The position numbers were made by a program, and so were the translations under genes. A model generated the notes under the pieces. That model saw only the letters and a list, made by a program, of their open reading frames with translations. It did not search any database and had not been told where the DNA came from. Positions 1 through 64,000 of a stretch of DNA of 64,000 bases are shown piece by piece. The DNA is taken from assembly GCA_003168375.1 (NCBI GenBank), contig PMSI01000001.1, forward strand, positions 1,488,001 through 1,552,000, written 5' to 3'. Positions within the stretch are counted from its first letter, which is position 1; each line of letters starts with the position of its first letter. The stretch is from Vulcanimicrobiota bacterium. Its GTDB lineage: Bacteria > Vulcanimicrobiota > Vulcanimicrobiia > Vulcanimicrobiales > Vulcanimicrobiaceae.

Positions 1-260
1 TCGCGCAACTCCCAGTTGCGCTGCTTCTTCCGCGCCTCTTTGTCTTTTTTCGACTGCTCGTACTTGAGCCGCCCGTAATCGCCGATGCGGCAGACCGGAG
101 GGATCGCCGTCGGGGAGACCTCGATGAGGTCGAGCCCCTTGGTCCGGGCCATGTTGAGGGCTTCCTCGGTCGTTATGACGCCCAGCTGTTGGCCTGCGTC
201 GTCGATGACGCGGACTTGGCGGATTCTGATCTGCTCGTTGACGCGAAGCGGTCTTGCTAT
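1..260 (-). CDS. infC: Translation initiation factor IF-3, N-terminal part (cut by window edge)
   Basis: IF-3 binds the 30S subunit, keeps it apart from 50S and rejects non-AUG start codons. The minus-strand frame reads [19 protein letters not shown], then [13 protein letters not shown] and DLIEVSP, then [20 protein letters not shown]. This is the canonical IF-3 N-domain and the start of the linker helix; the C-domain lies outside the window. No ATG, GTG or TTG sits at the conserved start. The codon before ARPLR is ATA (258-260), preceded by GGAGAG at a 7-base gap, so AUA is the likely start. Rare AUU or AUA starts are a known device for IF-3 to repress its own synthesis. rpmI and rplT would usually follow, beyond the edge. 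Identity is near certain; the start codon is inferred. Confidence 0.93.
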
Positions 261-433
261 GACTTGCTCTCCAGAAAGAACGTTAAAAAAGCGAAGACGC
301 CGAAGCGGTCCCCGCTGTTCGAGAAGAACCGGATCGCCCGCAGGCATCCGGTGAGGGTTGAGGACTCAGCCTGAGCTGAATCCGACCCTGCTTCGGCCCG
401 CGGAGCGTACCACGCCGCCTTGGCACCAGTCAA
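261..433 (-). promoter_or_regulatory. infC promoter and leader with possible attenuator
   Basis: On the minus strand a TTGACT box (428-433) is followed, 18 bases on, by TACGCT (404-409), a moderate sigma-70-type promoter pointing at infC. This would give a leader of roughly 135 nt. In the leader, CGAA/TTCG plus GCGG/CCGC arms form a hairpin (301-321) with a two-base bulge, and a run of six T (285-290) follows a short GCG/CGC stem (291-300). Leader attenuation is known for some infC operons, but the fit here is imperfect. The stretch 261-572 holds no convincing gene. The other reading frames there overlap infC or lack any recognisable protein pattern. Confidence 0.4.
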
Positions 434-572
434 GAAAGCGTGCCTTACTCCTTCCGTAAGCAGCCGAGGTAAGCAGGCGGTACGCTCGGCCGCATATCAG
501 GGCGCCGGGGTCAGGGAAAGCCGGGGAGCCGGACCGGTGGGGGCTCGGGCTCCCGGGTCGAAGCAAGCGGCT

Positions 573-1274
573 GTGCGCGTGAAAAGGATCGCCGCGATCG
601 TGACCCTTGCGGCATCGATCGCTTGGTGCGTGCTTCCGGCGGAATCCGCGCACCAAGCCGTCGTCCGGGTAGACGGCCTGGGTTTTCCCGTCTTTCCACA
701 TGCCACCAGCTATGCGGTCTTCGGAATGGGAATTGCGTACGTCGCCGTCGGCGACATCGAGCAGATCGTCGGCTGGTACCGCGAGCACAGCGGCCGGGAA
801 TGGGCAGCGGCTCCGATTCAAGCGAGCGGAAAAGAGCGAGCGGCGGAACTCAGCTTCGACGACGCGACCGGGACGCATCGCATGCGGATAATACAGCCGG
901 CCGGTAAGAACGCGCTGATTCAAGAGAACCTCGAACTCTCGTCCGCGGCATCGGAGAAGGCCCAGGAAGGCGGCCGCGCTTTGCGCGGACCGGCAGACCC
1001 GCTCGGCGTGACGCTGTATCCCCGCCGCCTAAAGGGTCAGTCCGTCGCGCTCGTCGACGGCGGGCGCGGTTTCGTCTCGTACGCCACCTCGGACGGTTTC
1101 CAAGCCGTCCGCACGTGGTTCAACGCTCGGCTGCCCAATCGTTTTGCCGCTTCGTACCACGTCAGCGCGGAGGCCGGCTCCATGCAGACCTTCCACGGCG
1201 GTGACACGACGGTCACGATCGCGCGAAGACTTCGCGACGGCATGACGATTGTGGGGGTCGAGACCGCGAAGTAG
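573..1274 (+). CDS. Secreted protein of unknown function
   Basis: The frame is open from an ATG at 420, but residues before 573 are unstructured. From GTG 573 (or GTG 579) the product begins VRVKRIAAIVTLAASIAW and runs to an AES-A cleavage-like site, a typical signal peptide of about 28 residues, so I choose 573 (233 aa). The mature part has two stretches of similar style: one around IEQIVGWYREHSGREW, and one later around GFQAVRTWFNARLP. This hints at a duplicated alpha/beta module read from a periplasmic protein. I do not recognise the family. It is transcribed away from infC and ends 17 bp before the convergent tricorn gene. Confidence 0.6.
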   Translation: MRVKRIAAIVTLAASIAWCVLPAESAHQAVVRVDGLGFPVFPHATSYAVFGMGIAYVAVGDIEQIVGWYREHSGREWAAAPIQASGKERAAELSFDDATGTHRMRIIQPAGKNALIQENLELSSAASEKAQEGGRALRGPADPLGVTLYPRRLKGQSVALVDGGRGFVSYATSDGFQAVRTWFNARLPNRFAASYHVSAEAGSMQTFHGGDTTVTIARRLRDGMTIVGVETAK

Positions 1275-1291
1275 ACCCCGGCTCGGGCGTT

Positions 1292-4200
1292 TTAGCGTCG
1301 ATTGGCTCGATTCGGTTTCTGCGGAAACTCCGGGCGGGCGGGTGCGCTCGCGAGCGCTTCGTCGACGAGGCGCAGTGCTTCGGCGAGCTGCGGGTCGTCG
1401 CCGCGCAGCGTGTCCTGCGGCGCGACGTCGACTTCATGCGTCGGATCGGTGCCGTAGTTCTCGACGCCCCAGCCCGCGTCGGTGAACCAGAACGAGAACT
1501 CCGGCTGGGTGGTCTCGGTGCCGTCGACCAGCCGGTGGCGCGGGTTGATTCCGATGACGCCGCCCCACGTGCGCATCCCGACCAGCGGCCCGAGTCCGTA
1601 CAACTTGAAGCAATGGCTGAAGATGTCGCCGTCGCTCCCTGCGAATTGGTTCGTCACGGCCACGATCGGCCCGGGGACGGACTCTTCGGGGTACGGGAAC
1701 GGCGGCGTCCAGCGCGAGACGTCGTAGCCGACGCGCTTGCGGGCCAGCTTCTCGAGTAACAGCGCGGAGACGTGTCCGCCGCGGTTGTAGCGGACGTCGA
1801 CGATCAGCGCGTCGCGGTCGAACTCGGTCAGATAGCCGCGGTGGAACTCGGCGAACCCCCACGGTCCCATGTCGGGGATGTGGACGTAGCCGACGCGGCC
1901 GCCGGTGCGGTCGTGCACCAGCGAGCGGTTCGCCTCCACCCATGCGCGGTAGCGCAGCATGCGTTCGTCGCGCAGCGTGCGTACCAGCACGCGGCGCGGC
2001 GTGCTGCCGGCGCCCCGCACGACGGAGAGCACGATGTCGCGCCCGGCCTGGTTCACGAGCAGTGCGCCCGGCCCGGACTCGGCGGTTACCGCGTGTCCGC
2101 CGATCCCGACGATGAGATCGCCTTCCTTCACGTCGACGCCGGGCTCCGCAAGCGGCGAGTCGGCGTCGCGGTTCCACGGGTCTCCGCGCAAAATGCGCTG
2201 GACACGATACGCACGCAACGCGTCGTCCCAAACGACGTCCGCGCCAAGGAAGCCGCGCTTGTACTGCGGAGGGATCGGCTTGTCGCCGCCGGTCTCGTAC
2301 GCATGCGAGGTGCCGAGCTCGCCCTGCATCTCCCAGATCACGTCGGAGAGCTCGTTGCGCGTGCGTACCTTCGGAAGCAGTGCTTCGTAGCGCGGCAAGA
2401 CGGCGTTCCAGTCGATCCCCGACATCTGGGGGTCCCAGAAGTTCTCGCGCTGCAGGCGCCAGGCTTCGCGCACCATCTGCAGCCACTCAGCACGCGGTTC
2501 GACCAGCACGCTGATTCGGCCGAGGTCGAGCCAGCCGGTGCGCCGTCCGATCTCTTGCCCCGGCTTGTCGTCGGCATCGTCTTCCGGAAGATCGGCGCCC
2601 GCGTCGATCGCGCGCAGCTTGCCGTGCGAAAGGTAGACCAGCGTGCGCGCGTCCGGTCCGAGCACGAAGTCGTCGACCTCGGTCGCGAGCGTCGCACTGC
2701 GCTGCTGTTCGAAATCATACGCGAAGAGCTCGCCTTCGGATTCTTCGTGATCGCGGTCGCTCGGCCGGATCCCGCGCACCGGAAAGCGCGTGAAGACGGC
2801 GCGCCCCTTCGCCGCCGCGATGCGGTCGTACGCACCCTCGTCGACCGGGAACGCCAGCATGCGGAGCGGCATACCCTCCGCCTCGACGACGACCGGCGGC
2901 TTGATGTCGCGCTTGTCGTCCGCCTCGTCGTCGTCGTCGTGACCGTGTTTGTGCAGCGGCGCGGGCTTGGCGACGAACGGGTTCGCGAGCGTCTCGCGCA
3001 AGGTCACCAGATACGGGCGCCACGCCTCGGGGAAGCTGAGCTCGAACTGCAGCGCGTCGTACACCGGATGAAAGTCGCGCGTCGAGAGGAAGTAGAGGTA
3101 GTTGCCCTCCGGATCCCAGGCCGGCGAACGGTCCTCGCGCAGCGCGCTCGTCGCGTCGATGACGCGGCCGCTCTCGCACTCGGCGATGCGCACGATCGTC
3201 GTATGCGCCTTCGGCGACCACACGTACGCGAGCCAGCGCCCGTCCGGCGAAAACGTAAGGTCGTCGATGCGTTCGCCGACGCTCAGATCGAGCAGCCGCG
3301 GCTCGCTTCCGAGGTCGAGCAGCCACAGCTCGTGGCGGTTGTTCGCGAACGCGAGCCGGTCGCCGGCCGGTGAGGCGACGAGCTGATGCAGCACGCCCAT
3401 ATCGTGATCCATGACGAACCGCGGCGGCGCGCTCTGATCGACCGGTGCGATCGCAATCCGCTCGAACCCCCCGCCGTCGTCGACGTACGCGACGCGCTTG
3501 TCGTCGTGCAGCCAGGTCAGCAGCCGGCGGCGCGCCGCGTGCTCGGGCTCCGGTGCGCGTCCGGATGCCGGATGCTCGGTGACGGCTTCTTCCCACAGCG
3601 GCATCGTATAGACGCGCCCGCGCGTGACGATCCCGAGCGCCGTGCCGTCGTGCGAGGGCGTCCAGGTCTCGAGCAGCTCCGCGGCGTCGACGAAGCGGCG
3701 CGCGGTCTCCCACGCGTTCGAGGGCATCTCCACCGGGACGCGCGACACGCTCCCGTCGCGCGGGTCGAGCAGCACGAGATCACCGCCGCAGGCGTAGACG
3801 ACGCGCGTGCCGTCGGTCGCGGGGAAGCGCACGTAGTGCTCCCGCTCGTCGGTCAGGCGGCGCAGATCGCTCCCGTCCGGCGCGACCGAATACAGGTTGC
3901 CGATCCCGTCGTGATCCGACAGGAACATCACGCGCTCGCCGAGCCACATCGGCCACACGAGGTTCCCGTCGAGCGCGCGGCAGATGCGCAGGTACTCACC
4001 GTCGCCGCGCGCGTCGACCCACAGGTGGCCCGCCGTACCGCCGCGGTACCGCTTCCAGCGCGCCGGGTCGATCGCGTTGCGCCCGAGCAGCGTCGCTCCG
4101 TTCGCCGTGACGTCGATCGTCATGGCATGGCCGACGTCCAGCGCGACGGGTTCACCACCGAACGCGTCGACCCGGAACGGAATCGTCTCCTTGACGAACG

Positions 4201-4531
4201 GCGAGCCCGCGTCGGAGGTGAAGTAGATGAAGCGCCCGTCGCGCGACCAGCCGCAGCAGTTGAGCGACTCGCTGCCCAAGTACGTCAGCCGGCGCGGCAC
4301 GCCGCCGCCGGTCGGCATCACGTAGAGCTCGGGATTGCCTTCTTCGCGACCGACGAATGCAAGGCGTGCGCCGTCCGGTGAGAGGCGCGGCAGGGTGCAC
4401 TCGCCGTCGGTGGTGGTAAGCCGGCGCGCGATCCCGCCGCCCGTGTCGACGATCCACAGATCGTCTTCGCAGGCGAAGACGATCGCGTCGTTCGCGATCG
4501 TCGGGGTTCGTACGTAACCGGAGGGACTCAC
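1292..4531 (-). CDS. Tricorn protease homologue
   Basis: A large (1079 aa) self-compartmentalising serine protease that trims oligopeptides released by the proteasome or other ATP-dependent proteases. N-terminal beta-propeller repeats (PRLSPDGARLAFVGREEG and many similar) fill about residues 1-680. A helical bundle carries GTSHAYE, then comes a PDZ domain, then the C-terminal protease domain. From GTG 4531 the catalytic set falls at Ser742, His743, Ser966 (AGSDGD) and Glu1024 (VENYG). These nearly coincide with S745, H746, S965 and E1023 of the archaeal enzyme. The open frame extends upstream to 5581, but that part is the antisense of meaB and is not coding. A stretch rich in Asp, His and Lys (HGHDDDDEADDK, around residue 530) is an insertion. 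It is divergent from meaB, and no tricorn-interacting aminopeptidase is nearby. Confidence 0.95.
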   Translation of the reverse strand: MSPSGYVRTPTIANDAIVFACEDDLWIVDTGGGIARRLTTTDGECTLPRLSPDGARLAFVGREEGNPELYVMPTGGGVPRRLTYLGSESLNCCGWSRDGRFIYFTSDAGSPFVKETIPFRVDAFGGEPVALDVGHAMTIDVTANGATLLGRNAIDPARWKRYRGGTAGHLWVDARGDGEYLRICRALDGNLVWPMWLGERVMFLSDHDGIGNLYSVAPDGSDLRRLTDEREHYVRFPATDGTRVVYACGGDLVLLDPRDGSVSRVPVEMPSNAWETARRFVDAAELLETWTPSHDGTALGIVTRGRVYTMPLWEEAVTEHPASGRAPEPEHAARRRLLTWLHDDKRVAYVDDGGGFERIAIAPVDQSAPPRFVMDHDMGVLHQLVASPAGDRLAFANNRHELWLLDLGSEPRLLDLSVGERIDDLTFSPDGRWLAYVWSPKAHTTIVRIAECESGRVIDATSALREDRSPAWDPEGNYLYFLSTRDFHPVYDALQFELSFPEAWRPYLVTLRETLANPFVAKPAPLHKHGHDDDDEADDKRDIKPPVVVEAEGMPLRMLAFPVDEGAYDRIAAAKGRAVFTRFPVRGIRPSDRDHEESEGELFAYDFEQQRSATLATEVDDFVLGPDARTLVYLSHGKLRAIDAGADLPEDDADDKPGQEIGRRTGWLDLGRISVLVEPRAEWLQMVREAWRLQRENFWDPQMSGIDWNAVLPRYEALLPKVRTRNELSDVIWEMQGELGTSHAYETGGDKPIPPQYKRGFLGADVVWDDALRAYRVQRILRGDPWNRDADSPLAEPGVDVKEGDLIVGIGGHAVTAESGPGALLVNQAGRDIVLSVVRGAGSTPRRVLVRTLRDERMLRYRAWVEANRSLVHDRTGGRVGYVHIPDMGPWGFAEFHRGYLTEFDRDALIVDVRYNRGGHVSALLLEKLARKRVGYDVSRWTPPFPYPEESVPGPIVAVTNQFAGSDGDIFSHCFKLYGLGPLVGMRTWGGVIGINPRHRLVDGTETTQPEFSFWFTDAGWGVENYGTDPTHEVDVAPQDTLRGDDPQLAEALRLVDEALASAPARPEFPQKPNRANRR

Positions 4532-4594
4532 CCGCGACGGGTACGCGGGCGGGGTGAGGGAGTCCCGGGTACCCGCCGTGAACGCGGAGGCGCG

Positions 4595-5572
4595 ATGGAC
4601 GACCCAGCCGGGCTGCTGACGGCGTTTCGCGCCGGCGAACCGCGTGCGCTCGCACGCGCGATCTCGCGCTGCGAATCGGGCCGCGGCGCGGATCTGATCC
4701 GCGCGCTCTACCCGCTCACCGGGCGTGCGCTTACCGTCGGGCTCACCGGTCCCCCGGGCGTCGGCAAGTCGACGCTCAGCGGCGCGCTGATCGCCCACGT
4801 TCGTGCCCAAGGCAAGACGGTCGGCGTCATCTCGGTCGATCCGAGCTCGCCGTTCTCGCACGGCGCGTTGCTCGGCGACCGGATCCGGCTCCTCGAGCAT
4901 TTCACCGACCCCGACGTCTTCATCCGTTCGATGGCTTCGCGCGGACATCTGGGCGGCCTCTCGGGAGCGACCGCCGATGCGGTCTCGCTGATGGACGCGT
5001 TCGGGAAGGACGTCGTGCTGATCGAGACGGTCGGCGTCGGTCAGTCGGAGATCGAGATTGCCGAGGTTGCCGACACGACGCTGGTCGCATTGCAGCCCGG
5101 CAGCGGCGACTCCGTGCAAGTCCTCAAAGCCGGCGTGCTCGAGATCGCCGACGTGTTCGTGGTGAACAAGAGCGATCACCCGATGGCGCTGCAGCTGCAG
5201 CGCGAGATCCGCTCGATGATGGAGATGCTGAACTACGACGGCTGGGTCCCGGCGCTGGTCAGCACGCAGGCGGTCGAAGGCAAGGGCGTCGACAAGCTCT
5301 GGGACGCGATCGTCGCTCACGACGCGTGGCTCCGCGAGACCGGCGCGCTGCACGCGAAACGCCGGTCGGCGTTCGCGCACCGCGTGCGACAGCTCGCGCT
5401 CGGTACGCTCGAAGGGCGTATCGAAGACGCGATCGCGCAGCTCGGCGACGACCTCGATCCGTATGCTGCCGCCGAGATCGTGCTGGCCGAGTACGGCGTG
5501 CGTGGCGGAGTCAGCGCGCTCGGCAACGTGCGCGCCCACGGCGACGTCCGCGCCCATGTGAAGGGGCTGTAG
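4595..5572 (+). CDS. meaB: MeaB/ArgK-type G-protein chaperone of methylmalonyl-CoA mutase
   Basis: P-loop GTPase (325 aa) that gates cobalamin loading and protects B12-dependent acyl-CoA mutases from inactivation. Visible motifs are the Walker A GPPGVGKST (about residues 53-61), VDPSSPF, the switch ETVGVGQSE and the G4 motif NKSD, followed by the C-terminal dimerisation helices. Length is typical. Starts at ATG 4595, 63 bp from the divergent tricorn start. Its partner mutase subunits lie at 9073-11213, separated by the 5.6-8.4 kb segment that may be a later insertion. Confidence 0.95.
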   Translation: MDDPAGLLTAFRAGEPRALARAISRCESGRGADLIRALYPLTGRALTVGLTGPPGVGKSTLSGALIAHVRAQGKTVGVISVDPSSPFSHGALLGDRIRLLEHFTDPDVFIRSMASRGHLGGLSGATADAVSLMDAFGKDVVLIETVGVGQSEIEIAEVADTTLVALQPGSGDSVQVLKAGVLEIADVFVVNKSDHPMALQLQREIRSMMEMLNYDGWVPALVSTQAVEGKGVDKLWDAIVAHDAWLRETGALHAKRRSAFAHRVRQLALGTLEGRIEDAIAQLGDDLDPYAAAEIVLAEYGVRGGVSALGNVRAHGDVRAHVKGL

Positions 5573-5624
5573 GGCGAGCAATGGTTTCGTGGGTCACAAC
5601 AGTCTAACGCGAGGTAAATAGTTA

Positions 5625-6365
5625 ATGGCAAAGTGGAAACCGCCGCGAGCGAGTAGCGGAGAAGTAGTGATAAATGATGGAACGGGATCGTGCAAGATCG
5701 ACGAATTGCCAACCTTCTGTCCGCGCTGTCAGAGAAATGCGATTCCGAAACCGCTTGGTAACGGCGCGCGCTCGACGCACCCAGACGAATGGATGTTCCC
5801 GACTCTCGATGTCCCCGTTCGCTGCACGAACTGCGACTTGGTTTACATCGCCGAATATGAAGGCGAACCGATTCAAGCCGGGCCCGATCTAGGGGACGTT
5901 GAAATCGTGTTTCACTTCACCAGGACAGTGCCAAATGCGATGCAGGGCCGACCGGTATCGGGAACGCTTCAAAAGATCTCACCCCGCTTTTCCCAGGTAT
6001 TCGACCAAGCGGCGGCGGCTGAGAATGACGGACTGACCGAGATTGCCGGCGGCGGATATCGTCGTGCTTTGGAAATTCTTGTCAAGGATTATCTGAGCTA
6101 CAAAGAGCCCACCAGCCGAGATACATATGTTCGCACGTGGCTCGGAGAGTGCATAACGAAGCATATCGCTGATCCGACGATCCAGGATTTGGCAAAACGC
6201 GCAAACATTATCGCGAATGACTTTGTGCACTATGAAAGCTACGGTGCGAATGAGCTTTCTGACTTGGTATCTCTTATAGATTTGACAAGGGCCTGGATCG
6301 AGCTGCAAGCGGAGACGGAAACGGTACGGGCCAATCTTGATTCCCCAAGAAAAACTCAGCGGTAG
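5625..6365 (+). CDS. Zinc-ribbon protein with DUF4145-like (HEPN-type) C-terminus
   Basis: A 246 aa protein. Two Cys pairs (FCPRCQRN near residue 31 and RCTNCDL near residue 66) suggest a zinc ribbon. The C-terminal half has GGGYRRALEILVKDYL and, later, ANDFVHYES, the pattern of DUF4145 (a HEPN-related domain common in restriction and defence loci). G+C and codon use are clearly lower than in neighbouring genes (AT-rich third positions), suggesting transfer. ATG 5625 has GAGG about ten bases upstream. It converges on the FRG-domain gene 110 bp away. The domain call is by eye and moderate; a defence role is inference only. Confidence 0.7.
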   Translation: MAKWKPPRASSGEVVINDGTGSCKIDELPTFCPRCQRNAIPKPLGNGARSTHPDEWMFPTLDVPVRCTNCDLVYIAEYEGEPIQAGPDLGDVEIVFHFTRTVPNAMQGRPVSGTLQKISPRFSQVFDQAAAAENDGLTEIAGGGYRRALEILVKDYLSYKEPTSRDTYVRTWLGECITKHIADPTIQDLAKRANIIANDFVHYESYGANELSDLVSLIDLTRAWIELQAETETVRANLDSPRKTQR

Positions 6366-6474
6366 GATCGTATCGCATCGAACGCGTTCCGGGCTCGCTA
6401 CTTGGTCGCTATTGAACCCACTCGGCGATGTCGTCCAACGATAGCGGAGTCGACCGCTCTTAGCGCACGGCGCT

Positions 6475-7284
6475 CTATTTCAGAGACGTTTCGCCGCCGG
6501 GCCCCGGGCTATAGTGTCGCCGTAGCCATCGGCAGAGTCCGTCGAGGCCACCAAACAGCACTCGTTCACTGATGTTTGCTTGGTCGAGCTTATCCCGGAC
6601 CTCCCACTTGAGCGACGCCGGAATGATGATTTTCCGGTATATTCGATCACCGCGACGCTGCTCCAACCAATCCTCAAGATTGGCCTCCGATCTCGACATC
6701 ACGGAGAAGAGCGCATATTGGTTCACAATGCGATTGTCGAGTGACGGAGGCTCAAAGAAAACGACAAAGTCGTCTTTCCTCAGCGCTTGCAAGGACTCGA
6801 GAGATTCCGCTACCTCATTCATCATGTCCACGCTGAATGCGTAAGCATGGTTTCTCTCGCGTACCTCTGCGAACAGCGGCGGCAGGTGTGTTCTGGCCAC
6901 GGAAAGGTCAACGCACCAAATGATCCCATCATCATCCATCCGGCGCATGTCGTCTGTCGCAAAATGCAAAGCGACATAAGGCGAGTATGTCCAATCCATC
7001 AACCGGGTAGGCAATCCGTGATGTTGGGCTAGCGAAAGCCAGTTCCACTCCGAATTTCCTAGTGCTTGCTCTTGATGTGCGTACTTCTTGAAATTCCTGA
7101 GTAGCGCGCGCTCCAGCACAGCGTATGGTCCACCGAGGCGCATAAGCGATGTTTCGAGAGCCCATCCGCGGTTGACCATTCCTCGGAACGCGAAATTGGA
7201 ACGATACCGCTGAATTGTCGGGTCGTAGGAGTCCTCGAACAGGACGTCCTGCAGCTCTGTCCAGGTCCTTACAGTAGTCTCCAT
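6475..7284 (-). CDS. FRG-domain protein
   Basis: A 269 aa protein with the FRG signature: NFAFRGMVNRGWALETSLMR (about residues 23-42), followed by AQHHGLPTRLMDWTYSPYVALHFA. FRG proteins are single-domain proteins of unknown biochemistry, often in mobile or defence islands. I choose ATG 7284 (METTVRTW) because GAGGAAG lies nine bases upstream; the open frame extends to 7443 but overlaps the divergent hydrolase and looks non-coding there. Codon use is less G+C-rich than the flanking housekeeping genes, matching its convergent neighbour at 5625. Confidence 0.85.
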   Translation of the reverse strand: METTVRTWTELQDVLFEDSYDPTIQRYRSNFAFRGMVNRGWALETSLMRLGGPYAVLERALLRNFKKYAHQEQALGNSEWNWLSLAQHHGLPTRLMDWTYSPYVALHFATDDMRRMDDDGIIWCVDLSVARTHLPPLFAEVRERNHAYAFSVDMMNEVAESLESLQALRKDDFVVFFEPPSLDNRIVNQYALFSVMSRSEANLEDWLEQRRGDRIYRKIIIPASLKWEVRDKLDQANISERVLFGGLDGLCRWLRRHYSPGPGGETSLK

Positions 7285-7414
7285 CGCGCCCGGCTTCCTC
7301 ATAGCCTTGGTAATCGACACGAGATTGCCTGACCCTGCGAGAAAAACGGCGTCGGTGGGGCGCTCGCCCGTTTGGGGCGAACACGTTCTTATGGTAGCGC
7401 CACAGGAGCGGCAT

Positions 7415-8191
7415 ATGGTTCTCTCCGACGGTGCGCGGACCACGGTACAGCAATGGGGTACGCACGGACCGATCGTCGTCGCAGTACACGGGCTCGGTTC
7501 TTCGCGGCGCGGCTGGGCGCGGATCGGCGAGCATCTCGCGGATCGGTATCGCGTCGTCGCGTACGATCAGCGTGGGCACGGCGACAGTTCGGTGACCGGG
7601 CTGATGACGCTCGAGCGCAGCGTCGCCGATCTCGCCGAGGTCGCCGCCTCGCTCGACGAACCGGTGCACGCGCTGATCGGACACTCGTGGGGCGGCGCCG
7701 TCGCTGTCGTGGGCGGTCGCAGTCTCGACGTTGCACGCGTCGTCGCCATCGACCCCATGCTGCACGTCGAGCGCGGCGTGTGGAGCGCGAACACGCTCCC
7801 CGAGTACCGGCGCATGCTCGGGCAGCCGCTCGCCGAGCGCGAGGCGTCGATCCGGCTCTCGCACGCCGGGATGCCGGAGGTCGAGATCGAGTCGAAACTG
7901 CACGCCGCGCGGCGGATCACGCTCGCGCCGGTGGTCGCGCTCGGCGAGGAGAACGCGATCGACGAGGGACGCTGGGATGTGCGCGAGCAGGTCGCCGGCT
8001 ATCCGAAGCCGCTGCTCTTCGCCCTCGCCGATCCGCGCCGCAGCGTCGTCATCGCAGCCTTGCGTCCGCCGCTGCGCGAGCGCGGCGGGCCGAACGTCCA
8101 GGTCGAAGTCTTCGAAGGTGCGAGCCACTCGCTGCAGCGCGACGCTTTCGACCGCTTCATGCCGATCCTCGAGCGGTTCCTGAATTCGTAG
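7415..8191 (+). CDS. Alpha/beta hydrolase
   Basis: A 258 aa alpha/beta-fold hydrolase without a signal peptide, so cytoplasmic. It shows the oxyanion-hole motif HGLGSSRRGW, the strand YDQRGHGDS, the nucleophile elbow GHSWGG and a C-terminal ASHSLQRD carrying the catalytic His. The acid is probably the Asp of FALADPR. The substrate cannot be told from sequence (esterase, haloalkane-dehalogenase-like or C-C hydrolase are possible). ATG 7415 is preceded by AGGAG at six bases; the upstream ATG 7391 has no such site. Confidence 0.85.
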   Translation: MVLSDGARTTVQQWGTHGPIVVAVHGLGSSRRGWARIGEHLADRYRVVAYDQRGHGDSSVTGLMTLERSVADLAEVAASLDEPVHALIGHSWGGAVAVVGGRSLDVARVVAIDPMLHVERGVWSANTLPEYRRMLGQPLAEREASIRLSHAGMPEVEIESKLHAARRITLAPVVALGEENAIDEGRWDVREQVAGYPKPLLFALADPRRSVVIAALRPPLRERGGPNVQVEVFEGASHSLQRDAFDRFMPILERFLNS

Positions 8192-8322
8192 TCAGTGCCC
8201 GTGACAGATGAACTGCCGTTCTGCGGCCGCTGGATCTACACCCAAGCTGGTGGCTTTGTTAGGATCGTACCATTTGCCTCAGTGACCATTGGTGGCAGTC
8301 ACCCGCCCCATGAAGAACGACC

Positions 8323-8348
8323 AGAAGCCGCCCGTGAGGGCGGCTTCT
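8323..8348. terminator. Perfect 11-bp hairpin between convergent genes
   Basis: AGAAGCCGCCC, loop GTGA, then GGGCGGCTTCT form a perfect 11-bp stem. It lies in the 241-bp gap between the hydrolase (ends 8191) and the convergent gene ending at 8433, so it could terminate both. No good U-tract follows on either strand, so efficiency is uncertain. The remaining gap shows no gene I would support; a 78-codon frame across it is low-complexity and contains the hairpin. Confidence 0.55.
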
Positions 8349-8432
8349 GCAACCCAGGCGCACTAGTCGCCAGGGGGGATCATGACCAAATGATAGCTCA
8401 TACGGGTAGGCGCGAGTCAATACCTCAATAGC

Positions 8433-9005
8433 TCAGGACGAGGACGATCCTGCCGTGTGATAGAGCGCGGCCGCGTCGGGCAGCGCGATGCGTTCGTCGG
8501 TCGGCACCCACTTCAAATTCGTGCCGAGCCGCTCGAAGGCGCGAATCGCGTCGCGAACGCGGGCGCCGCCGGACGAGCCGTCGGACGACGTGAAGTACCG
8601 CCACTGGTGCGGACAGCGCACGGTGACTTTGTAGTAGAACGCATCGTTGGCGATGCCCCCGGCGGAGTGAAACTCAGACGCCGGCCGGTCGCAGAGGCCC
8701 AGGTCGTCGACGATTTGCTGGACACGCCCGATCTCGGCACGGGCGCGGAACGTGCCCGGCTCAGTGACGGCTAAACCATGGGCGCGGGCGGTCCCGTCGG
8801 CGTCGTACCAAAGCCACCGGTGGACGCCGGCAAACCCCCCGTCCTGACGGACGACGACCGTTAGCGGCATCGGCGCCCCGAAGGGGCCCGGACTGCCCTC
8901 GTGCAGCTCGGCCGGCGCAGCGGGCGCCGGCCCCTCAGCGACCGCCGGGCCGGTCAGGGTGAGCGTCGCGAACACCAGGACCGCGAGGGGAACGAACGTC
9001 CTCAT
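8433..9005 (-). CDS. Secreted protein of unknown function
   Basis: 190 aa from ATG 9005, starting MRTFVPLAVLVFATLTLTG with an A-x-A cleavage site near residue 24, so exported. The mature part begins Pro/Ala-rich, then has VVVRQDGGFAGVHRWLWYDADG and a C-terminal half with conserved-looking LGLCDRP and VRCPHQW cysteines that could form a disulfide. I do not recognise the family. The open frame continues upstream to 9212 but that is the antisense of the mutase gene. Confidence 0.65.
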   Translation of the reverse strand: MRTFVPLAVLVFATLTLTGPAVAEGPAPAAPAELHEGSPGPFGAPMPLTVVVRQDGGFAGVHRWLWYDADGTARAHGLAVTEPGTFRARAEIGRVQQIVDDLGLCDRPASEFHSAGGIANDAFYYKVTVRCPHQWRYFTSSDGSSGGARVRDAIRAFERLGTNLKWVPTDERIALPDAAALYHTAGSSSS

Positions 9006-9072
9006 GACGCCCAGTCTAGCACCGTCGCCCCTCGGGAAGCGACGGGGAGCGTCGACCTCGAAGGAAGAGCTC

Positions 9073-10782
9073 GTGGCCAAGATGATCGATCGCGCGTCCG
9101 GGCTCGGGCCCGACGTCTCCCCCGAGTACCGCGAGCTCGTCGAGCGCTGGGAAGCGAAGGCCGAGCGCACCCCGCCGCGCAGCGGAAAAGGCTCCGGCGC
9201 GATCGACCGCACGATCTCGGACGTCCCGCTGAAGGCCGTCTACGGCCCGGACGACGTCGCCCACCTCGATGTTACCCGCGACCTGGGCGTCCCCGGCGAG
9301 TATCCGTACACGCGCGGGATCCACCCGACGATGTACCGCTCGCGGCTCTGGACGATGCGCCAGTTCGCCGGCTTCGGCAACGCCAAACAGACCAACGAGC
9401 GCTACCATTTCCTGCTCTCGCAGGGTCAGATGGGTCTCTCGGTCGCCTTCGACATGCCGACGCTGATGGGCTACGACTCCGACAGCCCGAAGTCACTCGG
9501 CGAAGTCGGGAAGTGCGGCGTCGCGATCGACAGCGTGCGCGACATGGAGACGCTGTTCGCCGGCATCGACCTGGGCGCGATCACGACGTCGATGACGATC
9601 AACGGCCCGGCCGCGATCGCGCTCGCGCAGTACGTCGTCACCGCCGAGAACAAGGGAATCCCGCGCGCCAACCTGGGCGGCACGCTTCAAGCGGACATCC
9701 TCAAAGAGTACATCGCGCAGAAGGAATGGATCTTCCCGCCGCGGCCCCACGTGCGGATCATCGTCGACATGATGGAGTTCTGCACCAAGCAGATGCCCAA
9801 GTGGAACACGATCTCCGTCTCGGGCTATCACATCCGCGAGGCCGGCTCGACCGCCGCGCAGGAGCTCGCGTTCACGCTCGCCGACGGGTTTGCGTACGTC
9901 GAAGCGGCGGTCGCGCGCGGGATGGACGTCGACGAGTTCGCGCCGCGGCTCTCGTACTTCTTCAACTCGCACATCGATTTCTTCGAGGAGATCGCGAAGT
10001 TCCGCGCCGCGCGCCGCATCTACGCGCGCCACATGCGCGAGAAGTATCACGCAAAGGATCCGCGCTCGTGGCAGCTCCGCTTCCACACGCAGACGGCGGG
10101 TTGCAGCGCGACCGCTCAGCAGCCGGAGAACAACATCGTGCGCGTCTCGTTCGAGGCGATGGCCGCGGCGCTCGGTGGAACGCAGTCGCTGCACACCAAC
10201 TCGATGGACGAAGTGCTGGCGCTCCCCAGTGAGAAGTCGGTCGAGATCGCGCTCCGCACCCAGCAGGTGCTGGCGTACGAGACCAACGTAACGAACGTCG
10301 TCGACCCGCTCGGCGGTGCGTACTTCGTCGAGGCGCTGACCGACGAGATGGAGCGGCAGGTCGAGCAGTACTTCGCGCAGATCGCCGATTTCGGCGGGAT
10401 GGTCGAGGCCGTCGAGGCCGGTTTCCCGCAGCGCGAGATCGCCGACGCGTCGTACCGCTATCAGCGCTCGATCGAATCGGGCGAACGGGTGATCGTCGGA
10501 GTCAACGCCTTCGAGCGGCCCGACGAAACGCAGCCGGGCGACTTGCTCAAGATCGGCGCCGAGATCGAGCGCGGTCAGGCGCGCTCCGTGCAAGCGGTGC
10601 GCGGCAACCGCGACACCGCGGTGGTCGAAGCTTCGCTGGCCGCGCTCAAGCACGCCTGCGCCGGAAGCGACAACGTCATGCCCTACCTGATCGACTGCGT
10701 CAAAGCGGTCGCCACCGAGGGCGAGATCGTCGATGCGATGGTCAGCGTCTACGGCCGTTACACCGAGAACACCCAGTTCTGA
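9073..10782 (+). CDS. mcmA1: Acyl-CoA mutase, catalytic large subunit (methylmalonyl-CoA mutase family)
   Basis: TIM-barrel subunit of a split cobalamin-dependent mutase, 569 aa from GTG 9073. It has [20 protein letters not shown], the substrate-site segment [37 protein letters not shown], and [19 protein letters not shown]. Isobutyryl-CoA, 2-hydroxyisobutyryl-CoA and methylmalonyl-CoA mutases share these, so exact substrate is open, but MeaB next door and the B12 subunit immediately after fit propionate/methylmalonyl-CoA metabolism. AAGGAAG precedes GTG 9073. An in-frame ATG at 9004 overlaps the divergent start codon and its extra 23 codons look non-coding. Confidence 0.9.
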
Positions 10783-11213
10783 TGCCGGCTACCAACGCAC
10801 CGGCTCGGCCGCTGCGGGTCATCGTCGCGAAGGCGGGGCTCGACGGACACGACCGCGGCGCCAAGGTGATCGCCCGCGCGCTGCGCGATGCCGGTATGGA
10901 GGTGATCTACACCGGTCTCTTCCAGGCGCCCGAGCAGATCGTCCAGACGGCGATCCAGGAAGACGCCGACGGGATCGGGCTCTCGATCCTCTCGGGCGCG
11001 CACATGACGCTCTTCCCGCTGGTCGTCGAGCAGCTGAAGGAGCAGGGCGCGGAGGACATCGTGTTCTTCGGCGGCGGTACGATCCCGGCCGACGACGCCG
11101 CGGAGCTCAAGCGCCGGGGCGTGCGCGAGATCTTCACGCCGGGCGCACCGCTCTCGGAGATCATCGCGTTCGTCGAGCGCGAGTGCGGCAAACGACGCGA
11201 AACCGTCGGCTAG
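10782..11213 (+). CDS. mcmA2: Acyl-CoA mutase, cobalamin-binding small subunit
   Basis: 143 aa B12-binding Rossmann-like domain that pairs with the preceding catalytic subunit. The lower-axial-ligand motif DGHDRGAK (His of D-x-H-x-x-G), the SILSGAHM loop and GGGTIP are all present. The start ATG shares one base with the mutase stop (TGATG), so translation is coupled. Length is normal for a stand-alone B12 subunit. Confidence 0.93.
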
Positions 11214-11214
11214 C

Positions 11215-12702
11215 ATGAGCGCTTCCCCCAACGATGCGAGGCGCGTGCGAACGCGCGTCGCACCGTCTCCCACGGGCGATCCGCACGTCGGTACGGCCTA
11301 TGTTGCGCTGGTGAACTACTGCTTCGCGAAGCAGCACGGCGGCGATTTTCTGCTGCGCATCGAGGACACCGATCAGGCGCGCTCGACGCCCGAGTCCGAG
11401 CAGGCGATCCTCGCGGCGCTGCGCTGGACCGGCCTCTCGTGGGACGAAGGTCCGGACGTCGGCGGCCCGCACGGACCGTACCGCCAGAGCGAACGCTCGA
11501 AGATCTACAAGCGCTACGCCGACGAGCTCCTCGAAAAGGGGCACGCGTTCCGGTGTTTCTGCACGCCCGAACGGCTCGACGCGATGCGTGCCGCGCAACG
11601 CGCGGCCGGAACGCAGCAGAAGTACGACGGGCTCTGCGCCGGAATCGGGGCCGAAGAGTCGGCGCGGCGCGCGGCGGCCGGCGAGCCGTACGTCGTCCGG
11701 ATGAAGATTCCCGCGACCGGGGTGTGCGTCGTCAACGACGTCGCGCGCGGACCGGTACCGTTCGACTACTCGAGCGTCGACATGCAAGTGCTGCTCAAGT
11801 CCGACGGGCTGCCGACGTATCATCTCGCCAACGTCGTCGACGATCATCTCATGGAGATCACCCATGTGATCCGCGGCGAAGAATGGATGTCGTCGGCTCC
11901 GAAGCATCTGCTGCTCTACGAGTACTTCGGCTGGGAGCCGCCGGTGCTGATGCACCTGCCGCTGCTGCGGAATCCCGACAAGTCGAAGCTCAGCAAACGC
12001 AAGAATCCGACCGGGATCCTATTCTATCAGCGGATGGGCTACTTGCCGGAGGCGCTGCTGAACTTTCTGGGGCTGCTGCTCGCCCCGGCGCCGGAAGGGC
12101 AGGAGATCTTCGGCGTGGACGATCTCACGAAGCGGCTCGACCTCGCGAAGATCTCGCTCGGCGGTCCGGTGTTCGACGTCGCCAAACTCGATTGGCTCAA
12201 CGGTCAGTATCTGCGCGCGATCTCGACCGAGGAACTGTTGGAGCGCACGCTCGCATGGGGCTTCGACCGCGCGCGCGTCGCGCGCATCGCCTCGCTCGCG
12301 AAGTCGCGCGTCGAGCGGCTCAGCGACCTCGTGCCGAGCACGGCCTACCTGTTCGCCGGGTGCGTCGCGGTGACGAAGGAGTCGTTCGCCGGGACGAAGC
12401 TTCCCGTCGACGAGATTCGCAAGGCGCTGGCCCTCGCGATGTGGCGCCTCGACGCGGAGCGGACCTTCGACATGGCCGCCGTGGAGCGGGTCCTCAAGGG
12501 CGTCGGCGAGACGCTCGGCGTGAAGTTCCGCGACCTCTCGAGGGTGTACTACGTCGCGATGACCGGGAGTGCGACGGCGCTGCCGCTGTTCGATTCGATG
12601 GAACTGCTCGGGCGCGACATCGTCCGTGAGCGCTTGCGGGTCGCGCTCGAAGCGCTCGGCGGCGTGACGGCGAAGGAGCAGAAGGAATGGGGGCATTCAT
12701 GA
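11215..12702 (+). CDS. gltX: Glutamyl-tRNA synthetase
   Basis: Class I aminoacyl-tRNA synthetase, 495 aa, charging tRNA-Glu (and perhaps tRNA-Gln if an amidotransferase is present). It has the HIGH-equivalent SPTGDPHVGTA (about residues 19-29) and the KMSKS-equivalent KLSKRKN (about residue 260), with the anticodon-binding helical domain behind. A single-base gap separates it from mcmA2 and it overlaps glmU by four bases, so all four genes may be co-transcribed. Confidence 0.96.
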   Translation: MSASPNDARRVRTRVAPSPTGDPHVGTAYVALVNYCFAKQHGGDFLLRIEDTDQARSTPESEQAILAALRWTGLSWDEGPDVGGPHGPYRQSERSKIYKRYADELLEKGHAFRCFCTPERLDAMRAAQRAAGTQQKYDGLCAGIGAEESARRAAAGEPYVVRMKIPATGVCVVNDVARGPVPFDYSSVDMQVLLKSDGLPTYHLANVVDDHLMEITHVIRGEEWMSSAPKHLLLYEYFGWEPPVLMHLPLLRNPDKSKLSKRKNPTGILFYQRMGYLPEALLNFLGLLLAPAPEGQEIFGVDDLTKRLDLAKISLGGPVFDVAKLDWLNGQYLRAISTEELLERTLAWGFDRARVARIASLAKSRVERLSDLVPSTAYLFAGCVAVTKESFAGTKLPVDEIRKALALAMWRLDAERTFDMAAVERVLKGVGETLGVKFRDLSRVYYVAMTGSATALPLFDSMELLGRDIVRERLRVALEALGGVTAKEQKEWGHS

Positions 12703-14075
12703 ACGTCGCGAGCGCACGGGCGATCGTCCTCGCGGCCGGCAAGGGAACGCGCATGAAGTCGGCGCGCCCGAAGGTGCTCCATGAGCTCTGCGGCCGGCCG
12801 ATGCTGTGGTGGGTGCTGGAAGCGCTGCGCGCGACGGGTGTTGACGAGATCATCGTCGTCACGAACTCCGAGCTCGACCCGCTGCTCGAGCCGTTCGGGG
12901 TGCGCACGGTCGTGCAGGCGGAGCAGCTGGGCACGGGTCACGCCGTGCGGATCGCGCTCGAGAGCATCGAACCCCGCGGCGGCTTCGTCGTCGTCGCGTA
13001 CGGCGACATGCCGCTGGTCGACCGGGCGATCTTCGAGGACGTGCAGGCTGCGGTCGATGCCGGCGAGGGCACGCCGCTCGCGCTGGTCACCGCGCGGATG
13101 CCGCTGCCCTCGGCGTTCGGCCGTATCGTGCGCACGCCGTCGCCGGGTGGTGAGCACGCGATCGTCGAGCGCATCGTCGAAGCCAAGGACTGTACCCCGG
13201 CGCAGCTCGGAATCGACGAGATGAACGCCGGGATATATGCCTTCGGCGAGGGCGCGCTGCGCGAGGTGATCGCGCGCGTCGGGAACGACAACGCGCAGGG
13301 CGAGTACTATCTGACCGACACCGTCGAGCTGCTGATCGCCGCCGGCCAGCGCGTCGTCGCAGTGCCGGTCGCCGACTATCGCAGCGTGCTCGGCGTCAAC
13401 GACCGCGTCGAGCTTGCCGAGGCGCGCGCGATTCTCAACCGGCGGCTGTGCGAGCAGCACATGCGCGCCGGCGTCACCATCGTCGATCCCGCCACCACCT
13501 ACCTCGTGCCCGGGCTCGTCATCGGCGCGGACACGACGATCCTGCCCGGCACGACGATCGCCGGGGCGACGCGCATCGGCGCGCGCTGCCGCATCGGGCC
13601 GCACAGCCGGCTCGACGGTGCGATGCTCGCCGACGACGTGACCGTCACCGAGAGCGTAGTCGTCGACTCGATGCTCGGCGAGCGCGTGTGGCTCGGCCCG
13701 TTCGCGCACGTGCGCGGCGGCGCGGAGCTCGGTGCCGACGTGCGCATCGGCAACTTCGTCGAGGTGAAGAAGTCCGATCTCGCCGAGGGCGTCAAGGCGA
13801 ACCACCTCGCCTACATCGGCGACTCGACGGTCGGTCCGCGCTCGAACATCGGTGCCGGGACGATCACCGCGAACTTCGACGGCGTGAAGAAGAACCGTAC
13901 CGAGATCGGCGCCGACGTGAAGATCGGCTCGAACAACACGCTGGTCGCACCGGTCACGATCGGCGACAATGTCGTCACGGGCGCCGGGACGGTGGTGATC
14001 CGCGATGCCGAACCGGGCGACAAGCTGGTCGGGAATCCCGCTCGTTCGATCGCGAAAAAAACCACCGATACCTGA
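12699..14075 (+). CDS. glmU: Bifunctional UDP-GlcNAc pyrophosphorylase / glucosamine-1-phosphate acetyltransferase
   Basis: Makes UDP-N-acetylglucosamine for peptidoglycan and lipopolysaccharide. The N-terminal uridylyltransferase has LAAGKGTRMKSARPKVLHEL and AYGDMPLVD; the C-terminal left-handed beta-helix has hexapeptide repeats and GAGTITANFDGVKKNRTEIG with the acetyl-CoA site. About 458 aa, normal length. I favour ATG 12699 (ATGA overlap with gltX); ATG 12687, four codons earlier, has AAGGAG at eight bases and is an equally valid alternative. Confidence 0.96.
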   Translation: MNVASARAIVLAAGKGTRMKSARPKVLHELCGRPMLWWVLEALRATGVDEIIVVTNSELDPLLEPFGVRTVVQAEQLGTGHAVRIALESIEPRGGFVVVAYGDMPLVDRAIFEDVQAAVDAGEGTPLALVTARMPLPSAFGRIVRTPSPGGEHAIVERIVEAKDCTPAQLGIDEMNAGIYAFGEGALREVIARVGNDNAQGEYYLTDTVELLIAAGQRVVAVPVADYRSVLGVNDRVELAEARAILNRRLCEQHMRAGVTIVDPATTYLVPGLVIGADTTILPGTTIAGATRIGARCRIGPHSRLDGAMLADDVTVTESVVVDSMLGERVWLGPFAHVRGGAELGADVRIGNFVEVKKSDLAEGVKANHLAYIGDSTVGPRSNIGAGTITANFDGVKKNRTEIGADVKIGSNNTLVAPVTIGDNVVTGAGTVVIRDAEPGDKLVGNPARSIAKKTTDT

Positions 14076-14086
14076 CCGGCCCCAAA

Positions 14087-14105
14087 GGAAGCGGTCGCCG
14101 CTTCC
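14087..14105 (+). terminator. Hairpin after glmU
   Basis: GGAAGCGG, TCG, CCGCTTCC: a perfect 8-bp stem with a 3-base loop starting 12 bp after the glmU stop. No T-run follows. A second small hairpin (ACCGG/CCGGT, 14120-14134) sits just before the ribosome-binding site of the next gene. Confidence 0.45.
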
Positions 14106-14146
14106 CCGGAATCTCCGCTACCGGCCAGTCCGGTGGGAGGTTTGCC

Positions 14147-14794
14147 GTGGAGCGTTCTTCTGGCCCCGATCTCGTCGCGCGTGTCGCGCGGCTCGAGTCG
14201 TCCAGCCGCCGGGATCGTGCGATCGTCCTCGCCGTCGCGTTATTGGCGCTCGCGACCGCACAGGCGCCGGGTCCTGGGTCGACGCCGGTCGTGATCCGCG
14301 ATAGCTCGGGCAGCAGCGCGACGCTGACCGGAAAGGGCCTCACCGTACGCGACGCCGCGGGGCACGAGCGTGCCTTCATCGGGATCGACGCGGACAATCG
14401 TCCGTCGGTCGATCTCGGGGACTCGACCGGCCGGCTGCGCGAATCGATGTACCTGCTGAACGAGTTGCCGGTGCTGCGACAGTTCGATACTGCCGGGAAA
14501 CGGCGCGCGGAGATTCGGCTCGACGCGAGCAACGACGGCGAGCTGCTGCTCAACGACGCAAACGAGAAGCTGCGGCTCGCGCTCTTCCGCACCAGCGGCG
14601 GCGATCCGCAGCTCGGCCTGTACGGGAGCGACGAGAAGCTGCGAGCGTACTTCGCCACCGACGACGACTCGCCGTACCTGGTGATGCGCGACAACGCCGG
14701 GACGACCCGCATCTACGCCGGCGGCTACAAGGACGGCACGATCGGCCTCGACATCCGCAACGCATCCAACACCGTGCTGTGGAAGGCGCCGTGA
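14147..14794 (+). CDS. Small membrane-anchored protein, paralogue 1 of a tandem pair
   Basis: 215 aa from GTG 14147, with GGGAGG six bases upstream. A short charged N-terminus containing VARVARLESSSRRDR is followed by one hydrophobic segment (AIVLAVALLALATAQA), probably a signal anchor. The exported part is a series of beta-hairpin units: SGSSATLTGKGLTVRDAAG, then SMYLLNELPVLRQFD, AGKRRAEIRL and SPYLVMRDNAG. No known family is recognised. The following gene is clearly a duplicate with the same block order. Confidence 0.75.
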   Translation: MERSSGPDLVARVARLESSSRRDRAIVLAVALLALATAQAPGPGSTPVVIRDSSGSSATLTGKGLTVRDAAGHERAFIGIDADNRPSVDLGDSTGRLRESMYLLNELPVLRQFDTAGKRRAEIRLDASNDGELLLNDANEKLRLALFRTSGGDPQLGLYGSDEKLRAYFATDDDSPYLVMRDNAGTTRIYAGGYKDGTIGLDIRNASNTVLWKAP

Positions 14795-15426
14795 GCGAGA
14801 GCGCGCTCACCGAGCGCATCGCACGGCTTGAACGCACCGCGCGCCGCGACCGAATCCTCGCGCTCGGCGCGCTCGCGCTGGCGCTGGCTACCGCGCAAGC
14901 GCCGGCGGCGACCCCGCTGGTCGTTCGCGACGCCGGCGGCGGCACCGCGACGCTCTCGGCGACGGGGCTCGCGGTCCGCGACGGTGCGCGCACCCTGCGC
15001 AACGTGATCGGGCTCGACAAGGACCTGTACCCCTCGCTCGATTTGTACGACTCCACCGGCGCGATTCGGCAGTCGATGTATCTGCTGACCGACCGTCCCG
15101 TGCTGCGGCAGTTCGACAAGGCGGGAAAACGGCGCGCAGAGATGTTCCTCGCATCCGACACGCAGAACGGCGAGTTCGTCATCCGCGACGCGAGCGACGT
15201 GACGCGCGCTGCGGCGTTCATCGGAACCAAGGGACTCCCGGAAGCTGCGTTCTACGGAACCGACGGCCAGGTCCGCGCGTACCTCTCCACCGACGACGTC
15301 TCGCCCTACCTCGTGATGAAGGACAAGGCCGGCAACTCGCGCGTCGTGATGGGCGGCTATGCGTCGGGGCGGATGGGAATGGACGTGCGTAACGCCGCCG
15401 GAACGGCGGTCTGGTCGAAGCCGTAG
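14791..15426 (+). CDS. Small membrane-anchored protein, paralogue 2 of a tandem pair
   Basis: 211 aa from GTG 14791 (GTGA overlap with the previous stop). It repeats the neighbour block by block: ERIARLERTARRDR, LALALATAQAP, TATLSATGLAVRDG, QSMYLLTDRPVLRQFDKAG, KRRAEMFL, SPYLVMKDKAG and a terminal AVWSKP matching VLWKAP. This is tandem gene duplication with divergence. Function unknown; the repeated GTATLSxTGL-VRDG style resembles extracellular beta-solenoid or beta-sandwich units. Confidence 0.75.
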   Translation: MSESALTERIARLERTARRDRILALGALALALATAQAPAATPLVVRDAGGGTATLSATGLAVRDGARTLRNVIGLDKDLYPSLDLYDSTGAIRQSMYLLTDRPVLRQFDKAGKRRAEMFLASDTQNGEFVIRDASDVTRAAAFIGTKGLPEAAFYGTDGQVRAYLSTDDVSPYLVMKDKAGNSRVVMGGYASGRMGMDVRNAAGTAVWSKP

Positions 15427-15438
15427 AGGGAGGAAACC

Positions 15439-15453
15439 CGGCTCGGCGAGCCG
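15439..15453 (+). terminator. Short GC hairpin followed by TCTCTCTC
   Basis: CGGCTC, GGC, GAGCCG is a perfect 6-bp stem followed by a pyrimidine tract TCTCTCTC. It falls in the 39-bp gap between the paralogue pair and puuE. It could be a weak terminator or simply part of the puuE leader. Confidence 0.3.
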
Positions 15454-15465
15454 TCTCTCTCGGCA

Positions 15466-16377
15466 ATGGAGCAGCATCCGCGCGACTTTGTCGGCTACGG
15501 GGCAACGCCGCCCGATCCGAAGTGGCCGGGCGGCGCGCGCCTCGCCGTGCAGATCGTGATGAACTACGAGGAAGGCTCGGAGTACGCGATCGGCGAGGGC
15601 GACGAGTCCTCCGAGATGTACCTGACCGAAGTCCCGGGCGCAACGCTGGGACCGGGGAAGCGCGACCTGATCGTCGAGTCGGTCTACGAGTACGGCAGCC
15701 GCGCCGGCTTCTGGCGGCTGATGCGGATGTTCCACGAGCGCGACCTTCCGATCACCGTGTTCGGTGCGGCGCTGGCCCTCGAACGGAATCCGCAGGCCGC
15801 AGCCGCGATCCGCGAAGCGGGCTACGAGGTCTGCTCGCACGGCTGGCGCTGGATCGGCTTCCAGAACATGGCTGAGGACGAAGAGCGCGCGCAGATGAAG
15901 CGCGCGGTCGAGTCGATCGCGCGCACGACCGGGACGCGCCCGTACGGGTGGTACTGCCGCTACGCGCCGTCGGTCAACACGCGCCGGCTCGTCGTCGAAG
16001 AGGGCGGATTTCTGTACGACTCCGACGCGTACAACGACGACCTGCCGTACTGGACGCGCGTGGACGGCAAGCCGCACCTCGTGATCCCGTACACGCTCGA
16101 CAACAACGACATGAAGTTCTCAGTCGCGCCCGGCTTCACGTCGGGCGAGGGGTTCTTCCACTACTTGAAGGATGCGTTCGATGTCCTCTACCGCGAGGGG
16201 AAGACCACGCCGAAGATGATGTCGGTCGGACTGCACACGCGCTTGGCCGGGCGGCCGGGCCGCGCCGCCGCGCTCGAGCGTTTCCTCGACCACATGATGT
16301 CGTTCGAAGACGTGTGGATCTGCCGGCGCATCGACATCGCGCGCCACTGGATCGCCACCCATCCGGCACAGACCTGA
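15466..16377 (+). CDS. puuE: Allantoinase PuuE (polysaccharide deacetylase-like)
   Basis: Hydrolyses allantoin to allantoate; PuuE is the NodB/polysaccharide-deacetylase-fold allantoinase, unrelated to the classical AllB. 303 aa with the family start [30 protein letters not shown], and the metal-site segments [13 protein letters not shown] and [12 protein letters not shown]. Its place as first gene of a purine cluster with uraD, uraH and puuD supports the call. Confidence 0.93.
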
Positions 16378-17402
16378 TGGGGCCGAACCTCTACGCGCTG
16401 CCGAAAGCAGAGCTCCACTTGCACATCGAAGGGACGTTCGAGCCGGAGCTCATCTTCGCGATGGCGGAACGGAACCGCGTGACGCTCCCGTATCCGTCGG
16501 TCGACGCGCTGCGCCGCGCCTACGAGTTCACCGACCTGCAGTCGTTCCTCGACCTCTACTACGCGGCGATGAACGTGCTGCGGACCGAGCGCGATTTCGC
16601 CGAGCTGGCCGAAGCGTACTTCGCGCGTGCCGGCGAGCAGGGCGTCGTGCACGCCGAGATCTTTTTCGACCCGCAGGCGCACACCGCGCGCGGGATCCCG
16701 TTCGAGACGGTGATCGACGGTTTGTGGTCGGCCGTGCGCGAGAGCGAGCGGCGTCACGGGATCAGCTCGAAGCTGATCATGTGCTTCCTGCGCGACCAGA
16801 GCGCCGAGTCGGCGATGGCGACCCTGGACGCGGCGCTGCCGTACGGTGAGCGGATCGTCGCGGTCGGCCTCGACTCGGCCGAGGTCGGCCACCCGCCGGC
16901 GAAATTCCGGCTCGTCTTCGAACGCGCGCTCGCGCACGGCTGGAAAACGGTCGCGCACGCCGGTGAGGAAGGTCCGCCCGCTTACGTGTGGGAGGCGCTC
17001 GATCTGCTCAAGGTCTCGCGGGTCGATCACGGCGTGCGCAGCCTCGAAGATCCGGCGCTGGTCGCGCGGCTGCGCGCGGAGCGCATGCCGCTGACGGTGT
17101 GCCCGCTCTCGAACGTGAAGCTGCGCGTCTTCGACACGCTGCGCGATCACACGCTCCCGCGGATGCTCGCCGAAGGTCTCGTCGCAACGATCAACTCGGA
17201 CGATCCCGCCTATTTCGGCGGCTACGTCGGCGACAACTTTTCGGCCGTCGCCGACGCGCTCGAACTTGCGCCGAGCGATCTCGTGACGCTGGCGCGGAAC
17301 AGCTTCGAGGCGTCCTTCATCGACGACGCGACGCGCAAGGTGTATCTCGCACGGCTCGACGCCGCGATGATTGCGGCACCGGCCGCCGCGAGCGAGGCAT
17401 GA
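16377..17402 (+). CDS. Adenine deaminase (adenosine deaminase superfamily)
   Basis: 341 aa amidohydrolase beginning [20 protein letters not shown]. Zinc ligands and active-site residues are visible in [25 protein letters not shown] and [11 protein letters not shown]. The stretch [16 protein letters not shown] and the sequence [14 protein letters not shown] match the adenine-deaminase branch (Aah1/PA0148 type), not true adenosine deaminase, so the likely reaction is adenine to hypoxanthine. ATG overlaps the puuE stop by one base. A contaminating reading frame extends upstream to 15948 but is antisense-like noise within puuE. Confidence 0.85.
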
Positions 17403-18646
17403 CGCTGCACGAGCGGCTCGCCGAGCTCGCAACCTTCGGTGCGACCGCGGAGGGGATCGACCGCGCGCTGTTTACCCCACCCGAGCGCGAGGCGCGCGAG
17501 CGTTTTACCGCCTGGGCGCGCGAGGACGGCCTGCACGTCGAACAGGACCGCGCGGGGAACGTGTTCGCGCGACTCGGCGGCCGCGCGGCCGGCGCGCCGG
17601 TGCAGTGCGGATCGCACCTCGATACGGTGCGCAACGGCGGCGCCTACGATGGTGCCTACGGAGTCGTCGGCGGGCTCGAAGCGCTGCGCCGCATCGCGGT
17701 ATCGGGCGAGGCGCCGGCGCGCGCGCTGGAGGTCGTCGCCTGGGCCGGCGAAGAGGGAAGCCGCTTTCCGCTGGGGTGTCTCGGCAGCGCGGTGTACGCG
17801 GGGCTCACGTCGTACGACGAAGCGGCGGCGCTGGTCGCGGACGACGGCGAAACGTTCGCATCCGCGTTGCGCGGCCCGAGCGGTTTGCTCGACGGCGTCC
17901 CGGTGCGCGACGGCTTTCCGCCGCCCGCTGCGTACGTCGAGCTGCACATCGAACAAGGCCCGGTGATGGAGCGCGAAGGCGCGCGGCTCGGCATCGTCAG
18001 CGCGATCGCCGGGCAGCGGCGCTTCCGCGTGCGGGTCGACGGCGTCGCGGGGCATTCCGGGACCGTCCCGATGAACGGCCGTGCGGACGCACTCTGCGCC
18101 GCCGCCGACCTTGTGCTCGCCGTCGAAGCCGCTGCCCGTGCGCAAGAAGACACCGTCGCGACGGTCGGGCATCTGAACGTCGAGCCGAACCAGACGAACA
18201 TCGTCCCCGGCCGGGTGGTCTTGCGGATCGACCTGCGCTCGATCGATGACGCGCGCATCGCCGCGGTCGAGCGCACGGTGCGCGCCGAAGCTGCCGAGAT
18301 CGCCGTGCGCCGCGGCGTTCACGTCACGATCGAGGTGCTCGAAGCGCGGGCGGCGGTCCCGATGGAGACGCGGATGCGGCTGCTCGTGCGGGCAGCCTGC
18401 CTCGAGCGCGATCCGAACGCGATCGAGATCGCCAGCGGCGCCGGGCACGACGCGATGTGCATCGCGCAGATCGCACCGGCCGCGATGATCTTCGTCCCCA
18501 GCATCGGCGGCCGCAGCCACGTCGGCGACGAGCGGACCGCACCGGCCGACCTCGAGCTCGGCGTCGAGGCGCTGGGTGCGACCCTGCTCGCCGTCGCAGC
18601 GAGCGGAGTAGGAAGCAGCGGCGAAGCCGGAGCATCGAACCCCTGA
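17399..18646 (+). CDS. allC: Allantoate amidohydrolase / N-carbamoyl amino acid hydrolase (M20 family)
   Basis: 415 aa di-metal M20/M28-type amidohydrolase. Motifs are [22 protein letters not shown], the catalytic [38 protein letters not shown] and SGAGHDAM. The family includes allantoate amidohydrolase, beta-ureidopropionase and L-carbamoylase. In this cluster, directly after allantoinase, removal of ammonia and CO2 from allantoate is the most likely role. ATGA overlap with the gene before. Confidence 0.85.
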
Positions 18647-19020
18647 TGGAATTCTTCATCTGCGGCTCGGCGTTGCGCGGGCAGCCCGATCACGGCAACC
18701 TCGGCGGCGCGCGCCTCGTGCGCGAGGCGAAGACCAAACCGATCTACCGGCTGCACTCGGTCGCCGATCAGCATCCGGGGATCTACGAGGTCGCCGAGGG
18801 CGGCGTTGCGATCGCGGGCGAGGTCTACGAGCTCTCGGACGAGCAGCACGCGCACTTGCTCGCCACGGAGCCGCCCGATCTCTACGAAGCGCCGATCCAG
18901 CTCGACGACGGCAGCACCGTCAACGCGATGATCTACCCGCGCGAACTGGTCGAGCAGCGCGGCTACTCCGACATCTCCCACCACGGCGGCTGGGCCGCTT
19001 TCAAGGCGGCGAAAAGCTAG
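18646..19020 (+). CDS. Gamma-glutamylcyclotransferase-like / allophanate hydrolase C-terminal-like protein
   Basis: 124 aa. The start FFICGSALRGQPDHGNLGGARL and the run YRLHSVADQHPGIYEV resemble the stand-alone form of the AtzF (allophanate hydrolase) C-terminal domain, which has the GGCT barrel fold. LATEPPDLYEAPIQL and a C-terminal HHGGWAAFKA complete it. It is coupled to allC (TGATG) and closes the plus-strand part of the purine cluster, so it probably acts on a ureido intermediate such as ureidoglycine or ureidoglycolate; this is inference. Its stop shares CTAG with the convergent uraH stop. Confidence 0.7.
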   Translation: MEFFICGSALRGQPDHGNLGGARLVREAKTKPIYRLHSVADQHPGIYEVAEGGVAIAGEVYELSDEQHAHLLATEPPDLYEAPIQLDDGSTVNAMIYPRELVEQRGYSDISHHGGWAAFKAAKS

Positions 19021-19349
19021 CTGCCGCGGTACGTACTGTAGCCCCACGGTGAGAGCAGGAGCGGGACGTGGTAGCGTCCGCCGCTCTCGCGGATGTGGAA
19101 CCGGATCGGGATCTCGTAGAAGAACGTCTCCACCCCGTGGCCCGCGAAGTACTCGCCGACCTCGAACACCAGCTCGTAGTATCCCGGCTCGAGCGTAGCC
19201 GAGAACGGCCCGGTGCGTCCGTCGGGGTCGGTGACGGCGTGGGCGAGCTCGCGGCGCTCGCCGTCGAGCGCGAACAGCGCGACGGGGATCATCGCGGCCG
19301 GCTTTCCGCGGGCGGTGTCCAGCACGTGCGTCGACAGCGTGGCGCTCAT
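19017..19349 (-). CDS. uraH: 5-hydroxyisourate hydrolase (transthyretin-like)
   Basis: 110 aa. Starts LSTHVLDTARGKPAAMIPV with the conserved HVLD His, carries an internal DGRTGPF and ends with the family signature YHVPLLLSPWGYSTYRGS. It hydrolyses 5-hydroxyisourate to OHCU, the step after urate oxidation. ATG 19349 shares one base with the puuD stop (TGATG). The reading frame extends much further upstream, but only as the shifted antisense-like frame of puuD. Confidence 0.95.
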   Translation of the reverse strand: MSATLSTHVLDTARGKPAAMIPVALFALDGERRELAHAVTDPDGRTGPFSATLEPGYYELVFEVGEYFAGHGVETFFYEIPIRFHIRESGGRYHVPLLLSPWGYSTYRGS

Positions 19350-20554
19350 CAGATCTTCGCTCCCCCGGCGATCCACGCGCCGAGCGTCGCACGTTCGGCG
19401 TCGGTCATGTTCGTGACGTTTCCCAGTGGCATCGCGTGCGTTTCCACCGCCTGTTGCTGGATCAGCTTGGCGTTCGCGCGCACGTGCTCGGGCGTGTCGA
19501 GCAGCACGCCTTGCGGTGCTGCCGTAAAACCGGGCTGGCGCGGCTGCGCCGCGTGGCAGACGGCGCAGCGCTGCGCGACGATCGGCGCGACCTGCGCGTA
19601 GCTGACGGCGGCAGAGGTTCGCCCGCGCGGTGCCGGCTGCGCGTGCGGCGCGACGACGAACGCGGCGGCCCCGATCAGCAGCGCCGCCGCCACCGGAAGG
19701 GCGACGACGTAGCGGAGCTTGTGCGAGAGCACGAAAAAGCGCCGCACCAGCACGCCGGCCGCGCTCAGAATCGCCAGCGCGATCCATCCGTTTGCCGACG
19801 AATACGTCATCGGGTAGTGGTTGCTGATCATGATGAACAGCACGGGCAGCGTGAGGTACGTGTTGTGCACCGAGCGCATCTTGCCCAGGCGTCCGGGCCG
19901 CGGATCCGGTTCGCGCCCGGCGCGAATCTGCGCCAGCATCCGCTTTTGCCCCGGAATGATGACGAAGAAGACGTTGGCGACCATGATCGTCCCGACGATC
20001 GAGCCGACGTGGATGTACGCCGCGCGCCCGCCGAAGACGTGGAACAGCGCCCAGTCCGCGAAGAGCAGGAACGCCGAGAGCGCGGTCCACATCACGGCCG
20101 GACGCGAGCCGAGCAGACGGCACAGGCCGTCGTAGACGAGCCACCCGATGACGAGTGAGGCGATGCTGATCGTGATCGCCGCGCCCGGGCTGAGATCGAG
20201 CACGCTCTTGTCGATCAGGTACGTCGAGGCGCCGGCCCAATAGATGAGCGCCAGCATCGCCATCCCGGTGATCCACGTCGCATAGGCTTCCCACTTGAAC
20301 CAGTGCAGGTTCTCGGTGAGCGGCCCGCCGCGCGGCCCGGTCGGGTACTTCTGGTTGTGGTAGAAGCCGCCGCCGTGCACGGCCCACAGCTCGCCGAACA
20401 TTCCGCGCCGCGCGTCGTCCGGCTTCTCGGGCGGCGTCAAGCTGTCGTCGAGCCAGACGAAGTAGAAGGATGCGCCGATCCACGAGATCCCGGCGATGAC
20501 GTGCGCCCAGCGCGCGAGCAGGTTGAGCCAGTCGAGGAGGTAGGATGCGTTCAT
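19349..20554 (-). CDS. puuD: Membrane urate oxidase/hydroxylase PuuD with cytochrome c domain
   Basis: 401 aa inner-membrane protein with about eight hydrophobic segments (first: LLARWAHVIAGISWIGASFYF) followed by a periplasmic cytochrome c domain with the haem motif CAVCH and a distal Met. PuuD replaces soluble uricase: it oxidises urate to 5-hydroxyisourate and passes electrons to the respiratory chain through the haem domain. Conserved family stretches GMFGELWAVHGGGFYHNQK and HNTYLTLPVLFIMISNHYP are present. Order uraD-puuD-uraH on the minus strand with 1-4 bp overlaps. Confidence 0.95.
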   Translation of the reverse strand: MNASYLLDWLNLLARWAHVIAGISWIGASFYFVWLDDSLTPPEKPDDARRGMFGELWAVHGGGFYHNQKYPTGPRGGPLTENLHWFKWEAYATWITGMAMLALIYWAGASTYLIDKSVLDLSPGAAITISIASLVIGWLVYDGLCRLLGSRPAVMWTALSAFLLFADWALFHVFGGRAAYIHVGSIVGTIMVANVFFVIIPGQKRMLAQIRAGREPDPRPGRLGKMRSVHNTYLTLPVLFIMISNHYPMTYSSANGWIALAILSAAGVLVRRFFVLSHKLRYVVALPVAAALLIGAAAFVVAPHAQPAPRGRTSAAVSYAQVAPIVAQRCAVCHAAQPRQPGFTAAPQGVLLDTPEHVRANAKLIQQQAVETHAMPLGNVTNMTDAERATLGAWIAGGAKI

Positions 20555-21057
20555 GCGGTGATCGCGTCTTCGAGCCGCAGCCGCGCGATCTTCGCGATCT
20601 CCTCGAGCGCCGTCGCGATCTCCGCCTCCCGGTCGTTCCCGGCGCGCCGTTCGAGGGCGGTGAGGATCGAGGTCTTGTCGTGCTCGCGGGCGCAGATCAC
20701 GAACGGGAAGCCGAAGCGGCTGCGATAGGCGGCGTTCGCGGTTTCGAAGCGCGCGAGCTCGGCGGCCGTCAGCTGATCGAGCCCCGCGGCAGCCTGTTCT
20801 CCTCGTGACGAGGCCGTGAGGCGCCCTTCGCGGGCGCGGCCGGCGAGGTCAGGGTGCGCGGCGATCAGGGCGACGTGCCGTGCGGCGGACGCTTGCATGA
20901 CCACGTCGACGAGGGCGGTGTGCAGGTCGTCGACGTCCGCGAACGGACGCCGATCCCACGCCGCGCCGGCGATCCACGGTGAGTGCTCGAAAGCGAATCC
21001 GATCGCGGCGACGAACGTGGCGCGATCCGCTGCGTTGAGCGCGGCGATGCTCGTCAT
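20551..21057 (-). CDS. uraD: OHCU decarboxylase
   Basis: 168 aa all-helical enzyme that decarboxylates 2-oxo-4-hydroxy-4-carboxy-5-ureidoimidazoline to S-allantoin. It has FEHSPWIAGAAWDRRPF, the catalytic His in LIAAHPDLAGRA and FGFPFVICAREHDKTSIL. ATG 21057 is chosen; a GTG codon directly before it (21060) is possible. Only 14 bp separate this start from the probable start of the divergent deaminase, leaving little room for two promoters. Confidence 0.94.
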   Translation of the reverse strand: MTSIAALNAADRATFVAAIGFAFEHSPWIAGAAWDRRPFADVDDLHTALVDVVMQASAARHVALIAAHPDLAGRAREGRLTASSRGEQAAAGLDQLTAAELARFETANAAYRSRFGFPFVICAREHDKTSILTALERRAGNDREAEIATALEEIAKIARLRLEDAITA

Positions 21058-21071
21058 CACGGGACCATTCC

Positions 21072-22436
21072 ATTCGCACGCTGCTTCTCCGTCACGCGAC
21101 CCTCGTCGCGACCTTCGACGACGCCGGCCGGGAGATCCGTGACGGCGCCGTGCTGCTGCGCGGCAACGTCGTCGAAGCGGTTGGCCCGACCTCGGAGCTC
21201 ACGGCGCAGGCCGACGAGGTCGTCGACGCCCGCGGGCTGGTGCTGCTGCCGGGACTGGTCTGCACGCACCATCACTTCTACCAGACGCTGACCCGCAATC
21301 TGCCGCAGGCGCAAAACGCCGAGCTGTTCGACTGGCTGGTCGCGCATTACCCGATCTGGGCGCGGCTGACCCCGGAGGCGGTCCGCGCGAGCACCGCCGT
21401 CGCCGCCGCCGAACTGCTGCTTTCCGGCTGCACCACTGCCGCCGATCACGGCTACATCTGGCCCAACGGCGCGCGGGTCGACGACCAGATCGCCGTCGCG
21501 CGGGAGATGGGGCTGCGCTTTCACGCCTCGCGCGGCTCGATGTCGCGCGGCCGCTCGCAGGGCGGGCTCCCGCCCGACGACGCCGTCGAAGACGAGGACG
21601 CGATCCTGCGCGACTCCGAGCGCGTCATCGCCGAGCATCACGATCCGTCACGCTACGCGATGACGCGGATCGTGCTGGCGCCGTGCTCGCCGTTCTCGGT
21701 GACGCCGGAGCTGATGCGCGCCAGCGCCGAACTCGCCCGCCGGCACGACAACGTGCATCTGCACACGCACCTGTGCGAGACGGTCGACGAAGAGAAGTAC
21801 TGCCTGGAGCAGTACGGGAAGCGCCCGGTCGAATTCGCCGAATCGCTCGGGTGGAGCGGACCCGACGTGTGGTTCGCGCACGCGATCTTCATGGCGCGCG
21901 AAGAATTCGAGCGGCTCGGCGCGCGGCGCACCGGCGTCGCGCACTGCCCGACCTCGAACATGCGGCTCGGTTCGGGGATCGCGCCGGTCCTGGCGCAGCG
22001 CGATGCGGGGATGCGCGTCGGGCTCGGCGTCGACGGCTCGGCCTCGAACGACGGTTCGCACATGCTCGACGAAGCGCGGCACGCGATGCTGCTGCAGCGC
22101 GTCGCGCACGGCGCCGACGCGATGACCGCGCGCGAAGCGCTGCGGCTCGCGACACGCGGCGGCGCCGAGGTCCTCGGCCGCGACGACATCGGGCAGTTGG
22201 CTGCGGGAATGGCGGCTGACCTGATCGGCGTCCGCGTCGACGATCTCGCCACCGCCGGCGGCTCGGTCCACGATTCGCTAGCGTCGCTCGTCTTCTGCCG
22301 CATCCCGAACGTCGATCTCAGCATCGTGAACGGCACGGTCCGCGTCCGCGACGGCAGACTCGTCGGCGTCGACATTGCATCGCTCGTCGGCGCGCACGAG
22401 CGGGCGGCGCGTGATCTCGTCAGAGACGCGCGATAA
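21072..22436 (+). CDS. 8-oxoguanine deaminase-type amidohydrolase (probable ATT start)
   Basis: Zinc amidohydrolase of the TrzA/AtzB/8-oxoguanine deaminase group. Metal-site motifs are LVCTHHHFYQTLTRN, LHTHLCETVDEEKYC, WFAHAIFM, HCPTSNMRLGSG and GLGVDGSASND. In a purine cluster it most likely turns 8-oxoguanine (or guanine) into urate (or xanthine). The first ATG/GTG/TTG in frame is GTG 21150, but that omits the N-terminal strand RTLLLRHATLVATFDDAG, which family members have right after Met. The codon before it is ATT (21072), giving 454 aa, the usual size. An in-frame stop at 21036 bounds the possibilities. The gene is secure; the start is inferred. Confidence 0.88.
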   Translation: MRTLLLRHATLVATFDDAGREIRDGAVLLRGNVVEAVGPTSELTAQADEVVDARGLVLLPGLVCTHHHFYQTLTRNLPQAQNAELFDWLVAHYPIWARLTPEAVRASTAVAAAELLLSGCTTAADHGYIWPNGARVDDQIAVAREMGLRFHASRGSMSRGRSQGGLPPDDAVEDEDAILRDSERVIAEHHDPSRYAMTRIVLAPCSPFSVTPELMRASAELARRHDNVHLHTHLCETVDEEKYCLEQYGKRPVEFAESLGWSGPDVWFAHAIFMAREEFERLGARRTGVAHCPTSNMRLGSGIAPVLAQRDAGMRVGLGVDGSASNDGSHMLDEARHAMLLQRVAHGADAMTAREALRLATRGGAEVLGRDDIGQLAAGMAADLIGVRVDDLATAGGSVHDSLASLVFCRIPNVDLSIVNGTVRVRDGRLVGVDIASLVGAHERAARDLVRDAR

Positions 22437-22593
22437 GGTGGGCGCGATGGTTCTCCCGTAGGGCTTGCTTGCCATTAGTACCGTCTTCATCGGAAAGCCG
22501 CTGATGTGCCGTCACAGCCACGATCGACCGGCGCCGTCTGCAGCCCTCGTACTTGAGAGGGAATAGCACAATGACGGGGACATCTTGCCGCTA

Positions 22594-23991
22594 ATGACAC
22601 TCGAAACGCTGCGCGAAATATCGCGACGCCCAGCCGAGATTCAGCCTGAACTCCGGAATGCCGAGGCACGCTACGAGGGGACTCGTATCCCGCTGACCGG
22701 CCTCGCGACAGTCGACTTCACGCGGGAGTCGATTTACGCGTACATCGTTAACTCGGGCGAATGGAACACCTCGATGTTCATGAGCATGGAGCCGGGCTCC
22801 ATGCAGCAAATAGGGGGGTTCTTCCGCGACGTGGCGCCGAGCTTCTTGCTCGGACCGGGCGCAGGCGGAATCATCGTGCCCGTCGGTGGTGGTTGGGAAG
22901 CACGAGACGCGAAGTGGATTGGTGAAGGATCGAGTGCGGATCCGCCGGGAGATCGTTTTCGTTTCAATATTGGAAGCGTGGTCATTGATGGCCCTGCCGC
23001 CGGCAAAGTCGCAGCATCATGCCGCCTCTTGTATGGTGGAGGCGAATGGGACCTCGATACGACTTTTGCTGGCAACACGCTTCTTGTTCGTGAACTAACC
23101 GACGGGGCACTGCGGCGCGAAGACGAAACGCTCAGTGCGGCCATTGATAGGACGCTGAACGATCTCGAACAGCACGCATTGTGGGTGCTGCTTTCATTTA
23201 TTACCGGGAATCGTCTGAACAGCCTCGCAACCGAGTTCTACTGCGATTCGGGAGCTCTCATCCGAACCGTACATCGCCGTGGCGCGAACGTGAGCGTCGG
23301 TAGGGGCGAGATATTTCACCGGCATCACGGTCCACTCACATCCCGGGGGTTGCAGCTGCTCGGAGCCGGCATTCTGCGGTTGATGGTGGCACCGCAGCCG
23401 TTTCCGATCGAGAATGTGATCCATCACCTCCTCGATGCGAATACCGGAAACGTAGACACGGACGCGCAACACCTTGTGCTCGCAATACACGCCGCGTTCG
23501 AAGCCTGGAATAGAACTTATGGACGAAACGAGTGGATCGAGGATCGTCCCTGGAAAGGAATGGCACGGCGCATCCGTCACAGCATTAGCGAAGAGGCCTA
23601 CGAGGCGATCCCCGCGGACGTGCGATGCGAAATAGTGCGCAATATCGTCTCGGATGTGAACCATTCGAATCGAACGACTAGCGGCTGGCGTCAACGATCA
23701 ATGTTCGACGCGCTGCAAATTGACGTCTCTGACGGTGACAACAGGCGTGCACTGAAACTGCGTGACGAGTTGATCCACAATGGATACTTCCTTACGCGGT
23801 GGCGTCAGCTAACGCAAGTTCAAGCGCAAGAGCGGATGGACGACATTCAGCGATTGCGCCGCCTCGCGATACTGATCATACTGCGGCTAACGGCGTTCGA
23901 AGGCCGGTTCGTCAACCCCGTGAGATTGCAAGGTGAGAACGTCACGCCCGTGCCCTTACCGCCAGACATCGCGCCACCGGTCGAGGTCTAA
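22594..23991 (+). CDS. HEPN-like protein of unknown function (ApeA-like architecture)
   Basis: 465 aa, no signal peptide. The N-terminal half is beta-rich (LTGLATVDFTRESIYAYIV, GGIIVPVGGG). The C-terminal half is helical and ends with KLRDELIHNGYFLTRW, where RDELIH fits the R-x4-H motif of HEPN ribonucleases, followed by a long helix. This N-terminal beta plus C-terminal HEPN layout resembles ApeA-type abortive-infection proteins, but the match is by shape and motif only. G+C is visibly lower than in the purine genes, and a toxin-antitoxin pair follows. ATG 22594 is chosen; TTG 22585 with GGGGA upstream is an alternative. Confidence 0.6.
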   Translation: MTLETLREISRRPAEIQPELRNAEARYEGTRIPLTGLATVDFTRESIYAYIVNSGEWNTSMFMSMEPGSMQQIGGFFRDVAPSFLLGPGAGGIIVPVGGGWEARDAKWIGEGSSADPPGDRFRFNIGSVVIDGPAAGKVAASCRLLYGGGEWDLDTTFAGNTLLVRELTDGALRREDETLSAAIDRTLNDLEQHALWVLLSFITGNRLNSLATEFYCDSGALIRTVHRRGANVSVGRGEIFHRHHGPLTSRGLQLLGAGILRLMVAPQPFPIENVIHHLLDANTGNVDTDAQHLVLAIHAAFEAWNRTYGRNEWIEDRPWKGMARRIRHSISEEAYEAIPADVRCEIVRNIVSDVNHSNRTTSGWRQRSMFDALQIDVSDGDNRRALKLRDELIHNGYFLTRWRQLTQVQAQERMDDIQRLRRLAILIILRLTAFEGRFVNPVRLQGENVTPVPLPPDIAPPVEV

Positions 23992-24187
23992 GCTGACCCT
24001 CGTGAAGTAGCCGCTTGGACGATGTTCGTCATTTGCGCCCCGCATTTTTCGTGGGAGGATGTCACCGGAGGTGCGTCTGCGCTCGGTGGTATCTGGCATG
24101 AAGTCGCCCGGCCTCGCTATGATCAAGAGTTCGGGTGATGGGTATCGACGTTCGTCGGCTGTCCGAACCGCCGGTCGCGCCTCGTTA

Positions 24188-24415
24188 TCACCTGAGCAAG
24201 CGTCTGAGGTCGTCCGGGGTGAGTGCGGCGTCGCCGAGTATCGCGCTCAGCGTTCCCGGTGGTAGATCACGCCCGGCGTGCACCGGTACACTGATGAAGG
24301 CAGCGGCGCGACGGAGTCTGACGTGCGATCCACGGCGCCGAACGATAGTCCAGCCGGCACGCTGAAGCGCGCGAACGAGCCGGTCGCCAGTGACGACCGG
24401 GAAGTGTCGGGACAC
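24188..24415 (-). CDS. hicA: HicA-type toxin (mRNA interferase)
   Basis: 75 aa double-stranded-RNA-binding-fold toxin. It has the family pattern GDRLVRALQRAGWTIVRRRGSHVRLR with the catalytic His in GSHVRL, then VPVHAGRDLPPGTLSAILGDA. It starts at GTG 24415, six bases after the HicB stop. HicA cleaves mRNA and tmRNA when free of HicB. The order antitoxin then toxin is the less usual one for hicAB but well documented. Confidence 0.85.
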   Translation of the reverse strand: MSRHFPVVTGDRLVRALQRAGWTIVRRRGSHVRLRRAAAFISVPVHAGRDLPPGTLSAILGDAALTPDDLRRLLR

Positions 24416-24421
24416 CGCGGT

Positions 24422-24697
24422 TTACGCGGCCGGTACTTCGACGGTGATGGTTTCGAGGAGGAGCGTTTCGACGTCGCTCGGGGGCACCGGCTCGCCGCGC
24501 TCCGTCCGGTCTTCGATCTCGAGTTCGATGACCTCGCGCGCGTGGGCCAGGGCCTCTTCAACGGTTTCGCCCCAAGTGTGCGCCGTCGGAAACGCCGGAA
24601 CGATCACGTTGTACGCTGATCGGTCCGGCTCCGGCTCGAGGACGACCCGGTACGCAACGTCCATGCCGTGAGATTCGATACTGCTGAAATCGTTCAT
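24422..24697 (-). CDS. hicB: HicB-type antitoxin
   Basis: 91 aa partial RNase-H-like fold: YRVVLEPEPDRSAYNVIVPAFP, then HTWGETVEEALAHAREVIELEIEDR, the standard HicB core. No C-terminal ribbon-helix-helix or HTH domain is evident, so DNA-binding autoregulation must be indirect or absent. ATG 24697 is chosen (GGAGGG upstream); the frame opens 11 codons earlier. Confidence 0.85.
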   Translation of the reverse strand: MNDFSSIESHGMDVAYRVVLEPEPDRSAYNVIVPAFPTAHTWGETVEEALAHAREVIELEIEDRTERGEPVPPSDVETLLLETITVEVPAA

Positions 24698-24786
24698 GCC
24701 TGCCCATCCCTCCTGATCGGTGGCCGGCAAGGCCGCCTCTCGTGATCGTCGTAGGAACGCGGCGGTTGAGGTCGAGTATAGTCCGT

Positions 24787-26064
24787 ATGGACGGCAGGAC
24801 GCTGCGGCTGACGGTGCCGAGGTCGGCGCATGCGGTGTGGGACGCGGGGCACGACCGCGACCCGCAAGGGATCTTGCGTGCGATCTTCGCGACGCTCATA
24901 CCGGAGCTCGTTCCGATACGGATCGATCGGATGAGCCATTCGCCGTTCACCTTCTTCCGCGGTTCGGCGGCGGTGATGGCGGCCGATCTCGCGACGCTTC
25001 CGCAGACGGGGATCGTTACCCAGATCTCCGGCGACGCGCACCTCGCGAACTTCGGCGGGTATGCTTCGCCGGAGCGCCGGCTCGTCTTCGACATCAACGA
25101 TTTCGACGAGACGGTGCGCGGGCCGTGGGAGTGGGACGTCAAGCGGCTGGCCACCAGCATCCTGCTCGCCGGGCGGGAGCGCGGCCTGCGCGAGCGCTCC
25201 TGCGTCCTCGCCGTGCGTACCGCGATGGAGACCTATCGCGATCGGATCGCCGAATACGCGGCGCGGCCGTCGATCGACGTCTGGTACGCCGCGATCGACC
25301 TCTCCGGAGCGGTTCGAAGCGCGCTCGACGATCGCGCACGACGTAGCTGGCTGCGTGCCGAACGCGACGCCAGGCGAAGGACGGCGTTCGCGCTGCTGCC
25401 GAAAATCACGGAACTGGCCGACGGCAAGCGGCGCTTCGTCGAAGACCCGCCGCTGCTCGAACGCGTCGAGGACCCCGAATACGGACGGCGCGTGCTCTCC
25501 GCGTACCGATCGACACTTCGGCCGGACGCACACCGCTTGCTCGAACGTTTCGCCATGGTCGATATCGCACGCAAGGTCGTAGGCGTCGGCAGCGTCGGAA
25601 CGTGGTGCGCGCTGATGCTCCTGCTCGACGGTGACGGAAACCCGCTGCTCTTGCAGCTCAAGGAAGCGCGGGCGTCGGCGCTCGAACCGTTCGTTGTCCC
25701 GCAGGAGCTCGCGACGCCCGGCGAACGGGTGGTGGGCGGCCAGCGCATCATGCAAGCAGCGAGCGATCCACTCCTGGGCTGGGCCGATGTCGATGGGCGC
25801 TGCGTCTACGTCCGTCAAGACCGCGACATGAAGGCTGCCCCGGACGTCGCCACGCTCGACGATGACGAACTGCGCGACTACGGGGCACATTGCGCGTGGG
25901 CGCTGGCGCGCGCGCACGCTCGCGCCGGCGATCCGCGCCTCATCGCCGGCTACATCGGCCGCAGCTCGGCGTTCGTCACGGCCGTGACCGCGTTCGCCGC
26001 CGCGTACGCAGAGCAGACCACCCGCGACCACGCGCAATTCGTCGCTGCGACGACGCCCGCCTAG
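24787..26064 (+). CDS. DUF2252 family protein
   Basis: 425 aa. Contains the family core SHSPFTFFRGSAAVMAADLA, then QISGDAHLANFGGY and VFDINDFDETVRGPWEWDVKR, then QLKEARASALEPF and GQRIMQAASDPLLGW. DUF2252 resembles a protein-kinase or aminoglycoside-phosphotransferase fold (GDAH-x-x-N and NDFD as catalytic and metal motifs), but no substrate is established. Cytoplasmic. I choose ATG 24787; a GTG at 24742 is in frame but its codons look atypical. Divergent from hicBA. Confidence 0.85.
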   Translation: MDGRTLRLTVPRSAHAVWDAGHDRDPQGILRAIFATLIPELVPIRIDRMSHSPFTFFRGSAAVMAADLATLPQTGIVTQISGDAHLANFGGYASPERRLVFDINDFDETVRGPWEWDVKRLATSILLAGRERGLRERSCVLAVRTAMETYRDRIAEYAARPSIDVWYAAIDLSGAVRSALDDRARRSWLRAERDARRRTAFALLPKITELADGKRRFVEDPPLLERVEDPEYGRRVLSAYRSTLRPDAHRLLERFAMVDIARKVVGVGSVGTWCALMLLLDGDGNPLLLQLKEARASALEPFVVPQELATPGERVVGGQRIMQAASDPLLGWADVDGRCVYVRQDRDMKAAPDVATLDDDELRDYGAHCAWALARAHARAGDPRLIAGYIGRSSAFVTAVTAFAAAYAEQTTRDHAQFVAATTPA

Positions 26065-26068
26065 ACCG

Positions 26069-28273
26069 CTACGCCGGGCTGCTCGACGCTCCGACCAGCG
26101 ATGCCGCGGACGCGGTGGTGCGCTCTCGCGCCGCGGTGATCGCCGCCAGAATGCGCTCCGGCGTCATCGGCAGGTCGTTCACCCAGGCGCCGGTCGCGTC
26201 GTAGATCGCGGCGGCGACTGCCGGTGCGAACGGGACGAGCGGCATCTCGGCCATCCCGCGCGCGCCGTACGGCCCGTGCGGGTCGGCGAGCTCCATGATG
26301 ACGGGGACGATCTCGGTCGGCATGTCGAGCGTCGTCGGAAGCAGATACGTGCTGAAATGCGGCGTCAGGATTTTTCCGTCGCGCACTTTGAAGTTCTCGG
26401 TGAGGGCGTACCCGACCGCTTGCGCGAGACAGCCCTCGATCTGTCCTTCGACCTGCTGGCGGTTGATCGCGCGCCCGACGTCGTGGACGCTGACGATTTT
26501 CAGTACGCGGGTCACGCCGGTGGTCACGTCGACCTCGACCTCCACGCCCTGCGCCGCGTAGCCGTAGCAGTAGTTCGGCGTTCCGGCTCCAGTCTCGAGA
26601 TCGAGCGGCGTCGTCGCCGGCGGGCGGTACTGTACGGTCGCCTCGGGTGGTTCGCCGCGCTCCCACGCGCTTCGGGCTGCAAGCGCCGCGTCGTGCACCG
26701 CGCGCCCGGCCATGAACGTGAGCCGCGAGGCCGACGCGGAGCCCGCGTTCGGCGCCTGCGCCGAGTCGTCGCTCACGATCGCGACCGACTCGAGCGCGAG
26801 CTCGAGCGTCTCGGCGACGATCTGGCGTAGGATCAGGTGCACGCCCTGGCCCACGTCGGCGGCGCCGATGCGCACCACGGCGCGTTCGATTCGCGCGGAC
26901 GCGATCAGCTCGACCGTCGCCGTCGACTGCTCGGGAAACCCGAACGAGTACCCGACGTTCTTGATCCCGCTCGCGATGCCGACGCCGCGGCGAAGGCTCG
27001 CGTGCGCGTGTCGCTCGGCGCGCGGCGTGAAGCGGCGATGTGACTCCTGGGCGCAGCGGTCGAGCACCGCGATCGCGCTGACGCCGGCGGGGAGTACGTT
27101 GCCGGTCGCTTCGGTATCGCCGTCGCGGTAGAGATTCTTGCGCCGCACGTCGACCGGATCGATCTCGAGTGCGTGCGCGATCCGGGTGATCATCGACTCG
27201 GCCGCCCAGTGCGCCTGCGGCGAGCCGAAGCCGCGGAACGCACCGCTCGGGACGTTGTTCGTGTAGACCACGATCGCGTCGGTAGCGACGTTCGGCATCC
27301 GATAGGGGCCTTGCGCGAAGATCGCCGCGCACTTCAGCACTTCGACGCTGGTCGACGCGTACGCGCCGCCGTCGGCGATCGTGCGCGTGCGGACCGCGAC
27401 GACGGTGCCGTCGCGCTTCGCGCCCCAGGTCGTCTCGATGTGGAACGGGTGACGCTTGTGGTGACCGACGATCGATTCCTCGCGGTTCCACACGATCGCC
27501 GTCGGCCGCTTCGTCTTCCAGGTCGCGAGCGCCAGCAGCGCTTGCACCGAGAGGTCTTCGCGCCCGCCGAACGCGCCGCCGATCTTGGCGTACCGGATCG
27601 CGACGGCGCTCTCTTCGAGGGCGAGGATCGCGGCAATCTGGCGCAGGTCCTCGTGCAGCCATTGTCCCGCGGTCTCGACGACCAGCGTCTCGCCCTCGTA
27701 GTACGCGATCCCGGCGTCGGGCTGCAGGTACGCATGCTCCTGCCACGAGGTCGTGAACGTTGCGCTCAGCACCACGTCGCAGTCGGCGAAGGCCTGCTCG
27801 ATGTCGCCCTTGCGGATCTTCTGGTGCAGCAGCACGTTGGTGCCGCGGTGCTCGTGAACGAGCGGCGCATCCGGCTCGAGCGCGCTCAGCGCGTCGCCGG
27901 CGATCGGGAGGTCGGTGTACGCGACCTCGACCAGCTTCGCCGCGCGCTCGGCGGTCTGCGGATCGGCGGCGACGACCAGCGCGACGCGGTCGCCGACGTA
28001 GCGCACACGCTCGCTGCACAGCACCTCTTGATCGGCGTCGATCAGGCCGTAGCGGTTGTACGGAACGTCCGCCGCGGTCAGCACCGCGACCACCCCCGGC
28101 AGCGCGATCGCGCGCGCCGCGTCGATCCCGTCGATGCGCGCGTGCGGCCGGTGCGCGAAGATCGCCTTGCAGTGCAGCATCTCGCTGCGCACGAGATCCG
28201 CCGGATAGCGTGCAGCGCCGGTCACTTTCGCGCGCGCGTCGTGGCGCGCGACGGGACGTCCGATCAAGCTCAT
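26069..28273 (-). CDS. Xanthine dehydrogenase-type molybdenum hydroxylase, large subunit
   Basis: 734 aa molybdopterin-cytosine/molybdopterin-binding subunit. N-terminal hammerhead domain starts IGRPVARHDARAKVTGAARY. Moco-binding segments include GAFGGREDLSVQ, GAFRGFGSPQAHWAAES, DVGQGVHLILRQ and the catalytic-Glu loop GARGMAEMPLVPFAPAV. The upstream part of the open frame (to 29047) is antisense-like noise. ATGA overlap with the small-subunit gene. With a full purine route nearby, hypoxanthine/xanthine oxidation is the best guess; other heterocycles cannot be excluded. Confidence 0.9.
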   Translation of the reverse strand: MSLIGRPVARHDARAKVTGAARYPADLVRSEMLHCKAIFAHRPHARIDGIDAARAIALPGVVAVLTAADVPYNRYGLIDADQEVLCSERVRYVGDRVALVVAADPQTAERAAKLVEVAYTDLPIAGDALSALEPDAPLVHEHRGTNVLLHQKIRKGDIEQAFADCDVVLSATFTTSWQEHAYLQPDAGIAYYEGETLVVETAGQWLHEDLRQIAAILALEESAVAIRYAKIGGAFGGREDLSVQALLALATWKTKRPTAIVWNREESIVGHHKRHPFHIETTWGAKRDGTVVAVRTRTIADGGAYASTSVEVLKCAAIFAQGPYRMPNVATDAIVVYTNNVPSGAFRGFGSPQAHWAAESMITRIAHALEIDPVDVRRKNLYRDGDTEATGNVLPAGVSAIAVLDRCAQESHRRFTPRAERHAHASLRRGVGIASGIKNVGYSFGFPEQSTATVELIASARIERAVVRIGAADVGQGVHLILRQIVAETLELALESVAIVSDDSAQAPNAGSASASRLTFMAGRAVHDAALAARSAWERGEPPEATVQYRPPATTPLDLETGAGTPNYCYGYAAQGVEVEVDVTTGVTRVLKIVSVHDVGRAINRQQVEGQIEGCLAQAVGYALTENFKVRDGKILTPHFSTYLLPTTLDMPTEIVPVIMELADPHGPYGARGMAEMPLVPFAPAVAAAIYDATGAWVNDLPMTPERILAAITAARERTTASAASLVGASSSPA

Positions 28274-29697
28274 ACGTGGAGCGCGTCCGGCACCGGCTCG
28301 TGCGCGTGCAGCTCGCGCGCGGTCTCTTCCATCGCGTCGAGGATCTTGCGGTAGCCCGTGCAGCGGCAGATGTTCCCGCTGATCGCCGCCTGGTGGTCGT
28401 CGAGCGACGGGGTTCCGCGCTCCTCGAGCAGCTTCGCGCCGGCCATGATCATGCCGGGGATGCAGAACCCGCACTGCACGGCGCCGCAGTCGATGTACGC
28501 CTGCTGCAGCGGGTGCAGCTCGTCGCCGATCGCCAGCCCTTCGATCGTCGTGACCTGCGCGCCGTGCGCCTGCGTCGCCGGGACGAGGCACGACATGACC
28601 GCCGCGCCGTCGAGCCACACCGTGCACGCCCCGCACTCGCCCTCGCCGCAGCCTTCTTTCGAGCCGGTCAGCCCGGCGTTCTCGCGCAGCGCGTTGAGCA
28701 GCGTCTTGTGCTGTGCGTCGTGCAGCGTCCGCGGCTCGCCGTTGACGACCGCCTCGATCGTGCCGCCGAACGGGCGCGGCGCTGCGGCGGGGAAAGGCGT
28801 CTCCAGCAGCACCGGCGCGTCCGGATATCCGCTCGCTTCGCGCCCGCTCCGGATGCGCTCGAGCGCCGTTGCGATCAGCGCGGCGAGCGTCGTGCGGCGG
28901 TAGGCCGCGGAGCCGCGGATGTCGTCGATCGGCGCGGCATCGTCGCATGCCAGGCGCCCGGCTTCCGCGCACGTCGAGGCGTCGAGCCGTTTCCCGGCCA
29001 GATACGCCTCCGCCGAGAACGCGCGGACGACGGTAGGCGCCAGACATCCGAGCGCGATCCGGGCCTCGCTCACCGTGCTATCGCTCGCGAGGGTGAGCAC
29101 GACCGCGATGTCGATCACCGAGATCGCCTGGGCGCGCCGAAGGCCGAGCTTGAGGAACACGCCGTGACGGCCGGCATCGAGCGCGCGGAAGCGAATCTCG
29201 CGCACCAGCTCGTCGGGACGCAGCTGCGTCGCGCGGAATCCCGTATAGAAGTCGGCCAAGGCCACGACCCGCTCGCCGCCCGCGCGCGAGAGCAAGACGA
29301 GATCCGCGTCGAGCGCGATCAGCGGCGCGATCGTGTCGTTCGCGGGAGACGCCGTCACCAGGTTTCCGGCGATCGTGCCGCGCGTGCGGATCTGCGGCGC
29401 ACCAACTTCGATGCAGGCCTGCGCGAGCGGCAGCATCGCCTCGCGCGCGAACGGGGCCGCGAGCACGTCGTTGTGGGTTGCCAGTCCGCCGATCGCGACG
29501 GCGTCGCCGCCGCGGCGCACGTACTTCAGCTCGTGAAGCGCGGAGACGTCGATCAGCGTCGACGTCGGCTTGACGCCACGCTGCAGCTCGACCAGCACGT
29601 CCGTACCTCCCGCTACGATCCGCGCCCGCTCGCCGTGGGCCGCGAGCTCGTCGAGCGCGTCCGCGAGGCAAGTGGGCCGGACGACCCTACTCCACAT
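28270..29697 (-). CDS. Molybdenum hydroxylase FAD plus [2Fe-2S] fused subunit
   Basis: 475 aa fusion. Residues about 1-280 are the CoxM/XdhB-type FAD domain (RIVAGGTDVLVELQRG, APQIRTRGTIAGNLVTASPAND). The C-terminal part (about 310-475) is the XdhA/CoxS-type iron-sulfur domain with CGEGECGACTVWLDG and CGFCIPGM plus ICRCTGY, i.e. both clusters. In most bacteria these are separate proteins, or fused with the iron-sulfur domain first (XdhA); here the FAD domain comes first. Electrons from the large subunit would pass Fe-S to FAD to NAD or a quinone-linked carrier. Confidence 0.9.
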   Translation of the reverse strand: MWSRVVRPTCLADALDELAAHGERARIVAGGTDVLVELQRGVKPTSTLIDVSALHELKYVRRGGDAVAIGGLATHNDVLAAPFAREAMLPLAQACIEVGAPQIRTRGTIAGNLVTASPANDTIAPLIALDADLVLLSRAGGERVVALADFYTGFRATQLRPDELVREIRFRALDAGRHGVFLKLGLRRAQAISVIDIAVVLTLASDSTVSEARIALGCLAPTVVRAFSAEAYLAGKRLDASTCAEAGRLACDDAAPIDDIRGSAAYRRTTLAALIATALERIRSGREASGYPDAPVLLETPFPAAAPRPFGGTIEAVVNGEPRTLHDAQHKTLLNALRENAGLTGSKEGCGEGECGACTVWLDGAAVMSCLVPATQAHGAQVTTIEGLAIGDELHPLQQAYIDCGAVQCGFCIPGMIMAGAKLLEERGTPSLDDHQAAISGNICRCTGYRKILDAMEETARELHAHEPVPDALHV

Positions 29698-29771
29698 CCC
29701 TGTATCTTCGCTGGGAGCGGCGCCGAGCCCGCCCGCTGAGGGTTCCGACCCGCCGCGGCGAAGTTCTCGGC

Positions 29772-30632
29772 ATGCCGTTTTCCGCGCGGATTCTCCTCGA
29801 CAGCCTCTCCCCCGCAGGCGTCCGGCTCACCACGATGGAGGTCCGCTACCCGCGCTTTATCCATAGCGAATTGATGACGCATCGCAATTTTTCTCGGAAT
29901 TCGGCGAGCTCGAGGGCCCTCCCGATCCGGAAGATGATCGACGCGGTGCGCGCCGAGCCGGCGATGCCGCTCTGGTGGGGTCGAAATCAAAGCGGGATGC
30001 AAGCGCGCGAGCAGATCGACGAGAACGCGCGCACGCTCGCGGAGACGGAATGGCGACACGCGCTCGACGATGCCCTCGTGCACGCGGAGCGGCTTGCCAA
30101 GTCCGACATCAACTTGCACAAACAGCTCGTGAACCGAATCCTCGAACCCTTCGCGTGGATCACGGTCATCATCACGGCGACCGAATGGTCGAACTTCTTC
30201 ACGCAGCGTACGCACGAAGACGCGCAGCCGGAACTCAAGCACATCGCGACCCTGATGCTGGAGAAGTACCGTGCGAGCGAACCCCGCGCGCTGAGGATCG
30301 GTGACTGGCACACGCCGCTGATCTTGCCGGACGAAGAGGCGACGCTGGCGGTCGAGACCCGCCTGAAGATCAGCGTCGCGCGCGCCGCGCGTGTCTCGTA
30401 TCTCTCGCACGACGGCACGCGCGATCATGCGAAGGACGTCGAGCTCTACGAGCGGCTGGTCGGCGGTGGTGCGAACGGACACTGGTCGCCGTTCGAGCAC
30501 GTCGCGACGCCGCTGCCCTCACGCGCCGAGTGGTCGGGCAATTTCCGCGGCTGGGAGCAGTATCGCAAGCGCTTTCCGCAGGAGCACGCGTCGTCGTTCC
30601 CGGACGAGACGCCGGCCGAGGCGTTGCGCTGA
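29772..30632 (+). CDS. thyX: FAD-dependent thymidylate synthase
   Basis: 286 aa flavin-dependent thymidylate synthase, making dTMP from dUMP with methylene-THF and NADPH. The ThyX motif appears as THRNFSRNSASSRAL (about residues 36-50), with HKQLVNRILEPF and the C-terminal HWSPFEHVATP that binds dUMP. Longer than classic 220-250 aa ThyX, like many high-G+C bacterial versions. ATG 29772 faces the divergent molybdenum hydroxylase operon. Confidence 0.95.
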   Translation: MPFSARILLDSLSPAGVRLTTMEVRYPRFIHSELMTHRNFSRNSASSRALPIRKMIDAVRAEPAMPLWWGRNQSGMQAREQIDENARTLAETEWRHALDDALVHAERLAKSDINLHKQLVNRILEPFAWITVIITATEWSNFFTQRTHEDAQPELKHIATLMLEKYRASEPRALRIGDWHTPLILPDEEATLAVETRLKISVARAARVSYLSHDGTRDHAKDVELYERLVGGGANGHWSPFEHVATPLPSRAEWSGNFRGWEQYRKRFPQEHASSFPDETPAEALR

Positions 30633-30637
30633 CCACC

Positions 30638-31918
30638 GTGCGGCGGCTGCTCCTCGCAGCTCTCGTCGCGTCGCTGCTGCTCTTCGCCGGTCAACCGGCG
30701 CTCGCCGAGGGGCGAACGCGGCTCGATGCGCGCGTCGACTCGCTGACGCAGCGCGATCTGCTGACGCGGAATCCGGCCGGGCTCGTCGATCCGGGACGGC
30801 AGCGCCGCGCGCGAGCGATCGCCGACCTCCGTCACCTCGCTTCGGCCGGGTGGGGGATCGCGCAGATCTTGGCGTTCTGGTGGTTGTGGCGCTCGGGGAC
30901 GGCGGCGCGGATTCGCGACTCGATGCGGCGCCGCACGCGCAACCGCACCGCGCAACGGGCGGTGTTCGGTGCGGTGCTCGGGGCGCTCGGCCCGCTCGCC
31001 GCGCTTCCGTTCGCCGCAGTCAGCTATCGCGTCGGCTTCAACGTCGGCGTCACGGACGAACGGCTGCCGCAGTGGTTCGCCGACTACGCGATCCGGATCG
31101 GCCTCGACGCGCTGCTCGGCGCGCTGATCGTGGTCGTCGTCCTCGCGCTGGTCGACAAGGTGCGCATCTGGTATCTCATTCTGGCGGCGTTCTTCTACGT
31201 GGGCACGGTGGCGGGTGTCGCGCTCGCGCCGCTGCTGCCGTTCGGGCCGTCCCACAAGACGACGCCGAACGCGGTCGCGGCGGTCGGCGCGGATCTCGCG
31301 CGCGTCCTCGCCGTCCCGGGGACGCCGATCGTCGTGCTCGCCAGCTCGCACCACAGCAACGCGATGAGCGCGCACGCAGCCGGTATCGGGCCGACCGCGC
31401 GGGCGCAACTGGCCGACGTGACGCTCGTGCACTTGACCGCGCCCGAGCTGCGCGTCGCGATCGCGCATGCGATCGCGCAAGTCCGTTACAACGACACGCT
31501 GCACCAGACCCTGATGGCAGTGACGCTCTTCGTGCTCAGCGCGGCGATCGCCGTGCTGCTCAGCGATCGGGTCGGCTTCCGGCGCGACGACGACGCGCTC
31601 TCGCGGCTCGCGCTCGTCGCGACGTTTCTCGGCCTCGTGCTGGTGGTCGCGTATCCGATCTACAACGCGTACGCGCGGACGATCGAGACCCGCGCGGATA
31701 GTGCCGCACTCGCCGCCGACGGTGATCGCGCCGCGACCGTGCGCGCGATGATCCGGTACGCGGACGACGACTTGGTGCCGCTCTGCGACCGCCGCTCGAT
31801 TCGCTGGTACTTCGACGATCGTCCAGCGCTCGGCGGACGGATCGCGCTGGCGGCCGGGACCGCCGATCCGTGCCCGGGCGGTGGGCCGGCGAGCCCGTCG
31901 GAGAGCGGGCGCCCCTAG
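30638..31918 (+). CDS. Degenerate M48 (Ste24-like) membrane protein, probably inactive as a peptidase
   Basis: 426 aa from GTG 30638, six bases after thyX. A signal sequence (LLLAALVASLLLFAGQPALA) and several membrane segments precede the Ste24-type stretch SYRVGFNVGVTDERLPQWFADY. Where M48 peptidases have ELxxVLAHExxHVxxxD, this reads ELRVAIAHAIAQVRYND: the first His (277) stays but the catalytic Glu is Ala278 and the second His is Gln281. The third zinc-ligand region ARTIETRADSAAL (Glu350) is kept. This looks like a pseudo-peptidase. Other frames within it are noise. Confidence 0.75.
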   Translation: MRRLLLAALVASLLLFAGQPALAEGRTRLDARVDSLTQRDLLTRNPAGLVDPGRQRRARAIADLRHLASAGWGIAQILAFWWLWRSGTAARIRDSMRRRTRNRTAQRAVFGAVLGALGPLAALPFAAVSYRVGFNVGVTDERLPQWFADYAIRIGLDALLGALIVVVVLALVDKVRIWYLILAAFFYVGTVAGVALAPLLPFGPSHKTTPNAVAAVGADLARVLAVPGTPIVVLASSHHSNAMSAHAAGIGPTARAQLADVTLVHLTAPELRVAIAHAIAQVRYNDTLHQTLMAVTLFVLSAAIAVLLSDRVGFRRDDDALSRLALVATFLGLVLVVAYPIYNAYARTIETRADSAALAADGDRAATVRAMIRYADDDLVPLCDRRSIRWYFDDRPALGGRIALAAGTADPCPGGGPASPSESGRP

Positions 31919-31933
31919 GCCACCTCGCGGCGA

Positions 31934-32740
31934 TCAGCTGCCGGGGAGGCCGCGGCCGAGGAGGGCGCCGAGCGAGTTCACGCGCGTGTATCCGTCGGGC
32001 GTACGGAACATCGCGTCGTCGGGGTTGTCGGCTTGGATGCTGGTCAGGTCCAGCTTCGCGGTGCCGCCGATCGCCGAAGGCGTCGCCGGCGTACTCTGCA
32101 GCACGATCTGGAGCGGAAACTCGCCCAGGTCGTCCGCGAGCGCGAGCTGCGCGTGGTAGTTCTCGAGCGGCTTGCCCGGGAGCTGGCGCTTCATCTGGAG
32201 GTCGAGGTTGGTCGCCGGGTGGCCGTTTACGGGTGCGTGTCCGACCAGCTGGATCGTCGCACTCTGCACGTCGTGCAGCGCGCTGGCGACCGACCCCAAC
32301 GCGGCGAGCGGATCGCTCGGGCTCGCCGCTGCCGACGGCGCTGTTGCCGGGGCGGAGCTCGCGTTCGCCGGGGTCGCACTATAGTAGGTCCGGTTCGCGT
32401 TGGACCAGGCGGTGAGTGCCCCCGAGCCGCTGTCGTAGACGGCACTGACCCCGCCTTGACCGATGAACGACGCGGCGAGCGCGCTCAGGTCGCCGCTCGT
32501 ACCCGGGATCCCGAGCGAGAGCACGTCGAGCCGATAGAGGGTTCCCTTGTGATAGAGGGCGACGTTTCCGCCGACGGTGAGCGGCGTTCCCGAGATGCTC
32601 GTCTGAACGACGAGGGTGCCGGTCGAGCGCAAACTCGGAACCGGGGCTGGGCGCATCTGCGCCATCGGGGACCCCGCTCCGATGAGGACCGGGGTCGTGA
32701 AGAGGAGGGCCGCGGAGGCGGTGAGTGTGCGAACGTTCAT
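31934..32740 (-). CDS. Secreted protein of unknown function
   Basis: 268 aa with signal peptide VRTLTASAALLFTTPVLIGAG. The mature part has GTLVVQTSISGTPLTVGGNVALYHKGTLYRLDVLSLG, and later NLDLQMKRQLPGKPLENYHAQLALADD. This beta-rich layout resembles LolA/DUF4412-type periplasmic proteins. An Ala/Ser/Pro-rich linker lies around residues 125-145. ATGA overlap with the kinase-like gene upstream implies co-translation. Confidence 0.65.
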   Translation of the reverse strand: MNVRTLTASAALLFTTPVLIGAGSPMAQMRPAPVPSLRSTGTLVVQTSISGTPLTVGGNVALYHKGTLYRLDVLSLGIPGTSGDLSALAASFIGQGGVSAVYDSGSGALTAWSNANRTYYSATPANASSAPATAPSAAASPSDPLAALGSVASALHDVQSATIQLVGHAPVNGHPATNLDLQMKRQLPGKPLENYHAQLALADDLGEFPLQIVLQSTPATPSAIGGTAKLDLTSIQADNPDDAMFRTPDGYTRVNSLGALLGRGLPGS

Positions 32741-33405
32741 CCCGTGTACACGGTACCCGCGACTTGCGTCCCGAGATGCCGTGCGGTGAGAAACTCGACG
32801 ATCGCCGCGTGGGCGACCCGTCCGTCACAGATCTGCGCCGCGCCGACGCCCCCGCGCACCCCCAGGGCCGCCGCACGTACCGCCGTGCGCAGATCCGCGG
32901 CCAGCGAGCTGTCGTCGGCGATCGCGAGGGCCTCGGCCGGGGTGAGCTCGTCCACCAGGAGCTTCGTCTTCGCGTCGATCACGCCGCCGTGGTCGTTGAA
33001 GAAGATCGCGCGGGCCGCGCCGACGGCGCTTGCGAGCGCTTGCGCGACGTCGTCGGCCGCGACGGCGACGTCGGTTCCGGTGAACCCGAACGCCATCGGC
33101 TCGATCACCGGGACGTAGCCGGCGTCGAGCAGCGTCCGCAGCAGCTTGGGGTCGACCTTCCCGATCGTCTCGCCGCGGGCGGCGGGGATCATCCCGGCGT
33201 CGGCGCCCGAAAGTCCGACCGCGGTGTCGCCGCTGCGGTTCATCGTGCGGACGAGCGCGCGGGCGGCGTCCTTGGTCGGCGCTACGACGACCGGGCGCAT
33301 TCCGAGGTTTCCGAGGAAGACGAGGTCGCTGAAGAACGTGGCGTTCGAGGCGCCGAGGGTCGCTTCGTCGACGCGGATTACGAGCGTCCGTCCATGCAGG
33401 TCCAT
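32737..33405 (-). CDS. Acetylglutamate kinase-like protein with altered active site
   Basis: 222 aa from ATG 33405 (GGAGG five bases upstream). The fold pattern of the amino-acid kinase family is clear: LGNLGMRPVVVAP, LLRTLLDAGYVPVIEPM, VAVAADDVAQALASAVGA, RAIFFNDHGGVID, and the end ICDGRVAHAAIVEFLTARHLGTQV. But the N-terminal ATP/phosphate-loop strand that normally reads VxKxGG is VIRVDEATLGAS: Lys and the Gly pair are absent. The protein is also shorter than ArgB (about 290 aa). Likely a regulator or pseudo-kinase; a real but divergent kinase is possible. Confidence 0.7.
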   Translation of the reverse strand: MDLHGRTLVIRVDEATLGASNATFFSDLVFLGNLGMRPVVVAPTKDAARALVRTMNRSGDTAVGLSGADAGMIPAARGETIGKVDPKLLRTLLDAGYVPVIEPMAFGFTGTDVAVAADDVAQALASAVGAARAIFFNDHGGVIDAKTKLLVDELTPAEALAIADDSSLAADLRTAVRAAALGVRGGVGAAQICDGRVAHAAIVEFLTARHLGTQVAGTVYTG

Positions 33406-33484
33406 GGGTTCCTCCCTCGTTCCCGTCAACGTCGTTGGGGCGGGAACCGTTCAGGGTGGGCGGGCAGGCAAGCCCCCTTAGGAC

Positions 33485-33982
33485 CTAATCGGCGAATTCT
33501 TCGACGTAGAAGACCTCGCCGTCGCCGGCGGCGACGACCGCGACCCCGAGCTTGTGCGGGAGCGGGTCGACGATGTTGGCATAGTGGCCGGGGCTGCGCA
33601 GGAACGCCTGGTTCGCGTGCGCCTCATCCTGGTCGAAGGCCAAGTTCTCGGCGGCGAAGCGGTAGCGCAGCCCCGAGCTCCGCAGGCGGTCCTGGAAGGT
33701 CACGCCGTTCGGGTCGGTGTGCCCGAAGTAGTGACCGTCCGCCATCTGCTGGGCGACCTGCAGTGCGAACTGCGAGAGCCCTTCGTCGGGGACCAGCGGC
33801 GGCAAGCCCCGTTGCGCGCGGGCCGCGTTCACGTCATTGAACAGCGCGCGCGACTCGACGGCGACGATCTGCGGCCGGTGCGGCCGGAAGTAGGCAAGCT
33901 GAATGGAGTCTTCTTCGGATGCCGCCACTGCGATGGGAAGCAGCGAGACGAGCACCGCGAGAAACGCGATCACCCGAGACAT
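33485..33982 (-). CDS. Secreted CAP (SCP/PR-1) domain protein
   Basis: 165 aa with signal peptide SRVIAFLAVLVSLLPIAVAAS. CAP motifs: FNDVNAARAQRGLPPLV, LQVAQQMADGHYFGHTDPNG (conserved His), YRFAAENLAF (Glu) and FLRSPGHYANIVDPLPHKLG (His), ending VFYVEEFAD. Bacterial CAP proteins act outside the cytoplasm; YkwD-type ones are widespread but mostly of unknown function. The next gene on the same strand begins across a short gap, at pth. Confidence 0.88.
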   Translation of the reverse strand: MSRVIAFLAVLVSLLPIAVAASEEDSIQLAYFRPHRPQIVAVESRALFNDVNAARAQRGLPPLVPDEGLSQFALQVAQQMADGHYFGHTDPNGVTFQDRLRSSGLRYRFAAENLAFDQDEAHANQAFLRSPGHYANIVDPLPHKLGVAVVAAGDGEVFYVEEFAD

Positions 33983-34006
33983 ACCAGGTTGATCGGGCGC
34001 CGGACG

Positions 34007-34570
34007 TCAGACTTTAGCGTTCAGGAAGTTCATGGCCGCGGTCACACCTTGGGTCAACCAGGTCTCGACGCCTGCCACTGCGCGGTCCACGATCGCGCGA
34101 AATTCCATACGTTCGGTTTCTGTGAAGTCGCCGAGAACGCGCTCGACCGCGTCGGGGTCGTGACCGCGACCGATCCCGATGCGAAGGCGCGGAAAGTCTT
34201 GTCCAAATACTTCAATTAGGGACTTTAGCCCGTTGTGCCCGCCGCTCGAACCGTTCGCGCGCAAACGCAGCGTGCCGAACGGCAGATCGAGATCGTCGAC
34301 GATCACGAGCATGCGCTGGGGTGGTATCTTGTAGAACGTCGCGATGCTCTGCACGGGACGCCCGCTCAGGTTCATGTACGCCTGCGGCTTGACGAGGATC
34401 GCGCCGCGCGAACGATCGATCGCGTAGCGCGCATCGGCTTTCTTCTGCCAGTCGCGGACGCCCCAACGCTCGGCTTGCGTGTCGACCACGATGAAGCCGG
34501 CGTTGTGGCGTGTGCTGGCGTACTTCGAGCCCGGATTGCCGAGCCCGACGATGAGGGAGAGCTCGCCGAT
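34007..34570 (-). CDS. pth: Peptidyl-tRNA hydrolase with no canonical start codon
   Basis: Releases tRNA from stalled peptidyl-tRNA. All active-site motifs are present: LIVGLGNPGSKYASTRHNAG (catalytic His and Asn), KPQAYMNLSG, VIVDDLDLPFGTLR and GSSGGHNGLKSLI. Frame is open back to the TAG of rplY (34577-34579), and the seven-codon gap before the conserved core has no ATG, GTG or TTG. ATC 34570 gives a normal 187 aa protein. The first canonical start, GTG 34489, would remove the catalytic His. So initiation is at AUC (or another non-AUG codon), or UAG is read through, or a base is wrong. Confidence 0.9.
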   Translation of the reverse strand: MGELSLIVGLGNPGSKYASTRHNAGFIVVDTQAERWGVRDWQKKADARYAIDRSRGAILVKPQAYMNLSGRPVQSIATFYKIPPQRMLVIVDDLDLPFGTLRLRANGSSGGHNGLKSLIEVFGQDFPRLRIGIGRGHDPDAVERVLGDFTETERMEFRAIVDRAVAGVETWLTQGVTAAMNFLNAKV

Positions 34571-34576
34571 CGCCGG

Positions 34577-35212
34577 CTAGGCCTCTGGCGGCGGTGCTTC
34601 GGCCGGCTGTTCCTCGACGGTCGCCGGCGTTTCCGTTTCAGCCGCACCGGCGCGCGTGATCGAGACGGAGACGACGATCGTATCGGGGGGCGTGAGAAGC
34701 GTGAATCCGGCAGGGAGAGCGATCTCGCCCGCGCTCACGTGCTGGTGCACGGCGAGTTCGTTCACGTCGACCGTGATCGAATCGGGGATCGATTGCGCCG
34801 GTCCCTTGATTTCGAGCGCGCGCGTGACGACGTCCATGACGCCTTCCTGTTCGCGCACGCCGATCGGGTTGCCGACGGTGACGACGTTCACCGATGCGGT
34901 GATCGCTTCGTCTTTGGTGACGCGCTGAAAGTCGACGCTGAGCGGTTTGCGCGTGAGCGGGTGCGCCTCGATACGGCGCAGCAGCACGGAATCTTTCTTC
35001 CCGCCGATCGATGCCTCCATGATGTGGCTGCGGTGACCGGACAAGATGAGGTCGGTGAGCTGCTTCACGTCGATCGCGATCGGTGTGGCCTGACCGTGGC
35101 CGTAGACGACGCCCGGGATCTTGCCGGCGCGGCGCAGAGCGTGCGAAGCGGTGGTTCCGATGCCGGTGCGCGGCTCGAGGACGAGGTTCGTGAGGGTGTG
35201 CGGTTTCGACAT
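34577..35212 (-). CDS. rplY: Ribosomal protein L25 (TL5/CTC form)
   Basis: 211 aa, the long CTC-type L25 that binds 5S rRNA. The N-terminal domain has LVLEPRTGIGTTASHALRRAGKIPGVVYGHG and LLRRIEAHPLTRKPLSVDF; the C-terminal beta domain ends in a low-complexity Glu/Pro/Ala tail. Gene order prs-rplY-pth is conserved in many bacteria. Its TAG stop is in the same frame as pth, which follows with no canonical start. Confidence 0.95.
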   Translation of the reverse strand: MSKPHTLTNLVLEPRTGIGTTASHALRRAGKIPGVVYGHGQATPIAIDVKQLTDLILSGHRSHIMEASIGGKKDSVLLRRIEAHPLTRKPLSVDFQRVTKDEAITASVNVVTVGNPIGVREQEGVMDVVTRALEIKGPAQSIPDSITVDVNELAVHQHVSAGEIALPAGFTLLTPPDTIVVSVSITRAGAAETETPATVEEQPAEAPPPEA

Positions 35213-35227
35213 GGTTTCCTGACGTTG

Positions 35228-36259
35228 TTAAACGGCTGCGGCGACGGGAAGCTCGGGCTCGATTTGCGCGGGTGGGGGTTTTTCGGGCGGCGGCTCCGTA
35301 TCGTCGGCGTTGAACAGTTCGGAGACGGAGCGGTTCGAGGTGATGCGCTTGATCGCGTCGGCGAGGATCTGCGCGATCGTGAGGTGCTCGACTTTCGCCG
35401 AGTCGATCGTGCGCGGGATCGTGTTGGTCACGATTACCCGGTTGATCTCGGACTTCTCGAACTGCGCGATCGCGTCCCCGGCAAAGATGCCGTGCGTTGC
35501 AAGCGTGTAGACGTCGGTCGCGCCGCGCTTGCGGAGCGCCTCGGCCGCTTTCACCAAGGTACCGCCCGTCGAAATCATGTCGTCGACCACCACCGCGACC
35601 TTCCCCTCGACGTCACCGACGATGTGCGTCACCTCGGAGACGTCCGGCTCGGGCCGGCGCTTGATGATCACGGCGAGGTTCGACTTCAGGCGCTTGGCGA
35701 AGAGCTCCGCCCGCGGCACGCCGCCGGCGTCGGGCGAGACGACGACGATCTTGTCGCCCTGCAAGTCGAGGTTCTTGAGGTGGTTGCAGAGGGTCGGCGC
35801 CGCCATCAGGTTGTCGACCGGGACGTCGAAGAAGCCCTGGATCTGCGCGGCGTGGAGGTCGAGGGTGACGATACGCTCCGCGCCCGCCATCTCGATCATG
35901 TTCGCGACCAGCTTGGCCGAGATCGGCTCGCGGCCTTTCGTCTTCTTGTCCTGCTTCGCGTAGCCGTAGTACGGAATCACCGCGGTGATGCGGTTGGCCG
36001 AGGCGCGGCGCAGCGCGTCGATGATCAGGAGCAGCTCCATGACCGAATCGTTGACGGTCGCGCCCTGAGGGGACCGGCACAGCGACTGGACGACGAAGAC
36101 CTCGGCGCCGCGCACGTTCTCGCGGATCTCGATCCGGCACTCGTCGTTCTTGAAACGGTCGACCAGCGCGTTCCCTACGCGCGTCTGCATCCGTTTGGCG
36201 ATCTCGTCCGCCAACTGGCGGTTGGAGGTCCCGCTGAACAGCAGGGGCGGCTGGATCAC
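35228..36259 (-). CDS. prs: Ribose-phosphate pyrophosphokinase
   Basis: 343 aa class I enzyme making PRPP from ribose 5-phosphate and ATP. It has NECRIEIRENVRGAEVFVVQS-like ligand stretches, DLHAAQIQGFFDVPVDNL, and the PRPP loop VVVDDMISTGGT. The last 25 residues are a Pro/Glu-rich tail outside the usual fold. I choose GTG 36259 (VIQPPLLFSGTSN) because AGAAGGAG lies nine bases upstream; the frame is open to 36328 but those codons contain no family sequence. Confidence 0.95.
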   Translation of the reverse strand: MIQPPLLFSGTSNRQLADEIAKRMQTRVGNALVDRFKNDECRIEIRENVRGAEVFVVQSLCRSPQGATVNDSVMELLLIIDALRRASANRITAVIPYYGYAKQDKKTKGREPISAKLVANMIEMAGAERIVTLDLHAAQIQGFFDVPVDNLMAAPTLCNHLKNLDLQGDKIVVVSPDAGGVPRAELFAKRLKSNLAVIIKRRPEPDVSEVTHIVGDVEGKVAVVVDDMISTGGTLVKAAEALRKRGATDVYTLATHGIFAGDAIAQFEKSEINRVIVTNTIPRTIDSAKVEHLTIAQILADAIKRITSNRSVSELFNADDTEPPPEKPPPAQIEPELPVAAAV

Positions 36260-36408
36260 GGCGGCTGGCTCCTTCTGCCTCCGGACGGCGCCAGAGCGCC
36301 AGGGGGAAGCGGGGCTAACCTGCGTCACCGGACGCTCAGTGTCCTGGGTTGGTAAAGGTCGCGGGCCTCAACCCGGCCATCGTTGCCCGTGTCTAAGGAG
36401 GAGCTTCC

Positions 36409-38463
36409 ATGCCTAAATTCGAGCTGGTTTCTACGTACCCGCTGGCCGGTGACCAGCCGAAAGCGACCCAGGCGCTCGCCGAGGGTGTGCTGCGGGGCGA
36501 CCGCGCCCAGACGCTGCTCGGCGTGACCGGTTCGGGCAAGACGATGGCGATGGCGCGGGTCGTGGAGCTGGTCCAGAAGCCGACGCTGGTCCTCTGCCAC
36601 AACAAAACCCTCGCCGCCCAGCTGTGCGCCGAGTTTCGCGACTTCTTCCCGAACAACGCGGTCGAGTATTTCGTCTCGTACTTCGATTACTACCAGCCCG
36701 AGGCGTACATCGCCCACACCGATACCTACATCGCAAAGGACAGCTCGATTAACGACGAGATCGAGCGCTTGCGGCACTCGGCGACGCAGTCGCTGCTGAC
36801 GCGGCCCGATACGCTGATCGTCGCGTCGGTCTCGTGCATCTTCGGGCTCGGCTCGCCCGCGGATTACATCGAAATGGCCGCCGACATTCGGGTCGGAGAG
36901 TCGCTCAACCGCGACGAGTTCCTGCGCAAGCTGATCGGGATGCAGTACCGCCGCAACGACATCAACCTCGTGCGCGGAACGTTCCGGGTCCGCGGCGACA
37001 CGCTGGAGTTCGTCGGCGTCGACGAGGAGCTGGTGCATCGCATCGAGTTCTTCGGCGACGAGGTCGAGGCGATCAACGTCGTCAACCAGCTGACCGGCGA
37101 GTACGTGACGTCGAAGGACGAACTGAAGATCTTCCCGGCCAAGCACTACATCACGCCCGACGAGAAGCTGCGCCGCGCGGTCATCTCGATCGAGAACGAG
37201 CTCGAAGAACGGCTGAAGTTCTTCAAGAGCGGCGGAAAGCTGCTCGAAGCGCAGCGGCTCGAGCAGCGCACGCGCTACGACCTCGACATGCTGCGCGAGG
37301 TCGGCTACTGCAACGGTGTCGAGAACTACTCCGGTCCGCTGTCGGGACGCGAGCCGGGCTCGATGCCGTGGTGTCTGCTCGACTTCTTCCCCAAGGACTG
37401 GCTGCTGCTGGTCGACGAGTCGCACGTGACGCTGCCGCAGGTGCACGGGATGTACGGCGGCGACCGCTCGCGCAAGCTCTCGCTGGTCGAGCACGGCTTC
37501 CGGCTGCCGTCGGCGCTCGACAACCGGCCGCTCACCTACGACGAGTTCGACCAGAAGCACGTGCAGCAGGTGATCTACGTCTCGGCGACGCCCTCGACGT
37601 ACGAACAGGGCAAGTCGACGCAGGTCGTCGAGATGATCATCCGTCCGACCGGGCTGGTCGATCCGGAGGTCGAGGTCCGTTCGACGCGCCATCAGGTCGA
37701 CGATCTCATGGACGAGATCCGCGTGCGCGCCGAGAAGAACGAGCGCGTCCTGGTCACGACGCTGACCAAGAAGATGGCCGAGGACCTGACCGACTACCTG
37801 CTCGAGAACGGGATTCGCGTGCGCTACCTGCACAGCGAGGTCGAGACGCTCGAGCGCATCGCCATCCTGCGCGATCTGCGCAAAGGCGAGTTCGACGTGC
37901 TGGTCGGGATCAATCTGCTGCGCGAAGGACTCGACTTGCCCGAGGTGTCGCTGGTCGGCATCCTCGACGCCGACAAGGAAGGCTATCTGCGTTCCGGGAC
38001 GTCGCTGATCCAGACGATCGGCCGCGCCGCGCGCAACGTCGAGGGCAAGGTGATCATGTACGCCGACGTCGTGACCGAGTCGATGGCGCGGGCGCTCGGC
38101 GAGACCAAGCGCCGCCGCGAGGTGCAGGTCGCGTTCAACCTCGAGCACGGTATCGAGCCGAAGTCGATCCGCAAGGAAGTCCACGACATCCTCAGCGTCC
38201 TCGGCGGCGCGCAGAGCGGCGCCGATGCGGCGAATGCCGTGCGGGCGGAACATCTCCCGCGCGAGGTCGCCGAGGCGATGGCGAAGGAGATCGAGCGCAA
38301 GATGCGCGAGGCGGCCGCGAACCTGGAGTTCGAGAAGGCCGCCGCGCTGCGCGACGAGCTCGTCAGCCTGCGCCGGCAGATCGGCGGCAACGAGAGCCTG
38401 CTGTTCCAGGGGAAAGCCCCGAAGATCTTCCAGCACGCGCTCAAGGAGCTGATCGGAACGTAG
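36409..38463 (+). CDS. uvrB: UvrABC system protein B
   Basis: 684 aa DNA-damage-verification helicase of nucleotide excision repair. Walker [10 protein letters not shown] (about residue 38-46), the beta-hairpin region [25 protein letters not shown], helicase motif [25 protein letters not shown], motif [15 protein letters not shown] and a C-terminal UVR domain ([11 protein letters not shown]). AAGGAGG lies six bases before ATG 36409. Divergent from prs with a 149-bp spacer that must hold both promoters. Confidence 0.98.
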
Positions 38464-38509
38464 CGAGGGTATACGCTAGTGCAGACCAGTTACCGGTGGA
38501 GGGCTTCAC

Positions 38510-39535
38510 ATGCATCGTCCGTTCGTCATCGCGGCGGTCGTCCAAATCGCATCCCTCACGAGTACGGCGCCGGCCGGAGCCGTCGCACCGCCGCCGATCG
38601 CAGCGCAGGTCCCCGCGCCACCGATTCGCCACATCGCGCTTCCGGGCGGAATCGATCGGCCGCCGCCGCCGGCGGCTCTCGGTACGACGACCGATGCGAA
38701 GGTTTGCGGTGCGCACAACGTTTTTCCGCTCCTGTGCCGGACGCTGGTCGAGTCCGGCGGCGCATTACTGACGTTCACCTGGAACGGCAACGGACGATAT
38801 CCGCACGTCGACGGCTATCGCGCCTACCGCAGCGTCGGCTCGAAGCTGACCCTGCTCAATGCCCCGAAGACCGACGACACCTCTACGGCGATTTACTTGG
38901 ACAAGTCGCAGTCCGCGCCGGGAACATGCGTCGTCGTCACAGCCTATAAGGGGTCCGTGGAATCGGTACCGACGCCGGCGCTGTGCCTGGGAAGCGGCGC
39001 GGTTGCTCACCGCGACGTCCTCACTCCGTCGACCATTAGAAACGTCGCGCTGAACAACGTCAGCGACTCGCTCGCGCACTGGGCAACGGCGCTGTCGGGC
39101 ACCACGAACACCCCGGTCTCCAACCTCTTCGCCGTCGGCCTCGAGACGTCGTCGCACGGATTCGAACGCTGGGCTACCGGTCTGTCCTACGATTTCTCGC
39201 CGTACGCGAACCGCAAGATCCTCCGCGCGACGCTGTCGATGAGCGTAGACACCACCGAAAACACCGGCTCGCATACACAGTCGTGTCTCGACAACGTCGG
39301 AACCGGAACCGCGCGCTGGTGGGAGTATCCCGGCGCCATCGAATACGTCAAGGCCGTCGATGCCGCGCGTCAGGGGCCCGACATCGCCATTGAAGTGACG
39401 AGCATCGTGCGTGGCTGGCAGAACGGCGGTTCGAACTTCGGGTTCGTGTTGCTTCCCCCAGAGAGTGCGCCGTACTACGGCTGCCTGACGTTCTACCGCC
39501 GCGATTCACTGCGCTTCGAGATCGTGTACTCGTGA
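38510..39535 (+). CDS. Secreted beta-sandwich protein of unknown function
   Basis: 341 aa with signal peptide HRPFVIAAVVQIASLTSTAP and GGAGGG before the ATG. After a Pro-rich linker comes a fibronectin-III-like module (ALLTFTWNGNGRYPHVDGYRAYR, then APGTCVVVTAYKG). The C-terminal half (YANRKILRATLSMSV, IAIEVTSIVRGWQNGGSNFGFVLLP) matches the general pattern of DNRLRE/CBM96-like modules of cell-surface proteins. Cys pairs may form disulfides. Overlaps the next gene (GTGA). Confidence 0.65.
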   Translation: MHRPFVIAAVVQIASLTSTAPAGAVAPPPIAAQVPAPPIRHIALPGGIDRPPPPAALGTTTDAKVCGAHNVFPLLCRTLVESGGALLTFTWNGNGRYPHVDGYRAYRSVGSKLTLLNAPKTDDTSTAIYLDKSQSAPGTCVVVTAYKGSVESVPTPALCLGSGAVAHRDVLTPSTIRNVALNNVSDSLAHWATALSGTTNTPVSNLFAVGLETSSHGFERWATGLSYDFSPYANRKILRATLSMSVDTTENTGSHTQSCLDNVGTGTARWWEYPGAIEYVKAVDAARQGPDIAIEVTSIVRGWQNGGSNFGFVLLPPESAPYYGCLTFYRRDSLRFEIVYS

Positions 39536-40257
39536 GCCACGGGAAGTTCGGGTGCCTGAGTCCGATTGCGGCTGTTGCCGTCCTTTTCACATGCGCGTCC
39601 TCTTCGCCGGCGCTCTCCGCGGTCGACCAGCCGCCGGCCGCGTCTGCTGGGCAGGCAGCGCAACTCGTGCGCCGGGTCGGCGCGGCGTTCGCCGAGGAGT
39701 CGCGCGGCGTGATCGCTTTTCGCTCGCACGCGGTGGTGCGCACGTCGCCGCATTTCGCGCGGCCCGACCAAGTCGATGACGCCTGGATCGTCGACATCGA
39801 CGGCCGTGCCGTGCACGTTCGCGGCGGCGACGCGGCGGGGCCGTCGGCGACCGAGGCGATGGTGCACCAGCCGTACGACGCGCGCTACGTGGGCGAGTAC
39901 CGCTACGCGCTCGCGCCGTGCGCGGCGTGTGCGGCGGGGAGCGTCACGGTCGCGTACGATAGCGACGCCCACGACGCGGCGCACGGTCGCGGCGTGATCG
40001 TCGTCGACGAGCGCACGGCGCGCGTGGTGCGCGTGACGGCCACGCCGTTTGTCGTGCCGCGGCCCGCCAGCAGCGGGACGGTGACGACCACCTGGGGACC
40101 GACGGCGGCGGGCTGGTTCCCGGTCGCGACCGACGGCACGTTCAGTGCCCACTTCGGCCCGTTCGGCGGGCACGCCACGCTGACGCAGCGCTATACCGGC
40201 TACAAGCGCTATCCGGACGTCCGAACGGCCGAGCGCGATCCGCCGGGACACTCCTAG
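39532..40257 (+). CDS. Secreted protein of unknown function
   Basis: 241 aa from GTG 39532, with a hydrophobic leader (SPIAAVAVLFTCASSSPALS). The mature part reads AQLVRRVGAAFAEESRGVIAFRSHAVVRTSPHF, ALAPCAACAAGSVTV, VVDERTARVVRVTATPFVVPRP and FGGHATLTQRYTGYKRY. It resembles periplasmic proteins that carry outer-membrane-lipoprotein-like (LolA/DUF4412) strands, but I do not recognise it. Translation is coupled to the preceding secreted protein. Confidence 0.65.
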   Translation: MSHGKFGCLSPIAAVAVLFTCASSSPALSAVDQPPAASAGQAAQLVRRVGAAFAEESRGVIAFRSHAVVRTSPHFARPDQVDDAWIVDIDGRAVHVRGGDAAGPSATEAMVHQPYDARYVGEYRYALAPCAACAAGSVTVAYDSDAHDAAHGRGVIVVDERTARVVRVTATPFVVPRPASSGTVTTTWGPTAAGWFPVATDGTFSAHFGPFGGHATLTQRYTGYKRYPDVRTAERDPPGHS

Positions 40258-40293
40258 AGGCCTCGCCGCGCGCTCGTGCCAAGCGAGCGCGAT

Positions 40294-41946
40294 ATGCTCG
40301 GACGAATGCGAACCGCGACGCTCGGGACGCTGCTCGGCGCGTCGCTGCTCGCGGCCTGCGGGTGCACGCGCACCGTCGAGGGCGGGTCCGGCACCACCGG
40401 AGGCCGGCATCCGTGGACGCAGCCGGGGGTCCTGCGGATCGCGAGCAGTCTCGCGCCCAATACGTTCAATCCGATCCTCTCGACGCAGCAGGTCGAGGCG
40501 CTGCTGCAGGCCTTCTCGTTCGATCCGCTGATCGCGACCGACGAGCGAGGTCGCGACGTACCGATCCTGGCGGCGGTCGTGCCGACGCTCGAGAACGGCG
40601 GGATCGGCCGTGACGGCCTCACGATCACCTACCGCTTGCGGCGCGGCGTGCGCTGGCAGGACGGCGCGCCGTTCACCAGCCGCGACGTCGCGTTCACCTA
40701 TCACGCGATCATGAACCCGGCGACGGCCGTCGCCACGCGGCACGGTTGGGACGAGATCGCCCGCGTCGACACACCCGATGCGTACACGGTGGTGTTCCGG
40801 CTGCGGCGCCCGTTCGCGCCGGCGGTCCACACGTTCTTCGCGCACAGTGACGCGCCGTATTACATCATGCCGGCGCATCTGCTCGAGCGCTACCACGATC
40901 TCAACCGGATACCGTTCAACCAGAAACCGGTGGGAACCGGGCCGTTCAAGCTCGTCCGCTGGCTGCGCGGCGACCGCATCGAGTACGTCGCGAACGACGG
41001 CTACTTTCTCGGCCAGCCGAAGTTGCGCAAGATCGTGGTCCATCTCGTCCCCGACGAAAACACGATCGCGAGCCAGATGCGCGCGCGCGAGATCGACTGG
41101 TTCTCGGCCGCGACGCCGCGGATGTACCCGCAGCTCACCTCGATCAGCGGGCTCGACGTGCGGCTCGTGCCGATGAACGCGAACGATGCGATCATTTTCA
41201 ACACCCGGCGCCCACCGTTCGACGACCCCAGCGTGCGCCGCGCGGTCGGACTCGCGATCGACAAGGCGCTGCTGGTGCGCGAGGCGACGTTCGGCACGAC
41301 GGTGCCGGCGACCGAGGATCTCCCGCCGTTCATGTGGGCCTTCGATCCGAAAGCGGGGACGAGCGCGCGCGATCTGCCACGCGCGAACGCGCTGCTCGAA
41401 GCGGCCGGCTGGACGGCCACCGCCGACGGGATCCGCGTCAAGGGGGAGAAACGGCTCACCATGGGGCTCGCGTTCAGGACCGACAGTATCACCGATCGCA
41501 ATCGCGGTGTGTTGATCGCCTCGATGCTCAAGGACGCGGGGATCGAGACCGAGCTCAAGGGCTATACGACCTCGCTGCTCTATGGGCCGCCGGGTTCCGG
41601 TATCCTCGCCGACGGCAAGTTCGACGCCGGGCTGCAGACGTGGTACGCCGGCAGCGATCCCGACAACTCGACGCAGCTCACCTGCGATCAGGTCGCGCCG
41701 AAAGGCTTCAACTGGTCGCGGTACTGCAATCCGGCGATGGATACGGCGCAGCGCGTCGCGCTCGCAAACTACGACCGGCCGACGCGCAAGCGCGCCTACG
41801 CGACGATCGAAGAGCTGCTCGCGCGCGACGCGCCGTTCGTCTATCTTTGGTGGCCGCGCCAGATCGAAGCGGTGAACACGGATCTCAAGGGGTTCCGGCC
41901 GAACGGTATCGTCGAGAACTGGAACGCCTACCAGTGGTCGATCTGA
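40294..41946 (+). CDS. Peptide/nickel-type ABC transporter substrate-binding lipoprotein
   Basis: 550 aa family 5 solute-binding protein. Lipobox LLAAC near residue 22 anchors it to the membrane. Typical blocks follow: GVLRIASSLAPNTFNPIL, YRLRRGVRWQDGAPFTSRDVAFTY, NQKPVGTGPFKLVRWLRGDRIEYVAN, DDPSVRRAVGLAIDK and LQTWYAGSDPDNSTQLTC. No permease or ATPase genes accompany it, so it is an orphan binding protein or uses a distant transporter. ATG 40294 and 40306 are both possible starts. Confidence 0.9.
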   Translation: MLGRMRTATLGTLLGASLLAACGCTRTVEGGSGTTGGRHPWTQPGVLRIASSLAPNTFNPILSTQQVEALLQAFSFDPLIATDERGRDVPILAAVVPTLENGGIGRDGLTITYRLRRGVRWQDGAPFTSRDVAFTYHAIMNPATAVATRHGWDEIARVDTPDAYTVVFRLRRPFAPAVHTFFAHSDAPYYIMPAHLLERYHDLNRIPFNQKPVGTGPFKLVRWLRGDRIEYVANDGYFLGQPKLRKIVVHLVPDENTIASQMRAREIDWFSAATPRMYPQLTSISGLDVRLVPMNANDAIIFNTRRPPFDDPSVRRAVGLAIDKALLVREATFGTTVPATEDLPPFMWAFDPKAGTSARDLPRANALLEAAGWTATADGIRVKGEKRLTMGLAFRTDSITDRNRGVLIASMLKDAGIETELKGYTTSLLYGPPGSGILADGKFDAGLQTWYAGSDPDNSTQLTCDQVAPKGFNWSRYCNPAMDTAQRVALANYDRPTRKRAYATIEELLARDAPFVYLWWPRQIEAVNTDLKGFRPNGIVENWNAYQWSI

Positions 41947-41968
41947 CGTTCTCAGGAGGGGTGAAGTG

Positions 41969-43060
41969 ATGGCGACAGAGACCGACTATCAGGTTTTCGT
42001 GACCTTCTCGGGCGAGGCGAGCAAGGGCGGTTCGACCCCGGTCCCGCAGGTGACCGCGATCCGCGTCCTGACCGGCTGGCTGGCGTCGCCGACTACCTCG
42101 GCCGTGACCCCCGCGCTTCAAGAGCCGCGCGGAATGGCGATGGACCAGTGGGGGAACCTGTACGTCGCGCAGGCGGAGAAGACAGCGACGGCGATCTTGG
42201 CCTACGCCCCGCTCGGCGGCCAATACCTGTCCGTCGGCGCACCGCTCGTCGTCGCGCCGTCATACCCTCAGGGCTCGGCGTTGCAATCGCCGGCGCTGCT
42301 GCACCCGTACGGCCTCGCGCTCAACTACGCGGGGATGTTGTTCGCGTCCAGTCAGGATACGAACGTCGTTTCCGCCTACAAGCTGACCTTTCAAAACGAC
42401 ATCCCGCACGCGGCGACGGCTGCGGAGACATCGCCGGCGCTGAGCGCCGTTTACGGCGGCTCGTTCTATGCCGGGCAGTACGTCATGACGTTCGTGCCGC
42501 TGAAAGAGAACGACAAGATCACGACGGTCCCGCAGATTCTCGGCGGCCTGGACTACACGTCGAACGCCAGCGCCCATTCGGTGCGGGGCATCGCGATCCT
42601 GAACCAGACGCTCTACGTCGTCGACGAGGCCGCGGCGCTCGTCGGGACGTACGCGCTGCCGAGCGGAGCGTTCACCGGCTGGATCACGACGTTCGGCTTG
42701 AACATGCCCGCGATGGCGGGGCCGGTCGGGATCACGACGTACGGCGGAAAGGTCTACATCGGTGATTCGGGGAGCGCCACGGTCTACGAGTGGACCCCGG
42801 CGAGCGGTTCGACCCCGGGGGCGCTGTCGGTCTATCTGAGCGACAGCACGCTGAAGAAGGTCTCGGGGATCGCCTTCCTCCCCGACGGCTCCCTCATTTG
42901 GGGCAGTCGCGAACCGGTCACGTCCGCCGACCCTGCGGCGCATAAGGGATCGTCCGATACGTACTCGATCTACCGGTACGCGTCCGGGAGCGTCCAGACG
43001 TGGGCGTCAGGCTTCACCGATACGCCGGAGTGCCTGCTGCTCGTACCGCCCTTGTTCTGA
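41969..43060 (+). CDS. Beta-propeller-like protein (NHL/SMP-30-type repeats)
   Basis: 363 aa, no signal peptide, AGGAGGGG about eight bases before ATG 41969. Repeats of the type LQEPRGMAMDQWGNLYVAQ, LLHPYGLALNYAGMLFAS, SVRGIAILNQTLYVVDEA, GPVGITTYGGKVYIGDSG and KVSGIAFLPDGSLIWGS indicate a five- to six-bladed NHL-like propeller. No catalytic residues are recognisable. It follows the binding lipoprotein after 22 bp, so the two may be co-transcribed. Confidence 0.75.
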   Translation: MATETDYQVFVTFSGEASKGGSTPVPQVTAIRVLTGWLASPTTSAVTPALQEPRGMAMDQWGNLYVAQAEKTATAILAYAPLGGQYLSVGAPLVVAPSYPQGSALQSPALLHPYGLALNYAGMLFASSQDTNVVSAYKLTFQNDIPHAATAAETSPALSAVYGGSFYAGQYVMTFVPLKENDKITTVPQILGGLDYTSNASAHSVRGIAILNQTLYVVDEAAALVGTYALPSGAFTGWITTFGLNMPAMAGPVGITTYGGKVYIGDSGSATVYEWTPASGSTPGALSVYLSDSTLKKVSGIAFLPDGSLIWGSREPVTSADPAAHKGSSDTYSIYRYASGSVQTWASGFTDTPECLLLVPPLF

Positions 43061-43146
43061 ATCGCCGGCGGGCGCCTGCTCGCGAGAGACACCGTGCGCG
43101 CGGTCGACGTTACCCCGGCGTTACCGATGACCGCTAGCGTGGGAGC

Positions 43147-45327
43147 GTGAAGCGGTTGCCCTTGGTGCGTCCGAAGCTTGGCGCATCGTCCCCGACCCCG
43201 CGAGCGCCGTCGCCTGCCGACATCGCGCTCGAGCGCGCGCCGTTCGGGATCTCGCTGGTGAGCGCGCGCCCTGAATCCTACGGTACGTACATCTTTGCAA
43301 ACCCGACGTTGTGCAAAATCAGCGGCTACAGCATGGAGCAGCTCAACGACGTCACCTTCCGTGCCCTCTGCCACGCCGACGATTTCGAGTCGGCGAAAGA
43401 GACGCTCGAACGGCTGAAGTCCGGTGCCGTCGACGAGACCGATGCGGAACTGCGAATCTGTCGCCGCGACGGTTCGCGGATATGGGTGCGCCAGCGCCGC
43501 AGCGTGATCAAGGACGCCGCGGGCGCGCCGTTGTTCTACCTGAGCCACACCGAGGACATCTCCGAGCGCAAGGCGAGTGACGCGGCCATCAACGCCGCTC
43601 GCAGCATCGCCGAGGATGCACTGCGCGAAAGCGAAGCGCGATACCGCCTGCTCGCCGATCACGCAGCCGACATGATCGTGTGCACGCGAGCCGACCGAAC
43701 CCGTTCGTATGTGTCGCCCGCGTCCCAGCGGCTGCTCGGATACACGCCCGCAGAGATCATCGATCTCGATTTTGCGACGTTCCTGCACCCGGACGACCGC
43801 GAACGGGTCCAGGCCGAATACGCCGACTTTCTCGTGACCGGGGGCGCCAGCACGCACACGTACCGCCTGCGCCACCACGACGGCCACTACGTCTGGGTCG
43901 AGGCGCACTGGGTGGCGACGTTCGGCGCGACGCTCGCGAAGAGCATCGCCTGTAGCGTCGCCGTTTCGGTCGTCCGCGACATCTCCGAGCGCAAAGCGGC
44001 CGAAAGCAAGATCGCCTCGATGGCCCGCCACGACGAACTGACCGGACTGCCGAATCGGGTGCTCCTTCGGGAGCGTCTCGAACAGGCTCGAACGTTCGTC
44101 GAGCGGGGCGGGTCCGCGGCCGTGCTCTCGATCGATCTCGACAACTTCAAGGCCGTCAACGACACGCTCGGGCACGCGATCGGGGACGCGCTGCTTCGTG
44201 AAGTTGCCGAGCGGCTCCAGCGCTGCGTCCGGCAGAACGACACCGTGGCGCGGCTCGGCGGCGATGAGTTCGTCGTCGTGCTGCTCGGACTCGAGAGTCG
44301 CGAAGAGGCCGCGCAACGGGGACAGAGTATCGTCGAGCGGCTGAGCGAGCGCTACGAGCTGGGAGGGCACCAGGTCCTCGTGAGTGCCAGCGTCGGCATC
44401 ACCACGTCGCCCCGGGACGGCATGTTCGCCGACCAGCTACTGAAGAACGCCGATGTCGCGCTCTACTGCGCGAAGGCTGACGGGCGTCGAGCCTGCCGCC
44501 TGTTCGAACCGAGCATGGCAGCGCACCGGCAGCGGCGGCTCGATACGGAGGGCGAACTGCGCGACGCGCTTGCCGACGAGACGTTCGCGATCTTCTACCA
44601 GCCGATCGTCAGCGTCGCATCGGGCGCCGTCGTCGGCCTGGAGGCACTCGTGCGCTGGCGACACCCCGTGCGCGGCTTGGTCTATCCGGATGAGTTCATC
44701 CCGATCGCAGAAGACACGGGGATGATCGTGCCGCTCGGCGAGTGGGTGCTGCGCGGAGCGTGCCGGCATGCATCGCAGTGGCCGGCAGCGATCAGGCTCT
44801 CGGTCAATGTCTCGCCGACCCAGTTGCGAAGCGCGACGTTTCTCGACGCCGTGTGCGGCGCGCTCCAGGAATCCGGTCTGTCCGCCGATCGGCTCGACAT
44901 CGAGATCACGGAATCCGTGCTGCTGCAAGCGTGTGACGGGACGCTCGCGGTGCTCAACGAGCTGCGCCGGCTGGGTGTCGGGATCTCGCTGGACGACTTT
45001 GGTACCGGCTATTCGTCCCTCGGATACCTGCGCAGCTTCCGTTTCGACCGGATAAAGATCGACCGGTCGTTCGTCGGCGATCTGCTCCAACGCGCAGAAT
45101 CCGAAGCGATCGTGCGAGCCGTCATCGGGATCGGCAGTGCGCTCGGAATCTCGACGGTCGCGGAGGGCGTCGAAACGCGCGGCCAGCTGCAGCGGCTGCG
45201 CTCCCATGGATGTTCCGAAGCACAAGGCTACCTCTTCAGCAAAGCGAGGCCGGCCGAGGAGATCACCGCGATGTTGGCCGCGTTCCCAAGCCCGCAATCA
45301 GACCGGGACACGCTGGCGTCCGCGTGA
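43147..45327 (+). CDS. PAS-PAS-GGDEF-EAL cyclic-di-GMP protein
   Basis: 726 aa cytoplasmic sensor. Two PAS domains with PAC tails (DISERKASDAAI and DISERKAAESKI) cover about residues 25-290. A GGDEF domain with intact RLGGDEFVV (Gly371) and an EAL domain with intact VVGLEALVRW (Glu499), DDFGTGYSSLGYL and VAEGVETRGQL follow. Both catalytic domains look competent, so it may make or break c-di-GMP depending on the PAS signal. The I-site RxxD five residues before GGDEF is not evident. GTG start at 43147. Confidence 0.96.
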   Translation: MKRLPLVRPKLGASSPTPRAPSPADIALERAPFGISLVSARPESYGTYIFANPTLCKISGYSMEQLNDVTFRALCHADDFESAKETLERLKSGAVDETDAELRICRRDGSRIWVRQRRSVIKDAAGAPLFYLSHTEDISERKASDAAINAARSIAEDALRESEARYRLLADHAADMIVCTRADRTRSYVSPASQRLLGYTPAEIIDLDFATFLHPDDRERVQAEYADFLVTGGASTHTYRLRHHDGHYVWVEAHWVATFGATLAKSIACSVAVSVVRDISERKAAESKIASMARHDELTGLPNRVLLRERLEQARTFVERGGSAAVLSIDLDNFKAVNDTLGHAIGDALLREVAERLQRCVRQNDTVARLGGDEFVVVLLGLESREEAAQRGQSIVERLSERYELGGHQVLVSASVGITTSPRDGMFADQLLKNADVALYCAKADGRRACRLFEPSMAAHRQRRLDTEGELRDALADETFAIFYQPIVSVASGAVVGLEALVRWRHPVRGLVYPDEFIPIAEDTGMIVPLGEWVLRGACRHASQWPAAIRLSVNVSPTQLRSATFLDAVCGALQESGLSADRLDIEITESVLLQACDGTLAVLNELRRLGVGISLDDFGTGYSSLGYLRSFRFDRIKIDRSFVGDLLQRAESEAIVRAVIGIGSALGISTVAEGVETRGQLQRLRSHGCSEAQGYLFSKARPAEEITAMLAAFPSPQSDRDTLASA

Positions 45328-45362
45328 GCGTCGGTTTCATTCCTTCTGGGCCGACTCGTCGA

Positions 45363-46694
45363 TCAAGGCTGTAGAGGTCGAACGACGGCGCGCAACCCGC
45401 CGCGAGGGACCGGCGGGATCAGCGCCCAGTGCGGCGCGAGATCTTGCTGCGGCAGGACCCAGCTGAACCCGCGCACGAGCCGCGCGGTGAACAGCGCCAT
45501 GAAGATCGTGGTGAGGTCGAAGCCCGGACAGCGGTGGCCCTCTGGCGGACCACCGCCTTGCGGCGTGTAGGAGTAGGGACGCGCGGCTTCGTCACGCGCG
45601 CCGAAGCGGTCGGGATCGAATCGTTCGGGATCGCGGTACGTCGCGGCCTCGCGGTCGTTGGCCCACACGGCGGCCGCGACGCCCCAGCCTGCGGGAATGG
45701 CGAACCCGTCAACGACGAACGAACGCCGCGCCTTCCCGAACACGATCGGGACGATCGGCGTAAGCCGCCGCACTTCGTCGACGACCTCCATGAGGTACGC
45801 GTTCGCGGCGAGTTCGGCGGCGGTCGGTGCGTCGGAAAGCGGCGCGAGCGCCGCGGCAAGCCGTTCGTGCGCGTCCGGGTGTTCCGTCAAGTGCACGATC
45901 GTCGCGGCGAACTGCGCGAAGACGACGAAGCCTGCCAGGAAAAGATGGTGCAGTTCGCCCGGTGCCTCGTCGTCGCCGATCGTCGTGCCGTCGGCGCGGC
46001 GCGCGGCGAGCAGGCGGGTCAGCCCGTCGTCGTACGCGCGCTCGCGGTGCGTGCGCACCAGTTCGCGGTAGTACGCGAGCGCAGCGTCCTTTGCGCGCAA
46101 GCCGATCGTATAGGTGGTCCCGGGGAACGGAATCGGCAGCGCGGTGAACCCGGCGGCGATCCGTTCGCAGCGCGTTACGAGCGCGGTCAGCTCCGCTTCG
46201 GATTCGATGCTCGCGAGGACCGCTCCGAGGGTATGGATCGTGAGCCGCTTGAGCTCGAAGTTCCAACCGATCTCGCCTGCTCCCACCCAGCGCGCGAACG
46301 CTGCGTCGACGAAGCGGGTCATCGTCGGCATGTAGGCCTCGATCGCGTCGCGCGAGAGCGCGGCGCTCACCGATCCTCGACGCTGCGCGTGCGCCGCGCC
46401 GTCGAGGTTGTTGATCACGCCGCCGCCGCCGAAGAGCGTCTGCACGTTGGATGGGTTCGCGCCGTCGCGCACGACGTTGTCGGGATCGTAGAACGCTTCG
46501 ATGGGTTCCGGTCCGACGAGCACGGCCGTCATCCGACCGAGCAGGCTCGTGCGAAACACCCGGCCGTACCGGGCGCGCCGCTCCTGGACGAACCCGAACG
46601 GGTCTTTGGTGAACACCAGCGTCTCGCCGATACCGGGGAGCCCGGCGCTCCCAGGCGGTTGCGGCGCGCCGGCCGGCGGGGTCGCGGTCGCCAT
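45363..46694 (-). CDS. Cytochrome P450, CYP152-like haem loop
   Basis: 443 aa soluble P450 from ATG 46694. The haem loop reads YTPQGGGPPEGHRCPGFDL with the thiolate Cys389; PQGGG...GHRCPG is the style of CYP152 fatty-acid peroxygenases and AOS-type P450s. The K-helix is EVVDEVRRL. The I-helix (HHLFLAGFVVFAQFAATIVHLTEH) lacks the usual acid-Thr pair and also lacks the Arg-Pro pair of CYP152. No redox partner gene is nearby, in line with peroxide use. The open frame extends far upstream as noise overlapping the binding-protein gene. Confidence 0.88.
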   Translation of the reverse strand: MATATPPAGAPQPPGSAGLPGIGETLVFTKDPFGFVQERRARYGRVFRTSLLGRMTAVLVGPEPIEAFYDPDNVVRDGANPSNVQTLFGGGGVINNLDGAAHAQRRGSVSAALSRDAIEAYMPTMTRFVDAAFARWVGAGEIGWNFELKRLTIHTLGAVLASIESEAELTALVTRCERIAAGFTALPIPFPGTTYTIGLRAKDAALAYYRELVRTHRERAYDDGLTRLLAARRADGTTIGDDEAPGELHHLFLAGFVVFAQFAATIVHLTEHPDAHERLAAALAPLSDAPTAAELAANAYLMEVVDEVRRLTPIVPIVFGKARRSFVVDGFAIPAGWGVAAAVWANDREAATYRDPERFDPDRFGARDEAARPYSYTPQGGGPPEGHRCPGFDLTTIFMALFTARLVRGFSWVLPQQDLAPHWALIPPVPRGGLRAVVRPLQP

Positions 46695-46817
46695 GATGAG
46701 GCGTCGGATTCCGCGGCGTCGCCCGCGTCCCTTGGCTGCGCCGCGGCGACTCGTGCAGGACGACCGTGCTCTTTCCGCCGAGGATACGCCCGCCCCACTT
46801 GAACGAAGGAGACCCGT

Positions 46818-48089
46818 ATGCACGCACGCCGACTGAGCGCGCTGCTCGCAGCAGCGTTCGCGCTCGCCGCGATCGGCGGCGGGGGCGCGACGCCCGCCGC
46901 CGATGTGCCCGAGATCGTGATCGGTTCGGTCCTGCCGCTCACCGGCACGCTGGCCCAAACCGGTGCCGGCCTGCGCACCGCGCAAGTCCTGGCGCAAGAT
47001 CTGGTCAACGGCCACGTGAGTTATCCGCTCCCGCTGGTCGGAAAAAGCGGTCTGCCGCACCTCGGCCACGCCCGCATCCGCATCGAGTTCGCGGATTCGC
47101 AGGGCAAGCCCGACCAGGCGCGCGCCGCGGCCGAACAGCTGATCACGCAGCAGCACGTCGTCGCGCTGATCGGCACGTACGCGTCCTCGACGACCGCGAC
47201 CGCGTCGCAGGTCGCCGAGCGCTACGGCATCCCATTCCTCAATCCCGACTCTTCGGCGCCCGGCCTGACCTCCCGCGGGCTGAAGTGGTTCTTCCGCACC
47301 ACGCCGCACGACGGGACGTTCGCGGAGAACTTCGTGCAGTTTCTCGCCGACCTCAAGAAGACCAAGGACATCGGCGTCAAGCGCATCGCGGTGGTCGGCG
47401 AAGACGGGTTGTTCGGCTCCGGCGCCGGCGACGCGGAAGAGGCGAGCGCGAAGAAGGGCGGCTACGAGATCGCGACGCGCGTCTCGTACCCGGCGACCAC
47501 GACCGAGGTCAACGCCGAGGTGCAGAAGGTGAAAAGCGCGACGCCCGACGTCATCATGCAGGCGTCGTACCTGCCGGACGCGCTGCTCTACATGCGCGGC
47601 TACAAGCAGCAGAGCGTCGCCGTGAAGGCGATCCTGGCGCAGGACGCCGGCTTCATCGATCCCGGCTTCATCCGGACGCTCGGGGCCGACGCCGAAGGCG
47701 TCTTCACCCGCGAGGTCTTCTCGCTCGACATCAAGCACCGCAACCAGGCGGTCCCGCTGATCGACCAGCTGTTCCGCGAGCGGTTCGCGGGCAAACCGCT
47801 CGACGGCAACACCGCACGCGATTTCATGGGCATCCTGGTCCTCGCCGACGCGATCGACCGCGCCGGCTCGACCAAGCCCGACGCGATCCGCGAGGCGCTG
47901 GTGAAGACGAACATCCCCGGCAAGCTGACGCTGATGCCATGGAACCGCATCCACTTCGACGCGACCGGGCAAAACGACGGCGGCGCCGGGATCATCGAAC
48001 AGGTGCAGGACGGCAAGTACGAGACCGTGTGGCCGTTCGACGTCGCGGTGCGGCCGGCGATCTGGCCGATGCCGGCCTGGAAGCGGTAG
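46818..48089 (+). CDS. livK: Branched-chain amino acid-type ABC transporter, substrate-binding protein
   Basis: 423 aa type-I periplasmic binding protein (LivJ/K family) with signal peptide ARRLSALLAAAFALAAIGG. Blocks: IVIGSVLPLTGTLAQTGAG, RIRIEFADSQGKPDQARAAAEQLI, VVALIGTYASSTTATASQ, DGTFAENFVQFLADL and IAVVGEDGLFGSGAGD. AAGGAG precedes ATG 46818. First gene of the operon running to 56268; the ligand is probably set by the catabolic genes hyuAB and DUF1445. Confidence 0.93.
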   Translation: MHARRLSALLAAAFALAAIGGGGATPAADVPEIVIGSVLPLTGTLAQTGAGLRTAQVLAQDLVNGHVSYPLPLVGKSGLPHLGHARIRIEFADSQGKPDQARAAAEQLITQQHVVALIGTYASSTTATASQVAERYGIPFLNPDSSAPGLTSRGLKWFFRTTPHDGTFAENFVQFLADLKKTKDIGVKRIAVVGEDGLFGSGAGDAEEASAKKGGYEIATRVSYPATTTEVNAEVQKVKSATPDVIMQASYLPDALLYMRGYKQQSVAVKAILAQDAGFIDPGFIRTLGADAEGVFTREVFSLDIKHRNQAVPLIDQLFRERFAGKPLDGNTARDFMGILVLADAIDRAGSTKPDAIREALVKTNIPGKLTLMPWNRIHFDATGQNDGGAGIIEQVQDGKYETVWPFDVAVRPAIWPMPAWKR

Positions 48090-48109
48090 AGCGCGCGGCG
48101 TAAACGGCG

Positions 48110-48967
48110 TTGGACACGTTCGCGCAGCTGCTCGTGGGAGGGCTGCTGACGGGGCTCGTCTTCGCGCTGGTCGCCGTAGGATTGACGCTGGTCTACGGCG
48201 TGATGGACGTCGTCAACTTCGCCCACGGTGAGTTCCTGATGCTCGCCATGTACGCCGCGCTCGGACTCGCGCTGATCGGGATCGGTCCGCTGCTGGGGCT
48301 GCCGCTGGTCGCGATCGCGCTCTTCCTGTTCGGGATCGTGGTGTACCGGGTCTTCATCCGGCGGCTCCTCGCGGGACCGCCGGAAGCGACCGTGTTCGGA
48401 ACGTTCGGACTGCTGGTGCTGCTGCAGGGCGCGGCGCAGGCGACGCTGACCAGCGACTTCCAGTCGGTGCCGAATCCTCCGTTGCAGGGGACGATCCACC
48501 TCGGTCCGATCGCGCTCTCGCAGGCGTCGCTGGTCGAAGGGATCGGCGCGCTGGTGCTCACCGCCGCGCTGTTCGCGTTCGTCGAGTACACCGAGACGGG
48601 TCGAGCGATGCGCGCGCTTGCGGAGGATCGCGTCGCCGCGACGCTGATGGGGATCGACGTGCAGCGCGTGAACGGCCTCGCGTTCGGAATCGGCGCGGCG
48701 TGCGTCGGCGCGGCCGGCTCGCTGCTGATGCTCTCGTATCCGGTCTATCCGACGGCGGGTGCGCCGTTCGCGCTGACCGCGTTCGTGGTCGTCGCGCTGG
48801 GCGGTTTCGGCAGCATCCAAGGCGCGCTGGTCGGCGCGCTGCTGGTCGGCCTGCTCGAAGTCTTCGGCGGATTCTATCTCGCACCGGAGCTGAAGATGGT
48901 GCCGGTCTACGTCGCCTATCTCGCCGTCGTGCTGCTCCGCCCGCAGGGACTGCTCGGCCGCCGATGA
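48110..48967 (+). CDS. livH: Branched-chain amino acid-type ABC transporter permease LivH
   Basis: 285 aa inner-membrane permease, about eight hydrophobic segments. Begins TFAQLLVGGLLTGLVFALVAVGLTLVYGV with the family-specific MDVVNFAHGEFLML. TTG 48110 is the only start that keeps this N-terminus. ATGA overlap with livM. Confidence 0.92.
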   Translation: MDTFAQLLVGGLLTGLVFALVAVGLTLVYGVMDVVNFAHGEFLMLAMYAALGLALIGIGPLLGLPLVAIALFLFGIVVYRVFIRRLLAGPPEATVFGTFGLLVLLQGAAQATLTSDFQSVPNPPLQGTIHLGPIALSQASLVEGIGALVLTAALFAFVEYTETGRAMRALAEDRVAATLMGIDVQRVNGLAFGIGAACVGAAGSLLMLSYPVYPTAGAPFALTAFVVVALGGFGSIQGALVGALLVGLLEVFGGFYLAPELKMVPVYVAYLAVVLLRPQGLLGRR

Positions 48968-49926
48968 CCGCGAAGCCGCATCTGTACGCGCTCGGCGCGA
49001 TCGTCGTGCTCGGACTGCTGGCAGCGTTCGGCCTGCACGAAGCGGTCGTGCTCGACCTCGTTTTTACGCTGCTGCTGTACGCTGTGCTCGGCCAGTCGTG
49101 GAACTGGATCAGCGGGTACGCCGGGAACATCTCGTTCGGGCACGCCATCTTCTTCGGCTGCGGCGCGTACGCGTCGGCGCTCTGCGTCACGCACGGGCTC
49201 TCGCCGTGGCTCGCGATCCCCGCCGGCGCGCTCGCTGCGGCCGCGCTGGCGCTGGTGACGGGGTTCCCGACGCTCGGGCTGCGCGGACACTACTTCTCGA
49301 TCGCGACGATCGCGGTCGCGGCGCTGGTCGAGACGTTCGCCCGCACCACGCCCTGGCTGGGGAAAGCGAACGGCTTCGAGCTGCCGATCGCATCGGGCTG
49401 GGCGGCGTTGCAGTTCCCGCAGAAGGGTCCGTACGTCGTGCTTGCGCTCGTGCTCTTCGCGGCGGTGCAGTTGGCGACGATCGCGCTCGAACGCTCGCGG
49501 CTCGGCTACTATCTGCGCGCGCTGCGCGCGAACCACGCCGCGGCGGCCTCGGTCGGGATCGACGAGCGGCGCTGCAAGCTGATCGCGTTCGCCTGGTCGG
49601 CGATGATGGCGTCCGCGGCGGGCGTGCTTTACGCGCAGTACACGCTCTTCATCGATCCGCCCTCGACGCTCGCGCTGGCGATCTCGATCGACATCGCGCT
49701 GATCGGCGTCGTCGGCGGGATCGGCACGCTATGGGGACCGGCGGCCGGCGCGCTGGTGTACGTCGTGCTGGCGAAAGCGGTGGCGCTGCGCTTCGGCGGC
49801 GCGGGCAAAGGCTACGATCTCGTCATCTACGGCGCGATCATCTGCCTGATCGCCGCACTGCGCCCCTACGGTATCGTCGGCACGATCGTCGACGCGCTTC
49901 GCCGTCGCCGCGGTGCGGTCGCGTGA
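48964..49926 (+). CDS. livM: Branched-chain amino acid-type ABC transporter permease LivM
   Basis: 320 aa permease with about nine hydrophobic segments. Family signatures: LGQSWNWISGYAGNISFGHAIFFG, GFPTLGLRGHYFSIATIAVAALVE, SRLGYYLRALRANHAAAASVGID and GGIGTLWGPAAGALVYVVLA. Coupled on both sides by 4-bp overlaps. Confidence 0.93.
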   Translation: MTAKPHLYALGAIVVLGLLAAFGLHEAVVLDLVFTLLLYAVLGQSWNWISGYAGNISFGHAIFFGCGAYASALCVTHGLSPWLAIPAGALAAAALALVTGFPTLGLRGHYFSIATIAVAALVETFARTTPWLGKANGFELPIASGWAALQFPQKGPYVVLALVLFAAVQLATIALERSRLGYYLRALRANHAAAASVGIDERRCKLIAFAWSAMMASAAGVLYAQYTLFIDPPSTLALAISIDIALIGVVGGIGTLWGPAAGALVYVVLAKAVALRFGGAGKGYDLVIYGAIICLIAALRPYGIVGTIVDALRRRRGAVA

Positions 49927-50672
49927 GCGCGCTGCTCGAAGTCCGCGGGCTCGCAAAGCGCTTCGGCTCGCTGCGTGCGCTCGACGGCGTCGATCTCGAC
50001 GTCGCGGGGGGTTCGCTCACCGGGTTGATCGGCCCGAACGGGGCCGGCAAGTCGACCGCGTTCGCCTGCATCGCGGGGGCGGAGAAACCGAGCGCCGGAA
50101 GCGTGTGCTTTCGCGGGCGCGAGATCGCCGGGACGGCGTACCACCGCGTCGCGGCGCTCGGGATCGGCCGCACGTATCAGCTCGTGCAGACCTTCGCGGA
50201 CATGACGGTGCTCGAAGCCGTCACCACCGGCGCGCTGTTGCGCCGTCCGCGGCTGCGCGACGCGGTCGCGCACGCCGAAGAGGTCCTCGCCTTCGTCGGC
50301 TTGTCCGAGAAGCGGTACCGGCTCGGGCGCGCGCTGACGATCGCCGACAAGAAGCGGCTCGAGGTCGCGCGCGCGCTCGCCACCGAACCGGCGCTGCTGC
50401 TGCTCGACGAGGTGATGGCGGGGTTGACGCCCGCCGAATGCCGCGACGCCGTCGACCTGCTGCGGCGGATCCTCGCGCGCGGCGTCACCGTGCTGATGGT
50501 CGAGCACGTGATGGAAGTTTTGATGCCGATCGCGGAGCACGTCGTGGTGATCGCGGCGGGCAAGACGATCTTCAGCGGGACGGCCGCGGACGCCGTGCGC
50601 GACGCGGCGGTGCTCGCGGCCTACCTCGGTTCGCCGCTCGAGCACGGCGAGATCGCGGGGCACGCGCCGTGA
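49923..50672 (+). CDS. livG: Branched-chain amino acid-type ABC transporter ATP-binding protein LivG
   Basis: 249 aa ATPase. Walker A GPNGAGKST, Walker B ALLLLDEVMAGL and the H-loop VEHVM are intact. The C-loop, usually LSxGQ, reads RALTIADKKRLEVARAL; this degenerate signature is shared by a subgroup of LivG-like proteins known from memory, so it may be functional when paired with LivF, which has a normal LSGGEQ. GTG 49923 start. Confidence 0.93.
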   Translation: MSALLEVRGLAKRFGSLRALDGVDLDVAGGSLTGLIGPNGAGKSTAFACIAGAEKPSAGSVCFRGREIAGTAYHRVAALGIGRTYQLVQTFADMTVLEAVTTGALLRRPRLRDAVAHAEEVLAFVGLSEKRYRLGRALTIADKKRLEVARALATEPALLLLDEVMAGLTPAECRDAVDLLRRILARGVTVLMVEHVMEVLMPIAEHVVVIAAGKTIFSGTAADAVRDAAVLAAYLGSPLEHGEIAGHAP

Positions 50673-51391
50673 GCGCGCTGCTCGAGATCGACGGCCTGGC
50701 GGTCGGCTACGACGGGATGCGCGCACTGCAGGACGTCTCGCTGCGCGCCGAGGCCGGAACGATCGTCGCCCTGGTCGGCGCCAACGGCGCCGGCAAGACA
50801 TCGCTGCTGCGCGCGATCAGCGGTCTGGTCCGCGCCGAGCGCGGGACGATCCGCTTCGACGGCGGCGACATCACGCGTATGCCCGCGCACCGCATCGTGC
50901 GCCGCGGGATCGCGCACGTGCCGGAAGGACGCCGCGTCTTCGCGAGCGCGACGGTCCACGACAACCTGCTGCTCGGCGCGTACGTCGACCGCAACGCGGC
51001 GCACCGGAAAGCGCGCTTGGAAGCAGCCTTCGCCGCGTTCCCGATCCTGCGCGAGCGGTTGGAGCAGCGCGCATCGACGCTCTCCGGCGGCGAGCAGCAG
51101 ATGCTCGCGATCGCCCGCGGCACGATGAGCGGCCCGCGGTTGCTGATGCTCGACGAACCCTCGCTCGGCCTCGCGCCGATGCTGATCCCGCAGATCTACG
51201 CCGGGATCCGCAGCGTCGTGGCGAGCGGAACGACGGTGCTGCTGGTCGAGCAGAACGTCCGCGAAGCGCTGCGCGCCGCCGACACCGCCTACGTCCTGCA
51301 AACCGGCCGCGTCGTGCTGCACGGCCCCGCGAAAGACCTGATCGGAGACCCGCTCGTGCAAGAAGCCTTCCTCGGAATCAGCGCTGCATGA
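50669..51391 (+). CDS. livF: Branched-chain amino acid-type ABC transporter ATP-binding protein LivF
   Basis: 240 aa ATPase. Walker A GANGAGKTS, family motif HVPEGRRVFASATVHDNL, C-loop STLSGGEQQMLAIARGTM, Walker B LLMLDEPSLGLAP and H-loop VEQNV. Pairs with LivG. GTG start overlaps livG by four bases; the stop overlaps the next small membrane gene. Confidence 0.95.
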   Translation: MSALLEIDGLAVGYDGMRALQDVSLRAEAGTIVALVGANGAGKTSLLRAISGLVRAERGTIRFDGGDITRMPAHRIVRRGIAHVPEGRRVFASATVHDNLLLGAYVDRNAAHRKARLEAAFAAFPILRERLEQRASTLSGGEQQMLAIARGTMSGPRLLMLDEPSLGLAPMLIPQIYAGIRSVVASGTTVLLVEQNVREALRAADTAYVLQTGRVVLHGPAKDLIGDPLVQEAFLGISAA

Positions 51392-51762
51392 TTCGGACGA
51401 TCGTCATCTGTTGCGTCGTCGTCATACTGTTTGACGCAGTCGCGGCAGTCATTTCCAAGGTTACTGGTATCTCGTACGGGTCTTTTACGATCGCGCAGGT
51501 CATCTTGTACTTTGTACTCGGCTTCGCGCTGCGTCGGACCGGCGCGACCGTACTCGGCGCGCTTGTTCCGGTCGTCGTTGCCTCGTTCGCAGAGGACACC
51601 GTCGGACTGTGGGTTTCCGTCGAGATCCTCCCTGGACAATTGCACGTCCTACCCGTCCCGCTCATGGTCGTGTCCGGCCTAATCGTCCTTGCAGCAATGA
51701 CGCTAATCGGAGCCGTCGGAATCGCAGTAGGTTCGATTAACCGGCGGAGCCGCGTCTCATGA
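51388..51762 (+). CDS. Small four-helix membrane protein
   Basis: 124 aa with four predicted hydrophobic segments: IVICCVVVILFDAVAAVI, YGSFTIAQVILYFVLGFA, TVLGALVPVVVASFA and LMVVSGLIVLAAMTLIGAVGIAV. No family recognised. Codon usage is less G+C-rich than the liv and hyu genes around it (many T/A third positions), yet it is coupled to livF and hyuA by ATGA overlaps at both ends, as if slotted into the operon. Confidence 0.7.
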   Translation: MIRTIVICCVVVILFDAVAAVISKVTGISYGSFTIAQVILYFVLGFALRRTGATVLGALVPVVVASFAEDTVGLWVSVEILPGQLHVLPVPLMVVSGLIVLAAMTLIGAVGIAVGSINRRSRVS

Positions 51763-53828
51763 GCTGGCGGGTTGGGATGGATATCGGCGGGACGTTCACG
51801 GATCTGGTCGCGCTGGCCGAGGACGGCAGGCTGGTGCGGCACAAGGTCTCCTCGACGCCGCGCGCGCCCGAGGAGGGATTGCTCACGGCGCTGGCCGCGC
51901 TGCTCGAAGAGGTCGCGGCGAGCGACATCGTGCTGGTCGCGCACGCCAGCACGATCGCGACCAACGCGCTGCTCGGACAAGTGCACCTCGAACTGCCGCG
52001 GGTCGCGTTCATCACGACCGAAGGCTTCCGCGACGTGCTCGAGATCGGGCGCCAGAACCGCAGCGCGATCTACGACCTCAACGTCACCCGGCCCAAGCCG
52101 TTGGCGCGGCGGGAGGACCGGCTCGTCGTCAGCGAGCGGCGCGCGCACGACGGCGCGGTGCTGCGGCCGCTCGATCTCGCCACCGTCGCGCGCGCCGTCG
52201 AGACGGTGCGGGAGCGCGGGATCACCGCAGTCGCGGTCGGGCTGCTGCACGCGGACGTCGACGGCGAGCACGAGCGCACGATCGGCGACGCGCTGCGCGC
52301 GGCGATCCCGAACGCCGAAGTCTCGCTGTCGTCGGAGGTCGATCCGCAATACCGCGAGTACGAGCGCTTTTCGACGACGGTGCTGAACGCCGCGCTGGCG
52401 CCGATCGTGCAGGCGTACCTCGAACGCGTCGCGCGCGGCGTACGCGCCGCCGGCGTGCAGGCGCCGATCTTCGTGATGCGCTCCGACGGCGGGATGGCGG
52501 CGCTGAAGTCGGCCTCGAAACGGCCGGCGACGCTGATCGAGAGCGGCCCGGCGAGCGGCGTCATCGGCGCGGCGTACGTCGGCCGCGCGCTCGGGATCGA
52601 GAACGTGCTCTCGTTCGACATGGGCGGGACGACGGCGAAGGCCGGCATGATCCGCGGCGGAATCCCGGAGATCAGCCCGTCGTTCGAAGCGGCCGGCGCG
52701 ACGCACAGCGGCCGCTCCGTCAAAGGGAGCGGCTATCCGGTGCGGTTTCCGTTCGTCGACCTGGCCGAGGTCAGCGCGGGCGGCGGGACGATCGCCTGGA
52801 CCGACTCCGCCGGAACCTTGCGCGTCGGCCCGCTCTCGGCCGGCGCCGAACCGGGGCCGGCATGCTACGGGCACGGTGACCGCCCGACCGTGACCGATGC
52901 CAACGTCGTGCTGCGCCGCTTGAACCCGCGCGCGCTGCTCGACGGTGCGTTCCCGATCGACGCGGCGCGTTCGCGCACGGCCGTCGCAACCGTCGCCGCG
53001 CCGCTCGGCGGCGACGTGGAGCGCGCCGCCGCGGGGATTGTCGCGCTGGTCGACGCCGAGATGGCGAAGGTGCTGCGGATCGTCTCGGTCGAGCGCGGCC
53101 ACGATGCGCGCGACTTCACCTTGCTGGCGTTTGGCGGCGGCGGGCCGCTGCACGCCTGTGCCGTCGCCGCCGACATCGGCGTCGCGCGCGTCGTCGTGCC
53201 GCCGCTCCCCGGCGTCTTCTCGGCCTACGGGCTGCTCGCCGCGGACGTTCGCGTCACTGCGGTGCGCTCGATCGTCGCTCCGGCCGACGACGCGACGTGG
53301 TCGCGCGCCCGTACGCTGTTCGACGCGCTGGCGCGCGAGGGCGACGCCGGGCTCGGCGAGCAGGGCGTCGCGAAAGCCGATCGCAGCTTCGTGCGCGAGC
53401 TCGATCTGCGCTACGTCGGCCAGTCCACCGAGCTGCTCGTCACCGCGCCTCAATCGCTGGCGGACGCCGTCGAAACGTTCCACCAGCGTCACGAGCAGCG
53501 CTACGGGTTCGCCGCGCGGCGCGATCCGGTCGAGATCGTCACCGCGCGGGTCGTCGGGATCGGCACGACCCCGAAGCCGCGTCTGATCGCCGCCGCCACG
53601 CCGGCGCGCCGCGCACCCGAGGCGCGCGCGCTGCGCGAACCGCGCAACGTCTTCGACGGTGCGGCGTTCGTCGACACGCCGGTGTACGGGCGCACGCAGT
53701 TGCGGCCGGGTGACGGGTTCGACGGGCCGGCGGTGATCGAGCAGTACGACGCGACGACCTACGTCGCGCCCGGCTGGTCGGCGAGCGTCGACGCGTTCGG
53801 CAACCTCGTCCTGGAGCACGCGCCATGA
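51759..53828 (+). CDS. hyuA: Hydantoinase/oxoprolinase A subunit (HyuA)
   Basis: 689 aa ATP-grasp-independent, actin-like-fold subunit that binds and phosphorylates the cyclic amide in the ATP-dependent ring opening by 5-oxoprolinase and hydantoinase. Starts VGMDIGGTFTDLV (ATP phosphate-1 motif) and has SFDMGGTTAKAGMI, ESGPASGVIGAAY, GGGTIAW, GAEPGPACYG and FGGGGPLHACAVA. Usual length. Coupled to hyuB. Confidence 0.95.
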   Translation: MSWRVGMDIGGTFTDLVALAEDGRLVRHKVSSTPRAPEEGLLTALAALLEEVAASDIVLVAHASTIATNALLGQVHLELPRVAFITTEGFRDVLEIGRQNRSAIYDLNVTRPKPLARREDRLVVSERRAHDGAVLRPLDLATVARAVETVRERGITAVAVGLLHADVDGEHERTIGDALRAAIPNAEVSLSSEVDPQYREYERFSTTVLNAALAPIVQAYLERVARGVRAAGVQAPIFVMRSDGGMAALKSASKRPATLIESGPASGVIGAAYVGRALGIENVLSFDMGGTTAKAGMIRGGIPEISPSFEAAGATHSGRSVKGSGYPVRFPFVDLAEVSAGGGTIAWTDSAGTLRVGPLSAGAEPGPACYGHGDRPTVTDANVVLRRLNPRALLDGAFPIDAARSRTAVATVAAPLGGDVERAAAGIVALVDAEMAKVLRIVSVERGHDARDFTLLAFGGGGPLHACAVAADIGVARVVVPPLPGVFSAYGLLAADVRVTAVRSIVAPADDATWSRARTLFDALAREGDAGLGEQGVAKADRSFVRELDLRYVGQSTELLVTAPQSLADAVETFHQRHEQRYGFAARRDPVEIVTARVVGIGTTPKPRLIAAATPARRAPEARALREPRNVFDGAAFVDTPVYGRTQLRPGDGFDGPAVIEQYDATTYVAPGWSASVDAFGNLVLEHAP

Positions 53829-55474
53829 CCCTGGCCGCCGGTCTCGACCCGATCACCGCCGAGCTCGTCGCATCGGCGCTGGTCTACGCGAGCGAGGAGA
53901 TGGGGATCGCCGTCCGCGACGCGGCCTACTCGCCGAACATCAAGGAGCGGCTCGACCACTCGTGCGCGCTCTTCGACGCGCGCGGGCGGCTGGTCGCGCA
54001 GGCCGAGCACATCCCGGTCCACCTCGGTTCGCTGCCGTGGGGGCTGCGCCGCTCGATCGCGTGGCTCGTCGAGCGCGAGCGCCCGATCGCGCGCGGCGAG
54101 ATGATCGTCGTCAACGACCCCTACCTGTCGGGGACGCACCTCAACGACGTCACCGTCATCCGCGCGATCTATCACGGCGCGCAACTCGTCGGGTACGCCG
54201 CGAACAAGGCCCACCACACCGACGTCGGCGGCTCCGTCCCCGGCTCGATGCCGCCCGACGCTCGCGACCTCTTCGCGGAGGGCGCGGTGTTCTCGCCGAC
54301 CGTGCTGGTACGCGACGACCGCGTCGTCGACGAAACGGTCGACCTGCTGCGCGCGAACTCGCGCACGCCCGAGGCACGCGCGGGCGACTTGCGCGCGCAG
54401 ATCGCCGGGAACAACGTCGGCGAGCGGCGCTTCCTCGAACTCGTCGAGCGTTACGGGATCGAGGTCGTCGAGGCATCGCTGGACAAAGCGCTCGCCGACG
54501 GGGAACGGCGCACGCGCGCGGCGCTGCGCGCGCTCCCGGACGGCACCGTCGAGCACGAGGACGTGATGGAGGACGAGCGCGGGGAACCGACGATCGTGCT
54601 GCGCGTGCGGCTCGAGAAGCGCGGCGACACGCTCGTGCTCGATTACGCCGGCACGTCCGCGCAGCGCGCGATGCCGCTCAACGCGGTGTACGGCGTCACG
54701 CTCTCGGGCGTCTACTACGCGGTGCGCGCGGTGACCGATCCGCGCATCCCGATGAACGACGGTTCGTTCGCGCCGATCACCGTCAACGTGCCGGAAGGGA
54801 CGCTGCTCAACCCGCGCCGCCCGGCGCCGGTCAGCGCTGGGAACGTCGAGACCTCGATGCGGAACGCCGACCTCGTGCTCGGCGCGCTGGCGAAGCTCGC
54901 CCCGGGCCGCGTCCCGGCGCAGAGCGGCGGCTCGATGAACAACGTGATGATCGGCGGGCTCGACGGCGAGGGCCGCTCGTGGGCGTTCTACGAGACGAAC
55001 GGCTGCGGGATGGGCGCGCGTCCGAACGCCGACGGGATCGACGGCATTCACGTCCACATGACGAACACGCTGAACACCCCGATCGAGGCGATCGAACGGC
55101 AGATGCCGATGCTGATCACCGCGTACGAGTTCGCCGAGGCGAGCGCGGGCGACGGTCGCTTCCGCGGCGGCTCCGGGCTGGTGCGCGCGTTCCAGCTGCG
55201 CGATGGCAGCGCAACCGCGTCGCTGCTCGCCGAACGCCATGCGGTGCGACCGCGCGGTACCGCCGGCGGGCACGACGGCGCGACCGGCGCGCACGTCATG
55301 GTGAAGCGCGGCGGCGCGCCGAGCGATCTGCCCGCGAAGACCAGCGTCGTGATGGAACCCGGCGACGCGATCATCGTGCGCACCGCGGGCGGCGGCGGCT
55401 TCGGCGATCCCGCGCAGCGCGACCCCGCCGCGCGCGAACGCGACCGCGCCGATGGGATCGGCCTCGCCGAGTGA
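53825..55474 (+). CDS. hyuB: Hydantoinase/oxoprolinase B subunit (HyuB)
   Basis: 549 aa metal-binding partner of HyuA, completing hydrolysis of the phosphorylated intermediate. Blocks: DAAYSPNIKERLDHSCALFDARGRLVAQAEHIPVHLG, IVVNDPYLSGTHLNDV, GNNVGERRFLEL, LDYAGTSAQRAMPLNAVYG and RTAGGGGFGDPAQRDPA. 4-bp overlap at both ends. Confidence 0.95.
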   Translation: MTLAAGLDPITAELVASALVYASEEMGIAVRDAAYSPNIKERLDHSCALFDARGRLVAQAEHIPVHLGSLPWGLRRSIAWLVERERPIARGEMIVVNDPYLSGTHLNDVTVIRAIYHGAQLVGYAANKAHHTDVGGSVPGSMPPDARDLFAEGAVFSPTVLVRDDRVVDETVDLLRANSRTPEARAGDLRAQIAGNNVGERRFLELVERYGIEVVEASLDKALADGERRTRAALRALPDGTVEHEDVMEDERGEPTIVLRVRLEKRGDTLVLDYAGTSAQRAMPLNAVYGVTLSGVYYAVRAVTDPRIPMNDGSFAPITVNVPEGTLLNPRRPAPVSAGNVETSMRNADLVLGALAKLAPGRVPAQSGGSMNNVMIGGLDGEGRSWAFYETNGCGMGARPNADGIDGIHVHMTNTLNTPIEAIERQMPMLITAYEFAEASAGDGRFRGGSGLVRAFQLRDGSATASLLAERHAVRPRGTAGGHDGATGAHVMVKRGGAPSDLPAKTSVVMEPGDAIIVRTAGGGGFGDPAQRDPAARERDRADGIGLAE

Positions 55475-56268
55475 CCGCCGCTCAGGTCCGCGGCGCGGTG
55501 CGCGACGGCACGATCGCGGGGCCGACCGAGCGCCTCGCGCCGGACCACGTGCAGGCGAACCTCGTCGTCGTGCCGAGCGAGTACGCGGACGAGCTGGCCG
55601 ACCTGTGCGCGCGCAATCCCGTTCCGTGCCCGCTCGTGGAGCAACTCGTGCCGGGCGCGTTCGAGCCGCGCTGCGCGCCGGGCGCCGACCTGCGCACCGA
55701 CCTCGGCCGGTACCGCGTGTGGCGCAACGGCGAACTCGTCGATCGGCCGCGCCATGTGCGGGAACTATGGTCCGGCGACCTCGTCGCCTTTCTGATCGGC
55801 TGCTCGTTCACGTTCGACCACGCGCTCGCGCAGGCGGGCCTGCCGCCGCGGCACTCCGCGCTGGGCCGCAACGTCCCGATGTACCACACCCGCGTCCCGC
55901 TCGCGCCGGCGGGCCGCCTGCACGGTACGATGGTCGTGAGCATGCGGCCCTATCGGGCTGAAGAGATCGAGCGCGTGCGGGACGTGACGCGCCCGTACCG
56001 TATCGGTCACGGCGAGCCGGTCGCGTGGGGAGATCCGCTGCAGCTCGGGATCGCCGACGTGCTGCACCCCGACTACGGTGACCCGCCGGTCCTGGGCCCC
56101 GGCGACGTGCCGGTCTTCTGGGGCTGCGGCGTGACGCCGCAGAGCGTCATCGTCGCGAGCGCGCTGCCGTTCGCGATCACGCACGAACCCGGGCATATGT
56201 TCGTGACCGACCTCGTGCACGCCGACGTCGCACGACGCGAGCGTACTCGAGCGGCGGCGGAGATCTAG
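55471..56268 (+). CDS. DUF1445 / D-glutamate cyclase family protein
   Basis: 265 aa from GTG 55471. Conserved blocks: CARNPVPCPLVEQLVPGAFEP, AFLIGCSFTFDHALAQAGLPPRH, FWGCGVTPQ and THEPGHMFVTDL. This family includes the mammalian DGLUCY enzyme that interconverts D-glutamate and 5-oxo-D-proline; bacterial members are often called putative hydro-lyases. As last gene of a transporter-HyuAB operon, it suggests 5-oxoproline as the transported and opened substrate. Its TAG shares CTAG with the convergent radical SAM gene stop. Confidence 0.9.
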   Translation: MTAAQVRGAVRDGTIAGPTERLAPDHVQANLVVVPSEYADELADLCARNPVPCPLVEQLVPGAFEPRCAPGADLRTDLGRYRVWRNGELVDRPRHVRELWSGDLVAFLIGCSFTFDHALAQAGLPPRHSALGRNVPMYHTRVPLAPAGRLHGTMVVSMRPYRAEEIERVRDVTRPYRIGHGEPVAWGDPLQLGIADVLHPDYGDPPVLGPGDVPVFWGCGVTPQSVIVASALPFAITHEPGHMFVTDLVHADVARRERTRAAAEI

Positions 56269-57272
56269 TCGGGGTATCCCGGCGGGGGCGCCGCGGACGG
56301 ATCTGTCACGTAGCCGGGCGCCTCGGTGCAGTTTCGGCAGAGCGGGCTCATGTTGTTCCCCGAACGCTCCGCCTCGCGCAACGCGCGATATGCCTCACCG
56401 TTCCAGATCTCCGCCAGCGACTGTTCGCGAACGTTCCCCATCGGCATGACGGTATCGTAGTCATAGCAGCACGGTACGACCGTACCGTCCCACGCGATCA
56501 CGACGCTGCTCCACATGTTGTAGCATGCGTGCGCACGCGTCGCGGCTGCGAGGCGGCTGCGCTGTTCCAGCGGCGCCAACGCGGTGAAATCGTGCTCGCT
56601 CTGATTTCCCCAGGCCGTGTACTGCTTGAACAGGATTTCGTCCGCGCCGGCGGCGCGCCAGATGGCTTCGAACTCGGCGACCTGATCCCGCGTCTCTTCC
56701 ATCACGATGATCTGAAGGATCGTGTGCGGTTTCGGCCGGCCGGCGCGGCCCCGAAGACTGAGAAAACGGCGAACGTTCGCGCAAACCTCGTCGTACGTGA
56801 ACGCCGCGCTGCGCCGAATGTGTTCGTACGTCGCAGCGTTCGTGCCGTCGATGCAGAGCATCAGCGTGTCGAGTTCCGAGTCGAGGAGTTGCGAGGACCG
56901 CGCTTCGGTCAGCAGCGTGGCGTTTGACGAGATACCGAGATTGCGGACACCGGCGGCTTTGGCGTACGCGATCTGCTCGAACAGGCGTGGATGCATCAAC
57001 GGTTCGCCGAACCAATGAAACCAGCACGGCTCGGTGAAGAACTCCCAGCCGTCGACGATCTTGCGGAACACCGCATCGTCCATGTGTCCGAGCGGGCGCT
57101 CCATGAGATCGGGTTCACCGCGTGGGCACATGACGCAGCGAATGTTGCAAAAGTTCGTGGACTCGATCGCGAACACGTCCGGCAGGCTCCGCAGCGTCGT
57201 GCGGCCCGTTTCGTACTCGTATGTTCGTCGGCGCAAGTTCTCGGCAGCGCGCTCAGCCGCTGACAAAAGCAT
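56265..57272 (-). CDS. Radical SAM/SPASM-domain protein
   Basis: 335 aa from ATG 57272. The radical SAM cluster motif is CNIRCVMCPRG (Cys-x3-Cys-x2-Cys), with WFHWFGEPLMHPRLF as the GGE-type S-adenosylmethionine motif. A C-terminal SPASM domain has CCYDYD, GNVREQSLAEIWN and SPLCRNCTEAPGY, giving Cys ligands for an extra Fe-S cluster. Such enzymes modify peptides, sugars or nucleotides; no precursor peptide gene is seen next door. Codons between 57323 (TTG) and 57272 may also be coding. Confidence 0.85.
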   Translation of the reverse strand: MLLSAAERAAENLRRRTYEYETGRTTLRSLPDVFAIESTNFCNIRCVMCPRGEPDLMERPLGHMDDAVFRKIVDGWEFFTEPCWFHWFGEPLMHPRLFEQIAYAKAAGVRNLGISSNATLLTEARSSQLLDSELDTLMLCIDGTNAATYEHIRRSAAFTYDEVCANVRRFLSLRGRAGRPKPHTILQIIVMEETRDQVAEFEAIWRAAGADEILFKQYTAWGNQSEHDFTALAPLEQRSRLAAATRAHACYNMWSSVVIAWDGTVVPCCYDYDTVMPMGNVREQSLAEIWNGEAYRALREAERSGNNMSPLCRNCTEAPGYVTDPSAAPPPGYPD

Positions 57273-57377
57273 ATTCGAGAGGCGATTGGCCGTTGCGGAC
57301 GGCAGGACCCGCAACCGCCCCAAATCCTTACTCGCTCGAGGCGGGGCTCGCGACGGCGCCCGCGTCGCCCGAAGGCG

Positions 57378-58067
57378 TCAGTGCGCGCCCGCCCCGAACA
57401 ACGGTGCGATAACCAGACCGACGCAGTCGACAAAGGCGTGCATGGCGGCGCACACCCAAAAGTTTCGCCGCCACACGTACAGTGCCGTCAGAAACGCCGC
57501 GATGATCGCCACGGCGACGAGCGAGAGATGGAAACCGTAGCGCGGGACATGTGCAAGCGTGAAGAACGCGACCGTCACCGCGCCTGATATCCAAAGCTTC
57601 CCCGTGAAAAGCGTGAGGCGCTCGATCGCGTAGGCGCGAAACATGAGCTCCTCGCAAAAGCCGGCCGTCAGGAATAAGGCGATGCGCAGCGTCAGCGGAA
57701 CCGCTACGATTTGGGCCGACGTTGCTCCGCTCGCCGTCGCCGTCAAGGCCGAGAAGATCGCCGTGGCCACGAACATCGCCACAATGGCGATTCCCATTGC
57801 GCCGGCGTCGCGCCACGACGGCGTGCGGAACCCGATCGAGCCGAGCGGCAGCCGCTCCCAAAAGAGAACGATCGCCAGGATGACGAGTGCGACGATCCAT
57901 TCGAAGAGAACGACGCCGAGGTCTTGCTTGACGTCGGCGATATTCTGGTGCGCCTGACCGGGCAGATATGGGAGCAGAAAGGCGCTGCCGAGCGCCACGA
58001 TCAGGCCGACGATCGGTGCCGTGCGCGACCGGGGCCGGGCCGGTGGGGACGTCATTGGGGTCACCAT
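57378..58067 (-). CDS. CPBP family intramembrane metalloprotease
   Basis: 229 aa membrane protein with six to seven hydrophobic segments. The CPBP/CAAX-protease motifs are complete: FCEELMFRAYAIERL (EExxxR), FFTLAHVPRYG (FxxxH) and AAMHAFVDCVG (HxxxD, equivalent to HxxxN). Bacterial members serve in maturation or self-immunity, often of bacteriocins. The radical SAM/SPASM gene follows on the same strand after 105 bp, a pairing seen in peptide-modification loci, although no substrate peptide was found. Starts ATG 58067 or 58055. Confidence 0.88.
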   Translation of the reverse strand: MVTPMTSPPARPRSRTAPIVGLIVALGSAFLLPYLPGQAHQNIADVKQDLGVVLFEWIVALVILAIVLFWERLPLGSIGFRTPSWRDAGAMGIAIVAMFVATAIFSALTATASGATSAQIVAVPLTLRIALFLTAGFCEELMFRAYAIERLTLFTGKLWISGAVTVAFFTLAHVPRYGFHLSLVAVAIIAAFLTALYVWRRNFWVCAAMHAFVDCVGLVIAPLFGAGAH

Positions 58068-58082
58068 ACCCCGGGCGCCGGC

Positions 58083-58111
58083 TTGACGTTCTCTTAAAAG
58101 CGTAGTAGAGT
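58083..58111 (+). promoter_or_regulatory. Sigma-70-type promoter for the barrel protein gene
   Basis: TTGACG (58083-58088), 17-base spacer, TAGAGT (58106-58111). This is one of the best matches to a housekeeping promoter in the window and points at the gene starting at 58162. The AT-rich leader that follows (CTTAAATCAATAAGAG) contrasts with the G+C-rich surroundings. Confidence 0.65.
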
Positions 58112-58161
58112 AGCGCCGCGGTAGTCTTAAATCAATAAGAGTCGTGGGAGCGAGGGCCCGA

Positions 58162-60297
58162 GTGAAGATTGCGATCGGTTGGGCGGTCTGCCTTCGAAGC
58201 TCGGGCCTTGTTCTCGCCCTGACCGCCGTCGCGTGCCGAGGTGCGCTGGCCCAGAACGCGCCGGCCGCTCCGACCGTCCTCGCGATCCCGACGGTCCAGG
58301 CGCCGCCGCCGCTCGACCCCAAGGCCGATCCCGCCGGCTGGAAAGACGCGGCGAGCGTCACGCTGCCCTGGGACGTGCAGCACCAGAAGCCGGCCTCCGA
58401 ACCGACGACCGCTCGCGTCCTGACCGACGGTGCGAACATCTACGTGCGCTTCGACGTACGGCAGCGCGAGGCGCTGCTCGCGCAGCAGCACACGAACGAC
58501 GTCGGCGACGGTACCGACGACGAAGTTTGGATCGATCTGTGGCCGAACGGCAACAGCGGCTTCTACTATCAGTTCGCCGCGACGTCGAACGGGACGCACT
58601 TCCAGTACTCGTCGGAGAACACCGCGTACTCGCCGACCTGGACCTCGTTCGGCGTCGCGTCGAACGGCGGCTTCGTCGTCACGATGCAGATCCCGCTCAA
58701 GATCATGCGCGGCGGCGGAGCGGGCTGGAAAGCGCAGTTCGTACGGATCGTGCGCTCGACCGGCGAGCGGCAGATCTGGACGTACGGTCCCGCCCAGACG
58801 AACGGCGACGACGTCACCTACGCCGGCGCGCTGAGCGGCCTCGCGCCGGCCGCCGGTCTGCGGCCGCGGCCGCGCGTCGCGCTCTACGGCCTCGGCGCAT
58901 TCGGCTCGAGCAGCTCGGGTCTGACGACCTCGCGGATCGGCGGCGACTTCTCGCTCCCCGTCACCGCGACGTCCTCGATCTACGGAACGATCCATCCCGA
59001 CTTCTCGAACGTCGAAGTCGACCAGCAGACGATCTCACCGACCGCGTACCAGCGCTCCTTCAGCGAGGTGCGCCCGTTCTTCACCCAGGGCGCGAACTTC
59101 TACGAGAACCTCGACTGCGACGCGTGCCCGTTCGTGGCGCAGCTGTACACGCCGGCGATCCCGACACCACGCGACGGCTACGCGTTCGAGGGCAAGCAGG
59201 GGCAGCTCTCGTTCGGCGCGTTCGACGCGGTCGGCGCGGGCCGAACCGACGGCGCGGCGGCGGTCACCTACCGCACGCCCGACAGTCACTGGCGGCTCAC
59301 CGCGCAAACAGTCGCCGCGAACCTGCCCGGGATCACCGACCACGTCGACGTGACCGGACTGTCGTACAACGACAGCAAGCACACCAGCGCGTACTTCAAC
59401 TACGGGAGCGACAGCGGGACGAACGTGCGAGACGGAAGCCGTGCGCAGCGCTACGACGCGGGCACGTTCCTGTACACGAACACGTTCGGGTTCGCCGCCT
59501 CGATCCGCAAGGTCGGGGCGTACTACGAGCCGGTCGACGGGTTCGTGCAGCACGCCGACATCGCCGGATACGCGCTCTACGAGAACAAGATCTGGCTGTT
59601 CGACAAGAAGTCGTGGCTCAACAGCATCCAGTTCGGCTCGTTCCTCGACCGTTACCACGACAATACCGGGGCGCTGAATCAAACCGACACCACCATCTTC
59701 CTGGACGTCCTCACCAGCAGCCGCATCGACGTGCAGGGGACGGTCGGAGCGAGCTACCTGCTGCTAGACAGCGGTGTGTTCACGCCGATCTCGCAGAACG
59801 GCGTCAGCGCGACGTGGCACAGCGGCACGGCGAACAATCCCGGGAGCAACGGCTATCACGGCTCGTCCGCGACGCCGACGACGATCTCGTGGAACACCGG
59901 CCGGTTCGGACCGGGCCGGGTCGATGCGTGGTTCCGCAGTTCGACGATGCGGGCTGGGCCGCGCGGGACGCTCTCGCTCGAGGCCGACGATACGCGCGGC
60001 TACGAGGACAACGGCAGGACGAACGTGCAGTGGCTGGAGCGCGTCGGCTACACGTACGCGACCGGCCGGAACTCGTCGTTCGCGGTCGGCGTGCGCCGCA
60101 TCATCGGAACGCCGCCGATCGTCGACGTTCGCAGCCTCCCCTCGTTCACCGGCGCCTGGAACGTCTCATTCGCCTACCACCGCCGCTCGCCGCACGACGA
60201 GCTGTACTTCGCTTACGGCGACGCCAGCCAGCTCTCGACGCTCCCGCAGTTCATCCTGAAGTACATCCACTACTTCGGTGCCGAGAAGGGCACCTGA
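58162..60297 (+). CDS. Outer-membrane barrel protein with CBM9-like N-terminal domain (DUF5916 type)
   Basis: 711 aa from GTG 58162 (GAGGG five to six bases upstream). Signal peptide up to about residue 30. The CBM9-like domain follows (WKDAASVTLPWDVQHQ, NIYVRFDVRQREALL, TDDEVWIDLWPNGNSGFYYQF). The DUF5916-type barrel has HPDFSNVEVDQQTISPTAYQRSF and EVRPFFTQGANFYEN, and amphipathic beta-strands to the C-terminus FILKYIHYFG. Proteins of this type sit in the outer membrane, perhaps binding carbohydrate or acting in surface assembly; direct function is unknown. Confidence 0.85.
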   Translation: MKIAIGWAVCLRSSGLVLALTAVACRGALAQNAPAAPTVLAIPTVQAPPPLDPKADPAGWKDAASVTLPWDVQHQKPASEPTTARVLTDGANIYVRFDVRQREALLAQQHTNDVGDGTDDEVWIDLWPNGNSGFYYQFAATSNGTHFQYSSENTAYSPTWTSFGVASNGGFVVTMQIPLKIMRGGGAGWKAQFVRIVRSTGERQIWTYGPAQTNGDDVTYAGALSGLAPAAGLRPRPRVALYGLGAFGSSSSGLTTSRIGGDFSLPVTATSSIYGTIHPDFSNVEVDQQTISPTAYQRSFSEVRPFFTQGANFYENLDCDACPFVAQLYTPAIPTPRDGYAFEGKQGQLSFGAFDAVGAGRTDGAAAVTYRTPDSHWRLTAQTVAANLPGITDHVDVTGLSYNDSKHTSAYFNYGSDSGTNVRDGSRAQRYDAGTFLYTNTFGFAASIRKVGAYYEPVDGFVQHADIAGYALYENKIWLFDKKSWLNSIQFGSFLDRYHDNTGALNQTDTTIFLDVLTSSRIDVQGTVGASYLLLDSGVFTPISQNGVSATWHSGTANNPGSNGYHGSSATPTTISWNTGRFGPGRVDAWFRSSTMRAGPRGTLSLEADDTRGYEDNGRTNVQWLERVGYTYATGRNSSFAVGVRRIIGTPPIVDVRSLPSFTGAWNVSFAYHRRSPHDELYFAYGDASQLSTLPQFILKYIHYFGAEKGT

Positions 60298-60301
60298 CCG
60301 A

Positions 60302-60688
60302 TCAGCGCGCCGCTGCGGAGGCCACTTCCGGGACGACGCGGTAGGCGCCGATCCGCCCGTTGGGGTCGAGGCGCAGTTCCACCAGCATCGCGCCCTTGTC
60401 GAACGCCGCTTCGAAATCGTAGCGCTGCTTGTCGGGCTGGCTCGCGGCTTGCTTGAGGCCGCGGTACGCTCCGAGCGCATGCATCTGAGCGGCGAGCGCG
60501 TTCAGGGAGGCGCGCGTCACCTGGAGTTTCAGCGCCGCGTCGAAGTGTTCGGTCGTCTTCGCGTAGTCGGCGTCGTAGACGCCCCGGGTCGTATCGCTGG
60601 CGAGCGCGAGGGGATCGTCGTGGCGCGCACACCCGCACGCCGCGATCGCAAGCGCGACCGCGACGTACGCGAGGGGATTCGGCCGCAC
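60302..60688 (-). CDS. Small lipoprotein, DUF3887-like
   Basis: 128 aa from GTG 60688 with lipobox AIAAC near residue 18. The mature part, FDAALKLQVTRASLNALAAQMHALGAYRG, then YDFEAAFDKGAMLVELRLDPNGRIGAYRVVP, resembles DUF3887 domains that often accompany hydrolases as cell-surface modules. Ends five bases from the convergent barrel gene and starts two bases after the stop of its minus-strand upstream neighbour. Confidence 0.7.
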   Translation of the reverse strand: MRPNPLAYVAVALAIAACGCARHDDPLALASDTTRGVYDADYAKTTEHFDAALKLQVTRASLNALAAQMHALGAYRGLKQAASQPDKQRYDFEAAFDKGAMLVELRLDPNGRIGAYRVVPEVASAAAR

Positions 60689-60690
60689 CG

Positions 60691-61176
60691 CTAGAGGATG
60701 CCCCAGCCGTACGAGACGTTCGCTAGGCGCGTCGGCCCCGGCTCGCTCACGCGTGCTCCGGCGACCAAGGGGTGGAACGCCGGCTGACCCTGTGCGACGT
60801 TCGCGTTCGAACGGCCCTGCGTCAGCGCGAGCTCGTGCCGCAGCCGCAGCACCTCCTGGTGCTGGATCGCGACTTCGTGCTGATACGACGAGACCAGCGC
60901 GGCTTCGTGCGCGTACGCCGATCGCTCGGACTCGTACGCCGCCTCGGCGTTATTCGCGGCGGCCTGCGTCTGCGCCTGACGCCGGTCGTACTCGGCGTAC
61001 TTCTGGTGAACTTTCTTGTTGTGGTTGATGATCAGCAGCGTGCCCGCGACCGCGGCACCGCCGAGGATGATGTTGCGCGTGCTGGCAGCGCCGTCGGCGA
61101 GCGCCGGTGCGGCGGGAACCGCCGTCGCCGCGAGCGCGGCGCACAGCGAGAGACAAGCAAGGCGGCGTTTGGTCAT
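60691..61176 (-). CDS. Secreted coiled-coil protein of unknown function
   Basis: 161 aa from ATG 61176 (GGAGG upstream). Signal peptide TKRRLACLSLCAALAATAVPA. Then a hydrophobic stretch (NIILGGAAVAGTLLIINHN) and an Ala/Gln/Glu-rich segment (YDRRQAQTQAAANNAEAAYESERS) likely to form a coiled coil. Tail has a Pro/Gly-rich end ANVSYGWGIL. Function not recognised; co-directional with the lipoprotein. Confidence 0.65.
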   Translation of the reverse strand: MTKRRLACLSLCAALAATAVPAAPALADGAASTRNIILGGAAVAGTLLIINHNKKVHQKYAEYDRRQAQTQAAANNAEAAYESERSAYAHEAALVSSYQHEVAIQHQEVLRLRHELALTQGRSNANVAQGQPAFHPLVAGARVSEPGPTRLANVSYGWGIL

Positions 61177-61245
61177 CGAGTCGTTTCCTCCAGAGTACAC
61201 GTACCCAACGAGTGCGACGGTGTGCACGGTTCCGTACCCGGCCTC

Positions 61246-61270
61246 GTCATCCTGAGCCTGTCGAAGGATG
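61246..61270. repeat. REP-like imperfect palindrome
   Basis: GTCATCCTGAGCCTGTCGAA followed by GGATG. CATCCT and AGGATG form a stem; the core CCTTCGACAGGCTCAGGATGA is, from general knowledge, a common extragenic palindrome in many bacterial genomes. It lies between two divergent genes (61176 and 61298). Only one copy was found in this window by eye. Confidence 0.55.
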
Positions 61271-61297
61271 TGACGGGTGTCCGGCGGAGAGTCGCGG

Positions 61298-62347
61298 ATG
61301 CGGCAAACCGTGGTCTCCGGGGTCTGGTCGTGGTCGCAATGGCAGCCCGACCGTGGCCTGGACTTCAACAGCTTCTTCGCGGAACACGCGGACGGGAATC
61401 TGGTCGTCGATCCGCTCGAACCCGACGAGGAGACGCTCGCCGAGCTTCGTTCCCGTGGTGTCGCCGCGGTGCTCGTCACGAACCGCGATCACGAGCGCGC
61501 CTCGGCAGCCGTCGCCGAGGCGACCGGCGCACCCGTCGTGGCGAGCGCGCTCGATGCGCCGTTGCTCGCGCGCCGGCCCGATCGGACGGTCGAACCGGGC
61601 GACGTGCTGTGCGGCTGGTTCGTGCGCGGTTTCGAGGGCTTGAAAACCCCCGGCGAGATCGCCCTCGTCGACCGCGCACGCAAGGCCGCGATCGTCGGCG
61701 ACGCCTTGTGGGGAAAGCCGGCTGGAGCGCTGACGATCATGCCCAAGGTCGCGGATCCGGACCGCGCCGCGTTGTCGTTGCGCGCCCTGCGGGCCGCGCA
61801 CGTCGAGCACCTCTTGGTCGGCGACGGTGCCTGCATCTTCGGCAACGCGTACGACGCGATCGGGGCGGCGCTCGACAGCCGCGACGGTGTGCTGGCGAGC
61901 CGCGTGAACATCGACGAACTGCGCTACGTCCGGTTCCCCGATCCGCCGCCGTACAGCGGCGAGGCCGCGGAGGTCGGCTGGCTGCTGGGCGCGCGGAAGC
62001 TCTCGTACGCGATGGGCCGCTTGCAGCCCGGCGACCACTACTGCCCGTACCACTGGCACACCGCCGAAGAAGAGCTGTTCGTGGTGATCTCCGGGGCGCC
62101 GACGCTGCGAACCCCCCGCGGCACGTTCGCGCTCCGCGCCGGCGACATCATCGCGTTCCCGGCGGCTCCGGGGGGCGCGCACCGGATATGGAACGACGCT
62201 CCGCACGTGGCCGACGTGCTGATGATCGCGAGCGCGGATCCCGCCGACGTGTGCTACTATCCCGATTCCCGGAAGTTCGTCGTCGAGGCGACCGGGACGC
62301 TGGTGCGCGATCATCCGCAGCTCGACTACTTCGAGGGCGAGACGTGA
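61298..62347 (+). CDS. Fusion of degenerate metallo-beta-lactamase-like domain and cupin
   Basis: 349 aa from ATG 61298 (GGAGAG six bases upstream). The N-terminal half follows the MBL topology (NLVVDPLEPDEETLAELRSRGVAAVLVTNRDHERA), but the HxHxDH zinc motif is reduced to TNRDH; IVGDALWG corresponds to the later Asp strand. The C-terminal half is a cupin with HWHTAEEELFVV (metal His pair and Glu), GDIIAFPAAPGGAHRIWN (third His) and a following strand. Possibly a one-metal enzyme or sensor. First gene of a coupled set leading to the GH38 gene. Confidence 0.75.
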   Translation: MRQTVVSGVWSWSQWQPDRGLDFNSFFAEHADGNLVVDPLEPDEETLAELRSRGVAAVLVTNRDHERASAAVAEATGAPVVASALDAPLLARRPDRTVEPGDVLCGWFVRGFEGLKTPGEIALVDRARKAAIVGDALWGKPAGALTIMPKVADPDRAALSLRALRAAHVEHLLVGDGACIFGNAYDAIGAALDSRDGVLASRVNIDELRYVRFPDPPPYSGEAAEVGWLLGARKLSYAMGRLQPGDHYCPYHWHTAEEELFVVISGAPTLRTPRGTFALRAGDIIAFPAAPGGAHRIWNDAPHVADVLMIASADPADVCYYPDSRKFVVEATGTLVRDHPQLDYFEGET

Positions 62348-62400
62348 GCGCGGTCCCGGCCCAGGTGCAGGCGCGCCTGCGCGCGTACGGAGGGTCGTGA
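62344..62400 (+). CDS. 18-codon ORF coupled at both ends
   Basis: From GTG 62344 (GTGA overlap with the MBL-cupin stop) the product is VSAVPAQVQARLRAYGGS, ending at TGA 62398-62400 in a TGATG overlap with the next gene. No family is known. It may be a translation-coupling relay or a remnant of a longer gene. The coding case rests only on its two overlaps. Confidence 0.35.
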   Translation: MSAVPAQVQARLRAYGGS

Positions 62401-62801
62401 TGCTGCCGTTCCTGGTCGCCGCTGCGCTCGCCACCGCTCCACCCTCACCGTGCCCGTCGGATCTGCTGGTCGCAAGCCCGCGCCTGCGGGTCGTGCGCGC
62501 GATCGACAAGACGCGCGACAACTACGTCGTGACGGTCGACGTGAAGAACCGCGGCGTCGCGCCGCAACCCGACGACACCCGCCAGCACCTCTCGCTGGTC
62601 CGCGACGGCAACACGATCGGAAGCCAGCCGATCCCGGCGATCGGAGCGAACGAGAGTTACGCCGCGGCGTTTCGCCTGCAGTTGCCTCACGAGCGCAAGC
62701 GCGGGCCGTTCACGGTCGAGTTTCGCTACGTGCTCGACTCGAAGAACGCCCCGCGTGCCAACTGTACGAGCGTCAACGACCGGCTGACCGCCACGCTCTG
62801 A
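62400..62801 (+). CDS. Small exported protein, CARDB-like
   Basis: 133 aa from ATG 62400 (GGAGGG five bases upstream). A short hydrophobic leader (LPFLVAAALATAPPS) precedes a single Ig-like strand pattern (YVVTVDVKNRGVAPQPDDTRQHLSLVRDG, then RKRGPFTVEFRYVLDSKNAP), which fits CARDB-type adhesion modules. Two Cys may form a disulfide. Coupled (TGATG) to the GH38 gene. Confidence 0.65.
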   Translation: MLPFLVAAALATAPPSPCPSDLLVASPRLRVVRAIDKTRDNYVVTVDVKNRGVAPQPDDTRQHLSLVRDGNTIGSQPIPAIGANESYAAAFRLQLPHERKRGPFTVEFRYVLDSKNAPRANCTSVNDRLTATL

Positions 62802-64000
62802 TGCGCGTCCGCCTCGCCCGGCGCACCGCCGACGAGGCGACGGTCGCGCTCGTCGCGCGAGCGGTGTTCCCCAACGGTCTGCTGCGCGTCCGCTATCGCA
62901 CGCGGACCGGTGCGCTGCTGCGCATCGACGGCGCCGTGCAGGGCGCGTTCGACGCGATGCACGAGACGATCGACGTTTGCGCGCACCCGGGCGAGCACGA
63001 GATCCTCCTCGAGGTCGAGCGGCGCTCGCTGCCGGTCTCCGGACTCCCCGCCGGCGACGGGGTCCGCTGGCGCCTGATGCTCGCGCGCGCCGCGCAGAGG
63101 CCTGCCGAGCACGTCGAGCTCGAGACGCGCGAAGGCGCCGCGCCCGGGATCGGGATCGCCGTGCCGCTGGTCGGGCACGCGCATCTCGACGTGGCGTGGC
63201 TGTGGACCTACGACGCGGCGCACCGCAAAGCGCAGCGCACCTTTGCCACCGCGCTGCGTGAGATCGAGGGCGATCCGCGCTACGTCTACGCGCAGAGCCA
63301 GCCCCAGCTGTACGCATGGGTCTTCGCGAACGATCCCGCCCTCGGCGACCGCGTTCGCGCCCTCGCATCGACCAGCTGGGACGCGAGCGTGGCGACGATG
63401 TGGGTCGAGCCCGATCTGCACGCGCCGAGCGGCGAGTCGGTGCTGCGCCAATTCGCGCACGGCATTCGCTGGACGCGCGAGCACCTCGGCATCGAGCCGA
63501 GCGTTGCCTGGCTCCCCGACACGTTCGGCTTTCCGTCGACGTTCCCGGCGCTCGCCGCGCATGCCGGCGTGCCGTACTTCGCGACGACGAAGCTGCAATG
63601 GAACGACACGACGCGCTGGCCGTACCCGCGCTTCCGCTGGATCGCCGACGACGGCTCGTCGCTCGTCGCCGTGGTGCTGAACAGCTACGACGGCGAGCTG
63701 AGCGACGATCGGATCGCCGCCGCGCGCGAGCGCGACGAGCTGCTCGTCGTCGGATACGGTGACGGCGGCGGAGGTCCGACCGACGCGGACCTCGCGCGCG
63801 TCGGCGACGGTTCGCGCGGCTGGACGCGCGTCGCCGACTGGTTCGCCCGCGAGGTCGCGCCGGGACCGCTTCCGGAGCACCGCGGCGAGCTGTACTTGGA
63901 GACGCACCGCGGCACCTACACGACGCACCACGACGTCAAGGCGCGCAACGCCGAACTGGAGCGGGCGCTCGCGCACGCCGAGGAACTCGCCGCATGGTGC
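62801..64000 (+). CDS. GH38-type alpha-mannosidase, N-terminal part (cut by window edge)
   Basis: 400 codons are visible without a stop. GH38 hallmarks: GHAHLDVAWLWTYDAA (zinc His and Asp), YVYAQSQPQLYAWV, MWVEPDLHAPSGESVLRQ and the nucleophile-region WLPDTFGF, then YLETHRGTYTTHHDVK (zinc His). The N-terminal 100 residues form the usual beta domain. No signal peptide, so a cytoplasmic enzyme cleaving mannose from imported or recycled glycans. The reading frame runs off the right edge; the C-terminal domains are missing. Confidence 0.93.
   Translation, partial: MRVRLARRTADEATVALVARAVFPNGLLRVRYRTRTGALLRIDGAVQGAFDAMHETIDVCAHPGEHEILLEVERRSLPVSGLPAGDGVRWRLMLARAAQRPAEHVELETREGAAPGIGIAVPLVGHAHLDVAWLWTYDAAHRKAQRTFATALREIEGDPRYVYAQSQPQLYAWVFANDPALGDRVRALASTSWDASVATMWVEPDLHAPSGESVLRQFAHGIRWTREHLGIEPSVAWLPDTFGFPSTFPALAAHAGVPYFATTKLQWNDTTRWPYPRFRWIADDGSSLVAVVLNSYDGELSDDRIAAARERDELLVVGYGDGGGGPTDADLARVGDGSRGWTRVADWFAREVAPGPLPEHRGELYLETHRGTYTTHHDVKARNAELERALAHAEELAAWC

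Follow-up and report, generated by a model that had tools for sequence, protein, structure and literature searches.

How is translation of pth started at a locus where this gene has no canonical start codon? The question is raised by a stretch of 64,000 nucleotides from a Vulcanimicrobiota bacterium, which we refer to as the window, in which prs, rplY, and pth are consecutive genes on the minus strand. The features on which the discussion depends are listed below in window coordinates.

35228..36328, minus strand: prs, gene upstream of rplY
34577..35212, minus strand: rplY, ribosomal protein bL25 (Ctc type), with an ATG start and a TAG stop; coding part 35212-34580
34582..34586, minus strand: AGAGG, a possible weak Shine-Dalgarno sequence within rplY, 11 nt upstream of AUC; some congeners are without it
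34577..34579, minus strand: TAG stop of rplY, the proposed site of termination preceding reinitiation on pth
34568..34570, minus strand: AUC, proposed start codon of pth, third codon past the rplY stop
34007..34570, minus strand: pth, peptidyl-tRNA hydrolase, from the proposed AUC
34529..34546, minus strand: GLGNPG, conserved Pth motif, used as the anchor for every junction
34507-34505, minus strand: His of the RHN motif (catalytic)
34487..34489, minus strand: GTG, first canonical start codon in the pth frame, past the catalytic His and not the start
258..260, minus strand: AUA start codon of infC (IF3), with GGAGAG upstream

The product of the window gene is a Pth, as it matches TIGR00447 with an E value of 1e-55 and 188 bits (curated cut-off 100) and presents both the GLGNPG and the RHN motifs, and pth is single-copy in the source genome. 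The initial annotation had placed this gene in the rplY frame across one UAG and without a canonical start, and this was confirmed when the codons were read again: pth is in phase with rplY, the TAG is followed by CCG GCG ATC GGC GAG CTC TCC CTC ATC GTC and then by GLGNPG, and there is no ATG, GTG, or TTG between the rplY stop and the Pth core at this junction. It was also right that the first GTG (34489) would delete the catalytic His, which lies upstream of it, and because of this position the GTG cannot be the pth start. Three ways out had been left there, namely initiation at AUC, read-through of the UAG, or an error in the assembly, and only the first of them stood, as discussed below. 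When the window Pth was aligned to 2z2i, the AUC-started protein, which would begin M-GELSLIV-GLGNPG, had the length of the Mycobacterium tuberculosis Pth, whose N-terminus is MAEPLLVV-GLGNPG; residue 5 of the latter protein paired with Ser 5 of the AUC-started one.

The survey comprised 104 rplY-pth junctions, representing 45 genera, of the class to which the source genome belongs (Eremiobacteria; Eremiobacterota/WPS-2); among these bacteria, Vulcanimicrobium is the genus in culture (PMC9758169). A canonical pth start (ATG, GTG, or TTG) was missing between the rplY stop and the core in 77 of them, 64 with near-cognate codons and 13 without any classical near-cognate, while the remaining junctions had ATG (14) or GTG or TTG (13); in 30 of the 45 genera no member had a canonical pth start. 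All 65 control pth genes from other phyla and all 16 rplY-pth junctions from other families of the phylum had a canonical start candidate; three outgroup pth genes (L102, L106, and L112), whose canonical starts are located further upstream, were counted as canonical. The rplY gene itself has a canonical start candidate in 104/104 class loci, and in a ribosomal-operon control (20 genes, 20 genomes, non-overlapping gene set) 343 of 348 starts were canonical, the five exceptions being one rplD-like and four rplO-like genes with variable N-termini that may start beyond the 20 codons scanned. The usual start signal is almost never found at the beginning of pth in this class, and the apparent lack of a canonical start is a property of pth, not a genome-wide one. 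In a congener of the source genome (L004) Pth begins with a tandem repeat of the VGLGNP motif, the first copy of which contains a GTG.

Which codons are found instead was examined with a start-like set composed of ATG, GTG, TTG, CTG, ATA, ATC, and ATT. Weighted by genus, 72% of the junctions present one of these codons between stop-1 and stop+11 in the pth frame; for the other two frames the shares are 11% and 8%. With pth in the -1 frame, the stop is overlapped by ATA in 30 junctions (16 genera, giving AUAG or AUAA), by GTA in 15, by CTG in 4, by GTG in 2, by ATG in 1, and by CTA or TTA in 5. The base preceding the rplY stop, which if it is A turns the overlapping codon into ATA, is A in 31/57 of the -1-frame junctions versus 5/43 in frame 0 (p 8e-6; per genus p 5e-4), and in phylogenetically independent pairs the direction was kept without reaching significance (median p 0.125). 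Among the frame-0 junctions, CTG occupies the first to third codon past the stop in many genera and ATC the third in the genus of the window, and the start-stop spacing is +3 to +9 in frame 0 and an overlap at stop-1 in the -1 frame.

Of the ten codons preceding the core, the AUC at 34568-34570 alone is identical in all of seven sequences that represent two genera (L001, L002, L003, L005, L007, L008, and L012), the flanking codons of which differ. AUC initiation is therefore the option of the initial annotation that is well supported as a probable start, as AUC is kept while its neighbours change and AUC, AUA, CUG, and GUA are present at equivalent places in the family; the conserved in-frame UAG that it had also proposed to look for among relatives was not found. 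In g43, ATGA and ATAA stand at the equivalent position in two species (L128 and L147), and in g25 (seven species) GUA is the sole candidate at the stop, with AAGGAG 7 nt ahead. A Shine-Dalgarno sequence inside the upstream gene is usual, but not universal, for termination-reinitiation pairs; here it is well placed in g25, g44, g50, g52, and others, its spacing selecting AUC or AUA in g50 and g52, while several g1 members have it only in a weak form or lack it. The 13 junctions without a classical near-cognate comprise those with GUA in g25, five g44 species with CCG, GUC, or only CUC/GUC, and L179. The start position has turned over repeatedly, with at least 20 frame changes and at least 22 class changes on the Pth tree. 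RNA structure at the junction was not above that of shuffled sequences (z 0.16). In-frame stops between rplY and the core are rare (3/1107 codons), which is weak evidence because one control frame is equally open.

Our reading, to which we assign a probability of about 0.75, is that pth would be translated from a near-cognate start (the AUC at 34568-34570 in this genome) by ribosomes coming directly from termination on rplY. It is built on the missing canonical start, the location of the start region at the rplY stop, the enrichment of near-cognates in the pth frame only, and the rarity of ATG there, and it makes initiation of pth at AUC likely in the window. The ribosome, or its 30S subunit, would stay on the mRNA past the rplY stop and reinitiate with fMet-tRNA at AUC, AUA, CUG, or GUA. 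IF3 discriminates against noncanonical start codons, and with these codons initiation would be inefficient, putatively leaving Pth far below L25; Pth would be needed in small amounts, and a decrease in IF3 should increase its level. The initiator tRNA of the source genome looks normal, with a CAU anticodon. The classic example of a non-AUG gene, infC, starts with AUA in 30 of 30 family members read, including the window (260-258, behind GGAGAG). Initiation at AUA is therefore likely to occur in these bacteria and, from what is established about IF3, so is its discrimination against such starts.

A fusion of L25 and Pth, made by read-through of the UAG (and by frameshifting in other species), would dispense with a pth start codon altogether, and it has in its favour that pth is in frame with rplY across a single TAG in the source genome and that the flexible L25 tail could serve as a linker. 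However, relative to rplY, pth is in frame 0 in 43 junctions, -1 in 57, and +1 in 4, with the many changes on the Pth tree given above, and the rplY stop varies between TAG, TGA, and TAA within the genus of the window, so that neither the in-frame arrangement nor the stop context is conserved. Furthermore, none of all the 68 tRNA genes found in the source genome has a UAG-reading (CUA) anticodon, although a suppressor tRNA is not required in every case, and neither ATA at the stop overlap nor the frame-specific enrichment is predicted by read-through. Because the frame shifts among species, the stop varies, and no suppressor tRNA was found, the fusion is not supported and we consider it very improbable; the common denominator of the junctions is a putative start near the stop, not a fusion. 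The loss of an ATG by an assembly or sequencing error, which could be suspected as many of the genomes are metagenome assemblies, has a negligible probability, since a separately deposited relative (L002/L043) with a 95% identical Pth has the identical junction, and 30 genera have no canonical pth start in any member. In the source genome 28 tRNA genes are gathered in ∼4 kb (L283, G000:C7:181500-187500, 997-4785); this array largely duplicates the ordinary set and resembles the tRNA arrays of phages or mobile elements.

Two further alternatives concern the position of the start. Restart could take place on whatever codon adjoins the rplY stop, with the start codon under little constraint, and the 13 junctions without a near-cognate codon, together with the CTG-CCG and ATA-GTA exchanges at the equivalent place among relatives, would fit with this. 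Nevertheless, start-like codons are six- to nine-fold enriched and only in the pth frame, the g1 group keeps AUC without exception, and the overlap with the stop favours A, from which it follows that codon identity matters in most lineages; we hold such a free choice of codon to be unlikely. The related proposal that post-termination ribosomes in Eremiobacteria start pth outside the near-cognate set (at GUA, GUC, or even CCG), with the position of the stop and not the start codon setting where, seems to us similarly doubtful. Alternatively, pth could start at the codons of the beta-strand that adjoin the core (CTC, ATC, or GTC at position -3), the upstream AUC or AUA being incidental, and indeed L009, L010, L011, L133, L145, and L164 have an ATG exactly at -3. 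Most junctions, however, keep an open frame with a start-like codon placed at the rplY stop, an enrichment specific to this frame, and the AUC-started protein matches the length of the M. tuberculosis Pth, making a start at -3 quite improbable.

If stop-coupled initiation at a weak codon is the correct reading, the codon could serve to set the level of Pth. Beside a ribosomal-protein gene that is translated heavily, an AUG would make too strong a start, and a weak codon would be retained, while a pth start distant from the rplY stop would need AUG. ATG is present in 4/83 junctions in which fewer than 45 nt separate stop and core versus 10/21 with a longer gap (p 9e-6), and per genus in 3/37 near versus 6/14 far (p 0.008); in seven phylogenetically independent pairs a mean of 3.1 were for the rule and 0 against, which is not significant (median p 0.25), and because these pairs are too few for significance we keep the rule as a hypothesis. 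That a weak codon near the stop may hold Pth low relative to L25 is likewise a hypothesis with some support, as both the distance pattern and L171 fit with it. L171 (G031:C39) represents one genus without rplY between prs and pth, in which pth directly follows prs and has an ATG start.

To our knowledge, few bacterial genes avoid AUG. The infC gene, which is autoregulated by IF3, starts with ATT in Escherichia coli and with ATC in Streptomyces (PMC5472188). It resembles pth in that a non-AUG start is kept over a wide clade, but infC uses one codon in one place, whereas pth has often switched its codon and its frame and lies on the rplY stop, and for pth an autoregulatory logic is not obvious. 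In sigR of Streptomyces a GTC start is repressed by IF3 and sets the ratio of two operon products, and its replacement by a canonical codon causes over-expression of sigR (PMC5472188). For noncanonical starts, rises of 3- to 15-fold in an IF3 fidelity mutant of E. coli are reported (PMC5472188). The GTC start of sigR is a direct precedent for a noncanonical start setting the ratio of operon products, as we propose from the sequence for pth, although sigR opens its operon and concerns a single genus, while pth is a downstream gene placed by an upstream stop across a class. Similarly to these IF3-type genes, pth has no compatible ATG, GTG, or TTG and its proposed noncanonical start is conserved (AUC in seven sequences, AUA in 16 genera). 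As for GUA, Haggerty and Lovett are said to have found in 1997 that a recJ GUA initiation mutant was suppressed through IF3, so that GUA would be able to act as an IF3-limited start, in that case as a laboratory mutation and not as a natural and conserved start.

Post-stop reinitiation is well documented too, usually at NUGA (PMC6728339, PMC12548453). As in the ATGA and TGATG pairs, stop and start overlap or are a few nt apart in rplY-pth, and the -4 nt overlap recurs; unlike in them, the overlap is mostly AUAG, AUAA, GUAG, GUAA, or CUGA instead of NUGA with a canonical start. The start type is already known, and what would be new is the use of near-cognate IF3-type starts on a stop-coupled essential gene across a class. 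Pth, an enzyme that recycles tRNA, is essential and single-copy and, if our reading is true, a class-wide avoidance of AUG at a stop-start junction would add one more member to the IF3-sensitive genes, and the repeated codon turnover at the junction would suggest that weak start codons tune reinitiation. In practical terms, gene finders restricted to ATG, GTG, and TTG would truncate Pth in these genomes; in the window, 27 residues would be lost, the catalytic His among them.

Finally, the tail of L25 (window 34580-34660, minus strand) contains many Glu and Pro residues: AETETPATVEEQPAEAPPPEA. According to PMC9718836, translating ribosomes are destabilised by runs of acidic residues. One may speculate that the acidic L25 tail would yield peptidyl-tRNA, the substrate of Pth, and in this way be connected to the control of pth.
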